From an uncultured Oscillospiraceae bacterium (GTDB taxonomy: Bacteria; Bacillota; Clostridia; Oscillospirales; Oscillospiraceae): DNA of 64,000 nt. Positions 1 through 64,000 of the stretch are shown here, in pieces. The stretch spans positions 1 to 64,000 of the forward strand of contig CANQBC010000003.1 in NCBI GenBank assembly GCA_947589225.1. Reading direction: 5' to 3'. Each line of letters starts with the position of its first letter. The first letter of the stretch is position 1. The position numbers were made by a program, and so were the translations under genes. Under the pieces are notes generated by a model. The model worked only from the letters and a program-made list of their open reading frames with translations. It was not told the DNA's origin and made no database searches.

Positions 1-33
1 CCTTTATTCTCCTTGCTTCTATTTGGCTTTTGT

Positions 34-420
34 CTAAATAGCACTACTTTTGTGGGTTTTCAGATACGCCCTAGTATAGTAATTATCTACGGGCAACGTG
101 TATTTTATTTCCAAGGAGACCGGCTCAAGACATCTTTCATATTGAAAAATTTGACTGATACACTTAGCATCATAATACTGTCCAAGAATGGGAGATTTGG
201 GGATGTGAACAATCTCTTCGAAAACCCGTCTGAAAAGTTCACTTCTTATAGATGCCTGAAGCGAATCCACTTCATCCTCTTTTATGTGTTCTGATGCAAG
301 AAGCAGCTCTGCTTCAGATGCAGAATTGCATAAATGATTATTATTAATAAATTTAGCTAATTCCTGTACTTCATGCCGATATTCTTCTTGGCTTGAAAAT
401 CTATCACTATAAGATGTCAT
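34..420 (-). CDS. hypothetical protein of the AT-rich operon
   Basis: Unrecognised soluble protein of 128 residues from the ATG at 420; an upstream in-frame ATG at 453 would add 11 residues. It overlaps the 3' end of the decarboxylase gene by 14 bp, which indicates translational coupling and a shared function. It is acidic, largely helical by composition, with no signal peptide or membrane segment. A purine-rich AAGGAG sequence just after its stop (minus strand, about positions 10-20) looks like the ribosome binding site of a further operon gene outside the window. AT-rich like its neighbours and unlike the rest of the window, so probably horizontally acquired. Product unknown. Confidence 0.6.
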   Translation of the reverse strand: MTSYSDRFSSQEEYRHEVQELAKFINNNHLCNSASEAELLLASEHIKEDEVDSLQASIRSELFRRVFEEIVHIPKSPILGQYYDAKCISQIFQYERCLEPVSLEIKYTLPVDNYYTRAYLKTHKSSAI

Positions 421-1441
421 TACATAAACTCTCTTTCGGTATTTCATATGCATGAAGTGTACGAGCCATAGATGAAACGTAAGCTCCAGCTGGGAAAAAA
501 ACGAATTTCATCCCTTCCCTAGCCTCTTTAATCACTACTTCTTCACAAAATACGTCTCCCTCTAACAATGAATTGCCGCATATTCGGTATTTTATCCCCT
601 CTTGCGCTGAATTATTTAGCAGAATTGGAGTATGCCAATTAAACAAATTGAACTTAGACGAATCCAAGACTAACGTGTGAATGTCTTCTTTGATGTCAAC
701 TACAGATGTCACCAGAAAGCCATTATTTCCTATAAATGCTTGTCCGGGTTCGATCATAACCGAAATATTGGGATGCCTTTCCGAAAAATCGTTAATGATT
801 TTGCAATAATTTGTCCATTCCCCGTTAGCAATAAATTCATATGCACCCCCGCCAAAATCCACTTCCGTAAGCTCTTGTAAATACTGAGTTTCCAGCAAGG
901 ATTCCACATACTGAACCGAATCACGAAACGGATCCAAATCCTTATGATCAAAGTGATAATGTAATCTGCCGATTTTTACGTTCATTTTACTTAATAATTC
1001 CAGTTCTTTTTCTCCATAATTAGTTCCAAATCTGGAATTATCATTTGTATTTCGCACTCGAACTCCAATCGGAAGTCCTTCGACTTCTGATGAAAATTTC
1101 TGCACTTGATTTATTGAATCAAAATTTATATTTATTTTTGCTTTGAGTAATTTCTCAACATCAGGCTCGGTTAATCCTGGAATTGAGCAATATTTGCGCG
1201 TTTCCAGATCTTCAAATAGGCTCATCTCACTAATTGAAGAAAACTCCAGTCCATCTGCGTACTTCGAAATTGTTCGTACAACATCAGGGTTTCGATTTGC
1301 TTTCACAGAATACAGTATTTTAATTTGAGGATTCAAATATCCACGCATCTTGCGAAAGGCATCATATATTAACGTCTCGCTATAAACAATTGCAGGCGTA
1401 TCAGCACCATTAAGGTAATTTAATAATATATTATTCATCAT
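407..1441 (-). CDS. PLP-dependent fold-III decarboxylase (Orn/DAP decarboxylase family)
   Basis: A 344-residue alanine-racemase-fold decarboxylase. Near residue 47 the SVKAN motif supplies the Lys that binds pyridoxal phosphate; HYHF, FGGG and IEPGQA follow as the cofactor phosphate-binding segments, and CGNSLLEGD near residue 295 matches the Cys...Asp active-site motif of the ornithine/diaminopimelate/carboxynorspermidine decarboxylases. At 344 residues it is shorter than LysA (about 415) and nearer to carboxynorspermidine decarboxylases or decarboxylases of natural-product clusters. The ATG lies 6 bp after the permease stop. The substrate cannot be read from sequence. The context with two ABC-2 permeases suggests that it makes a small amine that is exported, but this is inference. 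Confidence 0.85.
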   Translation of the reverse strand: MMNNILLNYLNGADTPAIVYSETLIYDAFRKMRGYLNPQIKILYSVKANRNPDVVRTISKYADGLEFSSISEMSLFEDLETRKYCSIPGLTEPDVEKLLKAKININFDSINQVQKFSSEVEGLPIGVRVRNTNDNSRFGTNYGEKELELLSKMNVKIGRLHYHFDHKDLDPFRDSVQYVESLLETQYLQELTEVDFGGGAYEFIANGEWTNYCKIINDFSERHPNISVMIEPGQAFIGNNGFLVTSVVDIKEDIHTLVLDSSKFNLFNWHTPILLNNSAQEGIKYRICGNSLLEGDVFCEEVVIKEAREGMKFVFFPAGAYVSSMARTLHAYEIPKESLCNDIL

Positions 1442-1447
1442 TTTTAC

Positions 1448-2227
1448 TCATGTCCCCGTTCCGCCGTAATGCTTTAAACCTAAATACCACACTCTGGTCG
1501 ATAAAACGAAGAATACAATCGCCACCAAAGGAATTACCAGTAAAAGCTGCCAAGGTATTTGCCTAAATAACACCATTCCGGGAATAAATGCCACAATCCC
1601 AATCGGGAAAACCACTGTAAAGATTATTTGCAATATTTTTGGATAAATTGTCAACGGATACTTTGCAAACTCCTTTACTTCCATGGTAATATTTGCAACA
1701 TCTGCCTGTGCTATGGTAAAGAAGGAAAACGTTGATAAAATGATTGAAATTCCCAAATATATCAGACATCCCGATACAACAATGATTGGAAGCGCAAGAA
1801 AATAAATCGGAGGAATTCTCAATCTTATCCACGAATAGCATAATATTATTAACCCTGTTACTAATTCTCCCCACGAATCATCATCAAAGCTATCCATCAT
1901 AATCTGAAACAATGGTGATTCCGGTCTGACAAGGAAACGATCAAATTCGCCCCTTTGTATATAATATGGCAAAGTGATAGTATTAATAAAAAAGCAAGAC
2001 CACAGGGAGTACCCCACCAGGTTCAACCCATAAAAGAAAAGAAGCTGATTAAGCGACCAACCGTTGATGTCTTCAACAAAATCATAAATGAAAAACATCA
2101 TAAGTAATCCTGAAAGATATTCAACCAACACTCCCAGCACACCAAAAATAAAATCTTTATCATAAATCTCCAGTTCATCAAAATTAATCTTGAAAGATTT
2201 ACAAAAATACAGAAGCCTCTTCTTCAT
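1448..2227 (-). CDS. ABC-2 type transporter permease (COG3694-like)
   Basis: A 259-residue integral membrane protein with about six hydrophobic segments, an N-terminal basic stretch and a short Gly-rich C-terminus, matching the second permease of the paired ABC-2 systems (COG4587/COG3694, DUF990 family). It starts 4 bp after the first permease's stop with a strong GGGAGG binding site. It presumably dimerises with the neighbouring permease and needs an ATPase, which is not visible here. The cargo is unknown; location in an operon with a decarboxylase suggests a small-molecule product or self-protection export. Confidence 0.8.
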   Translation of the reverse strand: MKKRLLYFCKSFKINFDELEIYDKDFIFGVLGVLVEYLSGLLMMFFIYDFVEDINGWSLNQLLFFYGLNLVGYSLWSCFFINTITLPYYIQRGEFDRFLVRPESPLFQIMMDSFDDDSWGELVTGLIILCYSWIRLRIPPIYFLALPIIVVSGCLIYLGISIILSTFSFFTIAQADVANITMEVKEFAKYPLTIYPKILQIIFTVVFPIGIVAFIPGMVLFRQIPWQLLLVIPLVAIVFFVLSTRVWYLGLKHYGGTGT

Positions 2228-2231
2228 TATG

Positions 2232-3020
2232 TCAACCTCCCGAAATACTCAGTTTTTTCAACAAAACTTTCGAGGTGCAGGAATATATAACCAATAAAAG
2301 TACATTTACAATACAAATAATTGCCAACGCCTGCTTCCATTCACATTCTTTTCCCAGCAACACGTTTACCGGGATGTAATACATACTGGAGAATGGTAAG
2401 ATATCTAAAAATCCAATCAGCTTTTCCGGATAAAAACTTATAGGAAGCAATTCACCCGAAAGCAAAGCAATTATTGCTCCCGTTAACGTTCCAACGCCCC
2501 ATAGACTGGTAAAATATATACTTAGGACTCCAATATTCAACTCAAAGAGGAAAATAAAGAAATATGCCGAAAGTATAAATAAAATGCTTATTCCTATCCC
2601 GGGCAATGAGATATAAGGACTCGCAAAAACAAAAAACAAAACTATGTATGGTATTCCTCCCGATAGACAGGAATATAAATTCCTTCCTATAAAATTTCCT
2701 AACATTGTCCATTCCATACGAATCGGTTTTAACAAATATAAACCTATATCTCCTCGGATTACAAGCTGTGAATAAGTGTCAATGATTCCAAACGGATATA
2801 ACATAGACAATATACGCGTTAGCAAAATATAGGCCATCAATTCGTTAAACCGATAACCTTGGATAGAAGTTGCTCCGGAATAAATTGCTTTCCAAAGGAA
2901 ATAGTAAACCGTCAAAATTATTATGCTTGAAATAAACTTAACAACGGTTGCTGCAGAATATATTGAGTTTGCACGAAAACCTGCTCGAGATGATTTGTAT
3001 AGGTACAACAACTTCTGCAT
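2232..3020 (-). CDS. ABC-2 type transporter permease (COG4587-like)
   Basis: Polytopic permease (262 residues from the ATG at 3020, preferred because a GAGGGCG binding site lies just upstream; an alternative ATG is at 3035). Contains about six membrane spans and the conserved RGDIGLYLLKP segment typical of the first permease of COG4586/4587/3694 ABC exporters. In this family the ATPase gene normally precedes the two permeases. Here the upstream DNA shows only a short coding-like tail and then the phage cassette array, so the ATPase is missing, distant, or beyond position 1. AT-rich composition indicates a foreign origin. Confidence 0.8.
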   Translation of the reverse strand: MQKLLYLYKSSRAGFRANSIYSAATVVKFISSIIILTVYYFLWKAIYSGATSIQGYRFNELMAYILLTRILSMLYPFGIIDTYSQLVIRGDIGLYLLKPIRMEWTMLGNFIGRNLYSCLSGGIPYIVLFFVFASPYISLPGIGISILFILSAYFFIFLFELNIGVLSIYFTSLWGVGTLTGAIIALLSGELLPISFYPEKLIGFLDILPFSSMYYIPVNVLLGKECEWKQALAIICIVNVLLLVIYSCTSKVLLKKLSISGG

Positions 3021-3021
3021 C

Positions 3022-3069
3022 TCAATCGCCCTCATTAATACGTTTTTTTACCATCTCGGTGAAATTTGG
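3022..3069 (-). pseudogene. possible 3' remnant of the gene preceding the permeases
   Basis: The minus strand reads EPNFTEMVKKRINEGD then TGA, with the stop 1 bp before the permease ATG, as expected for an operon neighbour such as the missing ABC ATPase. The frame continues a little into the cassette, but base composition changes at about 3065-3072, where the phage-type GTTCGATT sequence begins. This is probably the truncated end of an AT-rich gene cut at the junction; the short length keeps confidence low. Confidence 0.35.
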
Positions 3070-3300
3070 TTCGATTTTCCGCCACAGATTCTCTTCGTGT
3101 TCAGTAGCTCTGGTAGCCGAGGGATTTTCTGTAGAGACAGCAGAGTAATGGAATTCTATTACCACGTCAATGGAGACCACGGCAATCTGACTTTCACTTG
3201 GACCGGCAATAGCGTCTCATGGTGGTCAAAGGAATCGGCAAACTTCCAATTGAACTCAGGGAATTCGGGAATGGTGTACCCATGGGTGGCCATCGGGTAA
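3070..3300 (+). CDS. tail-fibre C-terminal cassette D (plus orientation, no start)
   Basis: Open frame of 76 codons beginning with WFDFPPQILF at the GTTCGATT sequence and ending LTFTWTGNSVSWW ... MVYPWVAIG. This is the beta-strand-rich C-terminal domain seen at the ends of clostridial phage fibre or collar proteins: an FDFxP start, an internal T-G-N-S/T-V-S-W strand and a terminal aromatic-x-A-I-G. It has no ribosome binding site or start of its own; the frame upstream only continues antisense to the permease. It converges on cassette A with 7 bp between their stops. It is presumably expressed only when recombined behind a constant fibre gene. Confidence 0.6.
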   Translation, partial: FDFPPQILFVFSSSGSRGIFCRDSRVMEFYYHVNGDHGNLTFTWTGNSVSWWSKESANFQLNSGNSGMVYPWVAIG

Positions 3301-3307
3301 GGCGCAC

Positions 3308-3595
3308 TTATTCAATGGCTATCCAATAATATGTACTTTTCGATTGATTCAGCTGGCGGAATGCGCTGTCATCGTACCATAATACAGCTTTACCTCCGTC
3401 CTCTTTTTTACCCCGTCTCTTATCACTATAACCAAAGCCGGAGGGGTAATTGTCAAGGATAAAGGCGTCTGGAAGCACACAAGGATTTACTAAATAACGA
3501 AAATCATACGATGTGATAGTCCACCCTGCTCCTGACATTTGGGCATATGGGGTCTCGTACCCGTAAATCCAAACCAAGCGCGGCACAAAATCGAA
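3308..3595 (-). CDS. tail-fibre C-terminal cassette A (minus orientation)
   Basis: Ninety-five codons from FDFVPRLVWIYG to YYWIAIE. Same architecture as cassettes B, C and D: FDFxP at the head, and an aromatic-rich strand closing the domain after a Q-L-N motif. The head overlaps the stop region of cassette B (TAA, then ACGTTCGATTTTGTGCC). No ribosome binding site; a GTG falls within the head, but a separate start is unlikely. Interior sequence is unrelated to the other cassettes, as expected for alternative receptor-binding tips. Confidence 0.6.
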   Translation of the reverse strand, partial: FDFVPRLVWIYGYETPYAQMSGAGWTITSYDFRYLVNPCVLPDAFILDNYPSGFGYSDKRRGKKEDGGKAVLWYDDSAFRQLNQSKSTYYWIAIE

Positions 3596-3598
3596 CGT

Positions 3599-3835
3599 TT
3601 AGCCGATACCGATGAATTTGTACGTCCGGCCTTCTTCATTGCGCTGCTCGTCCGAACCATATGAGCTGTAGTAAGTCGCTTCAGACCCGGCATAGGAAAA
3701 ACAGATTGTACTGTAGTCACCAGGGGAATAAAGCTTTGTTGTGCCCCACGGGATGGGAAATGGAAACGTATCATATCTCGGGCGCACGTCTGCGTTATCT
3801 TCGCAGATTACGAAGAGCAATGGCACAGAATCGAA
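3599..3835 (-). CDS. tail-fibre C-terminal cassette B (minus orientation)
   Basis: Seventy-eight codons from FDSVPLLFVICEDN to YKFIGIG. The head sequence (CCGTTCGATTCTGTGCC) overlaps the TAA of cassette C, so cassettes are packed end to end with no spacer. An ATG at 3850 lies 15 bp before the head and falls inside cassette C's last codons, so it is probably accidental. The body (PRYDTFPFPIPWG) is unlike that of A, C and D, whereas head and tail are conserved. Confidence 0.6.
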   Translation of the reverse strand, partial: FDSVPLLFVICEDNADVRPRYDTFPFPIPWGTTKLYSPGDYSTICFSYAGSEATYYSSYGSDEQRNEEGRTYKFIGIG

Positions 3836-3839
3836 CGGT

Positions 3840-4163
3840 TTAACCAGCAATTAACCAGCGATATTTGACTCCCTCTTTGTTTAGCTGAGCAGAATTGCTA
3901 CTTGCATTATAAAACTCTACCGTCAGATGATCTTCTGATGCCCGCGCATAAGTCTCATAGACTACCCCATAGGCTATCCAGCCGGGCGATGCTTTCTCCC
4001 ATGCATCAGATACGAAAAATGCAGTATAACTGGTCGTAAGCGCGTCAGGCGCACCGATAATTGGAACCTGAGACAGCAAATCATTGTCCTCATTTCTGTG
4101 ATCCCCAAGAAGTATGCGGCCGTTTTCCTCGAACATGATGAGTAACCGCGGTGCGAAATCGAA
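3840..4163 (-). CDS. tail-fibre C-terminal cassette C (minus orientation)
   Basis: One hundred and seven codons from FDFAPRLLIMFEENG to KYRWLIAG; it carries the family's H-L-T-V-E-F-Y-N strand and a Q-L-N motif before the final aromatic strand. It is the cassette nearest the recombinase. Reading upstream on the minus strand the frame closes at a TGA within about 60 bp, so no constant fibre gene is joined to it in this arrangement. An ATG at 4136 is internal to the domain. Confidence 0.6.
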   Translation of the reverse strand, partial: FDFAPRLLIMFEENGRILLGDHRNEDNDLLSQVPIIGAPDALTTSYTAFFVSDAWEKASPGWIAYGVVYETYARASEDHLTVEFYNASSNSAQLNKEGVKYRWLIAG

Positions 4164-4287
4164 CGTTATTCCCCGCTTCTCCCGGGGGCGGCGGGGCGGA
4201 CGGACTCACTCTCCGATTCGCCAAATTCCCCCATTTTGTGCGGGATATGGGCTCATATCCTGCACGGTTTTGGGCGGGGTTCAAAAC

Positions 4288-4926
4288 TCAGGCGATATAT
4301 GACACCTTTTCCCGCACGGCGGGCGGCTCGTAGAGGCCCCGGGACTGAGCGAAGCGGACAAGAGTGGAGCGGTCGACGTGGAGGAGCCGTGCGATTTGTG
4401 CCCAGTTGGTGCCCTCCGCCCGGAGGATGCGTATGGCCTCCTCCTTTCCGGTGAGCTTGACGGACTTGTTGAGGGCCCCGGCGGGGCGGCCCAGGCGGAC
4501 GCCCTCGGCACGCTTGCGATCCAGGGCCTCCTTGGTGCGCTGGCTGATGAGGTCGCGCTCGATCTCGGCCGACAAGCCAAAGGCGAAGGCCAGAACCTTG
4601 GACTGGATGTCCTCGCCCAGGCGGTAGTTGTCCTTGATGGTCCAGACCCGGACGCCCTTCCGCATACATTCCGACAAAATCTCCATGATCATGAAGAGCG
4701 ACCGGCCCAGCCGGGAGAGCTCAGCGCATAGGATGAGGTCCCCCTCGTGGACGTCCTTCAGGAGCGCGCCCAATTTGCGCTTGTCCGGGGCCTTGGTGCC
4801 GCTGATGGTTTCCTCGATCCAGCCGTCCACGGTGAGGGCGTTGGACTCGCAGAAGCGGAGGATCTCAAAGCGCTGGTTTTCCACCGTCTGTTTGTCGGTG
4901 GAGACGCGAATATATCCGTAAGTCAT
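4288..4926 (-). CDS. serine recombinase / DNA invertase (Hin-Gin-Min-Pin family)
   Basis: A 212-residue small serine recombinase. GYIRVSTDKQT near residue 4 contains the nucleophilic Ser9; the LSRLGRS region and the E-R-D-L-I-S-x-R-T-K-E-A-L helix are the resolvase/invertase signature, and residues about 145-200 form the HTH DNA-binding domain after GRPAGALNKS. Size and layout match phage and bacterial invertases rather than large integrases. It lies 125 bp from cassette C, and its likely role is inversion between GTTCGATT-type sites in the cassettes to switch the fibre tip. It diverges from the 4963 tail gene with only 36 bp between starts; the binding site is AAAGGA. Confidence 0.85.
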   Translation of the reverse strand: MTYGYIRVSTDKQTVENQRFEILRFCESNALTVDGWIEETISGTKAPDKRKLGALLKDVHEGDLILCAELSRLGRSLFMIMEILSECMRKGVRVWTIKDNYRLGEDIQSKVLAFAFGLSAEIERDLISQRTKEALDRKRAEGVRLGRPAGALNKSVKLTGKEEAIRILRAEGTNWAQIARLLHVDRSTLVRFAQSRGLYEPPAVREKVSYIA

Positions 4927-4962
4927 TTTTTATCAATCCTTTCATTTTTTTAGGAGGTACTT

Positions 4963-5703
4963 ATGAAAATCATTTACAAGGAGCCCAACCCCTCCGGGGC
5001 GTACCCGCCCATCCAGGAGGGGAGCTACACCCGGGTACCGTCCGGGATGGCTGAGTGGCCGGAGGAGCTGGAGACGGACCGCTTCTACCAGTACAACGGG
5101 TTCGTCAAGCTCAGCTTCGACGGGGACCGGGTGGCGTCCTGCGAGCCGGACGTGGAGGCGTGGGAGGCCTGGAAGGCGTCCCTGCCCCCGGAGCCGGAAC
5201 CGGAGCCGGAGCCGGAGAGCGAGCTGGAGCAGATCAAGACAAAGATCGCGGTCATGTCGGCAAACCAGGCGCCGGTGATGGCGGCGGCCAGGGCCTACGC
5301 CATGACGGCGGTGTCCATCCCGGACACACAGGCGCTGGACATGGCGGCCCTGTTCCCCTCCTGGGCTCAGGTGCTGGAGGAGGGCGCGGAGCTGCCCCAG
5401 GGCCGCATCATCGAGAAGGACGGAACCCTCTACCGGGTGGTGCAGACGGTGACGCCGGCGGCCCACCAGGTTCCCGGCGGAGAGGGGATGCTGGCCATTT
5501 ACCGGCCCATCGATCGGGAACACGCCGGCACGGTGGACGATCCCATCCCGTGGGTCTACGGGATGGATTGTCTGGCCGGCAAGGTGTACAGCTACAACGG
5601 CGGCCTCTACCGGGTCGCCGATGGAGGCAATATGATCCCCTGCGTCTGGGCGCCGGACACTCCGGGCCTGTGGCAATGGGAGAAAATCACAAAGGAGGAC
5701 TAA
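4963..5703 (+). CDS. phage tail protein with C-terminal carbohydrate-binding-like region
   Basis: A 246-residue protein. The N-terminal part (about 1-85) is a tail-type domain, followed by a (Pro-Glu) repeat linker near residues 78-90. A helical segment rich in Ala and Met follows, and then a C-terminal region (about 150-246) with repeated W/Y-G-x-x-Y-x-x-G-G-x-Y-R-V elements resembling carbohydrate-binding module 5/12 repeats of chitinases. Such proteins lie between fibre and lysis genes in clostridial prophages. Strong AGGAGG at 8 bp before the ATG. It starts a colinear run with the holin (3 bp gap), so it belongs to the late operon. Confidence 0.65.
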   Translation: MKIIYKEPNPSGAYPPIQEGSYTRVPSGMAEWPEELETDRFYQYNGFVKLSFDGDRVASCEPDVEAWEAWKASLPPEPEPEPEPESELEQIKTKIAVMSANQAPVMAAARAYAMTAVSIPDTQALDMAALFPSWAQVLEEGAELPQGRIIEKDGTLYRVVQTVTPAAHQVPGGEGMLAIYRPIDREHAGTVDDPIPWVYGMDCLAGKVYSYNGGLYRVADGGNMIPCVWAPDTPGLWQWEKITKED

Positions 5704-5706
5704 AAA

Positions 5707-6153
5707 ATGAAAGAAAACGCGTTGAAACTGATGCTGGCGGCCGTGGGGGCCGCCCTGGGGGTGTACTTCCGGGAGCTCATCGGCCCGGTGGTGGTGCTCA
5801 TCCTGGTGATGGTGCTGGACTACATATCCGGCATGGCCGACGCCTGGGCCAGCAAGGCTCTGAGCTCCAAGGTGGGACTTCTGGGCCTGGTGAAGAAGCT
5901 CTGTTACATGATCGCCGTAGCCGTGGCGGTCATCGTCGACTGGATCATTCAGACCGCCGCCGCAAAGGCGGGACTGGATATGGGGAACTTCTACGCCTTC
6001 GGCCTGCTGGTGACCATCTGGCTCATCCTCAATGAGTGCATTTCGATTTTGGAGAATTTGAGTGAGCTGGGCGTCCCCCTCCCGGCGTTTTTGGTCAAGA
6101 TCGTGGAGAAGCTGCGGAAGGAAACGGAGGACAAGGGGGCCAATGACACATGA
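5707..6153 (+). CDS. phage holin (toxin secretion/phage lysis holin family)
   Basis: A 148-residue membrane protein with about three hydrophobic segments (residues roughly 5-22, 25-42, 65-85 and a weaker one near 100-120) and a charged C-terminus (EKLRKETEDKG). The pattern and the S-G-M-A-D-A-W-A-S-K-A-L-S-S-K-V-G-L-L-G stretch match the Phage_holin_4 (TcdE/UtxA/Cph1) family. It would permeabilise the membrane and release the endolysin. Stop and the next small ORF overlap as ATGA. Confidence 0.85.
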   Translation: MKENALKLMLAAVGAALGVYFRELIGPVVVLILVMVLDYISGMADAWASKALSSKVGLLGLVKKLCYMIAVAVAVIVDWIIQTAAAKAGLDMGNFYAFGLLVTIWLILNECISILENLSELGVPLPAFLVKIVEKLRKETEDKGANDT

Positions 6154-6221
6154 CCGGAGATGATCTGTGGATCAAGGCAGCCGCTGTCATTCCGGGCTGT
6201 GTCGGAGGGCGAGGCGTATGA
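6150..6221 (+). CDS. 23-codon ORF coupled between holin and endolysin
   Basis: ATG overlaps the holin stop (ATGA) and its own TGA overlaps the endolysin ATG (ATGA). The peptide begins MTGDDLWIKAAAVIPG and ends GGRGV. Two perfect stop/start overlaps on each side argue for translational coupling rather than chance, but no family is recognised. It may be a regulatory leader for lysin translation or a micro-holin accessory. Confidence 0.4.
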   Translation: MTGDDLWIKAAAVIPGCVGGRGV

Positions 6222-6904
6222 GCTGGGTCGACGAGGTTCTGGCAATTGCCAGAGGGGAGATCGGCACCACCGAATGGCCGTCCGGGAGCAACAAGGTCAA
6301 GTACAACACCTGGTACTACGGGCGGGAGGTCTCGGGGGCCGCGTACCCCTGGTGTATGGCCTTTGTGGAGTGGGTGTTCAACGCGGCGGGACACGCCCTG
6401 CCCTTTAAGACGGCGTCGTGCTCGGCGCTGCTCAATTGGTACAAGTCCTACAAGCCGGGGTGCGTGGTGGCAAAGCCTATGCGCGGGGCCGTCGTGATCT
6501 ACAACTTCGGTCACACGGGCATAGTGGACGCCGTAAACGCCGACGGGAGCTTTTACGCTGTGGAGGGCAATACGTCATCCAATTTGGCGGGGAGCCAGTC
6601 AAACGGCGGCGGGGTGTTCCGGCCGCTGAGGTACATGAGTCAGGTGACGAAATTTATAATTCCGTTTGAAATTGTGACGGAGGAGGGAGACATCGATATG
6701 ACGGGCGAGGAGATCGTCAGGAAGATCAACGAGTACACGTCGACGCTCAAGGTGCCGGACTGGGCGAAGGGAGAGCTTCAGGAGGCCGTGGAGCTGGGCA
6801 TCACAGACGGGTCGAACCCCACGGGGCTTATACCCCGCTACCAGGCGGCCATTATGGCAAAGCGGGCGGCGCTGGCCCTCAACGGCAAGTCCGCCGTAGA
6901 ATGA
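6218..6904 (+). CDS. phage endolysin with CHAP amidase/endopeptidase domain
   Basis: A 228-residue lysin from the ATG at 6218 (GGAGG upstream). Residues about 1-125 form a CHAP domain: AYPWCMAFVEWVF holds the catalytic Cys, FGHTGIVDAV the His, and VEGNTS the third polar residue. A C-terminal 55-residue segment (VPDWAKGELQEAVELGITDG) resembles the SLH-like wall-binding modules of clostridial lysins. It cleaves peptidoglycan once the holin opens the membrane. No signal peptide, consistent with holin dependence. Confidence 0.85.
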   Translation: MSWVDEVLAIARGEIGTTEWPSGSNKVKYNTWYYGREVSGAAYPWCMAFVEWVFNAAGHALPFKTASCSALLNWYKSYKPGCVVAKPMRGAVVIYNFGHTGIVDAVNADGSFYAVEGNTSSNLAGSQSNGGGVFRPLRYMSQVTKFIIPFEIVTEEGDIDMTGEEIVRKINEYTSTLKVPDWAKGELQEAVELGITDGSNPTGLIPRYQAAIMAKRAALALNGKSAVE

Positions 6905-6966
6905 CATCTCCCGGCGGCGTTCCTGCGGAGCGCGGCCGGTGCGGATGAGATAAACAACACATAAGC

Positions 6967-6999
6967 AAAGCCCACCTTGTTTTTGCAAGGTGGGCTTTT
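6967..6999 (+). terminator. intrinsic terminator of the lysis operon
   Basis: Stem AAAGCCCACCTTG / CAAGGTGGGCTTTT with a T-rich loop and trailing T's; it also abuts the stop of the minus-strand HTH gene at 7001, so it probably ends both transcripts. Confidence 0.8.
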
Positions 7000-7000
7000 G

Positions 7001-7495
7001 TCATATTAGGTCGTGAGGATCGACGCCAAGGGCATCTGCGAGGGCCAAAAAATTCTTTGCGGTCAAGTTTTCGGTTGAAGAAGAACCGGATTCCACGCGC
7101 TGGATTTGCCGGATGTTCACGCCGGATTTTTCGGCAAGCTGCTGTTGGGTGAGACCGGCGGAGATGCGGGCCGCACGGATAGTCATGGCGTTTGTGGACG
7201 GCAGCTCCGGGTGGACGCCTGGGGCGTATGATTCACGGAACTCCCCAAAGTAGCCGTGCTCTCCGGCCTGTAATGGGTGTTTGCCGGACTTTGACGGGTA
7301 GACAACAATGCCGTCAGTGTTGCAGATGTTGCCCCAGCTGTCCTGGCGGTACTCAAACCAATCCTGGTCGTTTGGTCCTTTGGCGTAGCGGATAGTCCTT
7401 TTTGCGGGGTCAGGTTCGCTGTCACTTGTCACGTCCTTAAACTGGACGTTTACGAGGCCGGGGTAGTGGATGCGGTAATGATTGATTTTGATCAT
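7001..7495 (-). CDS. XRE-family regulator with C-terminal HTH
   Basis: A 164-residue protein whose C-terminal 60 residues (MTIRAARISAGLTQQQLAEK ... GVDPHDLI) are a Cro/C1-type helix-turn-helix. The N-terminal 100 residues are Tyr/Trp/Asp-rich and unrecognised. HTH at the C-terminus is the reverse of the usual repressor layout and resembles antitoxin-like regulators. Second gene of a two-gene minus-strand operon with the 7508 ORF (12 bp gap), likely autoregulating the 7967-7995 promoter. Confidence 0.7.
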   Translation of the reverse strand: MIKINHYRIHYPGLVNVQFKDVTSDSEPDPAKRTIRYAKGPNDQDWFEYRQDSWGNICNTDGIVVYPSKSGKHPLQAGEHGYFGEFRESYAPGVHPELPSTNAMTIRAARISAGLTQQQLAEKSGVNIRQIQRVESGSSSTENLTAKNFLALADALGVDPHDLI

Positions 7496-7507
7496 CTTGC
7501 TTCCTCC

Positions 7508-7921
7508 TTAGTCAACCGGCTCATTGGGAGACGCGTGTGTCCTCTTCGCGGTGTACGTCGGTTCGGCCCCGGTCCGGTAGGGGTTGTATCCCTCCCCGCC
7601 CTCGTTGTAGAGGCGGTCATACGCGCGTTCCTTCTCCACGTCTGGCTTGACTGGCTTTGAGCTGACGGCCTTTGTCTCGGCGGTTTTGGGCTCGATATCG
7701 GCCTTTTCACCATAGCGCTCGACCATCCAGGAGAGCCACTTTTCAAGGGATTCGGGGCCGACGGTCCCGGCGCCGTAGAGGGTCTGGTAGGTCTTAGCGT
7801 CGTAAATCTCATATACCACGGGGCATTCCTCGACAAGCTTGCCCTTCCACATGTTGGCGTATTTGCGGACCTTGTAGCCGTACTTTTCAATCTTGGCGAT
7901 TGTGGCGTTGATGTTCTCCAT
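7508..7921 (-). CDS. hypothetical prophage protein
   Basis: A 137-residue protein from the ATG at 7921, chosen because AAAGGA lies 8 bp upstream; an ATG at 7930 would overlap that site. The N-terminal half (KIEKYGYKVRKYANMWKGKL) looks like a short folded domain; the C-terminal third is charged and repeats Glu/Lys/Pro, probably disordered. First gene after a consensus promoter with an operator. Function unknown; a toxin/immunity or exclusion role is possible only by context. Confidence 0.55.
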   Translation of the reverse strand: MENINATIAKIEKYGYKVRKYANMWKGKLVEECPVVYEIYDAKTYQTLYGAGTVGPESLEKWLSWMVERYGEKADIEPKTAETKAVSSKPVKPDVEKERAYDRLYNEGGEGYNPYRTGAEPTYTAKRTHASPNEPVD

Positions 7922-7966
7922 AATGGGCATCCTTTCCGGGCTGTGCCCTCTCTTGATTACGTGTCC

Positions 7967-7995
7967 ATTATACGCTAATATTAGCGCATTGTCAA
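7967..7995 (-). promoter_or_regulatory. consensus promoter with palindromic operator in the spacer
   Basis: On the minus strand TTGACA (7990-7995), a 17-bp spacer and TATAAT (7967-7972). The spacer contains the perfect 14-bp palindrome CGCTAATATTAGCG (7973-7986). A repressor bound there would exclude RNA polymerase; the HTH protein encoded at 7001-7495 is the obvious candidate. Confidence 0.8.
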
Positions 7996-8036
7996 GAGCT
8001 TTTCTTAAATTTCTCAAAAATTATTACGCACATTTT

Positions 8037-8086
8037 AGCCCCAAACATTGACCTTTTAAAGGCCCTTTGTTTGGGGCTTTTTCTTT
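8037..8086 (+). terminator. intrinsic terminator at the prophage end
   Basis: AGCCCCAAACA ... TGTTTGGGGCT stem followed by TTTTCTTTT on the plus strand. It insulates the prophage from the flanking tRNA region. Confidence 0.7.
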
Positions 8087-8102
8087 TACAATAATGTCAA
8101 CT

Positions 8103-8126
8103 TATAGTTAACAATATAGTTAACAA
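8103..8126. repeat. tandem 12-bp direct repeat next to the att site
   Basis: TATAGTTAACAA occurs twice without a gap, about 40 bp from the tRNA-derived att core. Short direct repeats beside a core are the usual form of tyrosine-integrase arm sites. Confidence 0.5.
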
Positions 8127-8165
8127 CAGGGTGACTCTCTTACGGCCCCAGCTGCTTTCATGCCC

Positions 8166-8225
8166 CTGCTAAGGGAGTAGACGTCTAAACCGCGTGCGAG
8201 GGTTCAAATCCCTCCTTCCGCGCCA
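8166..8225 (+). other. prophage att site: 3' half of a tRNA-Ser(GCT)-like gene
   Basis: From an anticodon-like CTGCTAA through a long variable arm, a T-arm (GAGGGTTCAAATCCCTC), acceptor strand CTTCCGC, discriminator G and CCA. The discriminator G and long variable arm fit tRNA-Ser. No matching 5' half (GCGGAAG acceptor, D-arm) precedes it, so it is not a functional tRNA but the 3' copy left by integration into a tRNA gene. Confidence 0.7.
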
Positions 8226-8262
8226 AAAGAAAAAGCCCGCTTTGCGGGTTTTTTCTTTTGGA
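8226..8262 (+). terminator. terminator after the tRNA-Ser half
   Basis: AAAAAGCCCGC TTT GCGGGTTTTTTC hairpin with a T-run, directly after CCA; probably the original terminator of the tRNA gene. Confidence 0.75.
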
Positions 8263-8404
8263 TAAAAATCCTATAAAAACAAAACGCGAGCCCAGCGCAG
8301 CGGGTCGCGTTTTGAGAGGAGGAGCGGAGTCAGCGAGTGAGAAAGAAGGCAGACGCCTTAAGCGTCTGCCTTCTTTCGATCCATCGCGACTTTAAGCGAC
8401 GACT
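8263..8404. other. intergenic hairpins between att and tRNA-Ser
   Basis: No coding sequence. Contains a perfect 16-bp stem (GAAAGAAGGCAGACGC at 8341-8356 pairing with 8362-8377, loop of five) without a T-run, and a GC-rich palindrome near 8285-8315. Confidence 0.6.
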
Positions 8405-8497
8405 TGGCGGAGAAGGAGGGATTCGAACCCTCGAGGAGCTTTTGACCCCTACACGATTTCCAATCGTGCGCGCTCGACCGGGCTACGCGACTTCTCC
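8405..8497 (-). tRNA. tRNA-Ser (anticodon GGA)
   Basis: Acceptor GGAGAAG/CTTCTCC, anticodon loop TTGGAAA between pairing CACGA and TCGTG arms, long variable arm, T-arm GAGGGTTCGAATCCCTC, discriminator G and encoded CCA. Length 93 nt is normal for a class II tRNA. Confidence 0.95.
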
Positions 8498-8533
8498 ATA
8501 GCGGTTGAGTGGTTTCTTTATTCAAGCCTTGCT

Positions 8534-8562
8534 ATTATAGTGTATTTTCAATTCCTTGTCAA
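8534..8562 (-). promoter_or_regulatory. promoter of tRNA-Ser(GGA)
   Basis: Minus strand TTGACA (8557-8562), 17-bp spacer, TATAAT (8534-8539), about 36 bp before the tRNA 5' end. Confidence 0.8.
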
Positions 8563-8613
8563 GCCCTTTTTGCCGCCGCCCCGGAATTTTTTCCGAGACG
8601 GCGGCGTTTTCCC

Positions 8614-10554
8614 TCAGCACAGCTTATATCCCGCCGGGATCTTGTCGTCCAGCATGAGAAGGTGGAGCTTTTCCTCGCCGTCCTCCTCCTTCACGGCGGA
8701 GAGGAGCATCCCGTTGGAGGCAAGGCCCATCATCTTCCGGGCGGGGAGGTTCAAAATGGCGACGACGGTTTTGCCCACAAGCTCTTCGGGCTTATAAAAT
8801 TTGGCGATGCCGGAGAGGATCTGCCTCGGGCTGCCGGAGCCGTCGTCCAGGGTGAAGCGCAAAAGGCGCTCGGACTTCTTCACAGGCTCGCACGTGAGAA
8901 CCTTGCACACCCGCATATCGCACCGGGCAAACTCGTCGATGGTCACGTCCGGGAGCACCGGGTCGGACTTGGGGGCGTTTTTGGCGGCGTAGAAGTCCTC
9001 AATCTCCTGGGCCTTCTTCGCCGGGTCGATGCGGGCGAAGAGAATTTCGGCGCCGCCGATTTTGTGTCCCTCCGGGATGGCGCCGAAGGAGGCGAGGCTG
9101 TCCCAATCGGACACGGGCAAATTGAGCTGGCGGAAAATTTTTTCCGCCGTCTCCGGCAGGAAGGGCCGCAGGAGCGCGGCGCTGATGCGTACGGTCTCCA
9201 AAAGGTTATAGAGGACGGTGGCAAGGCGGGGCTTCGTCTCCTCGCTCCTCCCCAGCACCCAGGGCTGAGTCTCGTCCACGTACTTGTTGGCCCGGCGCAG
9301 GAGCGTGAAGATCTCGTCGATGGCGTCCGCCACGTGGAGGGTGTTCATCTTCTCCTGACATCTCTTCGGAGTGGTAAGGGCCAGCTCGATAAGCTCTGCG
9401 TCCACAGGCTCCAGGGTGGAGTTGGGACCCACCACGCCGTCAAAGTACTTGTTCTGCATGGTGACGGTGCGGTTCACAAGGTTGCCAAGGATGTTGGCAA
9501 GGTCGGAGTTGATCCGCTCGATGATCAGATCGTGGCTCATGGTTCCGTCGGAGGCGAAAGGCATCTCGTGGAGCACGTAGTAGCGCACCGCGTCCACGCC
9601 GTAGAGATCCACCAGGTCGTCGGCGTAGAGCACGTTGCCCTTGGATTTGGACATCTTCCCGTCGCTCATCAAAAGCCAGGGATGGCCGAATACCTGCTTT
9701 GGCAGAGGCTCGCCCAGGGACATGAGGAACGCCGGCCAATAGAGGGTGTGGAACCGAAGGATGTCCTTGCCGATGAGGTGGACGTCCGCCGGCCAGAATT
9801 TTTTGTACGTCTCGCCGTTCTCACCGTTGGGTTCAAAGCCGGGGAAGGTGGCGTAGTTGAAGAGGGCGTCCAGCCAGACGTAGACCACGTGCTTGGGGTC
9901 GGATTTGACGGGGATGCCCCAGCTGAAGCTGGTGCGGGAGACGCACAGATCCTGAAGGCCGGGTTTCAGGAAATTGTTGATCATCTCATTTTTCCGGGCC
10001 TCCGGCTGGATGAAGTCCGGGTGTTCCTCGATGTACTTCTTCAGAGGCTCGGTGTACTTGCTGAGCCGGAAGAAGTACGCCTCCTCCTCGGCCCACTTGA
10101 CCTCCCGCCCGCAGTCGGGGCATTTGTGATCCACAAGCTGGCTCTCGGTCCAGAAGGACTCGCAGGGGGTGCAGTACCAGCCCTCGTACTTGGACTTGTA
10201 GATGTCCCCGGAGGCCACCATCCGCTCGAAGATCTCCTGGATCTTCCGCTCGTGCTCGGGATCCGTGGTGCGGACAAAGCGGTCGTAGCTGGTGTTCATC
10301 AGGTCCCAGATGCGCCTGATTTCCCCGGAGGTCCCATCCACAAACTGCTGGGGGGTCACCCCGGCGGCCTCGGCCTTCTCCTGGATCTTCTGCCCGTGCT
10401 CGTCGGTGCCGGTCTGGAAGTACACGTCGTACCCCTCCATTCGCTTGAAGCGGCAAATGGCATCGGCCAGCACGATCTCATACGTGTTGCCGATGTGCGG
10501 CTTGCCCGACGCGTAGGCGATGGCGGTGGAGAGATAGAATTTTCCTTTACTCAT
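8614..10554 (-). CDS. metG: methionyl-tRNA synthetase
   Basis: A 646-residue class Ia synthetase that charges tRNA-Met. HIGN at residues 20-23 is the HIGH signature and KMSKSKGN near residue 300 the KMSKS loop. A zinc knuckle (CTPCESF ... CPDCGRE) lies near 127-147, and the C-terminal 110 residues are the EMAPII-like tRNA-binding domain (DMRVCKVLTCEPVKKS). Start at 10554 is set by AGGAGG 7 bp upstream; the longer frame to 10581 lacks a binding site. First of a minus-strand block of translation genes. Confidence 0.97.
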   Translation of the reverse strand: MSKGKFYLSTAIAYASGKPHIGNTYEIVLADAICRFKRMEGYDVYFQTGTDEHGQKIQEKAEAAGVTPQQFVDGTSGEIRRIWDLMNTSYDRFVRTTDPEHERKIQEIFERMVASGDIYKSKYEGWYCTPCESFWTESQLVDHKCPDCGREVKWAEEEAYFFRLSKYTEPLKKYIEEHPDFIQPEARKNEMINNFLKPGLQDLCVSRTSFSWGIPVKSDPKHVVYVWLDALFNYATFPGFEPNGENGETYKKFWPADVHLIGKDILRFHTLYWPAFLMSLGEPLPKQVFGHPWLLMSDGKMSKSKGNVLYADDLVDLYGVDAVRYYVLHEMPFASDGTMSHDLIIERINSDLANILGNLVNRTVTMQNKYFDGVVGPNSTLEPVDAELIELALTTPKRCQEKMNTLHVADAIDEIFTLLRRANKYVDETQPWVLGRSEETKPRLATVLYNLLETVRISAALLRPFLPETAEKIFRQLNLPVSDWDSLASFGAIPEGHKIGGAEILFARIDPAKKAQEIEDFYAAKNAPKSDPVLPDVTIDEFARCDMRVCKVLTCEPVKKSERLLRFTLDDGSGSPRQILSGIAKFYKPEELVGKTVVAILNLPARKMMGLASNGMLLSAVKEEDGEEKLHLLMLDDKIPAGYKLC

Positions 10555-10644
10555 GGTGTACCTCCTGAATGTTTGTCTCATTAGTATAACACAGGGCGCG
10601 GGGGAATTGCAATCCCCTGGAAGTGTAACGGGGAGAAGTGCGCC

Positions 10645-11010
10645 TTACGCCATCCCCTCCGCCATTTTCGCGCCGCCCAGGATGTGGAAGTGCAGATGCG
10701 GCACGGACTGACAGGCGTCGGGGCCGCAGTTGGAGACGACGCGGTAGCCGCCCTCCTCCAGCCCCTCCTCACGGGCGATTTTGGCGATGACGGTGAACAT
10801 ATGGCCCACCAGGGCCTCGTTGTTGGCGCTGATCTCCGCCACGGACCGAATATGCGCCTTGGGCACCACCAGAATGTGGGTGGGGGCCTGGGGATTGATG
10901 TCCCGGAAGGCATAGCAGAGGGCGTCCTCATAGACCTTGGCAGAGGGGATGTCCCCTTTGATGATCTTGCAGAAAAGGCAGGTTTCATCGAAGTTCAAAA
11001 CGTCGGACAT
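10645..11010 (-). CDS. HIT-family (HinT-like) nucleotide-binding hydrolase
   Basis: A 121-residue histidine-triad protein; HLHFHILGG near residue 108 is the His-x-His-x-His active-site motif, and CLFCKIIKGDIPS is the conserved N-terminal segment. Hydrolyses AMP-linked substrates such as adenosine phosphoramidates in this family. Start at 11010 follows AAGGAG. It overlaps nothing on its own start but lies 4 bp after the cupin stop, so they are probably cotranscribed. Confidence 0.9.
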   Translation of the reverse strand: MSDVLNFDETCLFCKIIKGDIPSAKVYEDALCYAFRDINPQAPTHILVVPKAHIRSVAEISANNEALVGHMFTVIAKIAREEGLEEGGYRVVSNCGPDACQSVPHLHFHILGGAKMAEGMA

Positions 11011-11014
11011 GGGG

Positions 11015-11356
11015 TCATTCTCCTTTCTCATGCTCCGGCACCACCGCGAAAAAGCGCAGGGGCCGGTCGGACTCGTTGCGCAGGCTGTGGGTGTGGCCCT
11101 GGGGGCAGTAGCTCGCGTCGCCGGGGTTCAGGATCTCCCGCGCCCCGTCGCAGACCATCACGGCCTGACCCTCCAGAATGTAGACGATCTCGCTGCTGCC
11201 CTCATGGGTGTGCTCCCCGATGTGAGCGCCGGGGGCCAGGGTGGCAGTCATGATCTTGTTGTCTTTGTCGGTGAACATCCGGGGTTCAAAAAGCCCCGCT
11301 CCGCCCTTGAAGCCGTCGATGCGCTGGGCGGGGATGGCGGAAAAGTCGATTTTCAT
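11015..11356 (-). CDS. cupin-domain protein
   Basis: A 113-residue single-domain cupin: G-x-H-x-G-E-H-T-H-x(5)-E near residue 45 and PGDASYCPQGHTHSLRN near 80 supply the metal-binding His/Glu set. Small cupins of this type are often sugar- or metal-binding regulators. Partner unknown; it is sandwiched between a hypothetical protein gene and the HIT gene in a tight minus-strand operon. Confidence 0.85.
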   Translation of the reverse strand: MKIDFSAIPAQRIDGFKGGAGLFEPRMFTDKDNKIMTATLAPGAHIGEHTHEGSSEIVYILEGQAVMVCDGAREILNPGDASYCPQGHTHSLRNESDRPLRFFAVVPEHEKGE

Positions 11357-11361
11357 GATCT

Positions 11362-11900
11362 TTACTCCTTTTCAAGACCGAGTACGTCGTAATATTCATC
11401 GGAGAATTTCAACACGGACGGGTCGAAGGCGGCCTGCATGGCCTTGACCTTTTCAAAGGGGTCATCCGGCGTCAGGTCGAACGCCGCCGCCACGGCGGCC
11501 AGGGCCGCGTCCTTCTTCGCGAAAAACGCCTCGCATCCCGGCCAGGACGCCTCCGCGTCCTCCCGCAGCAGGTCCCGGAACCGCTCCTCGGACATCCACC
11601 ATATCTGAGAGATGGGGTTGGCGTCCCGACAGTACAGCACGAAGGACAGGAATTGACGTAGGTCCTCCCCCACTGGCAGCACGAAGGTCCCAATCTCCCC
11701 CATGGAGGGGTCCACGCAGAACACCCGCTCGTCCCCCGGCAGGAGGACGAAGTGGACACCGTCGCAGCCGATGTCCCCCACCGGCTCCGCCCCCACGGGG
11801 GTGCAAAAGTAGGGTGCCAGCTCCGGCCCCCGCTGCTCCAGTCCCAGGGCGGACAGGTCGACGTCCAGCGCCCGCAGGCGCTTTAAATCCTCCCTTGTGC

Positions 11901-11904
<4 letters not shown>
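11362..11904 (-). CDS. hypothetical protein (possibly SUKH/SMI1-KNR4-like)
   Basis: A 180-residue acidic, soluble protein. A central segment (VFCVDPSMGEIGTFVLPVGE ... FLSFVLYCRD) followed by a Trp-Trp and a helix resembles the strand-turn-helix of SUKH-type domains, but the match is weak and by eye only. Its ATG overlaps the alaS stop (ATGA), so it is translationally coupled to alaS. Confidence 0.6.
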
Positions 11905-14567
<2,663 letters not shown>

Positions 14568-14650
14568 GTGTGTGTTTATCTCCTTGAATCAAGTTGTCTG
14601 TGATAGGGAACGCGGGCGGATCCCGGAGCGGCCAGCCCGAGCGCGGGAAG

Positions 14651-16357
14651 TCAGCCGCCGTACTGATCCGAATTGACAAAGCTACGGAATTGATCGTACG
14701 TCTCAAAGAATTTGTGCGTTCCTGTGAGTCCCAGGGCGTAGTAGTAGTATTTTGTGGACGCGGGACTCAGGGCCGCGCGGATGGAGGCGACGCCGGGGTT
14801 GGCAATGGGGCCGGCGGGAAGTCCGGGGTATTTGTAGGTGTTGTAGGGGCTGTCTATCTCCTGAGAGAACTCCTCCCCGGTGTCCGCGATGATATAATGG
14901 ATGGTGGCATCGATCTGCAGCAGTCCGTTGGTGCCCTGACGATCCGGGTGGTTGAGACGGTTGTAGATGACGGAGGCGATGGTGTCGCGCTCGGAGTCCG
15001 CGCCGGCCTCCTTTTCGATCATGGAGGCCACGATCAGGATCTCCTGGCGGCTCCTTCCGAGGGACGCGGCCATCGTGTCAAACTCGTCTGTCCACTTGCG
15101 CTGGAAGTTTACCAAAAAGCGCTTTATAACAGCGTCGGGGTCGTCGCCTTTGTAAAACTCGTAGGTATCCGGGAACAGATACCCCTCAAGTCTCTTGGGG
15201 TTGCCCAGCGCCGGCACACCGTCCGCCTTGAGAAAATCGTAATCAAAGTCTGTGTTTGCGAGGGAATCCAACAGCTCGTCCCGCCCGCAGACGCCGTTTT
15301 CCTCCATGAGGGACACGATCTGGGTGATGGTGAAGCCCTCCGGAATGACGAGGGTGATCGTGTCCCGATTCCCGGAGCGGGCCGTCATCCCGTGGACGAT
15401 GGCGCGGTAGTCGTAATTTAGATTCAACGTCCATGTGCCTGCCTGAACCTTGATATCGGCGTGGGATAATTTGGAGAACAGCTTGAAGAGCCACTTATAT
15501 TTGATAACACCCTTGGCGTACAACTCATCCGCCACGGCGTCCAGATCCGCCACATTTTTTGTGACGGTCACGGTGTTGCCATCCTCGTCCTCCTCCTCCC
15601 GTTCCTCCTCGTGAAAAATATCCTTGGGGAGGGTGACGTCCACGGCCTGATCCGTGCCGTCAAAGCCAAGCACATCCGTCGCCCACATCCACCCGAGGGA
15701 GGCGAGAACCACGCTGACGCAGATGACAAAGAGGAAGAGAAGTATGCCCGAAAGGCATCCGGTGCGCTTCGTCCGCCCACGGCGAAGAGTCTTTTCATTT
15801 ACGTCCGGGTACTCGGCGTCAAAGTCAAACTCCACCTCAAACTTGTCCTCTTTAGACTTTGACCGGCGGGAACGGGGCTCGGGGAAAGCGTCATGCTCCT
15901 CCGGCTTCTCCGCCGCCTCAGGGACGCCGGGGACACGCTGACGCTCCGACGCGTCCATATTTTTGGCAAGCTCCTCAAAGAGGTCGGGCTCGCCGCTGCC
16001 CGTCCCGCGCGGCTGCGCGGGCTTTCGCGCCTGAGGAGGCTGCGCGGCCGTCGGCCTTTGTGCTTGAGGGGACGGCTGCGAGGGCTTCGACGCCTGCGGC
16101 TGAGCCGGCCCTGGGGCTTGCGGCCGCTGTACCGGCTGACCGGGACGCGAATCCGCGTCCGGGGCGGAGCCGGTGGGTGAAGCGGCGGGCTTCCCGTCCC
16201 GGGAGACATATTCTATTGTAAATCCGGGAGCGACGCCGCCCTCATCGTCCTTCGGGCTGGGCGCGGCGGGGGCGCCGGACTGCGGGTAGAGAGGCTCGTC
16301 GATCTTAAAATCGTCGCCCATCAACTCTTTCCAAAAATCATCTTTGCTGCCGGACAT
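14651..16357 (-). CDS. mltG: endolytic transglycosylase MltG (YceG-like)
   Basis: A 568-residue protein: about 190 residues of Pro/Gln/Ala-rich, charged, disordered cytoplasmic sequence, one membrane span (CLSGILLFLFVICVSVVLA, about 203-225), then a LysM-like region and the YceG domain. MIEKEAGADSERDTIASVIY near residue 460 holds the catalytic Glu. It cleaves nascent glycan strands and so sets strand length. Start at 16357 follows AAGGAGG. The long disordered N-terminus is longer than in most homologues and is common in Oscillospirales. Confidence 0.93.
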   Translation of the reverse strand: MSGSKDDFWKELMGDDFKIDEPLYPQSGAPAAPSPKDDEGGVAPGFTIEYVSRDGKPAASPTGSAPDADSRPGQPVQRPQAPGPAQPQASKPSQPSPQAQRPTAAQPPQARKPAQPRGTGSGEPDLFEELAKNMDASERQRVPGVPEAAEKPEEHDAFPEPRSRRSKSKEDKFEVEFDFDAEYPDVNEKTLRRGRTKRTGCLSGILLFLFVICVSVVLASLGWMWATDVLGFDGTDQAVDVTLPKDIFHEEEREEEDEDGNTVTVTKNVADLDAVADELYAKGVIKYKWLFKLFSKLSHADIKVQAGTWTLNLNYDYRAIVHGMTARSGNRDTITLVIPEGFTITQIVSLMEENGVCGRDELLDSLANTDFDYDFLKADGVPALGNPKRLEGYLFPDTYEFYKGDDPDAVIKRFLVNFQRKWTDEFDTMAASLGRSRQEILIVASMIEKEAGADSERDTIASVIYNRLNHPDRQGTNGLLQIDATIHYIIADTGEEFSQEIDSPYNTYKYPGLPAGPIANPGVASIRAALSPASTKYYYYALGLTGTHKFFETYDQFRSFVNSDQYGG

Positions 16358-16562
16358 TTGTACCTCCTTGTCAGAAGCGTTCTGACTTAATGAAGCCATC
16401 GGCCTTATATACTGCTGATACCATGTTGTGTCATCGCTCGACGGTCGGGAATAGAATGAGCCAGATGGCGGAAAGGCCATCGGGTCTCACCGGGAAACGC
16501 GCGCGGTGGGAGCGAAAAACCTTTTTTAAATGCCGGGCGCGTCGGCGGAATGGAGTAATACT

Positions 16563-16712
16563 ATGTGCTTTGGCGGAAATAACTCTTGTCTGTGGATCAT
16601 CCTCATCATCATCGTCCTTTGCTGCTGCTGCGGCGGCAACAACGGCTGCGGCAACGGCTGCGGCAATGACTGCGGCTGCGGCAACAACAACGGCTGCGGG
16701 TGCGGCTGCTGA
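16563..16712 (+). CDS. small Cys/Gly/Asn-rich membrane protein
   Basis: Forty-nine residues: MCFGGNNSCLWI, a hydrophobic Ile/Leu/Val span, CCCC, then a tail made almost only of Cys, Gly and Asn (GCGNGCGND ...). It resembles the tiny clostridial proteins annotated as chorion-class high-cysteine proteins. Binding site GGAG 7 bp before the ATG. A metal-binding or spore-coat role can be imagined, but nothing in the sequence shows it. Confidence 0.65.
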   Translation: MCFGGNNSCLWIILIIIVLCCCCGGNNGCGNGCGNDCGCGNNNGCGCGC

Positions 16713-16719
16713 CGGCGTC

Positions 16720-16950
16720 GTCGCGGAAGTCGCGTTTCTCGGCGCCGGGCGGGCGTTGAAAGCGTCGGCCCAACGCCTCACATGCTGACTTCGCTCCTCC
16801 TTTCCCCGCGCGGCCGTAGCCGCGCGGGGGCCCCGGGTCGCGGAAGTCGCGTTTCTCGGCGCTGGGCGGGCGCTGAAAGCGTCGGCCCAACGCCTCACAC
16901 GCTGACTTCGCTCCTCCTCTCCCCGCGCGGCCGTGGCCGCGCGGGGGCGC
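16720..16950. repeat. two tandem copies of a 117-bp intergenic repeat
   Basis: Copies start at GTCGCGGAAGTCGCG (16720 and 16837) and differ at a handful of positions. Each ends with a strong hairpin (CCCCGCGCGGC CGTA GCCGCGCGGGG in the first). Related single copies lie at 59740-59830 (reverse) and, in part, at 57925-57980. Not coding. Confidence 0.8.
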
Positions 16951-16982
16951 AAGGGGGCGCGGGAAACGGATAGTCGATCCAT

Positions 16983-17004
16983 GGCGAGGCCCTTCGGGGC
17001 CTCG
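16983..17004. terminator. hairpin after 5-FCL gene
   Basis: GCGAGGCCC TTCG GGGCCTCGC, a 9-bp stem with a stable UUCG loop; the weak T-run (ATTTATT) is on the plus-strand side. Confidence 0.45.
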
Positions 17005-17008
17005 CGAT

Positions 17009-17533
17009 TTATTGAACGGTGATGACCTTATCCACCTTCACGTCGTGCTCCTCCGTGGGGAGAACGGGGAAAAGCCGCCCCTTCCCGGCCAGCGCCACTT
17101 TAAACCCGAGGGTTTTGGGCAGGTATCTGTCATAATACCCCCCTCCGCGCCCAAGCCGGGCGCCGTTGGGAGAAAACGCCGCGCCGGGAACGAGAATCAG
17201 GTCAAATTCCTCCGGCGGTATAAGCTCACTTCCCTCCGGGGGAGCGGGGATGCCGTATTTGCCGGGGACAAGCTCGTTAAGGGCGCGTATCCTCCGCGCC
17301 TCCATGATGCCGGGGGCGGTGACGCGGGGAAGGGCGACGCGTTTACCGGAGGAGAGGGCGTCCTCAATGATGGGCAGGGTGTCGAGCTCCGAGCCCACGC
17401 CCCGGTAGAGAAAAACCGTTTTGGCGCGCCTGTATTCCGGCAGAGAGAGAAAGCGGAGGATCAGCGCCCCGTCGTCCTCACGTCCGGCGGCGCTTTGGAC
17501 GAGCCTGCGTATCTCAGCCTTGGAAGCCGTCAT
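17009..17533 (-). CDS. 5-formyltetrahydrofolate cyclo-ligase
   Basis: A 174-residue protein of the 5-FTHF cyclo-ligase (YgfA/MTHFS) family, which uses ATP to convert 5-formyl-THF to 5,10-methenyl-THF. K-x-x-I-R-R at the N-terminus, VPGAAFSPNGARLGRGGGYYD near 115-135 (ATP loop) are diagnostic. Overlaps the 3' end of the upstream DJ-1 gene by 20 bp. Confidence 0.95.
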   Translation of the reverse strand: MTASKAEIRRLVQSAAGREDDGALILRFLSLPEYRRAKTVFLYRGVGSELDTLPIIEDALSSGKRVALPRVTAPGIMEARRIRALNELVPGKYGIPAPPEGSELIPPEEFDLILVPGAAFSPNGARLGRGGGYYDRYLPKTLGFKVALAGKGRLFPVLPTEEHDVKVDKVITVQ

Positions 17534-18068
17534 AGCAGATGGAGCCGGCCACCTTCCGGGCGGCCTCCGGCCCTCTCAGCGCCGTGAGAACGGCCAGGGC
17601 GAAGTCCCAGGAGACGCCGGCGGCGCGGCCCGTGACGACCTCGCCGTCCGTGACGGCTCTCGCGCCGGCGCGCACCTTCGCGCCGGTCAGCTCGCCCTCC
17701 ATGCCGGGGTAACAGACGGCGTTTTTGCCCTCCAGGATACCCAGCTCCGCCAGCACCGTGGGCCCCGCGCAGATGGCGCAGACAAGCTTTCCGGCCTCGT
17801 GGGCGGCCTTGACGGCCTTCAGAGCTTCGGGGGAGGCTTTGATGTTCTGAACGCCCCGGAGGCCGCCGGGGACGATCACGGCCTCGCAGGACGCAGGGTC
17901 GATCTCCGAGAGAGGAATGTCGGCCAGCACCCTGACGCCGTGGCTGGCCGTCACGGTCATGCCGGTGACGCCCACGAGCTGCACGTCGACCTTGGCGCGT
18001 CTCAACGCGTCGGCGGGGGAGATGGCTTCCACCTCCTCAAAACCGTCTGCCAGGAAAATGTATACCAT
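17514..18068 (-). CDS. DJ-1/PfpI family protein
   Basis: A 184-residue flavodoxin-like protein. AICAGPTVLAE near residue 104 holds the nucleophilic-elbow Cys and the N-terminal FLADGFEEVEA the conserved Glu. Related proteins (YajL, ThiJ, DJ-1) act as deglycase-like or oxidative-stress factors; the reaction here is not certain. Start at 18068 follows AAAGGA; the longer frame back to 18269 has no site and crosses the next gene. Confidence 0.88.
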   Translation of the reverse strand: MVYIFLADGFEEVEAISPADALRRAKVDVQLVGVTGMTVTASHGVRVLADIPLSEIDPASCEAVIVPGGLRGVQNIKASPEALKAVKAAHEAGKLVCAICAGPTVLAELGILEGKNAVCYPGMEGELTGAKVRAGARAVTDGEVVTGRAAGVSWDFALAVLTALRGPEAARKVAGSICYDGFQG

Positions 18069-18166
18069 TATGATCAGTCCTTTCAATAGACAATCAATAG
18101 ACAAGTCAATAGAAATCCGGCGGACAAGCGGGCGCGGGACGGCGCGGCGCGCGAGATCCGGAGCGG

Positions 18167-18889
18167 TCATTTGCCGCGAAGCCTCTCCCCCACGACGCAA
18201 AGGAGAAATCTCGGGAGCTTCATCATGCGGCCGATGCGCTTCGGCTCCTTCCCGAGGCGGTAGAGCCATTCAAGGCCCAGCCTCTGCCAGCTCGCCGGGG
18301 CGCGCTCCACCACTCCGGCGTATACGTCCAGGGAGCCTCCAAGGCCCGCCATCAGGCGGACGCGGAGCTTGTCCCGGTTTTCGTACATCCACTTCTCCTG
18401 CTTTGGAACGCCCAGGCACACCAGGAGAAAGTCCGGCGCGGCCGCGTTGATTTTCGCGATCACCGGCGCGTCGTCCGTGAAGTAGCCGTCGTTCGTGCCG
18501 GCGATCACAAGGCCGGGAAAACGCTCCGCCAGCTTTTGCGCCGCCAGATCGGCCACGCCGGGTTTCGCGCCCAGAAGAAAGACGCTCCTGCCGGCTTTGG
18601 CCATTTCGGCGAACATATTCAGCGCGAAATCCGCCCCCGGCACCCGCTCGGGGAGAGGGCGGCCAAGAATCCTCGCCCCGTATATGACGCCGATGCCGTC
18701 GGGCAGCACCATGGAGGCGTTTTTTACGGCCTCAAGCGCCCCGGCGTCCTCCCGGCAGGTCATGACCACCTCGGGATTCGGCGTGACCACATAGTCGGGG
18801 GATGCCGTATCCAGCATCGCCACGCCGCGCCGGACGGCCTCGTCCATTGTGACACGGTCAAATTCCACACCGAGAACCTCAACGCCCAT
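18167..18889 (-). CDS. WecG/TagA/CpsF-family glycosyltransferase
   Basis: A 240-residue GT26 enzyme that transfers a sugar (ManNAc or ManNAcA in characterised members) to an undecaprenyl-linked acceptor on the inner membrane face. TPNPEVV near 38 and MVLPDGIGVIYGARI near 60 (catalytic Asp) are the signature, followed by LLGAKPG and PKQEKWM. Start at 18889 follows AAAGGCGGGG. The C-terminal basic, hydrophobic tail is the membrane-targeting appendage. Probably part of wall-polymer synthesis. Confidence 0.9.
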   Translation of the reverse strand: MGVEVLGVEFDRVTMDEAVRRGVAMLDTASPDYVVTPNPEVVMTCREDAGALEAVKNASMVLPDGIGVIYGARILGRPLPERVPGADFALNMFAEMAKAGRSVFLLGAKPGVADLAAQKLAERFPGLVIAGTNDGYFTDDAPVIAKINAAAPDFLLVCLGVPKQEKWMYENRDKLRVRLMAGLGGSLDVYAGVVERAPASWQRLGLEWLYRLGKEPKRIGRMMKLPRFLLCVVGERLRGK

Positions 18890-19071
18890 GAAACCCCGCC
18901 TTTCTTCCTCTTCTGGGGCATACTTATAAACCATACTATTTTACCACAAGAGGAGGAATTGTCAAGGAGAAGAGCGCCAAATTAAAGGTTTTCGGACGGC
19001 AACGGCCGACGGCCGCGCCGCGCCGCCCCCCTCCGGAGAGGGGCGGCGCGGAAAACCTGATCTCAAGGGTG

Positions 19072-19100
19072 TTGTAAAACACGGAGCAATCTGTTATAAT
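19072..19100 (+). promoter_or_regulatory. promoter of the dnaD-dnaI pair
   Basis: TTGTAA (19072-19077), 17-bp spacer, TATAAT (19095-19100), ending 31 bp before the ATG. Confidence 0.75.
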
Positions 19101-19130
19101 ATACATATCTATGTCGAAGGGGGGGCCGGT

Positions 19131-20102
19131 ATGGCGGGGGAATACGTGCTGGGGGAGGCCGCAAGCCTCTCCGTCCCGCGGGAGGCCGTTGAGAAGCTTC
19201 TCGGCGCGGCCAGCGGCGACGCGGCGCTTTTGTACATATACATCCTCTCCTGCGGGGGAAGGTTCGACGCCCTTGAGGCATCCGGGGCGATACACCGCAG
19301 CGCCGCCCAAGTGGACAGCGCCATGGACATCCTCGCGCGCCTGGGCCTTGTGACGCTTCCGGGCGGCGTTTCCGTGAATAAAAAGCTTGAGCGTCCGGAG
19401 GAGCTGCCCGAGTACTCCGTGGAGGAGATAGAGCGGGAGACTCAAAACGGAAGCGTTTTCGCGGAGCTTGTGAAGGATGTGCAGCGATCCCTGGGCGCGC
19501 CCCTGTCCTCCGAGGGACTCAGGACGCTGTTTGGCATATACGACTATCTGCGGCTCCAGCCGGACGTGATACTGATGCTTGTGACCTGGTGCGTGGAGGA
19601 GTATCAGCGGCGCTACGGCGAGGGACGGCGCCCCTCTATGCGGTACATTGAAAAGACGGCCTACGTCTGGGAGCGGGAGGGGCTTTTCTCCGTGGACGCG
19701 GTCATCGACTACATAAAGCGGCAGGACAAGCTCCGCGCCGGGGAGCGGGACTTCATGGAGGCCATGGAGCTCTCGGGGAGGAGCCTCTCCCAGACGGAGA
19801 GGCGCTACATCGATTCCTGGCTGGACATGGGATTCTCCCCCCAGGCCGCCGCTATGGCATACGACAGAACGGTGGTCAAGACCGGGCGTCTCACCTGGCG
19901 GTACATGGATTCCATTATGAAAAGCTGGCATTCCAAGGGGATCCACACGGCGAAGGAAATAGAGGAAAAGGACGCGCCGCCCGAAAAGCGGCCCCGGCAG
20001 AGCCGGCCCGCCGGGGAGAAGAGCTCCGGCAGGAGCAAGCTCACGGCCCGGGAACTGGACGAGCTGGAGGCAGCGCTCAGACTTGTGGAGGGGGATAAAT
20101 AA
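19131..20102 (+). CDS. DnaD-domain replication protein
   Basis: A 323-residue primosome protein: an N-terminal winged-helix-like segment (1-90), then two DnaD/DnaB_2-type helical domains (about 120-190 and 200-275; the YIEKTAYVWEREGL and SWHSKGIHT motifs), and a charged tail. It recruits the helicase loader in Firmicutes. It overlaps the following ATPase gene by one base (TAATG), the classical dnaD/dnaB-dnaI arrangement. Confidence 0.88.
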   Translation: MAGEYVLGEAASLSVPREAVEKLLGAASGDAALLYIYILSCGGRFDALEASGAIHRSAAQVDSAMDILARLGLVTLPGGVSVNKKLERPEELPEYSVEEIERETQNGSVFAELVKDVQRSLGAPLSSEGLRTLFGIYDYLRLQPDVILMLVTWCVEEYQRRYGEGRRPSMRYIEKTAYVWEREGLFSVDAVIDYIKRQDKLRAGERDFMEAMELSGRSLSQTERRYIDSWLDMGFSPQAAAMAYDRTVVKTGRLTWRYMDSIMKSWHSKGIHTAKEIEEKDAPPEKRPRQSRPAGEKSSGRSKLTARELDELEAALRLVEGDK

Positions 20103-21115
20103 TGAGCCTTGACGGAAAGCTGCTGGCACGGGCCAGGGAGAGACTTGAAAGGATGCGCCGGGACAACCAGGCCGAGGCCGTCCGCCGCCGGGAGAAGGTC
20201 TACGCCGGGAACCCGGAGATACGCAGGATCGACACCGAGCTTCAGGAGACCATGCTCTCGGCCGTCGGCGCGGCCCTCTCCGGTGGGGACGCGCTGGAGG
20301 CCCTTGCCGCGGTGAAGGAGAAGAACATCGACCTTCAGGAGCAGCGGGGCTATGAGCTCACCAGAATGGGCCTGCCCGTCGATTACCTGGACGAGCGTTA
20401 CATGTGCCCCGACTGTCATGACACGGGAAGCCGGGGGACGCAGATCTGCCACTGCCTCATGGAGCTTTATAAACAGGAACAGGCAAAGGAGCTGTCCGCT
20501 CTCCTGAAACTGGGGGAGGAGACCTTTGAGAGCTTCGATCCCACCTACTATGACGACACGCCCGACCCGGAGACAGGCCGCTCGGTGCGGGACGCCATGA
20601 TGAACATTTACAATGTGTGCCGGAAATACGCCATCAATTTCTCGGACAACTCCCAAAACCTCTTCCTCTCCGGCGGGCCTGGCCTGGGAAAGACGTTCCT
20701 GTCCACCTGTATCGCCAGGGTAGTGGCGGAGAGCGGCTTTTCCGTGGTCTACGAGACGGCCGTCAGCGCCCTCGGCAAGTACGACTCCCTGCGCTTCGGC
20801 CGGGGCGACGCGGAGACGCTGGCCGGGGAGATCGAGAGGATTGAGAACTGCGACCTTCTCATTCTGGATGACCTGGGGGCCGAATATACGACCCAGCCCA
20901 CCGTCAGCGCCCTCTACACGCTTGTTAACGCCAGGCTCACCGGGCGGAAAAAGACCATCATAAGCTCCAATCTCTCCGCCGGAGAGCTGGGAAGCCGCTA
21001 CACACCGGCCATCGCCTCGAGGCTTTCCGGGGAGTACCTGTTCCTGCCTTTTGCCGGCGAGGACATAAGAAAGCTCCGCCGGGAACGCAGGTTTACAAAA
21101 CAGGAGAGCAGGTAA
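20102..21115 (+). CDS. DnaI/DnaC-like helicase-loader ATPase
   Basis: A 337-residue AAA+ protein. A zinc-ribbon-like CPDCHDTG ... CHC near 100-125 is followed by Walker A (GGPGLGKT near 190) and Walker B (LLILDDLGAEY near 253), and a sensor region with an Arg pair. It loads the replicative helicase in cooperation with the DnaD protein encoded just upstream. Confidence 0.92.
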   Translation: MSLDGKLLARARERLERMRRDNQAEAVRRREKVYAGNPEIRRIDTELQETMLSAVGAALSGGDALEALAAVKEKNIDLQEQRGYELTRMGLPVDYLDERYMCPDCHDTGSRGTQICHCLMELYKQEQAKELSALLKLGEETFESFDPTYYDDTPDPETGRSVRDAMMNIYNVCRKYAINFSDNSQNLFLSGGPGLGKTFLSTCIARVVAESGFSVVYETAVSALGKYDSLRFGRGDAETLAGEIERIENCDLLILDDLGAEYTTQPTVSALYTLVNARLTGRKKTIISSNLSAGELGSRYTPAIASRLSGEYLFLPFAGEDIRKLRRERRFTKQESR

Positions 21116-21660
21116 TTCGACAAATTTTGCGCTTCCAAATGTTATCCACACCCCCGGAGGCTTTGAAAATCCGCTGGAAAAGAGGAGTTTTACACATTTT
21201 CCACCGAGTTTTCCACAGACATTATGTAAAGCCCCCCATTATCTGGGAGACGGCGCGAGGGTTACATAAGAACATTATGGGGGAATTTAGAACCGTCGAT
21301 TTGTCAAAAGGGAGAATTTTCCCGATGTCCGGTTTATTGGCCCGGATGGGGGGCCGGGATATTTTTCCGTAAATGCAAATTTTTATATGTGTAACGCATA
21401 GATGGAATTGCGAGTCGCGCAAAGCGGGAAACGCGGGGGGGGGGGGAAAACGAGCCGTTTTCTGAAAGCCCTTCCCGAATCTCCACCCGCCGAAGGTTAT
21501 CGGAAGGAGGGCGGCTCGAGGGGAAACGTGAGAGTCCCGCCTCGAGTTTTTTTCAAAGAAGATTTCAAATCTTTGACGCCTTATTTGACAACCTGCCGGA
21601 GGTGTGATAAAATCTCCATGACAGCGGATACAGGACAGTATGATCGACAGAGGTGGATCC
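21116..21660. other. 545-bp intergenic region: DnaA-box-like motifs, terminator, promoter
   Basis: No gene. TTATCCACA, a perfect DnaA-box sequence, is at 21142-21150 and TTTTCCACA at 21210-21218. A CTCGAGG/CCTCGAG hairpin followed by T7 (21515-21553) probably terminates the dnaI transcript. A promoter (TTGACA 21585-21590, 17 bp, TAAAAT 21608-21613) serves the thioesterase gene. Confidence 0.6.
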
Positions 21661-22347
21661 ATGTACATTCAATATAAGCTTCCCTTGCGGTTTTCGGACG
21701 CGGATTTTACCGCGGCGGGCGCGGTGAAAGCGTCCAAAATTCTGCATGAATTTCAGGAGATCGCAAAAGCCCATGCCTCTTCGGCCGGCCTGGGCTTTGA
21801 CGAGCTTATGGCCCGAAATCTCATCTGGGTCGTCACCAAATCCCGGTTTCGGGTATTGGGGGCGCTTAGTCCGCAGGTGGAGTATACCCTTCTCAGTTTC
21901 CCGCGCCGCACGGGGTCGCTCATCTACGACCGGGACTTCCATATCTTTGCCCCCGGCGGCGAGGAGCTTGTGGTGGGCACCAGCCAGTGGTGCATTGTCA
22001 ATTTTGAGACGCGCCATGTGGAACAGACGGATCTCGATTTCAAGGGAACGTACAACCCGGAGCCCGCCATGCCCGAGGGCATTGGGCGGATTCGCCCGCG
22101 GGAGCTGGAGCTTCAAAAGCTGCATACCGTGACGGCGGAGGATCTGGACGAGAACGACCACACCAACAACTGCCGCTACGCCGATATGGCGCTGGAGCTT
22201 CTCGGCATTGAGTCCGTGCGGGAACTCACCATGAATTTTGCCAGCGAGACGCGCCTGGGGGACGAGATCGAGCTCTACCGGGGCCCGGACGGCGTCGCCG
22301 CCGGAAAGCACAACGGAAGCCTGGTCTTTGCCGCCCGGGCGGAGTGA
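21661..22347 (+). CDS. acyl-ACP thioesterase (FatA-type)
   Basis: A 228-residue double hot-dog protein. The N-terminal half carries the LPLRFSDADFTAAG strand and the NLIWVVTKSRF helix; the second repeat contains DENDHTNNCRYADMALEL, the conserved Asn/His region of plant and bacterial FatA/FatB. It releases fatty acids from acyl carrier protein. ATG at 21661 follows GAGGTGG. Confidence 0.9.
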   Translation: MYIQYKLPLRFSDADFTAAGAVKASKILHEFQEIAKAHASSAGLGFDELMARNLIWVVTKSRFRVLGALSPQVEYTLLSFPRRTGSLIYDRDFHIFAPGGEELVVGTSQWCIVNFETRHVEQTDLDFKGTYNPEPAMPEGIGRIRPRELELQKLHTVTAEDLDENDHTNNCRYADMALELLGIESVRELTMNFASETRLGDEIELYRGPDGVAAGKHNGSLVFAARAE

Positions 22348-22440
22348 ATCGTTAATAAATCCTTAATCGGTTACCGGATTTTTTCTTAACCGCGTCTCTG
22401 GTATGATTTCAACGTAAACTGAAATCAGGGAGGCGCGGCC

Positions 22441-23679
22441 ATGTTGTATTTGAGGACGATCAACACCGTCATATCTATTCTCTTTTTCGCCTGCTATTTC
22501 TATCAGCTTGTGTATCTGTTCATTCCCCTCGTCAAGAGGGACAAGCCCCACGCGCCTGCGGTGACGCACCGCTACGCGGTTCTTATCGCCGCCCGCAACG
22601 AGGAGGCGGTGATTGGGAACCTCATCGATTCCATCAACGCCCAGGACTACCCCTCGGAGCTTATCAGCGTCTTTGTGGTCGCCGACAATTGCACCGACGG
22701 TACCGCCGATACCGCTCGCCGCGCCGGGGCCACGGTCTATGAGCGGTTTGACCGCGAGAACGTGGGAAAGGGCTTTGCCCTGGATTTCCTCCTCCGCCGC
22801 ATCAAGTTTGAGCGCGGGGACGTTTTTGACGCCTACCTCGTCTTTGACGCGGACAACCTGCTCTCCCCCGGCTACATAACCGCCATGAACCGCGCCTTCT
22901 CCGACGGGTGTCAAGTCGTCACCAGCTACCGCAACTCCAAAAACTTCGGCGACAACTGGATCTCCGCCGGGTACGCGCTGTGGTTTTTGCGGGACGCGGA
23001 GTTTCTCAACCACCCCCGCGCCCTCCTCGGCTCCAGCGCCGTTGTGTCCGGGACGGGATTTTTAGTGAGCCGTGAGATCATCGCCCGGAACGGCGGCTGG
23101 CCCTTCCACACGCTTACGGAGGACACGGAGTTCACGGCGGACTGCATGATCCGGGGGGACAGGATCGGCTATGCCCCCGGCGCGGAGCTTTTCGACGAAC
23201 AGCCGGTGAAGTTCAGCCAGTCCTGGCGGCAGCGGATGCGCTGGTCCAGGGGCTTTTTGCAGGTGTTCCGCCGGTACGGCGGCCGGCTCCTCTCCGGCGC
23301 GGCCCACGGAAGCTTCTCCTGCTTCGACATGGTGATGTCCATTATGCCGGCCATCATTCTGGCCTCCGTGGGCTTCGCGGTCAACACCGCCGCCTCCGTC
23401 CTGGCGCTTCTCTCCGGCGGCACGGCATGGCAGCTTGCGGCCCCCACGCTCCAGTCCATCCTCGGCACCTACCTCTTCATGCTCTTTATCGGCGGCGTGA
23501 CCACCGTAAAGGAGTGGCGGCACATTCACGCCACGACGGTCAAAAAGGTACTCTACACCCTGACCTTCCCGGTCTTTATGATGACCTACATCCCCATCTC
23601 CATCGCCGCCATCTTCCAAAAGGTGGAATGGAAGCCCATCGAGCACAAGGTGAATCTGTCCATCCGGGATCTGACATGA
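22441..23679 (+). CDS. membrane GT2-family glycosyltransferase
   Basis: A 412-residue processive-type glycosyltransferase: one N-terminal span (5-28), a cytosolic GT-A domain with AARNEEAVIG, VADNCTDGT, VFDADN (DxD-like), EDTEFTADC and the QRMRWSRG (Q/RxxRW) motif, then three to four C-terminal spans. The layout matches cellulose/hyaluronan-synthase-like or ICA-like enzymes. It would make or extend a surface polysaccharide; the sugar is not readable. Stands alone, 94 bp after the thioesterase. Confidence 0.9.
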   Translation: MLYLRTINTVISILFFACYFYQLVYLFIPLVKRDKPHAPAVTHRYAVLIAARNEEAVIGNLIDSINAQDYPSELISVFVVADNCTDGTADTARRAGATVYERFDRENVGKGFALDFLLRRIKFERGDVFDAYLVFDADNLLSPGYITAMNRAFSDGCQVVTSYRNSKNFGDNWISAGYALWFLRDAEFLNHPRALLGSSAVVSGTGFLVSREIIARNGGWPFHTLTEDTEFTADCMIRGDRIGYAPGAELFDEQPVKFSQSWRQRMRWSRGFLQVFRRYGGRLLSGAAHGSFSCFDMVMSIMPAIILASVGFAVNTAASVLALLSGGTAWQLAAPTLQSILGTYLFMLFIGGVTTVKEWRHIHATTVKKVLYTLTFPVFMMTYIPISIAAIFQKVEWKPIEHKVNLSIRDLT

Positions 23680-23719
23680 AATTCGCGCTGACAAAAACTC
23701 AATCCTGTTTTTCCACAGC

Positions 23720-23750
23720 AAAAAATCCCGCCGGACGGCGGGATTTTTTG
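23720..23750. terminator. bidirectional terminator between the GT2 gene and rpoC
   Basis: AAAAATCCCGCC GGAC GGCGGGATTTTTT, symmetric A/T runs, between convergent genes. Confidence 0.9.
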
Positions 23751-23767
23751 TAGCTTTATTTGCTCTC

Positions 23768-27390
<3,623 letters not shown>

Positions 27391-27394
<4 letters not shown>

Positions 27395-30300
27395 ATTTCC
27401 TCATCCTCCTCGTCAAAGCTCTCGGACTCCTCTTCATCGTCGTAGTCGCCCAGGAGCCCAAGTTCATCGTCCTCATCCTCATCGCCCTCGGGGATGTCAG
27501 GCTCTTCAATGTCAAAGCCGGCCTCCTCAAACTCGCGGTCGTCGGAATAGCTGCGCTCGTTCTCCACATCCCGGAAGCCGTGGGCGTATTCGTCCTCTTC
27601 GTCGTCCCGAAGCTCGATGGGATTGCCGTTCTCGTCCAGGACGTTTACGTCCAGGCACAGGGACTGGAGCTCCTTGATCAGGACCTTGAAGGACTCCGGT
27701 ACGCCGGGCTGGGGGATGTTGTGGCCCTTGACAATGGCCTCGTAGGTGCGTACGCGCCCCGTCACGTCGTCGGATTTGACGGTCAGGATCTCCTGGAGGG
27801 TGTAGGCGGCGCCGTATGCCTCCAGCGCCCAGACCTCCATCTCGCCGAAACGCTGGCCGCCGAACTGGGCCTTGCCGCCCAGAGGCTGCTGGGTGACCAG
27901 GCTGTAGGGGCCCGTGGAGCGGGCGTGGATCTTATCGTCCACCAGGTGATGGAGCTTGAGGAAGTAGACGTAGCCCACGGTCACGGGGTTGTCGAAAGGC
28001 TCGCCGGTGCGGCCGTCGTAGAGGACGCTCTTCCCGTCGGTGCGCAGACCCGCCTGCCCCAAAAGCTCGCGGATCTCACGCTCGTTGGCGCCGTTGAAGA
28101 TGGGGGTGGCCACCTTCCAGCCCAGGGCCTGGGCGGCGTAGCCCAGGTGGACCTCCAGCACCTGACCGATGTTCATACGCGAGGGCACGCCCAGGGGGTT
28201 CAGCACGATGTCCAGGGGGGTGCCGTCGGGCAGGAAGGGCATATCCTCCTGGGGCAGGATGCGGGAGACCACGCCCTTGTTGCCGTGGCGGCCGGCCATC
28301 TTGTCGCCCACGGAGATCTTCCGCTTCTGGGCGATGGAGACCCGCACCACCATGTTCACGCCGGGGGACAGCTCGTCCCCGGCCTCCCGGGTGAAGACGT
28401 TCACGCCCACCACGATGCCGCTCTCCCCGTGGGGGAGCTTGAGGGAGGTGTCCCGCACCTCCCGGGCCTTCTCGCCAAAGATGGCCCGGAGCAGGCGCTC
28501 CTCAGCGGTGAGGTCGGTCTCCCCCTTGGGGGTGACCTTGCCCACCAGGATGTCGTTGGCGGTGACCTCCGCGCCGATGCGGATGATGCCCCGCTCGTCC
28601 AGGTCCTTCAAAGAGTCCTCGCCCACGTTGGGGATGTCCCGGGTGATCTCCTCGGGGCCCAGCTTGGTGTCCCGGGCCTCCGTCTCGTACTCCTCGATGT
28701 GGATGGAGGTGAACACGTCGTCCTTCACCATCCGCTCGTTGAGCAGGATGGCGTCCTCGTAGTTGTAGCCCTCCCAGGTCATAAAGCCCATGAGGATGTT
28801 CTTGCCCAGGGCGATCTCGCCGTTGGAGGTGGAGGGGCCGTCGGCGATGACCTCCCCGGCCTCCACCCGCTGGCCCACCTCCACGATGGGGCGCTGGTTG
28901 ACGCAGGTGGAGTGGTTGGAGCGGGCGAACTTGGTCAGGCGGTACTCCTGGGCCTGGCCGTCGTCCTGCTGGACGATGATATGGTCGGCGGAGACCTGGG
29001 CCACGGCGCCGGGGGCCTTGGCCAGGACGGCCACCTCGGAGTCCACGCAGTTCTTGTGCTCCTGGCCGGTGGCCACGATGGGGGCCTCGGTGGTGAGCAG
29101 GGGCACCGCCTGGCGCTGCATATTGGCGCCCATCAGGGCGCGGTTGGCGTCGTCGTTCTCCAGGAAGGGGATCATGGCCGTGGCGATGGAGACCATCTGC
29201 CGGGGGGAGATGTCCACATAGTCCACGCGCCGGCGATCCACGTCGATGATCTCGTCCCGGTGACGGCAGACGATACGCTGATTGAGAAGCCGGCCCTCGG
29301 CGTCCCGGGGCTCGCTGGCCTGGGCCACATAGAACTGGTCCTCCGCGTCGGCGGTCAGGTAGTCCACCTGGTCGGTGACCCGGCCCGTGGCCTTGTCCAC
29401 CTTCTGATAGGGGGACACCAGGAAGCCGTACTCGTTGACCTTGGCGTAGGAGGCCAGATAGGAGATCAGGCCGATGTTGGGGCCTTCGGGGGTCTCCACG
29501 GGGCACATACGGCCGTAGTGGCTGTAATGGACGTCGCGGACGTCGAAGGAGGCGCGCTCACGGGAAAGGCCGCCGGGGCCCAGGGCGGAAAGACGCCGCT
29601 TGTGGGTGAGCTCCGCCAGGGGGTTATTCTGATCCATGAACTGCGAAAGGGGCGAGGAGCCGAAAAACTCCTTGATGGCCGCGGTCACAGGCCGGATGTT
29701 GATGAGGCTCTGGGGGGTGATGACGTCGGTGTCCTGGAGGGTCATGCGTTCACGGATGACCCTCTCCATACGGGAGAAACCGACTCTATACTGGTTCTGA
29801 AGAAGCTCGCCGACGGAACGAAGGCGGCGGTTGCCCAGGTGGTCGATGTCGTCCACCGTGCCGGCGCCGTGGGCCAGGGTGTCCAGATAGTTGACGGAGG
29901 CGAAAATGTCGTCGGGGATGATAAACTTGGGCACCAGAAGGGCGGCGTACTCCCGAATGGCCTCCTTGAGCTCCTCGCCCTCGTACTTTGCAAGCAGATC
30001 CTTGAGAACGACCCAACGGACTCGCTCCCTGATGCCCAGCTCGGCGGCGGGGTCGAAGTCCACAAAGCGGTCAAGCCAGACCATGCCGTTGGAAAACACC
30101 TTTACCTCATGGCCGGCCTCGCCCTCAATGAACGCCTCGATAACACCCATGCGGTCAAGCTCCTCGGCCTTCTGACGGTTGATCGTCTCGCCGGCCTCGG
30201 CAACGATCTCCCCGGTGAGAGGATCGACAATGGGGCGGGTCAGCTTCTTGCCCACAATGCGCGGCCACACGGCCAGCTTCTTGTTGAACTTGTAGCGGCC

Positions 30301-31161
30301 GGCCACGGAGATGTCGTACCGGCGCGGGTCGAAAAACAGGTTGTAGAGCAGCGTCTCCGCGGAATCTATCGTCGGGGGATCTCCGGGGCGCAGCTTGCGG
30401 TAGATCTCAAGGAGCGACTCCTCCCGGGTCTTGCAGGCGTCCTTTTCGATGGTGGAGACCATCCGGGCGTCCTGCCCGAAGATCTCCAAAAGCCGCTCGT
30501 TGGTGTCGCCGCCCACCTCGCCGCCGGACATGGAAAGCCAGGTGTACGGATCCTCGGTGCGGTTGCCGCAGGCGCGCAGGAAGCAGGTTATGGGCAGCTT
30601 GCGGTTCTTGTCGATGCGGACATTGAACATATCCTGGGCGTCCGTCTCGTATTCCAGCCACGCGCCCCGGTAGGGAATGACCGTGGTGGCGTAGATGGCC
30701 GTACCCGTCTTGTCAATGGTGCGCTCATAATAGACGCCGGGGGAACGGATGATCTGGGAGACGATGACGCGCTCGGCGCCGTTGATGACAAAGGTGCCGC
30801 CGTCGGTCATAATGGGGAAGTCCCCCATGAAAATCTCCTGTTCCTTGATTTCCTCGGTCTCCTTGTTCCTGAGGCACACGCTGACCCGGATGGGGGCGGC
30901 GTAGGTCACGTCGCGGGCCTTGCACTCCTCCACGGAGTACTTGGGCTGTTCGTCCATCCTGAAATCCAGAAAGGTCAGCTCAAGGTTCCCCGTATAGTCG
31001 GTGATGGCCGCCACGTCCCTAAAGACCTCACGAAGGCCGGTCTCCAAAAACCAGCGGTAAGAATCCTTCTGGATCTCCAGAAGATTGGGCATATCCTGGA
31101 TCTCCTCAGTCTTGGCAAAGCTGTGACGCAGCGTTTTGCCGTACCATACCTCTTTTGGCAC
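27391..31161 (-). CDS. rpoB: RNA polymerase beta subunit
   Basis: A 1256-residue subunit from the GTG at 31161 (AAGGAG 8 bp before), preferred over the TTG at 31179, which lies on the binding site itself. All conserved beta blocks are visible, including [20 protein letters not shown] (rifampicin region). The C-terminal 70 residues are strongly acidic, a clostridial addition. No ribosomal protein genes precede it; tRNA-Leu and the integrated element lie upstream instead. Confidence 0.98.
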
Positions 31162-31288
31162 TGACTTCACTCCTTGCAATGTAATTTCCTGCTTGTGATA
31201 CGCCCGGCGCAGTTGCCGGATTCTTCCCCAGAACCCTTGATTTTCCGCCGGAATATGATAATATAAATGTATAAAAAATGGAAGAGTA

Positions 31289-31305
31289 GCCCCCCAAAGG
31301 GGGGC
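31289..31305 (-). promoter_or_regulatory. GC hairpin in the rpoB leader
   Basis: GCCCCCC TTT GGGGGGC on the minus strand, followed 14 nt later by a T-rich run; may stall or attenuate transcription in the roughly 140-nt leader. Confidence 0.4.
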
Positions 31306-31318
31306 ATAAAATCAGTTT

Positions 31319-31348
31319 ATTATAGCATTATATAAAATGGCTTGTCAA
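31319..31348 (-). promoter_or_regulatory. rpoBC promoter
   Basis: TTGACA (31343-31348), 18-bp spacer, TATAAT (31319-31324) on the minus strand. Confidence 0.75.
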
Positions 31349-31534
31349 TACCTTTTTGGGAAAATTTTTTAAAAAGGTGACGGGAGTCGAACCGCGTCGC
31401 TCCACATGGGTTCTTTTCGGCGCTTTTCTGCTTGTCGTCGTTGCCTTGCCGCGTTGTCGCGCGAGCCGCTTTACCTCCTGCGGATATTTCAAATGGCCCC
31501 GCTTTTCTTTTTACGGCATTTTTTGAAAAAGCAG

Positions 31535-31562
31535 TTGACAAACGAAAAGTTTCTGCTATAAT
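31535..31562 (+). promoter_or_regulatory. tRNA-Leu promoter
   Basis: TTGACA (31535-31540), 16-bp spacer, TATAAT (31557-31562), 13 bp before the tRNA. The 31349-31534 stretch before it holds no recognisable feature. Confidence 0.8.
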
Positions 31563-31575
31563 AATTAATGCTTTT

Positions 31576-31660
31576 GCGAGAGTGCTGGAATAGGTAGACA
31601 GGCACGTTTGAGGTGCGTGTGACAACCGTCGTGTGAGTTCAAGTCTCATCTCTCGCACCA
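31576..31660 (+). tRNA. tRNA-Leu (anticodon GAG)
   Basis: Acceptor GCGAGAG/CTCTCGC, anticodon loop TTTGAGG, long variable arm, T-arm GTGAGTTCAAGTCTCAT, discriminator A and CCA. Intact despite carrying the integration site in its 3' end. Confidence 0.95.
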
Positions 31661-31677
31661 GGCGCAAAAATCCCGAA
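31641..31677 (+). repeat. 37-bp direct repeat, left copy (att)
   Basis: Starts AAGTCTCATCTCTCGCACCA in the tRNA-Leu 3' end and runs into the tRNA terminator stem. Identical to 33547-33583. Confidence 0.9.
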
Positions 31678-31700
31678 GCCCTTACGGCTTCGGGATTTTT
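31666..31700 (+). terminator. tRNA-Leu terminator
   Basis: AAAAATCCCGAAGCC CTTAC GGCTTCGGGATTTTT. Confidence 0.9.
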
Positions 31701-32165
31701 CATTATTTTCAGTGGTTTTCTGCGACTTTAAGATATGAAAATATATCTAATAATGTGAAAAAATCATTTACTAACGCCCTTGCTAACGGCCTTTAATCGC
31801 TCATTATACTAATAGATTTACTAATGCTAATGCAATTCTTACAAGAACGAAAAACCGGGGACATTTCTGTCTCTTGCCCACCTTATTTCACGATATACTG
31901 GTAGTACCTTGCAACATACCCGTTCTTGCTTTTGCCGTTCCAAAATCAAAATCTCTTCCCTCGTTTGCTAAGCTTCTCTTGACAAGCGTAGGACGATAAT
32001 GTAATATGAGAAGTGCCAACAACTATATTTTGCTATCGGTCCGCTAAGGTTTGGGGGTCAGGTTTTGCTTACTCTATAATTCTTAGTATATACTAAGTTA
32101 CTTCAATATCAAGAAAAGATTAGCATTTTCTTGGCGTCAAACTATACAAAAATAGGGGTGGATTT
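31701..32165. other. non-coding left arm of the element
   Basis: No gene is supported. TTTACTAACGC (31767-31777) and TTTACTAATGC (31817-31827) are candidate integrase arm repeats. The stretch 31850-32000 has degenerate coding character on the minus strand but no open frame worth calling. A perfect 16-bp palindrome CTTAGTATATACTAAG lies at 32082-32097 just after a TATAAT (32075-32080). Confidence 0.5.
32075..32097 (+). promoter_or_regulatory. operator palindrome at the repressor promoter
   Basis: TATAAT followed 1 bp later by CTTAGTATATACTAAG, placed where transcription of the XRE gene would start; fits autorepression. No clear -35 box. Confidence 0.5.
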
Positions 32166-32559
32166 ATGTCTAGTTCGCCAATAGTGGCTCGCATAAATTC
32201 TCTACTGGCAGAAAAGGGCATATCAAAGCAGGAATTTTACGATGCTTGCCACATCACCTCAGCCACATATTCTCTATGGAACACAGGAAAAACCACCCCA
32301 AGGATGAAAAACCTTGAAACCATAGCCATCTATCTCCACACAACGACAGATTACTAATTGACTGGGCTTGGAGATAAAGAAACGCCCCCCACCCCCAGAG
32401 GGTGAAGGGCTTTCCGATAGGGAACAGCTTATTTTGCAGATTTGCCGGTCTGTTCCTGAGTCACGTCAGGAGCTTTTGATAAGTCTTCTGCTATCAACAG
32501 CAGATACTCTAAAAAAGTTTCCTGAGCTTTCTCTGGAAGATTTGAGAAAGCTGATATGA
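32166..32559 (+). pseudogene. XRE-family repressor, interrupted by a stop and a frameshift
   Basis: Codons 1-63 encode a complete Cro/C1 HTH (SKQEFYDACHITSATYSLWN) up to TTTDY, then TAA. The frame resumes LTGLGDKE as in family members (usually DYLLTG), and a run of C's near 32395 shifts the frame into ...EGLSDREQLILQICRSVP to a final stop at 32559. One T-to-A change and one extra C restore a normal repressor of about 130 residues. A short HTH-only product could still be made. Confidence 0.65.
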
Positions 32560-32581
32560 CCCTTTTCTCGTCTTCTGTCAT
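32429..32581 (-). CDS. candidate 50-residue antisense ORF
   Basis: Starts with AGGAG 8 bp before ATG and reads MTEDEKRVISAFSNLPEK ..., an amphipathic helical protein ending QTGKSAK. It lies wholly antisense to the C-terminal part of the XRE pseudogene. Leu/Glu/Lys-rich helices often give helix-like antisense frames, so this may be chance; the good binding site keeps it open. Confidence 0.3.
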   Translation of the reverse strand: MTEDEKRVISAFSNLPEKAQETFLEYLLLIAEDLSKAPDVTQEQTGKSAK

Positions 32582-32582
32582 C

Positions 32583-32620
32583 TATGTATCTCCTTTCTAT
32601 AATATGTAGGGAGATACATA
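32583..32620. promoter_or_regulatory. inverted repeat before the membrane-protein genes
   Basis: TATGTATCTCC (32583-32593) and GGAGATACATA (32610-32620), with TATAAT right after (32622-32627). Possible operator or terminator. Confidence 0.45.
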
Positions 32621-32675
32621 ATATAATGGACTGATGTAAAAATCAGTCGAAAAAATAAAATCGGAGGTAGAAAAT

Positions 32676-33047
32676 ATGAAAATATGGAAACTCGTGTCTG
32701 GAATACTCTGCATCGTTCTTTCACTTTTCGTAATCCTGCAATCCTGCGCCGCCGGTTTGTCCAACGCTCTTGAGGAAAACGGGGAATCCGGCGGGACAGC
32801 GGGAGTTGTCGTCGCCATCATGCTCCTTTCTGGCGGCATCGTGTCCATAGCCACTCGCAAGGGTAGCAAGGGCGGCAATATAGCCCTCGTTGTTATGTTC
32901 GGCTTGGCGGCGCTTGTGGGCTTTACATTGGCCGGAAGCTACAAAGACTTGGTTATCTGGGCCGGATGGTGCCTCATTTGCGCCGTCCTTGCTTTGATAG
33001 ACCTCATCCGCAAGCCGAAAGAAAACAAAAATTTCAATAAGGAGTAA
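32676..33047 (+). CDS. small polytopic membrane protein of the element
   Basis: A 123-residue protein with four hydrophobic segments (about 5-25, 45-62, 72-90, 95-112) and a Lys/Asn-rich C-terminus. Binding site GGAGG 9 bp before ATG. Six bases separate its stop from the next gene, so they form a pair. No family recognised; small membrane proteins of this kind in integrated elements often mediate exclusion, but no evidence is seen here. Confidence 0.6.
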   Translation: MKIWKLVSGILCIVLSLFVILQSCAAGLSNALEENGESGGTAGVVVAIMLLSGGIVSIATRKGSKGGNIALVVMFGLAALVGFTLAGSYKDLVIWAGWCLICAVLALIDLIRKPKENKNFNKE

Positions 33048-33053
33048 ATAACC

Positions 33054-33410
33054 ATGAACGACAAAATTAGAGACCAACTTGTTAAACTTGCTTATGAAGC
33101 AGGAGCGGAAGCGATAGAGGTCGAAGAGAAAGACGCTACGCATCAGTCCAGCGATGGAACAACCGACTTAAACTCTGGTTACTTTACAGAAAAGGACGCG
33201 GACGGAACCACACACTATTTCACTATCAAGGACGACGTTCTAAAAGAAAATATCGACTTGACAAACCTTGTCGTGAATATCAAGAAGCTTAACGCACTAA
33301 ACGCGATAAAAGGGTGTGTTATATTCTTTGCCATTCTCGCCGCCATTGCCCTTATCGTCGGCCTTATCTACGGAATCCAACTTGGCAGCGCCATCAACGC
33401 CTTGAAATAG
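33054..33410 (+). CDS. hypothetical protein with C-terminal membrane anchor
   Basis: A 118-residue protein: a charged N-terminal soluble part with a KDAT/DGTT/ADGTTHYF strand-rich section, then one strong membrane span (GCVIFFAILAAIALIVGLIYG, about 88-108). Likely cotranscribed with the preceding membrane protein. Function unknown. Confidence 0.6.
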   Translation: MNDKIRDQLVKLAYEAGAEAIEVEEKDATHQSSDGTTDLNSGYFTEKDADGTTHYFTIKDDVLKENIDLTNLVVNIKKLNALNAIKGCVIFFAILAAIALIVGLIYGIQLGSAINALK

Positions 33411-33546
33411 GCGGCTTAAACCAATGGAGAGGGGGCTTTCTGCGTGATCTGCCGAAATTGTGAGCGAGAAATCCCGGACAATAGCCTCTACTGTAATTGG
33501 TGCGGAGAAAAGCAGATAAAAGAACGCCGGAAGAAGGATGAAATCA

Positions 33547-33583
33547 AAGTCTCATCTCTCGCACCAGGCGCAAAAATCCCGAA
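33547..33583 (+). repeat. 37-bp direct repeat, right copy (att)
   Basis: Identical to 31641-31677; contains the last 20 nt of tRNA-Leu including CCA. Followed by its own terminator hairpin. Confidence 0.9.
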
Positions 33584-33606
33584 ACTCTTAGAGTTTCGGG
33601 ATTTTT
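33572..33606 (+). terminator. terminator at the right att
   Basis: AAAAATCCCGAAACTC TTA GAGTTTCGGGATTTTTT. Same outer stem as the left copy but a different inner stem (AACTC instead of AGCC), still fully paired. Confidence 0.85.
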
Positions 33607-33652
33607 TATTGGAATAAAAATTCAATCCGTGTTCAGGTTCAAGGTTTTCTTA

Positions 33653-34690
33653 TTATTTTCCCTCCGGGGCGGTGATGCGGATATAGTCCGGCAGGGGCAG
33701 GGGGTCGGGCTGGGTGTAGCGCAGCAGGAGGGCGTTTCCGTTCTCCTCCGCCTCCTCAAAGCCCGCCAGCTTATAGGTGATATACATGATGCGGTTGTGC
33801 TCCGTCTCCAGAAACTCCGCCAGGAGGGGCTTATGGAGCCTGTGGGCGATGTGGGTGGCGCAGGCCAGAAGGACCGAGCCGATGCCCCTTGACATGACGC
33901 GGCAGGAGACGATGAGGAGCTTTACGCGCAACGCCTCTCCCCGCTCCAAAAGCAGAAGGCCCACCTTGCCGCTGTCGCCGTACTTGTCCCGGAGGCCGCA
34001 GATGAGGAAGATGTAGCCGGGGTCGCGTATCATGGACACCAGCTCGTCGTAGCCGTAGGTGTACCCCGTGGAGTTGAGCTGGTGGGTGCGGACGGTCAGC
34101 TCCTCCACCCGCTTGATGTCCTCCTCCGTCACCGGGGAGATGTCCAGCTCCATGCCCAGGGTGGCCAGAAAATCGTCGGCGCTGCCCTCAAAGGCTCTCT
34201 CCGCCTGTTGGCGGTCAAGATCCGCCCGGTACATCTCCCGCCGGTGGGCGGCGTCTGCGGTGATGAACGGAACCTGGAACTCGGGCAGGGCGATAAGCCC
34301 CGAAAGCGCCGCCCCGTCGTAGGCGTTGATCCTCGGCAGGACGTGCCTCACCTCGTCCCGCTCAAACGCCGAGTCGTCCACGAAAGCCGTGGCCTCCGGC
34401 TTGATATTGAGGGCGCCGAGGATGGCCGCCACCCCGGCGGACTTGGGATCCCAGGAGATCTGAGGGCAGAGGAAGTAGTCCTCAAGCCCCAGCTCCCGCA
34501 GCCGCGCAAGGGCCGGGCGTTCATCGTTTTTGCTGGCCACGGACTGGACGATCCCCCGCCGATCCAGCTCCAGGACGGCCTCCCGGGCGCCGGGGCGCAG
34601 GTCTTTCCCGCCGCCCTCGGCCAGAACGCCCTCCCACAGGGTGTTGTCCAGATCCCAAATGACAAGCTTTATCCGCACATTGTCCGCCAT
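33653..34690 (-). CDS. FkbH-like HAD-superfamily phosphatase / glyceryl loader
   Basis: A 345-residue FkbH-domain protein. The HAD part has DLDNTLWEG (nucleophile Asp-x-Asp), SVASKND and FVDDSAFERDEV; residues about 190-340 are a GNAT-like fold (RVEELTVRTHQLNSTG ... MSRGIGSVLL). FkbH proteins dephosphorylate 1,3-bisphosphoglycerate and load the glyceryl group on an acyl carrier protein. The ACP gene ends 1 bp before this ATG, which fits that job. Last gene of the operon. Confidence 0.88.
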   Translation of the reverse strand: MADNVRIKLVIWDLDNTLWEGVLAEGGGKDLRPGAREAVLELDRRGIVQSVASKNDERPALARLRELGLEDYFLCPQISWDPKSAGVAAILGALNIKPEATAFVDDSAFERDEVRHVLPRINAYDGAALSGLIALPEFQVPFITADAAHRREMYRADLDRQQAERAFEGSADDFLATLGMELDISPVTEEDIKRVEELTVRTHQLNSTGYTYGYDELVSMIRDPGYIFLICGLRDKYGDSGKVGLLLLERGEALRVKLLIVSCRVMSRGIGSVLLACATHIAHRLHKPLLAEFLETEHNRIMYITYKLAGFEEAEENGNALLLRYTQPDPLPLPDYIRITAPEGK

Positions 34691-34691
34691 G

Positions 34692-34934
34692 TCAGCCGTT
34701 CCCCCTGAGGTGCGACTCCACCAGGGCCGCGATGGCGTTGATGGAGTGGAAATTCTCGGTGGAGATCTCCCGCCGCCCCAGCTTCACGCCGAACTCCTTC
34801 TCCACGAACATCACGATCTGCAGGGCGAAGAGGGAGTTGATGTACCGGCTCTTGAGAAGCTCCGTGTCGTAGGTGAGGCCCTCCGCCTTCTTCTTGTCCA
34901 CGAAAAACTGATAGATCCGCTCTTTTGTGTCCAT
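34692..34934 (-). CDS. acyl carrier protein
   Basis: An 80-residue carrier. The phosphopantetheine site is the Ser in YINSLFALQIV (family motif D-S-L, here N-S-L), followed by the recognition helix FVEKEFGVKLGRREIS. Its partner enzymes are FkbH (downstream) and probably the MBOAT (upstream). Good GGAGG site. Asn in place of the usual Asp before the Ser is found in several stand-alone carriers. Confidence 0.88.
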   Translation of the reverse strand: MDTKERIYQFFVDKKKAEGLTYDTELLKSRYINSLFALQIVMFVEKEFGVKLGRREISTENFHSINAIAALVESHLRGNG

Positions 34935-34957
34935 ATCTGTTCCTCCGTAAGAATCCT

Positions 34958-36808
34958 TTATTGAAGGGCCGACAAAAGGCCCTCCAGCCGCTCAAGAAGC
35001 GCCGCCCCGTCAAGGCCGGGATCCACGCTGACGCGCTTCAGGGCGAATAGCGTCTGGGGGATGCCCCTGACGACCACGTTGACGCCGTAGTCCGTGGTGA
35101 CCGTGGCCCTGACGCCCAGCCCTTGCAATACCACCTCGGACAGCCTGTCGTACAGCCCGTTGGGGTAGGTGAACACGTCGCTCTCCACGGGCAGGGCGGC
35201 GGTGATCTGCTCCGAGGAGCGCTCAAAGTCGGCGGTCAGCGCGGCCACATAATCGCTCTCGCTCTCGCCCTCCAGGCGCAAAACGCCCTTCCGGCAGTCC
35301 TCCCCGTCCCGCTCCGGGACCTGGTGCATATCGTAGGAGTGGCTCTTGATCTCCAGCACGCCCTTCTCCACCCAAGGGGCGGCGTCCTCTAAGGTGAAAT
35401 GGGGGGTCATGGGAACGCCCGTCTCCTTATAGGTGTCCTTGCCCACCGAGACCCCGATGACGGAGATAGCGGCGCTCATGCCGTATTGTTTAAGGAGCGG
35501 GGCGGCGATGTCCAGGTTATTCTGATACCCATCGTCAATGGTGATCAGCACCGGCCTTTCCGGCAGCGTCCCGCCGCTGTATACGTAGTCGAAAAGGTCG
35601 TCGTAGGTGATGGCGGTGAACCCCGCGTCCCGCAGGGCGGCCAGGTGAGACGAGAACTCCTCCTGCGTCACCGCGTCGCTGCCGTCCCGCGTGGTCGTAA
35701 AGGAGTGGTACATCAAAATGGGCAGGGGGGCCGTGTTGTCCTGGGGCGGCTCCTCCAGGGCGGCGTAGGTCCGGGCCATCCGGGCCTCCACGTTCTCCGG
35801 CGTTGTCAGGTTCCCGAAGTCCTCCGGCATCCAGACAGCCGGATCTTTGAAGATATACGCCAGGGCCATATCCCCCACGCAGTTGCGGAAGTGGTCCACG
35901 TCATAGAAGTAGCGGATGTCCCCGGTGACGCAGTTGGCGCCCCAGAAGTCGTAAAAGGGCGTTATCTCCGCCACGCCCCGCCAAAAGTCCTCCATCTTCT
36001 CCCGGTCGTACCGGGCAAGGTCGCCGGTGTAGAGGGGCACGCCCACCACCGTGAGCCTGACGCCGCTGTCGTGGCAGATCCTGGCGATCTGGGCGATGGC
36101 GTCCAGCGCGCCATCCAGATGGGGCATGGAGGACGGGGCCTGCTCATAGTAGTTGTCCTCAAACGCCAGGTACTCCGCCAGCTCCCCGATGCGGGTGCTG
36201 TCCCGAACCTCTTTGTTGTACGCCCCATTCTCCGCCTTGTACACCGCGTCGGCGGTGACCAGGATCCCACGGGAGGCGTAGGCCCGCAGCTTGCCCAGGC
36301 CGTAGCCGGGGTTGGCGAAGAGGTATTTTGCGTAGAAGGCGGGGGCGAAGGAGCCGTCCACCTTGCAGTGCATATTCCCCTTGATGGGGTCGTCCTCGGT
36401 GTCAAAAAGCTCCGCGTCCTGGGGGTCCACCGCCAGGACGATGTTTTTTATCCGGTAATTGTCCACGATATACCGCGTCAGGGCCAGCTCGTCCGTCAGA
36501 TCCCCGCCGTACCAGGTCATGTTGTAGAAGCTGGCGTCCATATAGATGTTCAGCTTCTCCGGCGACAGGGAGGAGCACTTGGAACTCCCGATGACGTAGG
36601 AGTCGTATTTCTCAAAGTTTCTGTCCAGATACGCGATCTTCGCCACGCGGGGGTTCATGGTCATGTCATAGGCGTACCAGTCCATGAGCCTGTCCCCAAA
36701 GACGCCGAAGGGGTCCGTGAGCACATTGAAAACCGCCGCGCAGCAGGCGAAAAGGACGACCGCCGTTAGAAAGACGGCGAGCCACTTCTTTATGGACAAG
36801 CTTCTCAC
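34958..36808 (-). CDS. fusion of SGNH-type domain and polysaccharide deacetylase
   Basis: A 616-residue surface protein. An N-terminal membrane anchor (9-28) precedes an SGNH/DltD-like domain with GSSKCSSL (nucleophile Ser near 75) and DVDHFRN (Asp-x-x-His near 305). Residues about 365-610 are a NodB deacetylase: LPILMYHSF, LITIDDGYQNN (metal Asp pair) and IKSHSYDMH (metal His pair). It likely works outside the cell with the MBOAT on a polymer, one half handling acyl transfer or removal and the other N- or O-deacetylation. GTG start, 1 bp from the MBOAT stop. The combination is unusual. Confidence 0.82.
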   Translation of the reverse strand: MRSLSIKKWLAVFLTAVVLFACCAAVFNVLTDPFGVFGDRLMDWYAYDMTMNPRVAKIAYLDRNFEKYDSYVIGSSKCSSLSPEKLNIYMDASFYNMTWYGGDLTDELALTRYIVDNYRIKNIVLAVDPQDAELFDTEDDPIKGNMHCKVDGSFAPAFYAKYLFANPGYGLGKLRAYASRGILVTADAVYKAENGAYNKEVRDSTRIGELAEYLAFEDNYYEQAPSSMPHLDGALDAIAQIARICHDSGVRLTVVGVPLYTGDLARYDREKMEDFWRGVAEITPFYDFWGANCVTGDIRYFYDVDHFRNCVGDMALAYIFKDPAVWMPEDFGNLTTPENVEARMARTYAALEEPPQDNTAPLPILMYHSFTTTRDGSDAVTQEEFSSHLAALRDAGFTAITYDDLFDYVYSGGTLPERPVLITIDDGYQNNLDIAAPLLKQYGMSAAISVIGVSVGKDTYKETGVPMTPHFTLEDAAPWVEKGVLEIKSHSYDMHQVPERDGEDCRKGVLRLEGESESDYVAALTADFERSSEQITAALPVESDVFTYPNGLYDRLSEVVLQGLGVRATVTTDYGVNVVVRGIPQTLFALKRVSVDPGLDGAALLERLEGLLSALQ

Positions 36809-36809
36809 C

Positions 36810-38234
36810 TCAGAAATTGAAATAGAGGAAGGTGGAGACCCTTCTCATGCACAGGAGCGACAGCGCCAGAAGCGCCGCGCTGAACACGGCCTCCCGCCAG
36901 CCGTACCGCTCCCGCTCCGACAGGGCGTTGGAGTTGGGGAAGGCAAAGCATATGACGGCGCCCGCCGCCATGGTCAGGGTCACCGAAAGATTCTCCTTCA
37001 CAAACGTAAGCGCCGAGCGCAGGAACGTGCGCGCGTGCAGGAGTTCTCGCACGTCAAAGAGCTTGCGGTACACCATAACGGCCTGGGTGAGGCCCGTGCA
37101 GTCGAAGAGCACCCGCACCAAAGCCCCCGCAAGGAAGGTCAGCGCCACCGCCAGCCACGCCGGGAGGGGCTTTCGATCCTTCAGGGCGCGGATGTTCGCC
37201 AGCGTCACCAGCGCGCCGTTGACAAGGCCCCAGAGGATGTAGTGCCACGCCGCGCCGTGCCAGACGCCGGACACAAGGAAGGTGGCCATGGTGGCGAATA
37301 CAAGCTTCCCCACCCCGTCCCCGAAGCCGAAGAGGTTCTGAAACACGGTCTCGTTGAAAAAGCGGGAGATGGTGATGTTCCACCTGCGCCAGAAGTCCCC
37401 GAAATCCCGCGCCTTGTAGGGGGAGTCGAAGTTGATGGGCAGCTCCACGCCGAAAAAGCACCCCAGCCCCCGCGCCATGTCGATGTAGCCGGAGAAGTCA
37501 AAGTAGTAGGCGAAGGTGTAGGCCAGCACCGCCATCCAGGAGTGGAAAAGCCCCGCCCCGGCCGCCCCGCCGCCGGTGTAGTAGGCGGAGGCGAAGGCGA
37601 TGAGCGTGTCGGCCAGCAGGATCTTCTTGGCGCACCCCATGGAGAAGAGCATCACGCCCCGGGGGACGAGGGCGGCGTCGTAATCAAGGAGCGTCCGCCC
37701 CTCGATGTAGGGCATCACCTCGTCGTGGCGCACCACAGGCCCCACGATGAGCTGGGGGAAGAAGGTGACGAACACGGAGTAGTCTAAAAGCCCCGGCCTC
37801 CCCCGCTCCCCCCGGTAGAAGCTCACCGTGAAGGCCAGGATCTGGAAGGTGAAGAAGGAGATGCCGATGGGGAGGATCAGCTTCAGCGCGCCGATATGCG
37901 TACCGAAGAGGAGATTTACGTTGGCAATGGTGAAGTTGAGGTATTTAAACCAAAAGAGAAGCCCCAGGTTCCACGCCACGGCCAGGGTGAGCCAGGCCCG
38001 CCGGGCGGCCTTCTTTCGGCTTTTGTCCATGAGTAGGATGAGCAGGTAATTGAGAAGCAGCGTCAAAACGAAGCCCGCCAGAAAGTCCGGCTGCCCCAGC
38101 CCGTAAAAGACCAGGGAGGCCGCGGTGAGCCACAGCTTTACAAGCCGCTCCCGGCCCGTCCTCCTCAGCAGGTGAAAGCCCAGGAGCGTCACCGGGAGGA
38201 ATAGAAATATGAAGGAATAGGATGAAAAGATCAT
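36810..38234 (-). CDS. MBOAT O-acyltransferase (DltB/AlgI-like)
   Basis: A 474-residue polytopic enzyme with ten or more spans; SGVWHGAAWHYILWG near residue 325 holds the catalytic His, and FFPQLIVGPVVRHDEV and SGYIDMARG are the other MBOAT family blocks. MBOATs of this type pass acyl groups through the membrane to an extracellular acceptor. With an ACP and FkbH in the operon, the donor may be glyceryl- or another acyl-ACP. Start at 38234 follows GGGAGAG. Confidence 0.92.
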   Translation of the reverse strand: MIFSSYSFIFLFLPVTLLGFHLLRRTGRERLVKLWLTAASLVFYGLGQPDFLAGFVLTLLLNYLLILLMDKSRKKAARRAWLTLAVAWNLGLLFWFKYLNFTIANVNLLFGTHIGALKLILPIGISFFTFQILAFTVSFYRGERGRPGLLDYSVFVTFFPQLIVGPVVRHDEVMPYIEGRTLLDYDAALVPRGVMLFSMGCAKKILLADTLIAFASAYYTGGGAAGAGLFHSWMAVLAYTFAYYFDFSGYIDMARGLGCFFGVELPINFDSPYKARDFGDFWRRWNITISRFFNETVFQNLFGFGDGVGKLVFATMATFLVSGVWHGAAWHYILWGLVNGALVTLANIRALKDRKPLPAWLAVALTFLAGALVRVLFDCTGLTQAVMVYRKLFDVRELLHARTFLRSALTFVKENLSVTLTMAAGAVICFAFPNSNALSERERYGWREAVFSAALLALSLLCMRRVSTFLYFNF

Positions 38235-38325
38235 GGTCTCTCCCGGCGGGCGCGATTGCAAAGCCCGTCTCTATGTGATATACTTTCAGAAAAACATCGA
38301 AAAAACATGGAAAGGGGGCGGGACT

Positions 38326-38877
38326 GTGCTGGTCCTGTGGCGGCGGCTTGAAGAGGCATGTCCCGGCGGGCAGGCGCTTCACGAGGCCGGCCGCGCCCTT
38401 TTGCGGCGCGGGCTTGAGATCGCGGGCTTTGCCGGGGCGGAAAGGCGCGTCGTCCTCTCCCCCTCCGGCAAGCCGACTATCCCCGGCGGGCCGGAGTTCT
38501 CTATCTCCCACGCCGGAAACGCGGCGGTGTGCGCCGTTGACGCCGGCCCCGTGGGGATCGACATCGAGCCGGTGACGGACATCCCGGAGGGGCTTCTTGA
38601 CTCCCTCGCCCCCTCCGAACGGGCCTATGTGCTGGCGCGGCAGGGGCACGAGGCGCTGCGGTTTTTCCGCCTCTGGACCATGAAAGAGAGTATCGTCAAG
38701 GCCCGTGGGGAGGGCCTGGGCGGGCTTTTGGAGCTTCGGAGCCTTGTGACGGACTCACAGACGCTTGTCCGTCAGGTGGACGGGCTGACCGTCCGGCCCC
38801 TCTCGCTGCCCATCCCCGGCACTTGCGCCGCGTTGTGTTCGGAGACGGACTCGCCCCCGGACATCATCGGATTCTGA
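38326..38877 (+). CDS. 4'-phosphopantetheinyl transferase (Sfp type)
   Basis: A 183-residue enzyme from the GTG at 38326 (GGGGGCGGG upstream). FSISHAGN, VGIDIEPV (Mg-binding Asp/Glu) and FFRLWTMKESIVKARGEGL (Trp-x-x-Lys-Glu) are the family motifs. It converts apo-ACP to holo-ACP and is encoded divergently from the MBOAT-ACP operon, so the locus carries its own carrier activation. Its stop directly abuts the stop of the GT-C-like gene. Confidence 0.9.
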   Translation: MLVLWRRLEEACPGGQALHEAGRALLRRGLEIAGFAGAERRVVLSPSGKPTIPGGPEFSISHAGNAAVCAVDAGPVGIDIEPVTDIPEGLLDSLAPSERAYVLARQGHEALRFFRLWTMKESIVKARGEGLGGLLELRSLVTDSQTLVRQVDGLTVRPLSLPIPGTCAALCSETDSPPDIIGF

Positions 38878-40749
38878 CTACCGCACCGGGATCAGCGCGC
38901 CCACATCGCTGCCGGGGAGGACGGCCCGCAGATTCTCCAGCGCCGCGCCGGACCCGTCCTGGACGTAGATCCAGCCGGCCATAGTGGTCTCCACGGCCCA
39001 GTCTATGTCCTCCCGCGTGGTGGCCTCGCCGTAGCTCATCGTCTCCACCGACATGGGGGAGGCCAGGAACGTGACGATGGGGTTATACTCCGCGCTGTTG
39101 AGGAGCACCAGCACCCGGCGGTTCTCACCGTCCAGGGGGAGGCCCTCCAACGTTGTCAGCATATCCTCATAGCTTTGAGCAAATTCCTCCCGGCGCTCCA
39201 CGCGCTGGGGATTCAGGCTGTCGGCGGCGGGGAAGAGGCAGTTGACCGCCAGCTTCCACCCGGCGCACAGGACGATGAGCGCGGCCATTACTCCGGGAAG
39301 GAAAGCCCCCGCCCGAAGCCCTTTGGCGCCCGAAAGATCCAGTCTCCGGAAGCACATATGAAAGGCCCACATCAGGAGCCCTATATTCATCGGCCCGCCG
39401 TAGCGGGTCATCTGCGTGAGCATATTGGCGCTCTCAAGGTATTGAGTCTCGTTGTAAAATATGGTCAGGTGGCTCACCAGCAGCACGCCGAGGGTGAGGA
39501 CGTACATACCGGCGGCGAAGGTGAAAAACCGCACGGCCTTTCCCTTTTCAAGCCACCCGGCGCGGCGGAACGCCAGCAAAAGCGCGAAGATCAGGAGTAT
39601 GGCCAGCGCCGGCGTCAGATCCACCCCGGCCGTCCACTCCCGGTGGACGGGCTCGGCCACAAACGCCCGGAGCCAGGAGCGTATAAGTCCCACCGTGCGC
39701 TCGTCCCTGAAAAACGCCCCGGAGAGCACGGCCCTGAAAAGCGAGCCCACCGTCGGCGCGATAGCCCGGGTTAGATACGTCGTCCGATCCATCACCCGGC
39801 AGTAAAGCCACCAGCTTCCCGCGGCGGCGGCCGGCGGGAGCAGGAGCGCCCCGGCGCGGCCCATATTGCCCCGGAAGCCCCGGTAAATGAGAAACAGCGC
39901 CACAGCGTAGGCGCACCACAAAAGCCCCACCGACTTGGTGAGGGCAAGCGCGGAGAGGAACACCGCGCACTTTGCCGTGCGCCAGCCGTTCCACTCCCGC
40001 TCCCCGGTGATCTCCATGAGCAGGCACCCGAAGAGCATCCCCATCACGGGGTCGACATAGACGGAGCGGTACCAGGAGCTGTCCGCCACGCCGGGCAGGG
40101 CGAAGAGCAGCAGGGCGCCGGCGGCGCCGACGGCAATCTTTTGCCGGAGCTTTTCGGCTTTGAACCCGTCGAGGGCGGAAAAGAGCAGTGTGCCGCTATA
40201 TAGGAAGTACCCGCTGAATATGAGCCCCTCGTCAAAAGAACTTCTCAGGCGCAGGAAAAGCCAGATCTCAAGCTGGGTGAAGGGCGGGTAGTCTCCGAAG
40301 CCGGCGGATACATTGCTGGCGTATCCGGCAAAGCCGTCCCGGAAATAGAGGCTCTTGATGTCCGGCCCCCAGAAGTTGTAGGCGTCCCACTCCAAAATGA
40401 GCCGCCGGTGCGCAAGCAGGGCGATCACGGCCAGCGCCACGGCGTTGATCCACACCTGGGGCTCCCGCAGGGGCGCGGCGGCCCACCTGAGCGTGTTCTT
40501 TATCCCCTCCCGGCGCATTTTCACAAGGAGCATCGCCAGAAGGGCGGCGAGACACGCGGCGGCGATCCAGACGATCAGAGAAAGCCGCCCCAGAAAGGCA
40601 AGGCCGTAGAGGACGATCCCCGCGCCGCACACGGCCACGGGCGCCGTCCTGACAAGGCTCTCCCCGTACCGCAGGGACAGGGCCAGGGCTATGGCGGCGA
40701 TGGAAACGGCGCTTATCACGGCGGCCACGGCTTCACCCCCAGGTATCAC
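38878..40749 (-). CDS. polytopic membrane protein, GT-C-like glycosyltransferase
   Basis: A 623-residue protein with about twelve to thirteen spans and a C-terminal soluble segment of about 110 residues (from LNPQRVERREEFAQS). The first extracytoplasmic loops carry EWDAYNFWGPDIKSLYFRDG and GDYPPFTQLEIW, the acidic loop pattern of GT-C enzymes that use polyprenyl-phosphate sugars. GTG start overlaps the stop of the GT2-GtrA gene (GTGA). It is the likely transferase of the Und-P-sugar made by that neighbour. Confidence 0.7.
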   Translation of the reverse strand: MIPGGEAVAAVISAVSIAAIALALSLRYGESLVRTAPVAVCGAGIVLYGLAFLGRLSLIVWIAAACLAALLAMLLVKMRREGIKNTLRWAAAPLREPQVWINAVALAVIALLAHRRLILEWDAYNFWGPDIKSLYFRDGFAGYASNVSAGFGDYPPFTQLEIWLFLRLRSSFDEGLIFSGYFLYSGTLLFSALDGFKAEKLRQKIAVGAAGALLLFALPGVADSSWYRSVYVDPVMGMLFGCLLMEITGEREWNGWRTAKCAVFLSALALTKSVGLLWCAYAVALFLIYRGFRGNMGRAGALLLPPAAAAGSWWLYCRVMDRTTYLTRAIAPTVGSLFRAVLSGAFFRDERTVGLIRSWLRAFVAEPVHREWTAGVDLTPALAILLIFALLLAFRRAGWLEKGKAVRFFTFAAGMYVLTLGVLLVSHLTIFYNETQYLESANMLTQMTRYGGPMNIGLLMWAFHMCFRRLDLSGAKGLRAGAFLPGVMAALIVLCAGWKLAVNCLFPAADSLNPQRVERREEFAQSYEDMLTTLEGLPLDGENRRVLVLLNSAEYNPIVTFLASPMSVETMSYGEATTREDIDWAVETTMAGWIYVQDGSGAALENLRAVLPGSDVGALIPVR

Positions 40750-41804
40750 TCAGTCGCGGGTCTTTTAAAGACCCACTTGCGCTCCACAACGTAATTGACA
40801 ACGAAAAGCACGCCGTCCACCACGATCTTGATGAGCACGGTCGGAATCGGCAGGCGGCTCAGGGCCGCCACGGTTCCCCCGCTCACCAGCATCACCGCCA
40901 GGAAGAGGCACAGATACCGAAGCGACTGCGCCCCGGTGTCCCCGCGGCTTCTGAAGGTGACGTGCTTGTTGAGGAAGAAATTCAGCGCCCCGGACAGGAG
41001 CCTTGCGGCCACCGTGGCGGCGAACACCCACCGCTCCCCCTCCGGGAAGAGGGCGCTCAAAAGCCAGAAAGCCCCAAGGTCGGCCAGCGACGAGGCCACG
41101 GCCACCAGCGCGAAGGTCAGGGGCCTGCGGTAGACAAGGTAGGAGTCCCGCACCACGCGGAAATGGGAGGCTTTGTTGTCGTTTAAGTAGATGGTCTCGA
41201 TGGGTTCCATGATCAGGGGTACCTTGGCCTCCGCCGCGTCCAGGAGGAAGTTCATCTCGTACTCGTACCGATCCCCCTCGCACTGGGCGGCCATTTTGAA
41301 AAGGGCCGCCGGGATGCCGCGAAGCCCCGTCTGGGTGTCGCCGCATCGGATGCCCGTCATCAGCTTGAAAACAAGGGAGGTGATCCTGTTCCCGGCTCTG
41401 GACTTCCAGGGAACCGTCTCCCCGTCGAAGTCCCGAACCCCCAAGACGAGGCTTTCCGGGTTTTCGTACGTCAGCTCCGCCACCCGCAGAACGTCCCTGG
41501 GGGCGTGCTGTCCGTCGGCGTCGGCGGTGACCACCCCGGCGCAGCCGGGGACGTTCTCCCCAATCCAGGCAATGCCCGTTTTCAGCGCCGCGCCCTTGCC
41601 CCGGTTTTGGGGGTGGCGGCAGACGTGGACGCCCATGGCCTCCACGCGGTCAAAGACCTCCCGGCACGCATCATCGCTGCCGTCGTCCACCACCACGACG
41701 CGGCCCGCCCCGCTCTCCAAAAGCCCGGAGACGGTCCTGACCAGCAGCTCGTCCGGCTGATAGGCCGGTATCAGCACCGCGACCTGTTTGACGGCGTTTT
41801 CCAA
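40746..41804 (-). CDS. bifunctional GT2 glycosyltransferase - GtrA flippase fusion
   Basis: A 352-residue protein from a TTG at 41804 (GGGAGG 8 bp upstream); longer frames run into repeats. The N-terminal 225 residues form a GT2 polyprenol-phosphate glycosyltransferase (LIPAYQPDE, VVDDGSDD, DADGQHAP, GDTQTGLRG). The C-terminal 120 residues are a four-span GtrA domain (FLNKHVTFRSRG, ERKWVFKR). It would make Und-P-sugar and move it across the membrane for the GT-C protein. GtrA and GtrB are usually separate proteins. Confidence 0.9.
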   Translation of the reverse strand: MENAVKQVAVLIPAYQPDELLVRTVSGLLESGAGRVVVVDDGSDDACREVFDRVEAMGVHVCRHPQNRGKGAALKTGIAWIGENVPGCAGVVTADADGQHAPRDVLRVAELTYENPESLVLGVRDFDGETVPWKSRAGNRITSLVFKLMTGIRCGDTQTGLRGIPAALFKMAAQCEGDRYEYEMNFLLDAAEAKVPLIMEPIETIYLNDNKASHFRVVRDSYLVYRRPLTFALVAVASSLADLGAFWLLSALFPEGERWVFAATVAARLLSGALNFFLNKHVTFRSRGDTGAQSLRYLCLFLAVMLVSGGTVAALSRLPIPTVLIKIVVDGVLFVVNYVVERKWVFKRPATE

Positions 41805-42524
41805 AAACCACACCTCCCGCGCTGAACGCGCTTCCTTACCGTACACGCCCCGCAGCGCGGGGACGGGGCAATTTAAAATCAAATAGGATAACTGTGCGTA
41901 CACACATGGATACATGGTATATTCGCCATGTTTCGCGGTTCCGCCCACCGGGCGGGAGCGAAACGGCATGAAATCAAATATAATATCCGCGTTGCGGATA
42001 TTATACCATACCCGCAAAGCGGGGATGGTATATTCGCCGTGTTTTTCGGTTTCCGGCGAAGCCGGGGAGAAAAACGGCTAAAAATTAAATATAATAACCG
42101 CCCATGCGGTTATTATACCATACCCGCAAAGCGGGGATGGTATATTCGCCGTGTTTTTCGGTTTCCGGCGAAGCCGGGGAGAAAAACGGCTAAAAATTAA
42201 ATATAATAACCGCCCATGCGGTTATTATACCATACCCGCAAAGCGGGGATGGTATATTCGCCATGTTTTTCGGTTCCCGGCGTCAGCCGGGGAGAAAAAC
42301 GGATTGAAATCGAATATAATATCCGAGCCACCGGATATTATACCACTTCAGTGGCTTTTTTGTCAATCTTTACACCGAAGATGTACTTCGCGTTCTCGCC
42401 GTGCATTTTTTCCGGAAATACCTTGATTTTTTTGAAACCGGGGTGTAAAATGACAAGGTTGTGAATAGATTTGTCAGTGGAGACATGCACAATTGTCTCA
42501 CTTTATTGAGAGGAACGATCTCCT
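41805..42524. other. 720-bp divergent intergenic region with repeat array
   Basis: Between the minus-strand GT2-GtrA gene and the plus-strand flippase gene. Mostly the repeat array at 41914-42346; outside it no gene. TATAAT-like sequences occur in every repeat unit. Confidence 0.7.
41914..42346. repeat. four tandem 111-112-bp repeats with internal hairpins
   Basis: Units begin ATGGTATATTCGCC at 41914, 42025, 42137 and 42249. The second and third are identical over 112 bp; the first and fourth are diverged. Each contains three paired elements: a TTTTTCGG...CCGGGGAGAAAAA stem, an A/T-rich stem (ATAATAACCGC ATG GCGGTTATTAT type) and CCCGCAAAGCGGG. Changes in the outer units keep the A/T stem paired (ATAATATCCG/CGGATATTAT). 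Confidence 0.9.
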
Positions 42525-44141
42525 TTGGCTGAACCTAAAAAAACAAACTACCTCACGGGAGCGGCGATACTTGCCGCCACGGTGGCCATTACGAAGATAG
42601 TGGGCTTCATATACAAGATACCGCTCTTCAACATTCTCGGCGACGCCGGCGCGGGCCATTTCAACGTGATGTATTACATCTACAACCTGCTCCTGACCGT
42701 CTCCACGGCGGGGGTGCCGGTGGCGCTCTCAAGGCTCATATCCGAGGCGCGGGCGTCCTCAAGGCCGCTGCAGGCAAAGCGGTATTACTCCGTGGGCCTT
42801 GTGACCTTCGGGGCAATCGGGCTTTTGGGGTCGGCGCTGATGTATATTTTCGCGCCGCAGCTCTCCTCGTTTATGAAGGATCCCCAGGTTGTGCTGGGGG
42901 TCAGGCTCCTCTCGCCCGCGGTGTTTTTCGCCTGTGTGGTATCGGTGCTCCGGGGCTATGCCCAGGGCCATAACGACATGCGGCCAACCGCCGTCAGCCA
43001 GATACTCGAGGTCATGTGCAAGCTCATATTCGGACTTGCCATCGCGTGGTATTTAAAGAGCATGGCATACCCCGTGCCGATCATCGCAGCGGGGGCCATC
43101 GTGGGCGTTGTCATCGGCCTTGGGATCTCGGTTCCGGTGCTGGCGGTCATGCGCCGCCGTGTCGCTGCCTCAAGCCCCTCCACGCTCAACCTGGATCAAC
43201 CCATCTCGCGGCTTGACACCGCCAGGGAGATATTGAGGGTCAGTATACCCATCACGATAAGCTCCTCGGTGCTGAACGTCATAAATCTGGTCGACACCTC
43301 CCTTGTCCGAGGGAGACTTGCCAGCGGGGCCGGTTTTTCCGGGGAACAAGTGGATATACTTTATGGTGTGTACTCCAAGGGCTGCACGCTCTTTGCCCTG
43401 CCCTCGTCCTTTGCGACGCCCATAGCCGTGGCGGTGGTGCCTGTTATCGCGGCGGCTCTGGCCTCCCGGCAGACAACCGACGCCAAGTCCACCATGGAGT
43501 CCAGCATGAAGCTCACAAATCTCTTCGCCATGCCCGCGGCGGTGGGCTTGGCGGTTTTGTCGAGGCCGATATTCGACGTGCTGTTCCCGGGCTCCAATGA
43601 AAACGGCCCCATGCTCCTCTCCATGCTGGGTATCGCCTCCTACTTTGTATGCACCTACCTTATAACAAACGGCATACTCCAGGCCACGGGTCACGAGAAG
43701 CTGGCGCTTCTGGCCCTGCCTGTGGGCGGACTGTTAAAAATCTGCGTGAACTATGTGCTGGTGGGGAGCCCCTCGGTGAACATCGCCGGCGCGCCCATCG
43801 GGACGCTGTGCTGCTATGTGCTCATAACGCTGCTGAATATCATATTCCTCACGGTGAAGCTGCCCCAGCGGCCCAACTACCTGAAGATCACCCTGCGGCC
43901 TCTCGTCTGCGCGCTTCTGATGGGCGCGGCGGCCTGGGGAACCCAGCGGATCGGCGATATGTATCTCTATCCCTTCCTGGGAGGCGGTCGTATGGCCTCC
44001 GCCGTGTGCCTTGTACTCAGCATCCTCGTGGGCGTTCTGGCGTACTTTGCGCTGATTATTTCGCTCCGGGCATTGACAAAGGAGGACATTTTGCTCCTCC
44101 CCAAGGGCGCAAAAATAGCAAATATGCTGAAAATCAGATAA
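42525..44141 (+). CDS. SpoVB/YabM-like lipid-linked sugar flippase
   Basis: A 538-residue MOP-superfamily (MVF/polysaccharide) transporter with fourteen predicted spans; AAILAATVAITKIVGFIYKI and the FNVMYYIYNLLLTVSTAGVP region are typical of SpoVB/MurJ2 paralogues. TTG start with AGAGGA upstream. In Bacillus the equivalent yabM precedes yabN (mazG) and yabO (rqcP), as here. Confidence 0.9.
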   Translation: MAEPKKTNYLTGAAILAATVAITKIVGFIYKIPLFNILGDAGAGHFNVMYYIYNLLLTVSTAGVPVALSRLISEARASSRPLQAKRYYSVGLVTFGAIGLLGSALMYIFAPQLSSFMKDPQVVLGVRLLSPAVFFACVVSVLRGYAQGHNDMRPTAVSQILEVMCKLIFGLAIAWYLKSMAYPVPIIAAGAIVGVVIGLGISVPVLAVMRRRVAASSPSTLNLDQPISRLDTAREILRVSIPITISSSVLNVINLVDTSLVRGRLASGAGFSGEQVDILYGVYSKGCTLFALPSSFATPIAVAVVPVIAAALASRQTTDAKSTMESSMKLTNLFAMPAAVGLAVLSRPIFDVLFPGSNENGPMLLSMLGIASYFVCTYLITNGILQATGHEKLALLALPVGGLLKICVNYVLVGSPSVNIAGAPIGTLCCYVLITLLNIIFLTVKLPQRPNYLKITLRPLVCALLMGAAAWGTQRIGDMYLYPFLGGGRMASAVCLVLSILVGVLAYFALIISLRALTKEDILLLPKGAKIANMLKIR

Positions 44142-44185
44142 CAATCGGGATTTATTCATTTTTTGCTTGCAGTTGAGGGAAAAGT

Positions 44186-44938
44186 ATGATAAATTTTGTT
44201 TACAAATCTTCCTATGATGTGTCTGACCTGATACATATTGTGAAGATACTCCGCGGGGAGTGCGGCTGCCCCTGGGACAGGGAGCAGACCCACGAGTCTA
44301 TAAGGCGTGAGTTTGTCGAGGAGGTCTACGAGGTCATCGAGGCTATCGACGAAGGCAGCCCGGAGCATCTCAAGGAGGAGTTGGGCGATGTTCTTTTGCA
44401 GGTGGTGTTCCACGCGGACATTGAGGAGGACGCGGGAAGGTTTGACCTGGACGACGTGGCGGACGGGGTCTGCAAGAAGCTGATTTTGCGCCACCCCCAC
44501 GTTTTTGGGGACACCTCGGTCGCCGATTCCACGGAGGTTTTGCAAAATTGGGACAAGATAAAGAAGGCGGAGAAGCACCGGGACACCCTGGCGGCCGACC
44601 TTGACAGCGTGGCGAAGAGCCTGCCGGCCCTCTGGCGCGCGGAAAAGCTTCAGAAAAAGGCCGCCAAGGCAGGCTTTTTCCCGGCCGGCGATGAGGACAC
44701 GGTAAGCTCCCTGGAAAAGGGGATCCGGGTACTCAGGGGGGATCCGGGATCGGGCGGCGACAGCGCGGAGACCATAGGAGATCTGCTCTTTGCCTGCGTC
44801 AACGCCGCGAGGCTCAGGAAGCTGGACCCGGAAGAGCTTTTGAACGCCGCCTCCGACAGGTTCATTGAAAGCATGGCCGCGGCGGAGGGCGGCGTCTCCA
44901 ACGGTCAGGACGGAGCGAAGGCTCTCGGGGCGCGCTGA
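44186..44938 (+). CDS. mazG: MazG nucleoside triphosphate pyrophosphohydrolase
   Basis: A 250-residue protein. GCPWDREQTHESIRREFVEE and EELGDVLLQVVFHADI give the metal-binding E-x-x-E-(n)-E-x-x-D set; a shorter second MazG-like half follows (AEKLQKKAAKAGFFP ... IGDLLFACVNAARL). It hydrolyses NTPs, notably non-canonical ones. Confidence 0.93.
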   Translation: MINFVYKSSYDVSDLIHIVKILRGECGCPWDREQTHESIRREFVEEVYEVIEAIDEGSPEHLKEELGDVLLQVVFHADIEEDAGRFDLDDVADGVCKKLILRHPHVFGDTSVADSTEVLQNWDKIKKAEKHRDTLAADLDSVAKSLPALWRAEKLQKKAAKAGFFPAGDEDTVSSLEKGIRVLRGDPGSGGDSAETIGDLLFACVNAARLRKLDPEELLNAASDRFIESMAAAEGGVSNGQDGAKALGAR

Positions 44939-44944
44939 TTTGAT

Positions 44945-44997
44945 TTAAAGAGTACCGCACTCTTTAAGATATAAATAAATTTTCCCTTACGGGAAAA
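44945..44997 (+). promoter_or_regulatory. two hairpins before the HU gene
   Basis: TTAAAGAGT ACCGC ACTCTTTAA (44945-44967) and TTTTCCC TTAC GGGAAAA (44980-44997). The second is followed by A's rather than T's. They precede the AGGAGG of hup and may be a processed or regulated leader. Confidence 0.4.
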
Positions 44998-45019
44998 AAC
45001 TCACAGGAGGAAAAACGTT

Positions 45020-45295
45020 ATGAACAAGACAGAACTTATCGGCGTTGTCGCCGAAAAGACAGGGCTCTCCAAGAAGGATTCCGACAAGGCCGTCAACGCG
45101 GTTCTTGACTCCATCGTCGAGGCCATGAAAGCCGGCGATAAGGTCACCCTCGTGGGCTTTGGCGCCTTTGAGGTCAAGGAGCGCGCGGAGCGCATTGGCC
45201 GCAATCCCCAGACCAAGGAGGAGATCCGCATCCCCGCCACCCGTATCCCCCAGTTCAAGGCCGGCAAGGCGCTCAAGGACACCATCGCCGAGTGA
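45020..45295 (+). CDS. hup: HU-family DNA-binding protein
   Basis: A 91-residue nucleoid protein. MNKTELIGVVAEKTGLSKKD opens the dimerisation helices, and GFGAFEVKERAERIGRNPQT with IPATRIPQFKAGKAL forms the DNA-binding arm. Preceded by AGGAGG. Inserted between mazG and rqcP compared with Bacillus. Confidence 0.97.
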   Translation: MNKTELIGVVAEKTGLSKKDSDKAVNAVLDSIVEAMKAGDKVTLVGFGAFEVKERAERIGRNPQTKEEIRIPATRIPQFKAGKALKDTIAE

Positions 45296-45316
45296 TTTCA
45301 GTAAAGCTCAAGGCAG

Positions 45317-45380
45317 GGAGAGGATAAACGGTAATACGCCTATCCTCTCCGAAGGCTTTGCCCCGGTCAGCCGGGGCAAA
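45317..45380 (+). terminator. two hairpins between hup and rqcP
   Basis: GGAGAGGATA (45317-45326) pairs with TATCCTCTCC (45341-45350), and TTTGCCCCGG TCAG CCGGGGCAAA spans 45357-45380. No long T-run follows, so they may stabilise hup mRNA instead of stopping transcription. Confidence 0.5.
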
Positions 45381-45440
45381 ACGTGTTTATGGGGAAGATC
45401 GTATGTCAGATAATAAGATGTATGGCAGAAAGGCAAAAAA

Positions 45441-45683
45441 ATGCGGCTTGACAAATATCTGAAAGTATCCCGTCTTATAAAGCGCCGCACCGTGGCCGCC
45501 CAGGCCGCCGACGGCGGACGGATATCCGTAAACGGCGTCACCGCCAAGCCCTCAAAGGAGATAAAGGTGGGCGACGTCATCGAGATGAGCTTCGGCGCGA
45601 AAAAGGTGAAGGTGGAGGTCACGTCCGTTCAGGAGACCGTCCGCAAGGACGACGCCTCATCAATGTACAGGGAAATAGTCTGA
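45441..45683 (+). CDS. rqcP: S4-domain RNA-binding protein RqcP
   Basis: An 80-residue S4 domain (MRLDKYLKVSRLIKRRT ... GGRISVNGVTAKPSKEIKVGD) as in RqcP/YabO and Hsp15. In Firmicutes it helps RqcH add Ala tails on obstructed 50S subunits. Position after mazG supports the assignment. Confidence 0.92.
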   Translation: MRLDKYLKVSRLIKRRTVAAQAADGGRISVNGVTAKPSKEIKVGDVIEMSFGAKKVKVEVTSVQETVRKDDASSMYREIV

Positions 45684-45714
45684 AAAATCGGTCTCCATTA
45701 AGGAAGATAAAATT

Positions 45715-47136
45715 ATGAAAAACTTTAAATGGGACAAAAAGTACCTCTACTGGGGGGTGACGGCGTTCTGCGTGGTGGTGGCCAGCATCGCGTTTTTCTG
45801 GCTGCTGAACACATGGAGCGGCGTAAGGCGCGGCGTTGGCGTCGTACTGTCGGCTCTCGCCCCCGTGATCTACGGCCTATGTATCGCCTACCTTCTCAAC
45901 AAGGTGCTCAACATATTCGAGACGCACATTTTTTCAAAGCTCTGCGGGAGGATGTTCAAAAAGGATCCGGTGAAGGCACGCAAGGCGGCGAGGATCTTTT
46001 CCATTATCGTGACCCTCACCGTGGCGCTGGGGCTGATCGCGGGGCTGTTTGCCATTGTCCTGCCGGAGCTTGCCGACAGCGTCATGACCATCGTCTCCAA
46101 CTCCCGCACCTATCTGAACGTCGCCATCCAGTGGCTGGAAAAGGTCTTTGACGGGTACGCCCTGGAGCCGGTGGCGGTGGAGTGGTTCAACACCATCTCG
46201 TCGAAGGTGGTCAACTGGCTGGAGACAGAGGTGCTGCCTGAGATCACCACGCTGATCGGCAACATCACCGGGGGCGTCATCTCCGTCATCACCACGTTGT
46301 TCAACCTTTTTGTGGGCATCGTCATCTCTGTCTACGTGATGTACAACAAGGAGACCTTTGCCGCCCAGGCAAAGAAGATCGTCTACTCCGTGTTCCGCGT
46401 TAAAACCGCCAACGCCATCATGGGCGAGCTTGAGTTCATAAACGACGCCTTCGGCGATTACATCGTGGGTACGGTCATCGACTCCCTGATCGTGGGCCTT
46501 ATCAATTACATCTTCATGACCATCATGGGTATGCCTTACGCGGTTCTGGTCACCATCATGGTGGCGGTGACCAATCTGATCCCGATGTTCGGACCGTTTA
46601 TCGGCGCGGTGCCCTCCACGCTCCTGATCCTCCTTGAAAATCCCACCCAGGCGCTGATCTTCGTCATCTTCACGGTGATCTTACAGCAGATTGACGGCCA
46701 GATCCTCAAGCCGCGCATCCACTCCTCCCGCACGGGGCTTTCGGGTTTCTGGATCATGTTTGCCATCCTGTTCTTCGGCGGGCTTTTCGGCATCCTGGGC
46801 ATGGTCATAGGCGTTCCCGTGACAACCGTGCTGTACAACATGTTCCGGCGGCTCAACAACCGGCGGCTGCGCCGGCGCACCCTCCCGGAGGACACGTCCT
46901 TTTACCGGGGACTTTCCTACATAGACCCCGTGACCATGGAGCCCAGGTATGGCTCCCAGAGCGCGGAGGGGCAGGAGCCGGAGGGCGAATCCGGCGGGAA
47001 AATGGAGGAGACGGCGAAGGCGGAGAGCGCCGCCGAGGCCCCCGGCGCCCCAAAGCCGGAGGCGGACTCCGCCCCGGCGGCCCCCGCCCCGGAGGAACCC
47101 GCCCCGGCGGAGGAAGGGACGAACAGGAAAAAGTGA
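45715..47136 (+). CDS. AI-2E-family transporter (YdiK/PerM-type)
   Basis: A 473-residue membrane protein with about eight spans and the family segment NLIPMFGPFIGAVP plus the PRIHSSRTGLSGFWIM region. The C-terminal 80 residues are a Glu/Ala/Pro-rich, disordered tail. Substrate unknown; family members include a sodium/proton antiporter and a reported AI-2 exporter. Confidence 0.9.
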   Translation: MKNFKWDKKYLYWGVTAFCVVVASIAFFWLLNTWSGVRRGVGVVLSALAPVIYGLCIAYLLNKVLNIFETHIFSKLCGRMFKKDPVKARKAARIFSIIVTLTVALGLIAGLFAIVLPELADSVMTIVSNSRTYLNVAIQWLEKVFDGYALEPVAVEWFNTISSKVVNWLETEVLPEITTLIGNITGGVISVITTLFNLFVGIVISVYVMYNKETFAAQAKKIVYSVFRVKTANAIMGELEFINDAFGDYIVGTVIDSLIVGLINYIFMTIMGMPYAVLVTIMVAVTNLIPMFGPFIGAVPSTLLILLENPTQALIFVIFTVILQQIDGQILKPRIHSSRTGLSGFWIMFAILFFGGLFGILGMVIGVPVTTVLYNMFRRLNNRRLRRRTLPEDTSFYRGLSYIDPVTMEPRYGSQSAEGQEPEGESGGKMEETAKAESAAEAPGAPKPEADSAPAAPAPEEPAPAEEGTNRKK

Positions 47137-47277
47137 TTCGCGGGCGCGGAGCGCCCTGTCCGCGGCGGCTCGCCTGACAGGCGACACCGCCATCAAAACG
47201 CGCCATTGTAAAATGCCGTCCGGCTGTGGTACACTAAACCCAGTCCGGACGGTATTTTTGTTAAAGGAGCAAAGCAT

Positions 47278-48306
47278 ATGGAGATCGGAAATCAGATCAG
47301 ATCCCTCCGCGCCCAGCGGGGCGTGACCCAGGAGACGGTGGCGGCGGCTCTGGGGGTCCTGCCTCAGACGGTCAGTAAGTGGGAGACAGGCGCCACCGCG
47401 CCGGACATCCAGCTCCTGCCCGCCATCTCCGCCTACTTCGGCGTGACCATCGACGCGCTCTTCGCACTGACGGACGAGCAGAGGGTCGAGCGCATACGCA
47501 ATATGCTGTGGGACAACCGGGACATGGAGGAGGCGGTGCTGGACAGGGAGGCGCAGTTCCTCCAGGACAAGGCCCGCCGGGAGCCGGGAAACGGAGGGGT
47601 ATGGACGATCCTGGCGCAGATGGAGAATTTCAAGGCCCGGGCCCACCGCCGCCAGGCGGAGATCTACGCTAAGGAGGCCCTTACCCGCACCCCCGACGAC
47701 AGGGACGCCCACGCGGAGCTGGCGGAGGCCGCGGGGCTTCAGTGCCCCGACTGGTACGCCGGAACCCACTGGGCGTACATCGACTGGTATAAGGACTTTA
47801 TCGGGCGTCACCCCGGCGACTGGCGCGCCCACCTGTGGCTGATGGACGCCCTGGTGCAGGATCGGCGCTATGACGAGGCGGAGGCGTGGTGCGATCAATT
47901 CGCAAAGATCGACCACACCTTCCGCGTGCCGGACTACCGGGCGCGCATCGCGCTGGCGAAGGGGGAGCGGGCGCGGGCCAGGGAACTCTGGGAGCAGATG
48001 GTTCGGGACTTCCCTAAAGAGTGGATGGCCTGGGCGAGCCTCGGAGACGGGATGGCCTTTGAAGGGAAGTATGCGCGGGCGCTGGAGTGCTACCGGGAGG
48101 CCCGCCGCCTCCAGTCCCATCCCAAAGCCCTGGTGGATCCCCTGGCGGCCATGGCGCAGCTCTACGAGCTCATGGGCGACATCCCCGCCGCCATCGAGAG
48201 CAACCGGGAGCAGATCGCCGCCCTCCGGGACGACTGGGACATCACCCGCGGCGAGGAGGTAGACGCTGTGGAGCGGGAGATCGAGAGGCTCAAGAAGAAA
48301 CTGTAA
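47278..48306 (+). CDS. XRE HTH regulator with TPR-like repeats
   Basis: A 342-residue protein. Residues 1-62 form a Cro/C1 HTH (QIRSLRAQRGVTQETVAAAL ... TVSKWETG). The rest is helical repeats with TPR-like spacing (WMAWASLGDGMAFEGKYARALECY). It resembles peptide-responsive RRNPP-like or stand-alone regulators. A promoter-like TTGTAA-18-TACACT (47205-47234) precedes it; binding site AAAGGAG. Confidence 0.85.
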   Translation: MEIGNQIRSLRAQRGVTQETVAAALGVLPQTVSKWETGATAPDIQLLPAISAYFGVTIDALFALTDEQRVERIRNMLWDNRDMEEAVLDREAQFLQDKARREPGNGGVWTILAQMENFKARAHRRQAEIYAKEALTRTPDDRDAHAELAEAAGLQCPDWYAGTHWAYIDWYKDFIGRHPGDWRAHLWLMDALVQDRRYDEAEAWCDQFAKIDHTFRVPDYRARIALAKGERARARELWEQMVRDFPKEWMAWASLGDGMAFEGKYARALECYREARRLQSHPKALVDPLAAMAQLYELMGDIPAAIESNREQIAALRDDWDITRGEEVDAVEREIERLKKKL

Positions 48307-48345
48307 ACACACAAAAAGCCCCCCTCCTTGGGGGCTTTTTGTGTT
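48305..48345 (+). terminator. terminator of the HTH-TPR gene
   Basis: AACACACAAAAAGCCCCCC TCC TTGGGGGCTTTTTGTGTT, a long stem with a T-run inside the arm. Confidence 0.9.
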
Positions 48346-48590
48346 ACAGGAACAGCTGTTTTTATGAAGGAGAGCTCAGAAATGCCGCGATTTCGCCGCG
48401 TTGAAGTTTGGGAGGGATCCAAACCCGCCCACATTTATTGCCGGTAAAAAGCCTCGCGGCTCGAGAGCGAGAGAATATGGGCGGGAAATGTCCCGCCCAT
48501 ATGTGTTCTTAAACGAATATCTGATTAAACGCTTTAACCGAGCGGCGAAAAAGACCGTCGCGAATGAAATGGTTTAGTCAAATATTAGTA
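48346..48590. other. intergenic region with a perfect 12-bp hairpin
   Basis: No gene. ATATGGGCGGGA (48475-48486) pairs with TCCCGCCCATAT (48491-48502), loop of four. A second pairing GTTTGGG...CCAAAC (about 48406-48424) lies upstream. Confidence 0.5.
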
Positions 48591-49037
48591 TTAGTGTTCC
48601 GTCCCGTTTTTGGCGCAGGTGTCACAGCAGCCGGTGCAGTCGGCGTCCTGAAGCTCCGGGGGAAGCTCCAGCCCCTGGCGCTTGTAGTAGTCGGCCAGGC
48701 ACGCCCGGATGCCCTCCTCGGCCAGCACCGAGCAGTGGAGCTTCTGGGGGGGCAGGCCGTCCAGCGCCTCGGCCACGGCCTTGTTGGTGAGCTTGAGGGC
48801 CTCCTGAATGGACTTGCCCTTCACCAGCTCCGTGGACATGGAGCTGGTGGCGATGGCGGCGCCGCAGCCGAAGGTCTTGAAGCTGACCTTCTCGATGATG
48901 CCGTTCTCGATCTTCATGTAGATCTTCATGATGTCGCCGCAGACGGGGTTGCCCACCTGGCCGATGGCGTTGGCGTCGGGCAGCTCCCCCACGTTGCGGG
49001 GATTGGTGAAATGGTCCATGACCTTCTCGGAATACAT
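48591..49037 (-). CDS. nifU: IscU/NifU-type iron-sulfur scaffold protein
   Basis: A 148-residue scaffold with the three ligand Cys in GNPVCGD, TFGCGAAIATSS and HCSVLAEEG. Beyond the usual domain it has a C-terminal DCTGCCDTCAKNG tail with four more Cys, as in a number of clostridial proteins. It receives sulfur from NifS encoded in the same operon and builds Fe-S clusters, one acceptor probably being NadA next to it. Confidence 0.9.
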   Translation of the reverse strand: MYSEKVMDHFTNPRNVGELPDANAIGQVGNPVCGDIMKIYMKIENGIIEKVSFKTFGCGAAIATSSMSTELVKGKSIQEALKLTNKAVAEALDGLPPQKLHCSVLAEEGIRACLADYYKRQGLELPPELQDADCTGCCDTCAKNGTEH

Positions 49038-49049
49038 GTTGAGACCTCC

Positions 49050-49961
49050 TTATGAATTTACCATTTTATCCAGGCTTACCCGCGCGGCGTTCAGCTCCGC
49101 CGGGGGAAGCTCCACCTTGTATTTTTCGTCCCGCAGGCACTCATAAAGCGCCTGAAGGGTCACCTTTTTCATGTTGGGGCAGACAAAGCTGCTGCCCACG
49201 CCGTAGATTTTTTTGCCCGGAAGCTCCCGGCGGAGGCGTTCCACGATCTCGCTCTCCGTGCCGATGAGGATCTCCTTGGCGTCCGTTTTCCTGGCAAAGT
49301 CCAGGATCTCGGCGGTGGAACCCACCAGATCCCCGTGCTTCACCACGTCCTCCCCGCACTCCGGGTGGACGGCGAACACCGCGCCGGGGTGGGCCTTTTT
49401 GGCGGCCAGCACGTCGGCCTCGGTGATCTTGTGGTGGGTGGGGCAGAAGCCGTCGTGGAGCCAGAAGGTCTTTTCCGGCACGTTCCCCGCCACATAGGAG
49501 CCCAAATGCTTATCCGGGACGAAGATGATCTCGTCACAGGGAAGGCCCTTGGCGATCCTCAGCGCCGAGGAGCTGGTACAGCACACGTCGGAGACGGCTT
49601 TCACGGCGGCGGAGGAGTTGACGTAGCACATGACCTGCGCGCCGGGGTGTTCCCTTTTCAGCCGCAGCACGTCCTCCCGCGTCACCATGTCCGCCATGGG
49701 ACAGCCCGCATCCGGCGAGGGGAGAAGCACAGTCTTGTCCGGGGAGAGGATCTTGGCGCTCTCGCCCATGAAACGCACGCCGCAGATGACGATAAGATCC
49801 TCCGGCGCCCTCGCCGCCCGCTGGGCCATGGCGAAGGAGTCGCAGACCGCGTCGGCCACATCCTGCACCTCCAGGGGTACGTAGTAGTGGGCCAGGACCA
49901 GGGCGTTTTTCTCCCGTTTGAGCCTCAAAATCTCCTTTTGGAGTTCATTAAAATTTTCCAT
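49050..49961 (-). CDS. nadA: quinolinate synthase A
   Basis: A 303-residue [4Fe-4S] enzyme that condenses iminoaspartate with dihydroxyacetone phosphate to quinolinate. Cluster Cys are in SDVCCTSSS, HPECGEDV and FVCPNMKK; LAHYYVPLEVQDVAD is the conserved N-terminal motif. It overlaps the nifS stop by 14 bp. nadB and nadC are not in the window. Confidence 0.95.
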   Translation of the reverse strand: MENFNELQKEILRLKREKNALVLAHYYVPLEVQDVADAVCDSFAMAQRAARAPEDLIVICGVRFMGESAKILSPDKTVLLPSPDAGCPMADMVTREDVLRLKREHPGAQVMCYVNSSAAVKAVSDVCCTSSSALRIAKGLPCDEIIFVPDKHLGSYVAGNVPEKTFWLHDGFCPTHHKITEADVLAAKKAHPGAVFAVHPECGEDVVKHGDLVGSTAEILDFARKTDAKEILIGTESEIVERLRRELPGKKIYGVGSSFVCPNMKKVTLQALYECLRDEKYKVELPPAELNAARVSLDKMVNS

Positions 49962-51129
49962 TCAGCCGATCCTCCCACAGGGGCGACATGGAGCGCAGCC
50001 GCTCAACGATGGGCGGAAGAGTCTCGATGATGTAGTCGATGTCCTCGTCGGTGGTGGTGTCCGAAATGGACAGGCGCAGGGAGCCGTGGGCCACCTCGTG
50101 GGGAAGGCCGATGGCCAGAAGCACGTGGCTGGGATCCAGGCTCACGGAGGAGCAGGCCGAGCCGGAGGAGGCGCAGATGCCCTTGGCGTCCAGGGAGAGG
50201 ACAAGGGACTCGCCCTCCACGCACTCAAAGACGAAGCTGGCGATGCCGGGGAGCCGGTTCACCGGGTCGCCGGTGAGGCGCGAGTAAGGGATGTCTTTGA
50301 AGGCCGCGATGAGCCTGTCGCGCATGGCGGCCACGCGGGGCATGGTCTCAGGGAGGTTCTGGACGGCCTCCTCCAGGGCAGCGGCCATCCCCACGATCTC
50401 GGGGACGTTCTCGGTGCCGGAGCGCTGGTTGCGCTCCTGCCCGCCGCCGTGCAAAAGCTGGGGGACGCGGACGCCCCGGCGGATATACAGCACCCCCACG
50501 CCCTTGGGGCCGTGGAACTTGTGGCCGGAGATACTGAGCATATCGATGTTCATGGCCTTCACGTCGATGGGGATGTGGCCCGCGGCCTGGACGGCGTCGG
50601 TGTGGAATAAGACGCCGTGCTCGTGGGCGATGCGGCCGATCTCCTGAACCGGCAGAATGGTGCCGATCTCGTTGTTGGCCATCATGACGCTGATGAGGAT
50701 GGTGTCGGGCCGGATGACGGCCTCAAGCTCGGCAAGGTCGATCCCGCCGTTCTTATCGGCCTTCAGGTACGTGACCTCATAGCCCTGTTTTTTCAGCCAG
50801 TCCAGGGTGTGGGTGATGGCGTGGTGCTCGATGGAGCTGGTGATGATGTGTTTTCCACGGGCCGCCTTGGCCTCCGCGATGCCCTTGAGGGCCCAGTTGT
50901 CGGACTCCGTGCCGCAGCCGGTGAAGTAGATCTCGTTAGGCTCCGCGTTCAGGCATTTCGCCACCTTGGCGCGGGCCTCGTCAAGCCCCCGGTGGGCGCT
51001 GCGGCCCACGGAGTAGAGGCTGGAGGGGTTGCCGTAGTTCTCCTGGAGGTAGGGAAGCATCGCCTTGACGCAGGTGTCGCTCATGGCGGTGGTAGCCGCG
51101 TTGTCGGCATAGACAAATTTGTTACTCAT
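49948..51129 (-). CDS. nifS: cysteine desulfurase (NifS/IscS type)
   Basis: A 393-residue class V aminotransferase-fold enzyme. SGHKFHGPKGVGVLY has the PLP Lys, TDAVQAAGHIPID the cofactor Asp/Gln pair, and SSGSACSS the persulfide-forming Cys on its flexible loop. It is first in nifS-nadA-nifU, a layout that supplies sulfur for the NadA cluster. Confidence 0.95.
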   Translation of the reverse strand: MSNKFVYADNAATTAMSDTCVKAMLPYLQENYGNPSSLYSVGRSAHRGLDEARAKVAKCLNAEPNEIYFTGCGTESDNWALKGIAEAKAARGKHIITSSIEHHAITHTLDWLKKQGYEVTYLKADKNGGIDLAELEAVIRPDTILISVMMANNEIGTILPVQEIGRIAHEHGVLFHTDAVQAAGHIPIDVKAMNIDMLSISGHKFHGPKGVGVLYIRRGVRVPQLLHGGGQERNQRSGTENVPEIVGMAAALEEAVQNLPETMPRVAAMRDRLIAAFKDIPYSRLTGDPVNRLPGIASFVFECVEGESLVLSLDAKGICASSGSACSSVSLDPSHVLLAIGLPHEVAHGSLRLSISDTTTDEDIDYIIETLPPIVERLRSMSPLWEDRLNGKF

Positions 51130-51207
51130 ATGTGAAAATCGCCTCGAATCTGAAAATACTATTTTGGCTGACGGGAGTGAAACAGCCCTGACAGTTAGCC
51201 AAAGATA

Positions 51208-51236
51208 ATTTTAACCCCGGTTATTCATTTTGTCAA
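51208..51236 (-). promoter_or_regulatory. nifS-nadA-nifU promoter
   Basis: TTGACA (51231-51236), 17-bp spacer, TAAAAT (51208-51213). An imperfect inverted repeat GGCTGAC ... GTTAGCC (51167-51200) lies in the leader and could be an operator. Confidence 0.7.
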
Positions 51237-51246
51237 TAACATCATG

Positions 51247-51275
51247 TTGTAATTACGTAAATAATGTGTTAAAAT
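51247..51275 (+). promoter_or_regulatory. rex promoter
   Basis: TTGTAA (51247-51252), 17-bp spacer, TAAAAT (51270-51275), divergent from the nifS promoter. No clear Rex operator (TTGTTAA-N4-TTAACAA type) was found. Confidence 0.65.
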
Positions 51276-51329
51276 GAAACAAGAGAACAGTCGTAATTTG
51301 TTGCGTTTTGCAAATGGAGTGAATGGGCG

Positions 51330-51989
51330 ATGAAATACAGGATCTCCGCCAATGTGATACGAAGGCTGCCACGGTATTTGCGGCGCTTTGAGCTTCTTGA
51401 CCGGCAGAACGTGGAGAAAATTTCTTCCTCGGCCCTGGGGGAGCGGATGGGGCTCAAGGCATCTCAGATACGGCAGGACTTCAATTGCTTCGGCGGCTTC
51501 GGCCAGCAGGGTTACGGCTACAACGTAAAGCAGCTGAGGGACGACGTGGGCGGTATCCTGGGGCTTGACAAAACCTTGACGGCCATTGTCATCGGCGCGG
51601 GCAACCTGGGCCGGGCGCTTATCGCCAACTTCGATTTTGCGTTCTGCGGCGTGGAGCTGATCGCCGCCTTTGACACGTCGAAAGCCATTGCGGGGACGCG
51701 GCTTCACGGAACGCCGATCCTCGACGCGGGGGAGCTGAACGAATTCCTTGATGACCACCATGTGGATGTGGCGGTGCTGACCATGCCCAAGTCCGCCACG
51801 GCGGGGACGGCGAGGCTGCTTTCAAACCATGGCGTGCGGGGCCTCTGGAATTTCACCGGCGTGGATATCGACGCGGATCTGGGCGATACGCTGGTGGAGG
51901 ACGTACACCTGTCCGACAGCTTGCTTACGCTGGGCTACTATCTGCGTGGGCGGACGGAACAGCCCGGGGAGGACGGGGACAAGCTTTGA
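51330..51989 (+). CDS. rex: redox-sensing repressor Rex
   Basis: A 219-residue protein with an N-terminal winged helix (ALGERMGLKASQIRQDFNCFG) and a Rossmann domain (VIGAGNLGRAL) that reads NADH/NAD+. Controls fermentation genes in Firmicutes. Confidence 0.96.
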   Translation: MKYRISANVIRRLPRYLRRFELLDRQNVEKISSSALGERMGLKASQIRQDFNCFGGFGQQGYGYNVKQLRDDVGGILGLDKTLTAIVIGAGNLGRALIANFDFAFCGVELIAAFDTSKAIAGTRLHGTPILDAGELNEFLDDHHVDVAVLTMPKSATAGTARLLSNHGVRGLWNFTGVDIDADLGDTLVEDVHLSDSLLTLGYYLRGRTEQPGEDGDKL

Positions 51990-52017
51990 TGCGCCGTGTG
52001 GCGCGGGAGGTAGACAG

Positions 52018-53070
52018 ATGAAAAAGATTATTACGGCGGCTCTGGCCGTGGCGTTCCTGGCGGTACTCAGCGGGGCATACGCCGGCAGCGCGGGGACGGC
52101 CTCGGATCCCCTGATCACCAGGGACTACGCCGGGGATTACGCGGACAGACTGATAGCCAACTGGGAGAATAAGGCGGATGCCGCTCTGGAGCCGGTGTTC
52201 GATATGTTCGCGGCCCGTTTTGACGCCGGCGCCGCGAAATACACCTACACCTCCGGGCAGGAGCACTTTTACCTCACCTCCGGCGGGAGCTTCAACGCCG
52301 GGTTGGGCTGCGGCGTCACGGTGCTGTCCGGCACGGTGAAGGTCACATACCCCTCCGGGAGCGTCATCGACATCGCCGCGGGAACCGTCGTCCCCTCCGG
52401 GACGACGCTCACGATGGGGAGGAGATATTTCTGCGCCGAGGAGACCGCGGCGGTGTTTGCCGCCTCATCTGACGCCGCGCTGATGGTGGACGGGCCCTAC
52501 TCGCCGGTCTCCGGGATGCAGCGGCGGGACCCGGCGGCCCCCGTCAAGCCGTATGACGACGTGGATCCCGGGACGTGGTACGAGCCCGGAGCGCTCTTTG
52601 CCCAGGAGAAAAGGATCTTCCGGGACTATGACTCGAACAGGTTCAGGCCGCTGGACGGCATGACGCGTGTGGAGCTCGCTTACGCCATCTGGATGGCCTA
52701 TGGCGCGCCGGCGTCAAGCTATGTGACCAATTACGCTGACGCGCCGGAGGCGTTCTATATGCCGGCTGTCAACTGGTGCGCCGAAAAGGGGATCATGAAC
52801 GGCGTCGGCGGTAATGTCTTTGGAACCAACGATCCTCTCAACAGGGCGACGGTGGTCGTGGTGCTCTTCCGGGCCGCCGGAGGCAGCGGCCGGGCGGATC
52901 TGGGCAGATTCAACGACGGCGGAATGGTTCCGGACTGGGCGGCGGAGGCCATGAGCTGGGGTGTCGCCAACGAGATCCTGCGCGGCCTTGACGACAAGAC
53001 CCTGGCCCCCCTGGCCGCCATCAACCGGGCGCAGGTGGCCCTGCTCCTCCAGAGAATGGATCTCTCGTAA
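52018..53070 (+). CDS. secreted protein with S-layer homology (SLH) repeats
   Basis: A 350-residue protein with a signal peptide (MKKIITAALAVAFLAVLSGAYA). Residues about 25-180 form an unknown strand-rich domain (SGGSFNAGLGCGVTVLSGTV). Three SLH repeats follow from about 185 (FRDYDSNRFRPLDGMTRVEL, YMPAVNWCAEKGIMNGVGG, WAAEAMSWGVANEILRG). It should attach to wall polymers outside the cell. ATG at 52018 follows GGGAGG, 29 bp after rex. Confidence 0.85.
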   Translation: MKKIITAALAVAFLAVLSGAYAGSAGTASDPLITRDYAGDYADRLIANWENKADAALEPVFDMFAARFDAGAAKYTYTSGQEHFYLTSGGSFNAGLGCGVTVLSGTVKVTYPSGSVIDIAAGTVVPSGTTLTMGRRYFCAEETAAVFAASSDAALMVDGPYSPVSGMQRRDPAAPVKPYDDVDPGTWYEPGALFAQEKRIFRDYDSNRFRPLDGMTRVELAYAIWMAYGAPASSYVTNYADAPEAFYMPAVNWCAEKGIMNGVGGNVFGTNDPLNRATVVVVLFRAAGGSGRADLGRFNDGGMVPDWAAEAMSWGVANEILRGLDDKTLAPLAAINRAQVALLLQRMDLS

Positions 53071-53082
53071 TAATTGAAGAAA

Positions 53083-53130
53083 GCCTTGACTGAAAACGCC
53101 GCCCGTTGGGGCGGCGTTTTCAGTCAAGGC
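53083..53130. terminator. 22-bp perfect hairpin between convergent genes
   Basis: 53083-53104 pairs with 53109-53130, loop GTTG; AAAA/TTTT lie within the arms. It overlaps the last codons and stop of the minus-strand gene. Confidence 0.85.
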
Positions 53131-54328
53131 AGGCGTATTTTGTGCCCGTGGCCTCCGGGACGTCCTCGTCCCACTCGTGGTCGGTCTCACGGAGAAAATC
53201 GCTGGTCACGTTGAAATAGACGTGGGCACAGGCGAGGATCGTGGCATCGGCAGGCACCCAGCCGTCATACACCGGGTCGTTCCAAGTCACGTCCACGGCG
53301 TACCAGTCGCCCTCCAGACGCACCAGATTCCAGGCGTGCTCCTCCGAGCGGCCATAGGCGTAACCATGGACGGTGACGCACTCAATGCCAAGGGCGTCCA
53401 TAAACAGCTGGAAGGTGGTGGTATACCCCAGGCAGATGCCCACGCCGTTTACGAGCAGTCCGTAAGGGTTGTCGTTGTCCGGATCGGGGGCGCCAACAGG
53501 GCCGGAAGAGAGCTCCGCCGGGTCGTACCTGGCGTTAAGCACCAGGTAGTCGTTGACCGCCAGTTCCCTTTCGTAGTCCGTCATATCCGGGGTTATGATC
53601 TCGGCCATTACCTCCATCGCCGCTTCATAGACCGCGCGGTTTTTGGGGGAAAGCCCGTCGGCGCAGCCGGTTTTCAACGCGGAAAGCACCGCGTCGTGGT
53701 CGTACGCATCGTCCGGCCCGATCTCGGTATCGCCGGAGGCCGGCCCGTCCGGCGCGGCCGGTTCCCAATGGAGCGGGGAGGCGAGACCGGCGAGCTCCGG
53801 GGGCTCCGGAGCGTTCTCCGAAAAGGCGCGCTCAAGCGCGCGTTCGGCGGCGGCCGGGCCGGCGAGGATGTAGAGCACGGCAAAACGCCCGTATGCCCCG
53901 GCACGTCCCTCCTCGGCAAGCTCGGCCTCCTCCGGGGCGTAGCCGAAGAAGGCGGAGACGCGGGCCTCGATATATGCCTCCATCGGCTCGACGGCGCTTT
54001 CCGCGTCGGCGCTGTCCGTAAACGCAAAAACCGCGACCTCGGAGGCCAGGGGGCCGAAGGGGTAACAGATCGACCCGTCCGTCACCCGGGAGGCAAGCTC
54101 CTCCCCCAGATAAACGGCGGCGTAAGCGGAAAACTCCGCGTCGTCCGCTGTCAGGAAGTACATCTCCGGCGGCTCCCGCTGGCTTTCCAGCAGAGCGGCG
54201 GCAAGCTGGGCGGAGTTGTAGTCTGTTTCAGCGCCGGCAGGATCGGCCCCGCCGTTATCCCCTCCGCAGCCGGGGAGGAGAAGGAGCAGGAATGTCAATA
54301 TCAGAATGGAAGAGATCGTTCGTCTCAT
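53120..54328 (-). CDS. transglutaminase-like lipoprotein
   Basis: A 402-residue protein with lipobox LLLLPGC (acylated Cys near 21). The C-terminal half is a transglutaminase/protease core: GVGICLGYTTTF (Cys), SEEHAWNLV (His) and YAVDVTWNDP (Asp) form the triad. Residues 40-220 are an acidic helical region. Possibly a wall- or peptide-processing enzyme on the outer membrane face. Its start overlaps the YigZ stop by 4 bp. Confidence 0.85.
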   Translation of the reverse strand: MRRTISSILILTFLLLLLPGCGGDNGGADPAGAETDYNSAQLAAALLESQREPPEMYFLTADDAEFSAYAAVYLGEELASRVTDGSICYPFGPLASEVAVFAFTDSADAESAVEPMEAYIEARVSAFFGYAPEEAELAEEGRAGAYGRFAVLYILAGPAAAERALERAFSENAPEPPELAGLASPLHWEPAAPDGPASGDTEIGPDDAYDHDAVLSALKTGCADGLSPKNRAVYEAAMEVMAEIITPDMTDYERELAVNDYLVLNARYDPAELSSGPVGAPDPDNDNPYGLLVNGVGICLGYTTTFQLFMDALGIECVTVHGYAYGRSEEHAWNLVRLEGDWYAVDVTWNDPVYDGWVPADATILACAHVYFNVTSDFLRETDHEWDEDVPEATGTKYACLD

Positions 54329-54975
54329 TGTTCCGCCTCCGCGTCCGTATTCAGCCGCACCGGCCGAAGGCCCTCGCCGGTGACCTCACACAGGGCCGTC
54401 GCGGCGGTGAGCTCCGTGACCCGCGGGGAAAACCTGTCGAAGCTTTCCGGGGTCATGGAGAGCTTCAACTCCACGTCTATCCCAAAATCCGTGCTCTCCA
54501 CCTGCGCCCCAAAGCGGGGAAGCTCCGGCTTTATCCGCTCATACTGGGGGTAGGAGCAGATGAGCGACACGTCGAAAAGCCGGGTCATTCTCGCCCGGCC
54601 GGCGGCGTCCAGCGCCATGGCGGCGGCCTTGGAGTAGGCCCGCACAAGACCCCCCGCCCCCAGGAGTATCCCGCCGAAATAGCGGGTCACCACACAGCAG
54701 AAGTCCTGAACCCCGGCCTTGCGGAACACGTCCAGCACCGGCATCCCGGAGGTGCCGGAGGGCTCTCCGTCGTCGGAGTAGCGCATGACGCCGGACGCCC
54801 TTATCGAGTAGGCGTACACGTTGTGGCTGGCGTCCCAGTGCTTTTCCCGCGTCCCGCGCAGGCAGTCCAGCGCCTCGGCCTCCGACGATGCCGGCCACAC
54901 GCGGCCGATAAAGCGGGAACGCTTTTCCACATATTCGATTTCGCCGAAAGCGGCGGGAATGATGTAATCGGACAT
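54325..54975 (-). CDS. YigZ/IMPACT-family protein
   Basis: A 216-residue protein with the UPF0029 motif HNVYAYSIR ... YSDDGEPSGTSGMPV and a C-terminal ferredoxin-like DUF1949 domain. Start at 54975 follows AAGGAG. Function in bacteria is poorly defined. Confidence 0.9.
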   Translation of the reverse strand: MSDYIIPAAFGEIEYVEKRSRFIGRVWPASSEAEALDCLRGTREKHWDASHNVYAYSIRASGVMRYSDDGEPSGTSGMPVLDVFRKAGVQDFCCVVTRYFGGILLGAGGLVRAYSKAAAMALDAAGRARMTRLFDVSLICSYPQYERIKPELPRFGAQVESTDFGIDVELKLSMTPESFDRFSPRVTELTAATALCEVTGEGLRPVRLNTDAEAEQ

Positions 54976-54986
54976 GGAGGCGCTCC

Positions 54987-56252
54987 TTACAAAACAAACT
55001 CCTTTACCACGCCCCAAAGCTCCGGATTGACGGTCACGTCCACCGAGATCCCGGCGTCGGAGTAGTCGATCCCGTGTACCTCCGCCTCCCGGTGGAGAAG
55101 GTCGAGAAGCCCGCCGGCGGAGTAGGGGAGGGCGAGGGTGACGCGCTTTTTGCCCCGGGAGAGGATCTCCGCGATCATCCCCAGGAGCCGATCCGTGCCC
55201 TCGCCGGATTTGGCTGAGATGGCCACCGCGCCCTCGTACCGGGGGATGCCCGCGGGGTCGGCACAGAGGTCGGCCTTGTTGTAAGCGTCGATGCAGGGGG
55301 TACTTTCCGCGCCCAGCTCCACGATCAGGCGGCGCACCACGTCGATCTGCGCGTCGCGCTCGCCGGAGGAGGCGTCGATCACGTGGATGAGCACGTCGGC
55401 GTAGCACAGCTCCTCCAAGGTGGCTTTGAAGGCCTCCACCAAGTGGTGGGGGAGCTTGCGGATGAAGCCCACGGTGTCGGAGAGCAGGGCCTCCGAGCCG
55501 GGGGCGAGGACGAGCTTGCGGGTGGTGGTGTCCAGCGTGTCGAAGAGCCGGTCGTTGGCCGCGATGCCCGCGTCGGTCAGACGGTTTAAGAGCGTGGATT
55601 TCCCGGCGTTGGTGTAGCCCACCAGGGCGATGACCGGCACGCCGTTTTTCTCCCGCTGCCGCCGCTGGGTGCCCCGCACCCGCCGGACGGACTCCAGCTC
55701 CTCCTCCAGCTTCTGGATCTTCCGCCTTATGTGCCGGCGGTCGGTCTCCAGCTGCGTCTCGCCGGGGCCGCGGGTGCCGATGGGGCTTTTGCCGCCGGAG
55801 GCCGTCTGGCGCACAAGGTGCGTCCACATACCGGTGAGCCGGGGCAGGAGGTAGTTATACTGGGCAAGCTCCACCTGGAGCCGCCCCTCCCTCGTCTGGG
55901 CGCGGGCGGCGAAGATGTCCAGGATGAGCTGGGAGCGGTCCAGGACGTGGACGCCCAGATCCTCCTCCAGCGCCCGCAGCTGGGAGGGGGACAGCTCGTT
56001 GTCAAAGACGGTCAGCGTGCAGTCGTTGGCCTCCAAAAGCTCCCTGACCTCCCGAACCTTGCCCTCGCCGATGAAGCTGCGCGGATCCGGGGTTCGTTTG
56101 TTCTGGAGGACTTTCCCACAGCAGACGCCTCCGGCGGTCTCCAGAAGGGCCTCCAGCTCGTCAAGGGACAGCTCCGAGGAGCGTTCGCGCTCGTCCATGC
56201 TGTCGGCGGCCAGCCCCACAAGGATGGCGCGCTCAATGTCGTTTCGTTCCAA
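54987..56252 (-). CDS. hflX: GTPase HflX
   Basis: A 421-residue ribosome-splitting GTPase: an N-terminal HflX domain with GTRGPGETQLETDRR and a coiled linker, G1 GYTNAGKSTL, G3 DTVGFIRKLPH and G4 YNKADL. Acts on stalled 70S or 50S particles. Confidence 0.95.
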   Translation of the reverse strand: MERNDIERAILVGLAADSMDERERSSELSLDELEALLETAGGVCCGKVLQNKRTPDPRSFIGEGKVREVRELLEANDCTLTVFDNELSPSQLRALEEDLGVHVLDRSQLILDIFAARAQTREGRLQVELAQYNYLLPRLTGMWTHLVRQTASGGKSPIGTRGPGETQLETDRRHIRRKIQKLEEELESVRRVRGTQRRQREKNGVPVIALVGYTNAGKSTLLNRLTDAGIAANDRLFDTLDTTTRKLVLAPGSEALLSDTVGFIRKLPHHLVEAFKATLEELCYADVLIHVIDASSGERDAQIDVVRRLIVELGAESTPCIDAYNKADLCADPAGIPRYEGAVAISAKSGEGTDRLLGMIAEILSRGKKRVTLALPYSAGGLLDLLHREAEVHGIDYSDAGISVDVTVNPELWGVVKEFVL

Positions 56253-56351
56253 TGCTTTCGTTCCTTTGTCAGATGGTCTGTGGAAGTCATTATAGCATAG
56301 ATTGACCGGGTTGTATACAAAAACACCGGAAAAGCGCCCCCGGCGCGCAGC

Positions 56352-57731
56352 TTACTCCCCGCCCAGGGCCTTGGCCGCCTGCATCATGATGGCGCACTCC
56401 ATCCGCTTGCGGAAGAGCCGGCAGCCGTAGTCGTAGACGCCCCGGATTGAGCCCGTGGCGTGATAGGCGTTGGCGGCGCAGCCGCCAGAGCAGTATAGGC
56501 GCGCCCAGCAGCCGTCGCACTCCGGGCGGGCGTAGACGTTGCAGCACTTAAACTCGTCCCGCAAGGCGGTGTTGGTGACGCCGTCCCAGATGTTGCCCAT
56601 GAGGTATTTTTCGTCTCCCACAAACTGGTGGCAGGGGTAGAGATCCCCCCAGGGGGTCACGGCCATGTACTCCGTGCCCGAGCCGCAGCCGGAGATGCGC
56701 TTGTAGATGCAAGGCCCGTGCTGAAGGTCGATCATGTAGTGGTAGAAGGTGATGGGCCGGCCCTCCTTCTCCCGTTTCAGCATCTCGCGGGCCAGAATCT
56801 CATACTGCTCAAAGAGCTTCGGAAGATCCTCCTCGGTGAGGGCGCAGGGGTCATCCGGGGCGCAGACCACGGGTTCCATGGAAAGCTCCGTGAAGCCCAG
56901 ATCCGCCAGGTGCAGGATGTCCTCGGTGAAGTCGGTGTTGTAGTGGGTGTAGGTTCCTCGGACGTAATAGCTCCGATCCCCGCGCCTTTTGGCGAAGTCC
57001 AGGAATTTGGGGACGATCTTCTCGTAGCTTCCCCGCCCTTTGTTGTCCACCCGGAAGCGGTCGTGAACCTCCGGCCGGCCGTCGATGGACATGACCACGT
57101 TGTGCATCTCGCGGTTGGCAAACTCGATGACATCGTCGTCCACGAGAACGCCGTTGGTGGTGAGGGTGAAGCGGAATTTCTTGCGCTTCTCCTCCTCGAT
57201 GGAGCGGGCGTAGGCCACCAGGTCCTTCACCACCTGCCAGTTCATCAAAGGCTCGCCGCCAAAGAAGTCCACCTCAAGGTTCCGGCGGCTGCCGGAGTTC
57301 TCGATGAGGAAGTCCAGGGCGCGCTTGCCCACCTCGAAGCTCATCAGCGCCCGGTCCCCGTGGTATTTGCCCTGGGAGGCGAAGCAGTAGGAGCAGTTTA
57401 AGTTGCAGGTGTGGGCCACGTGGAGGCACAGGGCCTTCACCTCGTTGGAGCGGCGCTTGAAGTCGAAGGCCATATTGGCGTACTCGTCCTCGGAGAAGAG
57501 CTTTCCCGCGTCCTTGAGGGACTGGATGTCCGAAAGGCACTCCCACAGATCGGCCACGGTCACGTCGGGTCGGTTCCCGTATTTTTCGAGCATGGCGTCC
57601 ACGATCTCGTCTCCGGTGTGCGTCTCGTACATGGCAATCATGTCGTAGGCCACCTCGTCCACCGCGTGAACCGAGCCGGAGTTTATGTCAAGAACGATGT
57701 TATAGCCGTTCAATTTGTATTGATGGATCAT
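56352..57731 (-). CDS. SCIFF peptide maturase (radical SAM/SPASM)
   Basis: A 459-residue radical SAM enzyme that forms Cys-to-alpha-carbon thioether links in the SCIFF precursor (ranthipeptide class). HTCNLNCSYCF carries the CX3CX2C cluster, FFGGEP the SAM motif, and CGSG ... CHQF ... CCNVYARPECDGCWARLYC the SPASM auxiliary clusters. The N-terminal 90 residues are a recognition (RRE-like) domain. Start at 57731 follows GGGGTG. Confidence 0.93.
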   Translation of the reverse strand: MIHQYKLNGYNIVLDINSGSVHAVDEVAYDMIAMYETHTGDEIVDAMLEKYGNRPDVTVADLWECLSDIQSLKDAGKLFSEDEYANMAFDFKRRSNEVKALCLHVAHTCNLNCSYCFASQGKYHGDRALMSFEVGKRALDFLIENSGSRRNLEVDFFGGEPLMNWQVVKDLVAYARSIEEEKRKKFRFTLTTNGVLVDDDVIEFANREMHNVVMSIDGRPEVHDRFRVDNKGRGSYEKIVPKFLDFAKRRGDRSYYVRGTYTHYNTDFTEDILHLADLGFTELSMEPVVCAPDDPCALTEEDLPKLFEQYEILAREMLKREKEGRPITFYHYMIDLQHGPCIYKRISGCGSGTEYMAVTPWGDLYPCHQFVGDEKYLMGNIWDGVTNTALRDEFKCCNVYARPECDGCWARLYCSGGCAANAYHATGSIRGVYDYGCRLFRKRMECAIMMQAAKALGGE

Positions 57732-58083
57732 ATCTTCACCCCAAAAAACACCGCTTGCGTATGTCACGCAAGCGGTGTCGGCTTGTCAAAAAACTCAAAT
57801 CGAGCATTTTTCCCGGCGGCATGTACGTCGGGAAAAATACCCTTTGTCACGCAAGTGTGCCGGCGTCCTCGCGCAAGCCGCTTAACCTCGCCCCGCCGCA
57901 AGGGCAGGGCTCAGACGCAGGCTTGGCTCGTCCTTTCCCCACGCAATCTTCGATTGCGCGGGGGCCCCGGCGCGCGCAGCGTGACAGCAGGGAAATTTTG
58001 CGTGAATTCCGCAGAATTCACGCGGAATTTCCCGCACGTTCCCCTTTGTCGGAAAAGGCCAACGGCCTTTTTCGACAGGCTGT
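57732..58083. other. 352-bp spacer between SCIFF peptide and maturase
   Basis: No gene. Holds the maturase-proximal terminator and repeats with conserved flanks: CCCCACGCAATC TTC GATTGCGCGGGG (57939-57965), GTGAATTC CGCA GAATTCAC, and GTCGGAAAAGGCC AAC GGCCTTTTTCGAC (58049-58077). Confidence 0.7.
57743..57778 (-). terminator. terminator/attenuator just before the maturase gene
   Basis: Minus strand ACACCGCTTGCG TGACATA CGCAAGCGGTGT then T6, ending 12 bp before the maturase ATG. Partial read-through would keep the maturase below its peptide substrate. Confidence 0.8.
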
Positions 58084-58230
58084 TTACTTGCCTGTCTTTT
58101 CACAAAGCTGGTTGGCAACGCCGCAGGAGGTCTTGCAGGCGGACTGGCAGGAGGTCTGGCACTCGCCGCAGCCGCCGGTCTTGACGCTGGCCTTCAGGTC
58201 GCGGGTCTCAACGGTCTTAATCCTTTTCAT
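58084..58230 (-). CDS. scfA: SCIFF ranthipeptide precursor
   Basis: A 48-residue peptide beginning MKRIKTVETRDLKASVKTGG and carrying six Cys at positions 21, 24, 28, 32, 36 and 43, the six-cysteines-in-forty-five pattern. The leader is the conserved N-terminal 20 residues and the core holds the Cys with Thr/Ser acceptors after each. Almost every Clostridia genome has one copy next to a maturase. The product is not exported by any gene seen here. Confidence 0.95.
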   Translation of the reverse strand: MKRIKTVETRDLKASVKTGGCGECQTSCQSACKTSCGVANQLCEKTGK

Positions 58231-58265
58231 GGGTACATCCCCCTTTCCCGAATACTTATGCGTCT

Positions 58266-58294
58266 ATATTACACCATTTTTCCCGGAAGGTCAA
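58266..58294 (-). promoter_or_regulatory. SCIFF promoter
   Basis: TTGACC (58289-58294), 17-bp spacer, TAATAT (58266-58271), lying over the last codons of the upstream decarboxylase gene. Confidence 0.7.
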
Positions 58295-59642
58295 CACAAA
58301 AAATCGAATCCGGGCCGTGTTTGTGCGTGAAATGGAGATCGCCCGAGACTTTCATCGTCTCCACGACGCCCCCGTCGATGACCTCCCCCGGCACGAGGCA
58401 CGGGACGCCGGGGGGATAGGCCCAGGCGTACTCGCCGGATACATGACCCGCGGCGGCGGAAAGGGGCAGGAGTCTGCCGGATGCGGACATCGCCTCGCGG
58501 AGCGTCATGGCCTGACAGGGCGGGGGACAGGGGGCGGGTATCACGGTTTTGACGGGCGGGAGCCTCCCATCCATGGCCAGAAGGGCGTCCAGAAGCCGGC
58601 CAAGGCTCTCCCGGGTGTCGCCCATGCCGGTCATGCACAGGGTGAGGATCCCCCGGGCGTACTCCGGCTCGATGCCGCAGGCGCGAAGCCCTTCCGCCAG
58701 GGCGGGGGCGCTTACCAGCAGGAGCTTGGAGGGGTCGAGAGCGTAGACCCCTTCGCCGCCCTGCCGGAGGCGAATATTCCGGAGCTCCTTCGCGCCCTCC
58801 CGGAACCCGTTCAGCGCCGAAAGCCAACCTGAGGCGGCCTCCGCGCCGTGATCGCGAAGGTAGTAGATACATTTTTCAATGGATCCGGACAGCAGATATG
58901 ACGGGCTGGAGCTCTGGAGCATGCCCACATATCCGCGAACCTTTTCCGGCTCCACAAGTCCCCGGTTTATGTGGAGGATGGCGGTCTGCGTCAGGGCCGG
59001 CAGCGTCTTATGAAGGCTCTGCACCACCAGGTCCGCCCCGGCGGCGACGGAGTTTTGGGGGAAGCCCGGAAGTCCCAGGTGCGCCCCGTGGGCCTCGTCC
59101 ACCAGAAGGGGGATGCCCCGCCTGTGACATTCGCCGGCGATGGCCGCCGTGTCGCTGATCGTCCCCTCGTAGGTGGGGGAAGTGACGCATACGAGCCTTA
59201 CGCCGGGATATTGTTCCAGGGCGGCGCCAACCTCCCCCGGGGTCACCGACAGGGGGATGGCGAGCTCTGGGTCGCACTTGGGGGTCAGATACCGGGTGCG
59301 CACGCCCGCAAGCTGGGCGGCGTGGTAGACGGAGCGGTGGGAGGCGCGGCACATGAGCAGCTCCCCGCCGTTTTCCAAAACGGACAGGATCGAGGCAAGG
59401 ATCCCCAGGGTGCTTCCCCCCACCAGCGCCACGCTCTCCCGGGCGCCCCAGAGGCGCGCGGCGGCGCGTTCCATGTCCGCGAACCCGCCCTCCGGGTCGT
59501 TCAGGTCGTCGAAGCCGTCGATCTCCGTGATGTCCCGCTCGCCAAACCCCGCAAGCCATGGAAAGGCGTCCACGTTCCTTTTGTGCCCCGGCATATGCAT
59601 GGGCAAATCTGGGACAGAGGCAAGTTTATCAAACAGCGTCAT
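58269..59642 (-). CDS. Orn/Lys/Arg decarboxylase, fold I
   Basis: A 457-residue aminotransferase-fold enzyme; LVDEAHGAHLG and SLHKTLPALTQTA (PLP Lys) are diagnostic, MPGHKRN opens the fold. Shorter than inducible lysine or arginine decarboxylases (about 715), like SpeA of Firmicutes. Likely polyamine synthesis; substrate not decided. Start at 59642 follows AGGAG. Confidence 0.9.
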   Translation of the reverse strand: MTLFDKLASVPDLPMHMPGHKRNVDAFPWLAGFGERDITEIDGFDDLNDPEGGFADMERAAARLWGARESVALVGGSTLGILASILSVLENGGELLMCRASHRSVYHAAQLAGVRTRYLTPKCDPELAIPLSVTPGEVGAALEQYPGVRLVCVTSPTYEGTISDTAAIAGECHRRGIPLLVDEAHGAHLGLPGFPQNSVAAGADLVVQSLHKTLPALTQTAILHINRGLVEPEKVRGYVGMLQSSSPSYLLSGSIEKCIYYLRDHGAEAASGWLSALNGFREGAKELRNIRLRQGGEGVYALDPSKLLLVSAPALAEGLRACGIEPEYARGILTLCMTGMGDTRESLGRLLDALLAMDGRLPPVKTVIPAPCPPPCQAMTLREAMSASGRLLPLSAAAGHVSGEYAWAYPPGVPCLVPGEVIDGGVVETMKVSGDLHFTHKHGPDSIFCVDLPGKMV

Positions 59643-59658
59643 ACGTTCTCCTAAAATC

Positions 59659-59681
59659 AAAGCGGCTCATAGAGCCGCTTT
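59659..59681. promoter_or_regulatory. hairpin before the decarboxylase gene
   Basis: AAAGCGGCTC ATA GAGCCGCTTT (59659-59681). May belong to its leader or end the upstream transcript; no T-run on the minus strand. Confidence 0.4.
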
Positions 59682-59739
59682 GCAGGTAGTAAAATATTTT
59701 TTAAATGGGGAGTGGGGCGAAGTCGGCGCATGCCTCATG

Positions 59740-59830
59740 CCGAGCCAACGCGACTTCCGCATATTTTGGGGCCCCCACAAAATCAGAGATTTTGCGGGGA
59801 AAGGAGGAGCGAACCGTGCGACTGAGGGAT
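59740..59830 (-). repeat. reverse copy of the 16720-type repeat
   Basis: On the minus strand GCTCCTCCTTTCCCCGC, a stem CAAAATC TCT GATTTTG, then GGGGGCCCC and GCGGAAGTCGCG, the same flanks as 16790-16855 with a different stem. Confidence 0.75.
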
Positions 59831-59891
59831 GCGGAAGGCGCGTCAAGCGACAGCCGCGTCCCGAGGCAGAGCCGGTTCCGCGACGACGCGG

Positions 59892-61460
59892 TCAGCCGCC
59901 CATGGAGGCGAGCTTCTTGGAGAGGCCCATCTCCCAGTGCCTTGTGACGGTCTCAAAGTTGGCGCTGGCGGCCTCCTCCCACTCGTCGTAGGCGTTGTTT
60001 TTCATCTGGGCCTCGGCCAGCAGGTCGGCGTACACGCCGTCTACCTGGGAGAAGTAGACGATAAACGCGCCGTAGTCCTCATCGTAGAGGACGGCGGTGT
60101 CGCCCTCCACCCTGGCGGGATCCAAGAACCAGTCCGCCAGAACCTCGGGAACGTCGTACTTCCCGTCGGTGGTGAGCGCTCCGCTGCCGGAGACAATGTC
60201 GGAAGCGTTGTTGAGGACGGCGGTAAAGGCGTCCAGGGTCTTTTCGCTGCCGGAGGTGTAGGTGGTCAACACCTCGTTGGCGCTGGTCTCGCGGTAGGTT
60301 TTGACGGAGGCGTCGTCGGGCTCACCCTCACCCTCAACAGTGGGGGCGCTGGAGACAAGGCCGTAATAGCCGCTGAAGGCGTTGTAGGCGTTGTCGTCGC
60401 GTTCGACGAAGTATACCACGTAGTAGTAGGTGACCGAAGAGTCGTCGCCGCTCTTTATGACGGCCTTATCGCCCGCCTTGCGTCCATCCTCGGTAAGCCA
60501 GGTCTTGATGACCTCGGTGACGGAGCTGCCCTGGACGGTGCGGAGAGTGGAGGGATCGGCCTCGTAGTTCTCGTTGTCGCTGTTCAGGGAGGCGGCATAG
60601 TCAATGAAGGACTGCTCATCCGTGACGGCGGCCAGGAAGGCGTCGGCGTCCTCCTTCGCCTTGGCGGCGGCATCCTCGGCGCTGAGCGTCTCATCCTCCT
60701 CAGTCTCCGCGTCGTCGGCAACGGCGGCGCCGGAGAAGGAGTAGTAGCGGTACTTGAAGAAGTCGTTGTCGTCAGCGTGCTCGGCGTAGTAGTCGCTTAT
60801 CTGCTCTTCGGTGAAGGTAAAATCGTCCAGCTTGGCCTGACTATACGCGGAGGCCAGAGCGTCGCGGAGCATATTCTCGCGGAACACCTTCTCGGTCATG
60901 CCCTTGCCGTAGTTGATGGCAAGATAGGCGTTCAGATCCTTATACCCGTTGGAGACGGCGCTGGCGGAGAGAGAGGAGATGGTGTCCTCCACATTGGCGG
61001 CGTCCTCCTCGGGAAGGGTAAAGCCGGCGGCCCTGGCCTCGCTGACCAGCATAGCCACGCTCTTCATACGCTCAAGGGCGGCGTTCTCAAAATAGTCCGC
61101 CCAGGTCATGTCCTGACCGCCGGGATAGAGCTGATCGCGCATGGCCTTGTCAGAGGAAGGGAGCATCGCGTCAAGCATCTCCTCGCTGCTGCCATAGGAG
61201 GAGTAGACGTTGTTGCGGTAGTTGTTGTAGGCGGAGAGGTAGTTATAATTGAAGTCGGCCACCGTGAATTTCTCACTGCCGATCTCGAGGGCGGTGGTGC
61301 CGTTGTAGAAGAGGTTGGAGCCGAACAGCGCAACAAACACGATCATCAAAACAACGCAGGCCGCAACAATGGCTACGGCAGTGTTATACTTTTTGCGCTC
61401 TTTCCGGGCTTTTTCCTCCTCGGCGCGGCGCGCGGCCTTGGCGGAGACGTATTCACTCAT
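59892..61460 (-). CDS. membrane-anchored SurA/PrsA-like foldase
   Basis: A 522-residue protein: a charged cytoplasmic start, one anchor span (AVAIVAACVVLMIVFVALF, about 28-47), a SurA_N-like helical region, and a C-terminal half consistent with a degenerate PpiC domain. Acidic, Tyr- and Asp-rich. Likely a chaperone for exported proteins; catalytic activity is uncertain. Confidence 0.75.
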   Translation of the reverse strand: MSEYVSAKAARRAEEEKARKERKKYNTAVAIVAACVVLMIVFVALFGSNLFYNGTTALEIGSEKFTVADFNYNYLSAYNNYRNNVYSSYGSSEEMLDAMLPSSDKAMRDQLYPGGQDMTWADYFENAALERMKSVAMLVSEARAAGFTLPEEDAANVEDTISSLSASAVSNGYKDLNAYLAINYGKGMTEKVFRENMLRDALASAYSQAKLDDFTFTEEQISDYYAEHADDNDFFKYRYYSFSGAAVADDAETEEDETLSAEDAAAKAKEDADAFLAAVTDEQSFIDYAASLNSDNENYEADPSTLRTVQGSSVTEVIKTWLTEDGRKAGDKAVIKSGDDSSVTYYYVVYFVERDDNAYNAFSGYYGLVSSAPTVEGEGEPDDASVKTYRETSANEVLTTYTSGSEKTLDAFTAVLNNASDIVSGSGALTTDGKYDVPEVLADWFLDPARVEGDTAVLYDEDYGAFIVYFSQVDGVYADLLAEAQMKNNAYDEWEEAASANFETVTRHWEMGLSKKLASMGG

Positions 61461-61814
61461 TTGAATCATTCCTTCTTATACTGTATTCATTCATGCGCTT
61501 TTTGAACGTCAGAGGCGTCCAGACGACTATTATACATGAAAGCGCCCCGTCTTGCAAGTGAAAACTTTGTGAACGACCCCAAAACCGGGAAATTTTTTGG
61601 AAAATGCCGCTTGCAGAAAAATTCCGGCTCACAGGGGACGGGGCCACGGGTGGCGCGCGCAGCGTGACAGCAGGAGGAAACGCTGAATTTCGCATAATTC
61701 AGCGTTTCTTTCCGCACCTCCCCCCCCTGTCAAAAAAGGGCAAAGCCTTTTTTGACAATAAAAAATCCCCGGCTCACACGGAGCCGGGGGATATCCAATA
61801 CGAACGTGTGCGCG
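61461..61814. other. intergenic region with repeat copy and terminator
   Basis: No gene. 61632-61757 is a second copy of the GGCGCGCGCAGCGTGACAGC repeat found at 57969-58080, with other stems (AACGCTGAATT/AATTCAGCGTT and TGTCAAAAAAGGGC/GCCTTTTTTGACA). Confidence 0.7.
61760..61792 (-). terminator. terminator of the NlpC/P60 gene
   Basis: Minus strand ATCCCCCGGCTC CGTGT GAGCCGGGGAT then T5. Confidence 0.9.
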
Positions 61815-62723
61815 TCAGATAATACGCTTGGCGCCCCAGTAGACCCTGGTGTAGTAGCTGCTGCCCAGGTCGGAAATAATGACGCCGGTCTTGGAGGTGG
61901 AGGCGTGGACGAACTGTCCGTTGCCTATGTACATACCCACATGGGTAACTCCCGTGCCGCTGGAGGAGAAGAACACCAGGTCGCCCTTCTGGAGCTCGGA
62001 CTTGCTGACGCTGCGGCCGTTGTACTTGTACTGCATGGAGGCGCGGCGCTCAAGCTTGTAGCCAAACTGACTGTACACATAGTAGGTAAGACCCGAGCAG
62101 TCAAAACCGCGGGAGGGGGATTCCTCACCGTATACGTAGGAGTAACCCACAAACTGAAGGGCGTAATTGGCTATCTGCGTACCCAGGTCTGAGCTCTCGG
62201 AGGTGTCGGTGGTGTAGCTGGGGGCTCCGCCGGTGAGTTCCACGTAGTCGGAGCGTATGTAACCGGTCCCCTCGGCCTCGGCCACCTTGTACCAGCCCTC
62301 ATTGATGCCGATGATGGCGACGGTCTTGCCGGTGTTATAGGAGGTGATCACCGTGGAATCGGTGGAGTGGCTCTCACGCATACGCACGCCGTCCCCGGTG
62401 ACGGTGCCGGTGGCCTTGAAGTTCTCCGCCCGGAGGATCTCGGTCAGGTACTCGGTGGAGGCATAGCCCACGGTGCCGTTGTAGTTGACCTTGTACCAGC
62501 TGTCGTTCGTCTTTTCCATAACGACAAGAATGGTGCCGCCGGAAACCACGGTGACCCGGTCATATTCCGTGCCGGGGCCGGAGCGGATGTTAAGACTCGT
62601 GGCGTCCACGGTGGCCGCGCCCCAGGCCATCTTCGACTCATCGGCGCTGGCGCCAAATACGAGGAATGTCAGGGACATACTGAGAATAAGTGCGGAGATA
62701 ACAAACTTTTTAAAAACCTTCAT
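61815..62723 (-). CDS. secreted SH3-SH3-NlpC/P60 peptidoglycan hydrolase
   Basis: A 302-residue protein with a signal peptide (1-27), two bacterial SH3 domains (SLNIRSGPGTEYDRV and GVRMRESHSTDSTVI) and a C-terminal NlpC/P60 domain (GFDCSGLTYYVYSQFG with Cys, GVTHVGMYIGNG with His). Cleaves wall peptide stems. Follows the 98-residue gene by 13 bp. Confidence 0.95.
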   Translation of the reverse strand: MKVFKKFVISALILSMSLTFLVFGASADESKMAWGAATVDATSLNIRSGPGTEYDRVTVVSGGTILVVMEKTNDSWYKVNYNGTVGYASTEYLTEILRAENFKATGTVTGDGVRMRESHSTDSTVITSYNTGKTVAIIGINEGWYKVAEAEGTGYIRSDYVELTGGAPSYTTDTSESSDLGTQIANYALQFVGYSYVYGEESPSRGFDCSGLTYYVYSQFGYKLERRASMQYKYNGRSVSKSELQKGDLVFFSSSGTGVTHVGMYIGNGQFVHASTSKTGVIISDLGSSYYTRVYWGAKRII

Positions 62724-62736
62724 TATGTTTCCTTTC

Positions 62737-63033
62737 TCACTTGGCGGCGAGGGCTCTCTCGAGCCAGACGGCCGCCACGTCCATGGCGGCGTACAGACCG
62801 CCCTTTTCTGTCTTTTTTACCACTCTGTCACGGGAGCGAAGATCGGGATCGGTGAGCTGAAGCTGGACGGAGACGCGCGTCGCCACGTCCATGTCGTCCA
62901 CCTTCTTGCTGTCGGTGATCTGCATCATGATGATGTACTTATCCGACATACTGCCGTAGTACAGAATGTTGTCCTTCCTCCGGAGGGGACGACCACGATA
63001 TTCAAGCATTTGTTCGGTTGCTGTATTTGCCAT
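62737..63033 (-). CDS. conserved hypothetical protein
   Basis: A 98-residue protein (LEYRGRPLRRKDNILYYGS ... YIIMMQITDSKKVDDMDVAT). Mixed alpha/beta, no signal or spans. It is cotranscribed with the NlpC/P60 hydrolase gene from the 63065 promoter. Similar small proteins occur in Oscillospirales without assigned function, as far as can be recalled. Confidence 0.75.
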   Translation of the reverse strand: MANTATEQMLEYRGRPLRRKDNILYYGSMSDKYIIMMQITDSKKVDDMDVATRVSVQLQLTDPDLRSRDRVVKKTEKGGLYAAMDVAAVWLERALAAK

Positions 63034-63064
63034 TCAATGACCTCCTGAGGTATATCGTAACCAA

Positions 63065-63093
63065 ATTGTAACACATTGTTTCCTGATTGTCAA
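63065..63093 (-). promoter_or_regulatory. promoter of the 62737 gene and NlpC/P60 gene
   Basis: TTGACA (63088-63093), 17-bp spacer, TACAAT (63065-63070). The 63100-63280 stretch beyond it shows no other feature. Confidence 0.8.
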
Positions 63094-63284
63094 CACCTTG
63101 AGAAAAAAATGTTTTTTTCTCCGCATCCGGGGCGAAAACCACAACATATGGGCGGTTTTCCAGGGCTTTTTGGGCAACATCTTGCGTATCTTTCCGCCGC
63201 CTGGGCGAATAGGATAATAGGTTCGGAAAAAATAATTTGGTTACAAAGATGACAAATTTGTAATTATTTTTTTCGCTTACCCCA

Positions 63285-63344
63285 TTGACGGCACGTGAGT
63301 ACAGTGGTATACTTTAAGCATAGAACACATGAACACTTGTTCAT
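63285..63344 (+). promoter_or_regulatory. promoter and CzrA/CadC-type operator
   Basis: TTGACG (63285-63290), 17-bp spacer, TATACT (63308-63313), then ATGAACA CT TGTTCAT (63329-63344), a perfect 7-2-7 inverted repeat like ArsR/SmtB operators. Confidence 0.8.
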
Positions 63345-63362
63345 ATGAAAGGATGAACTTAT

Positions 63363-63722
63363 ATGGATGAGAGAAACGACCTCATGTGCGAAGAACCCGG
63401 CACCCACGGGGACGTGCTGGAACGGGTGCGGAACGACATGCCCGATGACGACACCCTCTATGAGCTTGCCGACCTTTTCAAGATGTTCGGTGATTCCACC
63501 CGGATGAAGATCATGTTCGTCCTGATGGAGTCGGAGATGTGCGTCTGCGACATCGCGGAGCTTTTGGGGATCAGCCAGTCGGCGATCTCCCACCAGCTGC
63601 GCATACTCAAGCAGTCCAAGCTCATCTCCAGCCGCCGGGAGGGGAAGAACATCATCTGCTTCCTCGCCGATGACCACGTGAAGAGCATCATCGCCCAGGG
63701 CCTTTCCCACGTCCTGGAGTGA
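63363..63722 (+). CDS. ArsR/SmtB-family metal-responsive repressor
   Basis: A 119-residue winged-helix repressor. SEMCVCDIAELLGISQSAISHQL holds the C-V-C metal site of the recognition region (CadC/ArsR type) and the DNA-reading helix. It precedes a metal P-type ATPase gene by 66 bp and should repress both until metal binds. Confidence 0.92.
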   Translation: MDERNDLMCEEPGTHGDVLERVRNDMPDDDTLYELADLFKMFGDSTRMKIMFVLMESEMCVCDIAELLGISQSAISHQLRILKQSKLISSRREGKNIICFLADDHVKSIIAQGLSHVLE

Positions 63723-63788
63723 TGGGAGCGGCCGGGGCGGGCGATCCCGCGCCGGCATCATAGAATAAATTATAAGGAGGAATTACAT

Positions 63789-64000
63789 ATGAAAAAGGTA
63801 TTTCGTCTCAAGGATCTGGACTGCGCCAACTGCGCCGCGAAAATGGAGCGCTCCATCAGGAAGCTGGACGGGGTGAACGACGCCTCTGTCAACTTCCTTA
63901 CCCAGAAAATGACCGTGGACGCGGAGGAGTCCCGGTTCGAGGAGATCATGGACGAGGTGGTCAGGCTCTGCCGCAAGGTGGAGCCGGACTGCGTGATTTG
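63789..64000 (+). CDS. heavy-metal P-type ATPase, N-terminal part (cut by window end)
   Basis: The first 70 codons of a metal-transporting ATPase: an HMA domain with LDCANCAAKME (C-x-x-C). Strong AAGGAGG site. The neighbouring CzrA/CadC-like repressor suggests Cd/Zn/Pb export (CadA/ZntA class), but the catalytic part lies outside the window. Confidence 0.85.
   Translation, partial: MKKVFRLKDLDCANCAAKMERSIRKLDGVNDASVNFLTQKMTVDAEESRFEEIMDEVVRLCRKVEPDCVI

Follow-up and report, generated by a model that had tools for sequence, protein, structure and literature searches.

Organization of the locus

The window, a 64,000-nucleotide stretch from an uncultured Oscillospiraceae bacterium, carries at positions 33653..38877 five genes encoding an FkbH protein, an acyl carrier protein (ACP), an SGNH-NodB fusion, an MBOAT protein and a phosphopantetheinyl transferase (PPTase) (Table 1). 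This gene set, proposed in a first-pass annotation, was borne out by profile searches, alignments and a structure model. The annotation had also stated that no synthase is present, and none was found among the neighbours read (ORFs of 26–46 kb by eye, ten by Pfam); an NRPS is encoded in the same genome, but on another contig (C37).

The PPTase gene is divergent from the MBOAT operon. Its ORF is open from 38233, and the GTG at 38326, chosen by eye from the sequence and the starts of homologues, is its probable start. For the MBOAT, a start at 38234 appears more likely than one at 38261. The N-terminal ~65 aa of the neighbouring GT2-GtrA ORF are probably untranslated.

Table 1. Features of the locus and its glycosyltransferase neighbours, with residues and codon positions.
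Feature	Position	Strand	Evidence	Residues (codons)
Short-form FkbH of 345 aa, predicted to load glyceryl	33653..34690	-	TIGR01686 above cut-off	Asp13/Asp15, Lys83, Asp105/Asp106, Ser262-Cys263-Arg264 (Cys263, 33902-33904)
Acyl carrier protein, 80 aa	34692..34934	-	Weak NCBIfam carrier-protein matches; Ser34 alignment	Ser34 in INSLFALQ (34833-34835, strand -)
SGNH-NodB fusion, membrane-anchored, 616 aa	34958..36808	-	Pfam for NodB; structure model for SGNH	Anchor 3-37; SGNH 53-321 (Ser76, Asp303, His306); NodB deacetylase 356-615 (Asp425, Asp426, His490, His495)
MBOAT, 474 aa from MIFSSY	36810..38234	-	PF03062 8.7e-29; alignment to DltB	Asn286 at first dyad position (37377-37379); His326 in WHG; C-terminal FLYFNF with Tyr471 (36822-36824)
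PPTase, Sfp/AcpT-type	38326..38877	+	PF01648 3.8e-14	
Membrane protein, GT-C glycosyltransferase fold	38878..40749	-		
GT2 fused to GtrA domain	40746..42017	-	PF00535 + PF04138	

The predicted FkbH loader and its carrier protein

The FkbH protein scored 231.1 bits against TIGR01686 (cut-off 146.65), and its HAD aspartates, conserved cysteine and other listed residues align in 33/33 cassette FkbHs and 7/7 NRPS-type FkbHs. We take Cys263 to be the cysteine that carries the glyceryl group. The ACP gave no Pfam match, PF00550 included, and its best NCBIfam carrier-protein match was weak (1.1e-7); assignment as an ornithine-lipid-type ACP, the name given by NCBIfam, was rejected (32 bits versus a cut-off of 130). 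Ser34 is kept in all 33 cassette ACPs and all six NRPS-type ACPs aligned.

Across 391 genomes of the class, 13 strong FkbH matches were found, seven of them adjoining an FkbI-type dehydrogenase (six with NRPS-type genes) and two located at contig ends; with just four lying within the cassette, a short FkbH alone was rejected as a marker of the system. Outside the cassette, the most similar FkbH/ACP pairs found accompany FkbI/FkbK-type dehydrogenases and NRPS-type genes, and such pairs are held to yield glyceryl-ACP, which in methoxymalonyl pathways is then oxidised and methylated (excerpts of PMC7489565). A search for FkbI/FkbK-like dehydrogenase genes gave no match in the window, nor in all but one of 34 cassette loci (534 kb in all); many cassette contigs are short, so this absence covers just what the contigs hold. 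The single exception (L096) contains matches of 35–36% identity located 3–5 kb downstream of FkbH. Because of the kind of these closest pairs and the oxidising enzymes not found in 33 loci, glyceryl is likely, judging from gene content, to be the group carried by the ACP.

In a quick tree three cassette FkbH rows fell nearer the NRPS group (support 80). Mixing of the two kinds was rejected by a careful tree (unrooted), in which a 100/100 branch separates all 33 cassette rows from the seven NRPS-type rows.

The putative MBOAT and SGNH-NodB exporter

The MBOAT is homologous to the solved DltB and scored 137.5 bits against TIGR04091, the DltB equivalog, below its cut-off of 375. The FXYXXF sequence is the C-terminal MBOAT motif of MBOAT-SGNH systems, according to excerpts of PMC12148441, and the FkbH-group C-termini match it, with Phe469, Tyr471 and Phe474 present in 29/29 proteins, as is His326. 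The first dyad position differs with the acyl source: Asn286 is found in 29/29 FkbH-group MBOATs, versus His in 32/32 of the AMP-ligase group and 8/8 carrier-less systems (loci from the best 80 of 129), and further loci exhibited the same split. PMC11035591, consulted for the dyad residue numbers of DltB, yielded none.

In the SGNH-NodB fusion, Pfam detects the deacetylase alone, as it does in 13/13 aligned relatives, and a sequence search of solved structures with the SGNH part gave nothing. The structure model confirmed this part as an SGNH fold with DltD among its best matches; DltD entries 6o93, 6pfx and 3bma gave the longest alignments among the matches listed (240–243 residues), and GDSL lipases matched as well as DltD. 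The alignment places Ser76, Asp303 and His306, with roles assigned by analogy, in 32/32 FkbH-group SGNH rows. The deacetylase part was modelled as a NodB fold, for which PplD and PgaB ranked with the best matches; the CE4/PgaB-type features (NodB fold plus Asp/His metal site) are present in the fusion.

Distribution of the cassette and probable exchange of loading modules

Phylogenomic co-occurrence, named in the first-pass annotation as a check, was found in two sets of loci. From the same family, 33 FkbH loci were fetched, 12 of them with an FkbH at least 45% identical, and the order MBOAT-SGNH-NodB-ACP-FkbH is kept in all 12. The second set was fetched with the SGNH-NodB fusion alone; it comprises the best 80 of 129 loci, including several near-copies, and 31 of these 80 contain FkbH and ACP. 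Both results together argue for a grouping beyond chance. The cassette occurs in nine genera of this family, at identities as low as ~50%, and the pairwise distances computed for each of the four proteins track one another (r 0.87–0.95; 0/2000 permutations). The 21 less similar family FkbHs (24–37% identical, most ~600 aa, with an MBOAT match in the fetched stretch for 11) form another group. Most relatives are MAGs with short contigs.

Within the same best 80 of 129 fusion loci, an MBOAT match lies on the same contig in 77, mostly directly before the fusion. Besides the 31 loci with FkbH and ACP, 32 carry an AMP-ligase, 31 of these with an ACP and 22 with a GNAT, and the remaining 17 are of other kinds, eight with the MBOAT only. 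No AMP-ligase match (E up to 0.01) was obtained in the 31 FkbH-group loci. The exporter is shared and the acyl source swapped: one ligase examined (L140) is amino-acid-adenylating and nearest DltA, and its operon type, AMP-ligase-(GNAT)-ACP-MBOAT-SGNH-NodB in related Clostridia, has a homologous NodB-fused exporter and a carrier whose loading presumably falls to a DltA-like ligase, with loading genes upstream of the exporter rather than downstream as in the FkbH cassette, and MBOAT tails mostly reading FIYxx(F/Y). One locus (L113) has the ligase position on its contig, yet no ligase was found there. In both exporter trees the eight carrier-less systems adjoin the FkbH-type ones; therefore, such an MBOAT could in principle use acyl-CoA. 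Two genes 3' of FkbH in locus L050, considered glycosyltransferases from their size, proved MoeA-like.

The Dlt-like skeleton of the earlier interpretation stood up well at the level of sequence and structure: the locus has a carrier, an MBOAT with a shuttle tyrosine and an SGNH domain for which DltD ranks among the best matches, and related loci have the same exporter adjoining a DltA-like ligase and ACP. The 'dedicated PPTase' did not hold as a general rule. A PPTase is present in 11 of the 31 FkbH-group loci and was not found in 10 that have at least 5 kb before the MBOAT (loci from the best 80 of 129), the other 10 having less than 5 kb there or a contig without the MBOAT; moreover, two further PPTase genes exist in the same genome.

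Neighbouring glycosyltransferases and the acceptor polymer

The GT2 and GT-C pair adjoins the cassette in 7/12 family loci, and the GT-A, GtrA and GT-C set of multi-component transmembrane glycosylation is present. The GT2-GtrA protein would make and flip a polyprenyl-phosphate sugar, and the GT-C-fold protein, for which a sequence search of solved structures gave nothing, probably belongs to the same surface-polymer neighbourhood. A search for the acceptor polymer revealed three proteins weakly like LtaS and no match to PF04464. The lipoteichoic acid of C. difficile offers a lead for the acceptor, as it appears to carry glyceric acid and ~15% GlcN at one position, but its glycerate is described as glycosidically linked (excerpts of PMC10642750).

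Proposed mechanism and alternatives

We consider it probable that the cassette constitutes a surface acylation system of the MBOAT-SGNH type that depends on a carrier but needs no adenylation, for which we infer the chemical steps, the acyl group and the acceptor. A PPTase would generate holo-ACP, and the FkbH cysteine would, as in its family, accept glyceryl from the glycolytic intermediate 1,3-bisphosphoglycerate, with removal of the 3-phosphate and formation of glyceryl-S-ACP. At the inner face, the MBOAT may then transfer glyceryl from the carrier to its own Tyr471 via an Asn286/His326 dyad, extrapolating from PatA/DltX. Ser76 of the SGNH domain would accept the group and deliver it as an ester to a surface polymer, the fused NodB domain would strip N-acetyl groups from hexosamines of the same polymer, and the GT2-GtrA and GT-C neighbours would probably attach a side sugar to it. 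The chances are nearly even that this represents a third, carrier-dependent kind of MBOAT-SGNH exporter, powered without adenylation by the 1,3-bisphosphoglycerate acyl phosphate, in which a surface polymer receives D-glyceryl esters and is de-N-acetylated by the same protein, and the Asn-His dyad is tuned to the glyceryl donor.

The exporter might operate as described with another cargo, either a glyceryl group altered by enzymes encoded elsewhere in the genome or phosphoglyceryl. Oxidation and methylation of glyceryl-ACP in methoxymalonyl pathways provide a precedent, and modifying enzymes could act from a distance; the lack of FkbI/FkbK-like genes in the window and in 33/34 cassette loci nevertheless makes this unlikely. 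It is still less probable that the MBOAT and SGNH-NodB use acetyl-CoA to O-acetylate the polymer in a PatAB-like manner while FkbH and ACP serve an unlinked product, such as that of the NRPS on contig C37. The eight carrier-less pairs among the 80 loci (best 80 of 129) and that NRPS itself speak for such a split, against which stand the four-gene order kept in 12/12 family loci, the tracking of FkbH by Asn286, the correlated distances and the sister systems pairing an adenylating enzyme and ACP with the same exporter.

A role centred on the NodB activity, with the SGNH domain as a polymer-trimming de-O-acylase, is very improbable considering the MBOAT on the same contig in nearly all fusion loci, the shuttle motif of FkbH-group MBOATs and the DltD entries aligning longest among the SGNH matches listed. 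Finally, FkbH and ACP are related to NRPS-type pairs, and could be a functionless methoxymalonyl-type remnant lying by chance beside a wall-modifying operon. This is scarcely credible given catalytic residues intact in every cassette FkbH and ACP aligned and retention across nine genera, one FkbH (G151) being split in two frames.

Discussion

The cassette shares with the Dlt system of teichoic acid D-alanylation (DltA, DltC, DltB, DltX, DltD) a carrier, a DltB-family MBOAT, a DltD-like SGNH protein and an acyl-shuttle tyrosine motif. Unlike Dlt, FkbH replaces the adenylating DltA, the shuttle motif is fused to the MBOAT instead of residing in DltX, the SGNH domain is fused to a NodB deacetylase, the first dyad position is Asn rather than His, and the cargo is predicted to be neutral glyceryl rather than D-alanyl. 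With the PatAB, AlgIJX and Wss/Ccs O-acetylation pairs it has in common a two-protein exporter and the FXYXXF terminus; for PatB, SGNH transferase activity from an acyl-Tyr peptide is reported. The MBOAT-SGNH systems covered in excerpts of PMC12148441 use acyl-CoA, with Dlt alone using a carrier-held adenylated amino acid. The FkbH family and stand-alone ACP recall the methoxymalonyl-ACP/tetronate step, and the NRPS-type pairs read here have the same FkbH catalytic residues and an NSLFA-type ACP motif; unlike in those pathways, neither FkbI/FkbK oxidation genes nor a synthase were found at the locus, and the acyl-ACP is predicted to feed an exporter.

Among the open-licence PMC papers listed in literature searches, none connected FkbH with an MBOAT, with lipoteichoic acid or with acylation of the surface. 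Excerpts of the two papers that contain both FkbH and MBOAT, PMC13122637 and PMC10143770, describe cyanobacterial NRPS clusters whose FkbH domain charges the NRPS with glycerate, not glycerate export; the cluster's MBOAT acylates a hexose in the former, its role being worded differently in the latter.

An FkbH adjoining an ACP need not signal a natural-product cluster. In many Clostridia of the gut and rumen, a loader of the polyketide type appears to work with the same principle of export as other MBOAT-SGNH systems. The cassette points to natural exchange of loading modules at one exporter and to Asn286 as a residue that varies with the acyl source. The predicted surface ester is D-glycerate, its genes can be named, and four of them make the wall-polymer decoration of these bacteria testable. 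If the exporter is indeed driven by the acyl phosphate of 1,3-bisphosphoglycerate, surface decoration would be coupled directly to glycolytic flux.

Genomic setting of the locus

The genome holding the window (2.41 Mb, 72 contigs, 97% complete) has MAGs, mostly of uncultured Oscillospiraceae, as its nearest named relatives. It contains a single TIGR01686 match, the window FkbH. On the side of the acceptor polymer, three PF00884 proteins weakly like LtaS and no PF04464 match were found. Three PF01648 genes are present, one of them adjoining an NRPS on another contig, C37 (locus L053); this NRPS measures ~2,250 aa and also has a MatE-HATPase fusion beside it. The genome also encodes three MBOATs. 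Stretches of 12 and 16 kb around the two outside the cassette gave no AMP-ligase match, at a threshold (E 1e-8) that a carrier could escape.

Features of the locus, its surroundings and one related operon
Feature	Position	Strand	Remarks
MBOAT, then SGNH-NodB, ACP, FkbH	33653..38234	minus	MBOAT start at 38234 probable
PPTase	38326..38877	plus	divergent from MBOAT operon; start probable
GT2-GtrA and large membrane protein			upstream of MBOAT-to-FkbH run
rpoB/rpoC; SpoVB/MurJ-like gene			flanks, one on each side; read by eye
Perfect TTGACA-18-TATAAT	42366-42337	minus	
Tandem array	41914-42345		112-bp unit, 3.9 copies; between TTGACA-18-TATAAT and probable GT2-GtrA start
14-pair hairpins	42231-42200; 42119-42088		within array
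Low-G+C segment	1-4000		0.37-0.41, against ~0.6 for most of window
AMP-ligase - (GNAT) - ACP - MBOAT - SGNH-NodB operon	L140:3044-8994		related locus; also in 31 other loci

Recurrence of the cassette and three proposed acyl feeds

TIGR01686 matches occurred in 31 of 300 family genomes, from which 33 FkbH loci were taken for comparison, leaving out two partial matches, on G170:C40 and in G175. Counting the window's own, 12 of these loci, spread over nine genera, have an FkbH whose identity to the window protein is 45% or more (in genome G151 it is split over two frames), and all 12 share the order MBOAT, SGNH-NodB, ACP, FkbH; GT2 and GT-C genes adjoin seven of them, and a PPTase also adjoins seven. 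The other 21 FkbHs are 24–37% identical to the window's, and one of their loci, L068, has an SGNH-NodB with a broken MBOAT. A second FkbH-MBOAT association was observed in L058, L059, L060, L062 and L069, where long FkbHs (~600 aa; near-threshold FkbH_N match in L058) lie near MBOATs whose tails match the shuttle motif.

An SGNH-NodB alignment scanned against a genome collection of 84,980 species yielded 129 relatives. The analysis used the best 80; these loci are partly the same as those of the family search, and most sequences come from MAGs, several being near-copies of each other. Among the best 80, FkbH and ACP were found in 31, with the MBOAT 3–189 bases upstream of the fusion in 29 of them (L090 is cut by a contig end; in L118 the MBOAT lies 7 kb off). 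An upstream AMP-ligase characterized 32 loci, accompanied by ACP in 31 and GNAT in 22. In L140, Pfam and NCBIfam confirmed ligase, GNAT, ACP and DltB-family MBOAT, the ligase being an amino-acid-adenylating enzyme nearest DltA, yet below the DltA cut-off. These operons are predicted to be a further carrier-type surface acylation system of Clostridia with a DltA-like ligase. The remaining 17 loci include eight (five Paenibacillus, one Planococcus, L148 and L151) in which the MBOAT directly precedes the fusion, while FkbH, ACP and ligase all went without a match (L148 covers just 3.7 kb upstream of its fusion). L113 carries GNAT, ACP and MBOAT, and no ligase at the expected position, which is on the contig; eight further loci, among them L125 with a long FkbH, have contig ends too close or unclear content.

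In the fusion tree, where L113 was treated as an AMP-group row, the carrier-less loci form one branch, the FkbH label requires two changes, and one starred branch separates all 33 AMP rows plus seven of the eight rows of unclear feed. The MBOAT tree broadly agrees, and both runs carry warnings about long branches meeting and about some rows of unusual composition. Distances of the four cassette proteins were correlated (Mantel r 0.87–0.95, 0/2000 permutations, 28 rows), which fits joint inheritance and also a common species history.

Conserved residues and MBOAT position 286

Every FkbH-group row (32/32) retains SGNH Ser76, Asp303 and His306 and NodB Asp425, Asp426, His490 and His495, and His326 and Tyr471 are kept in all 29 FkbH-group MBOATs. 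The MBOAT C-terminus, FLYF(N/Q)F, agrees with FXYXXF, described in PMC12148441 as the acyl-shuttle motif of PatA and DltX. Eight MBOATs (L129, L131, L137, L138, L143, L144, L150, L155; seven of the AMP group, one of unclear feed) have Gln for the WHG histidine and, in all eight, a YVYE(N/S)(I/V) tail replacing FXYXXF.

MBOAT position 286 lines up with the RWH histidine of DltB; it is Asn in 29/29 FkbH-group MBOATs and His in 32/32 AMP-group and 8/8 carrier-less ones. A second reading gave Asn in L040-L042, L044-L051 and L201-L203, fourteen cassette loci that partly coincide with the best 80 of 129, and His in all other MBOATs showing the pattern, including one own-genome paralogue; the pattern was not found in L055, L058, L059, L068 and L206. 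Since the residue splits by group, and an Asn of this kind in cLPCAT3 is proposed, in PMC10213974, to activate the donor carbonyl, we infer that position 286, which may touch the donor, tracks the acyl source.

The acyl group and the PPTase

A profile search of 391 class genomes gave 13 strong FkbH matches (at least 400 bits). Four lie in the cassette (own genome, G604, G457 and G347, the last with a subtilase-like gene between fusion and ACP) and two at contig ends. Seven adjoin an FkbI-type acyl-CoA dehydrogenase, six of these also with FkbK-type 3HCDH, ACP and NRPS-type adenylation matches; one such cluster, L190, was checked by Pfam. Three matches of 239–268 bits, also read, belong to other clusters; those of 190 bits or less were left out. 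The (N)SLFA motif is common to cassette and NRPS-type ACPs. FkbI/FkbK-type dehydrogenases were not found in the window, nor in 33 of 34 cassette loci (534 kb in total, many on short contigs). Given this result and the NRPS-type kinship of FkbH and ACP, plain glyceryl is the likeliest predicted acyl group. Divergent short FkbHs in L194, L199 and L200 adjoin a small ACP-like ORF, with no synthase seen; L194 and L199 also have an adjacent BpsA_C-domain protein, and L199 a GNAT.

The first-pass annotation had called the PPTase dedicated. It is present in 11 of 31 FkbH+ACP loci and was not found in 10 with at least 5 kb before the MBOAT, so that the association is lineage-specific at best.

Relation to the Dlt system

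By membership the cassette lies outside the Dlt system, because no adenylating enzyme was found at it and the window MBOAT falls below the DltB cut-off. It differs from Dlt in its polyketide-type loader (FkbH), in carrying the shuttle motif on the MBOAT itself, and in the fusion of its SGNH domain to a deacetylase. The MBOAT/SGNH pathways other than Dlt, according to PMC12148441, operate without a carrier protein, whereas one is encoded here. The Dlt-like route initially proposed is partly supported: a carrier, a DltB-family MBOAT with a shuttle tyrosine motif and an SGNH protein are all encoded, and the cassette is predicted from its genes to be Dlt-like in logic, with variant parts.
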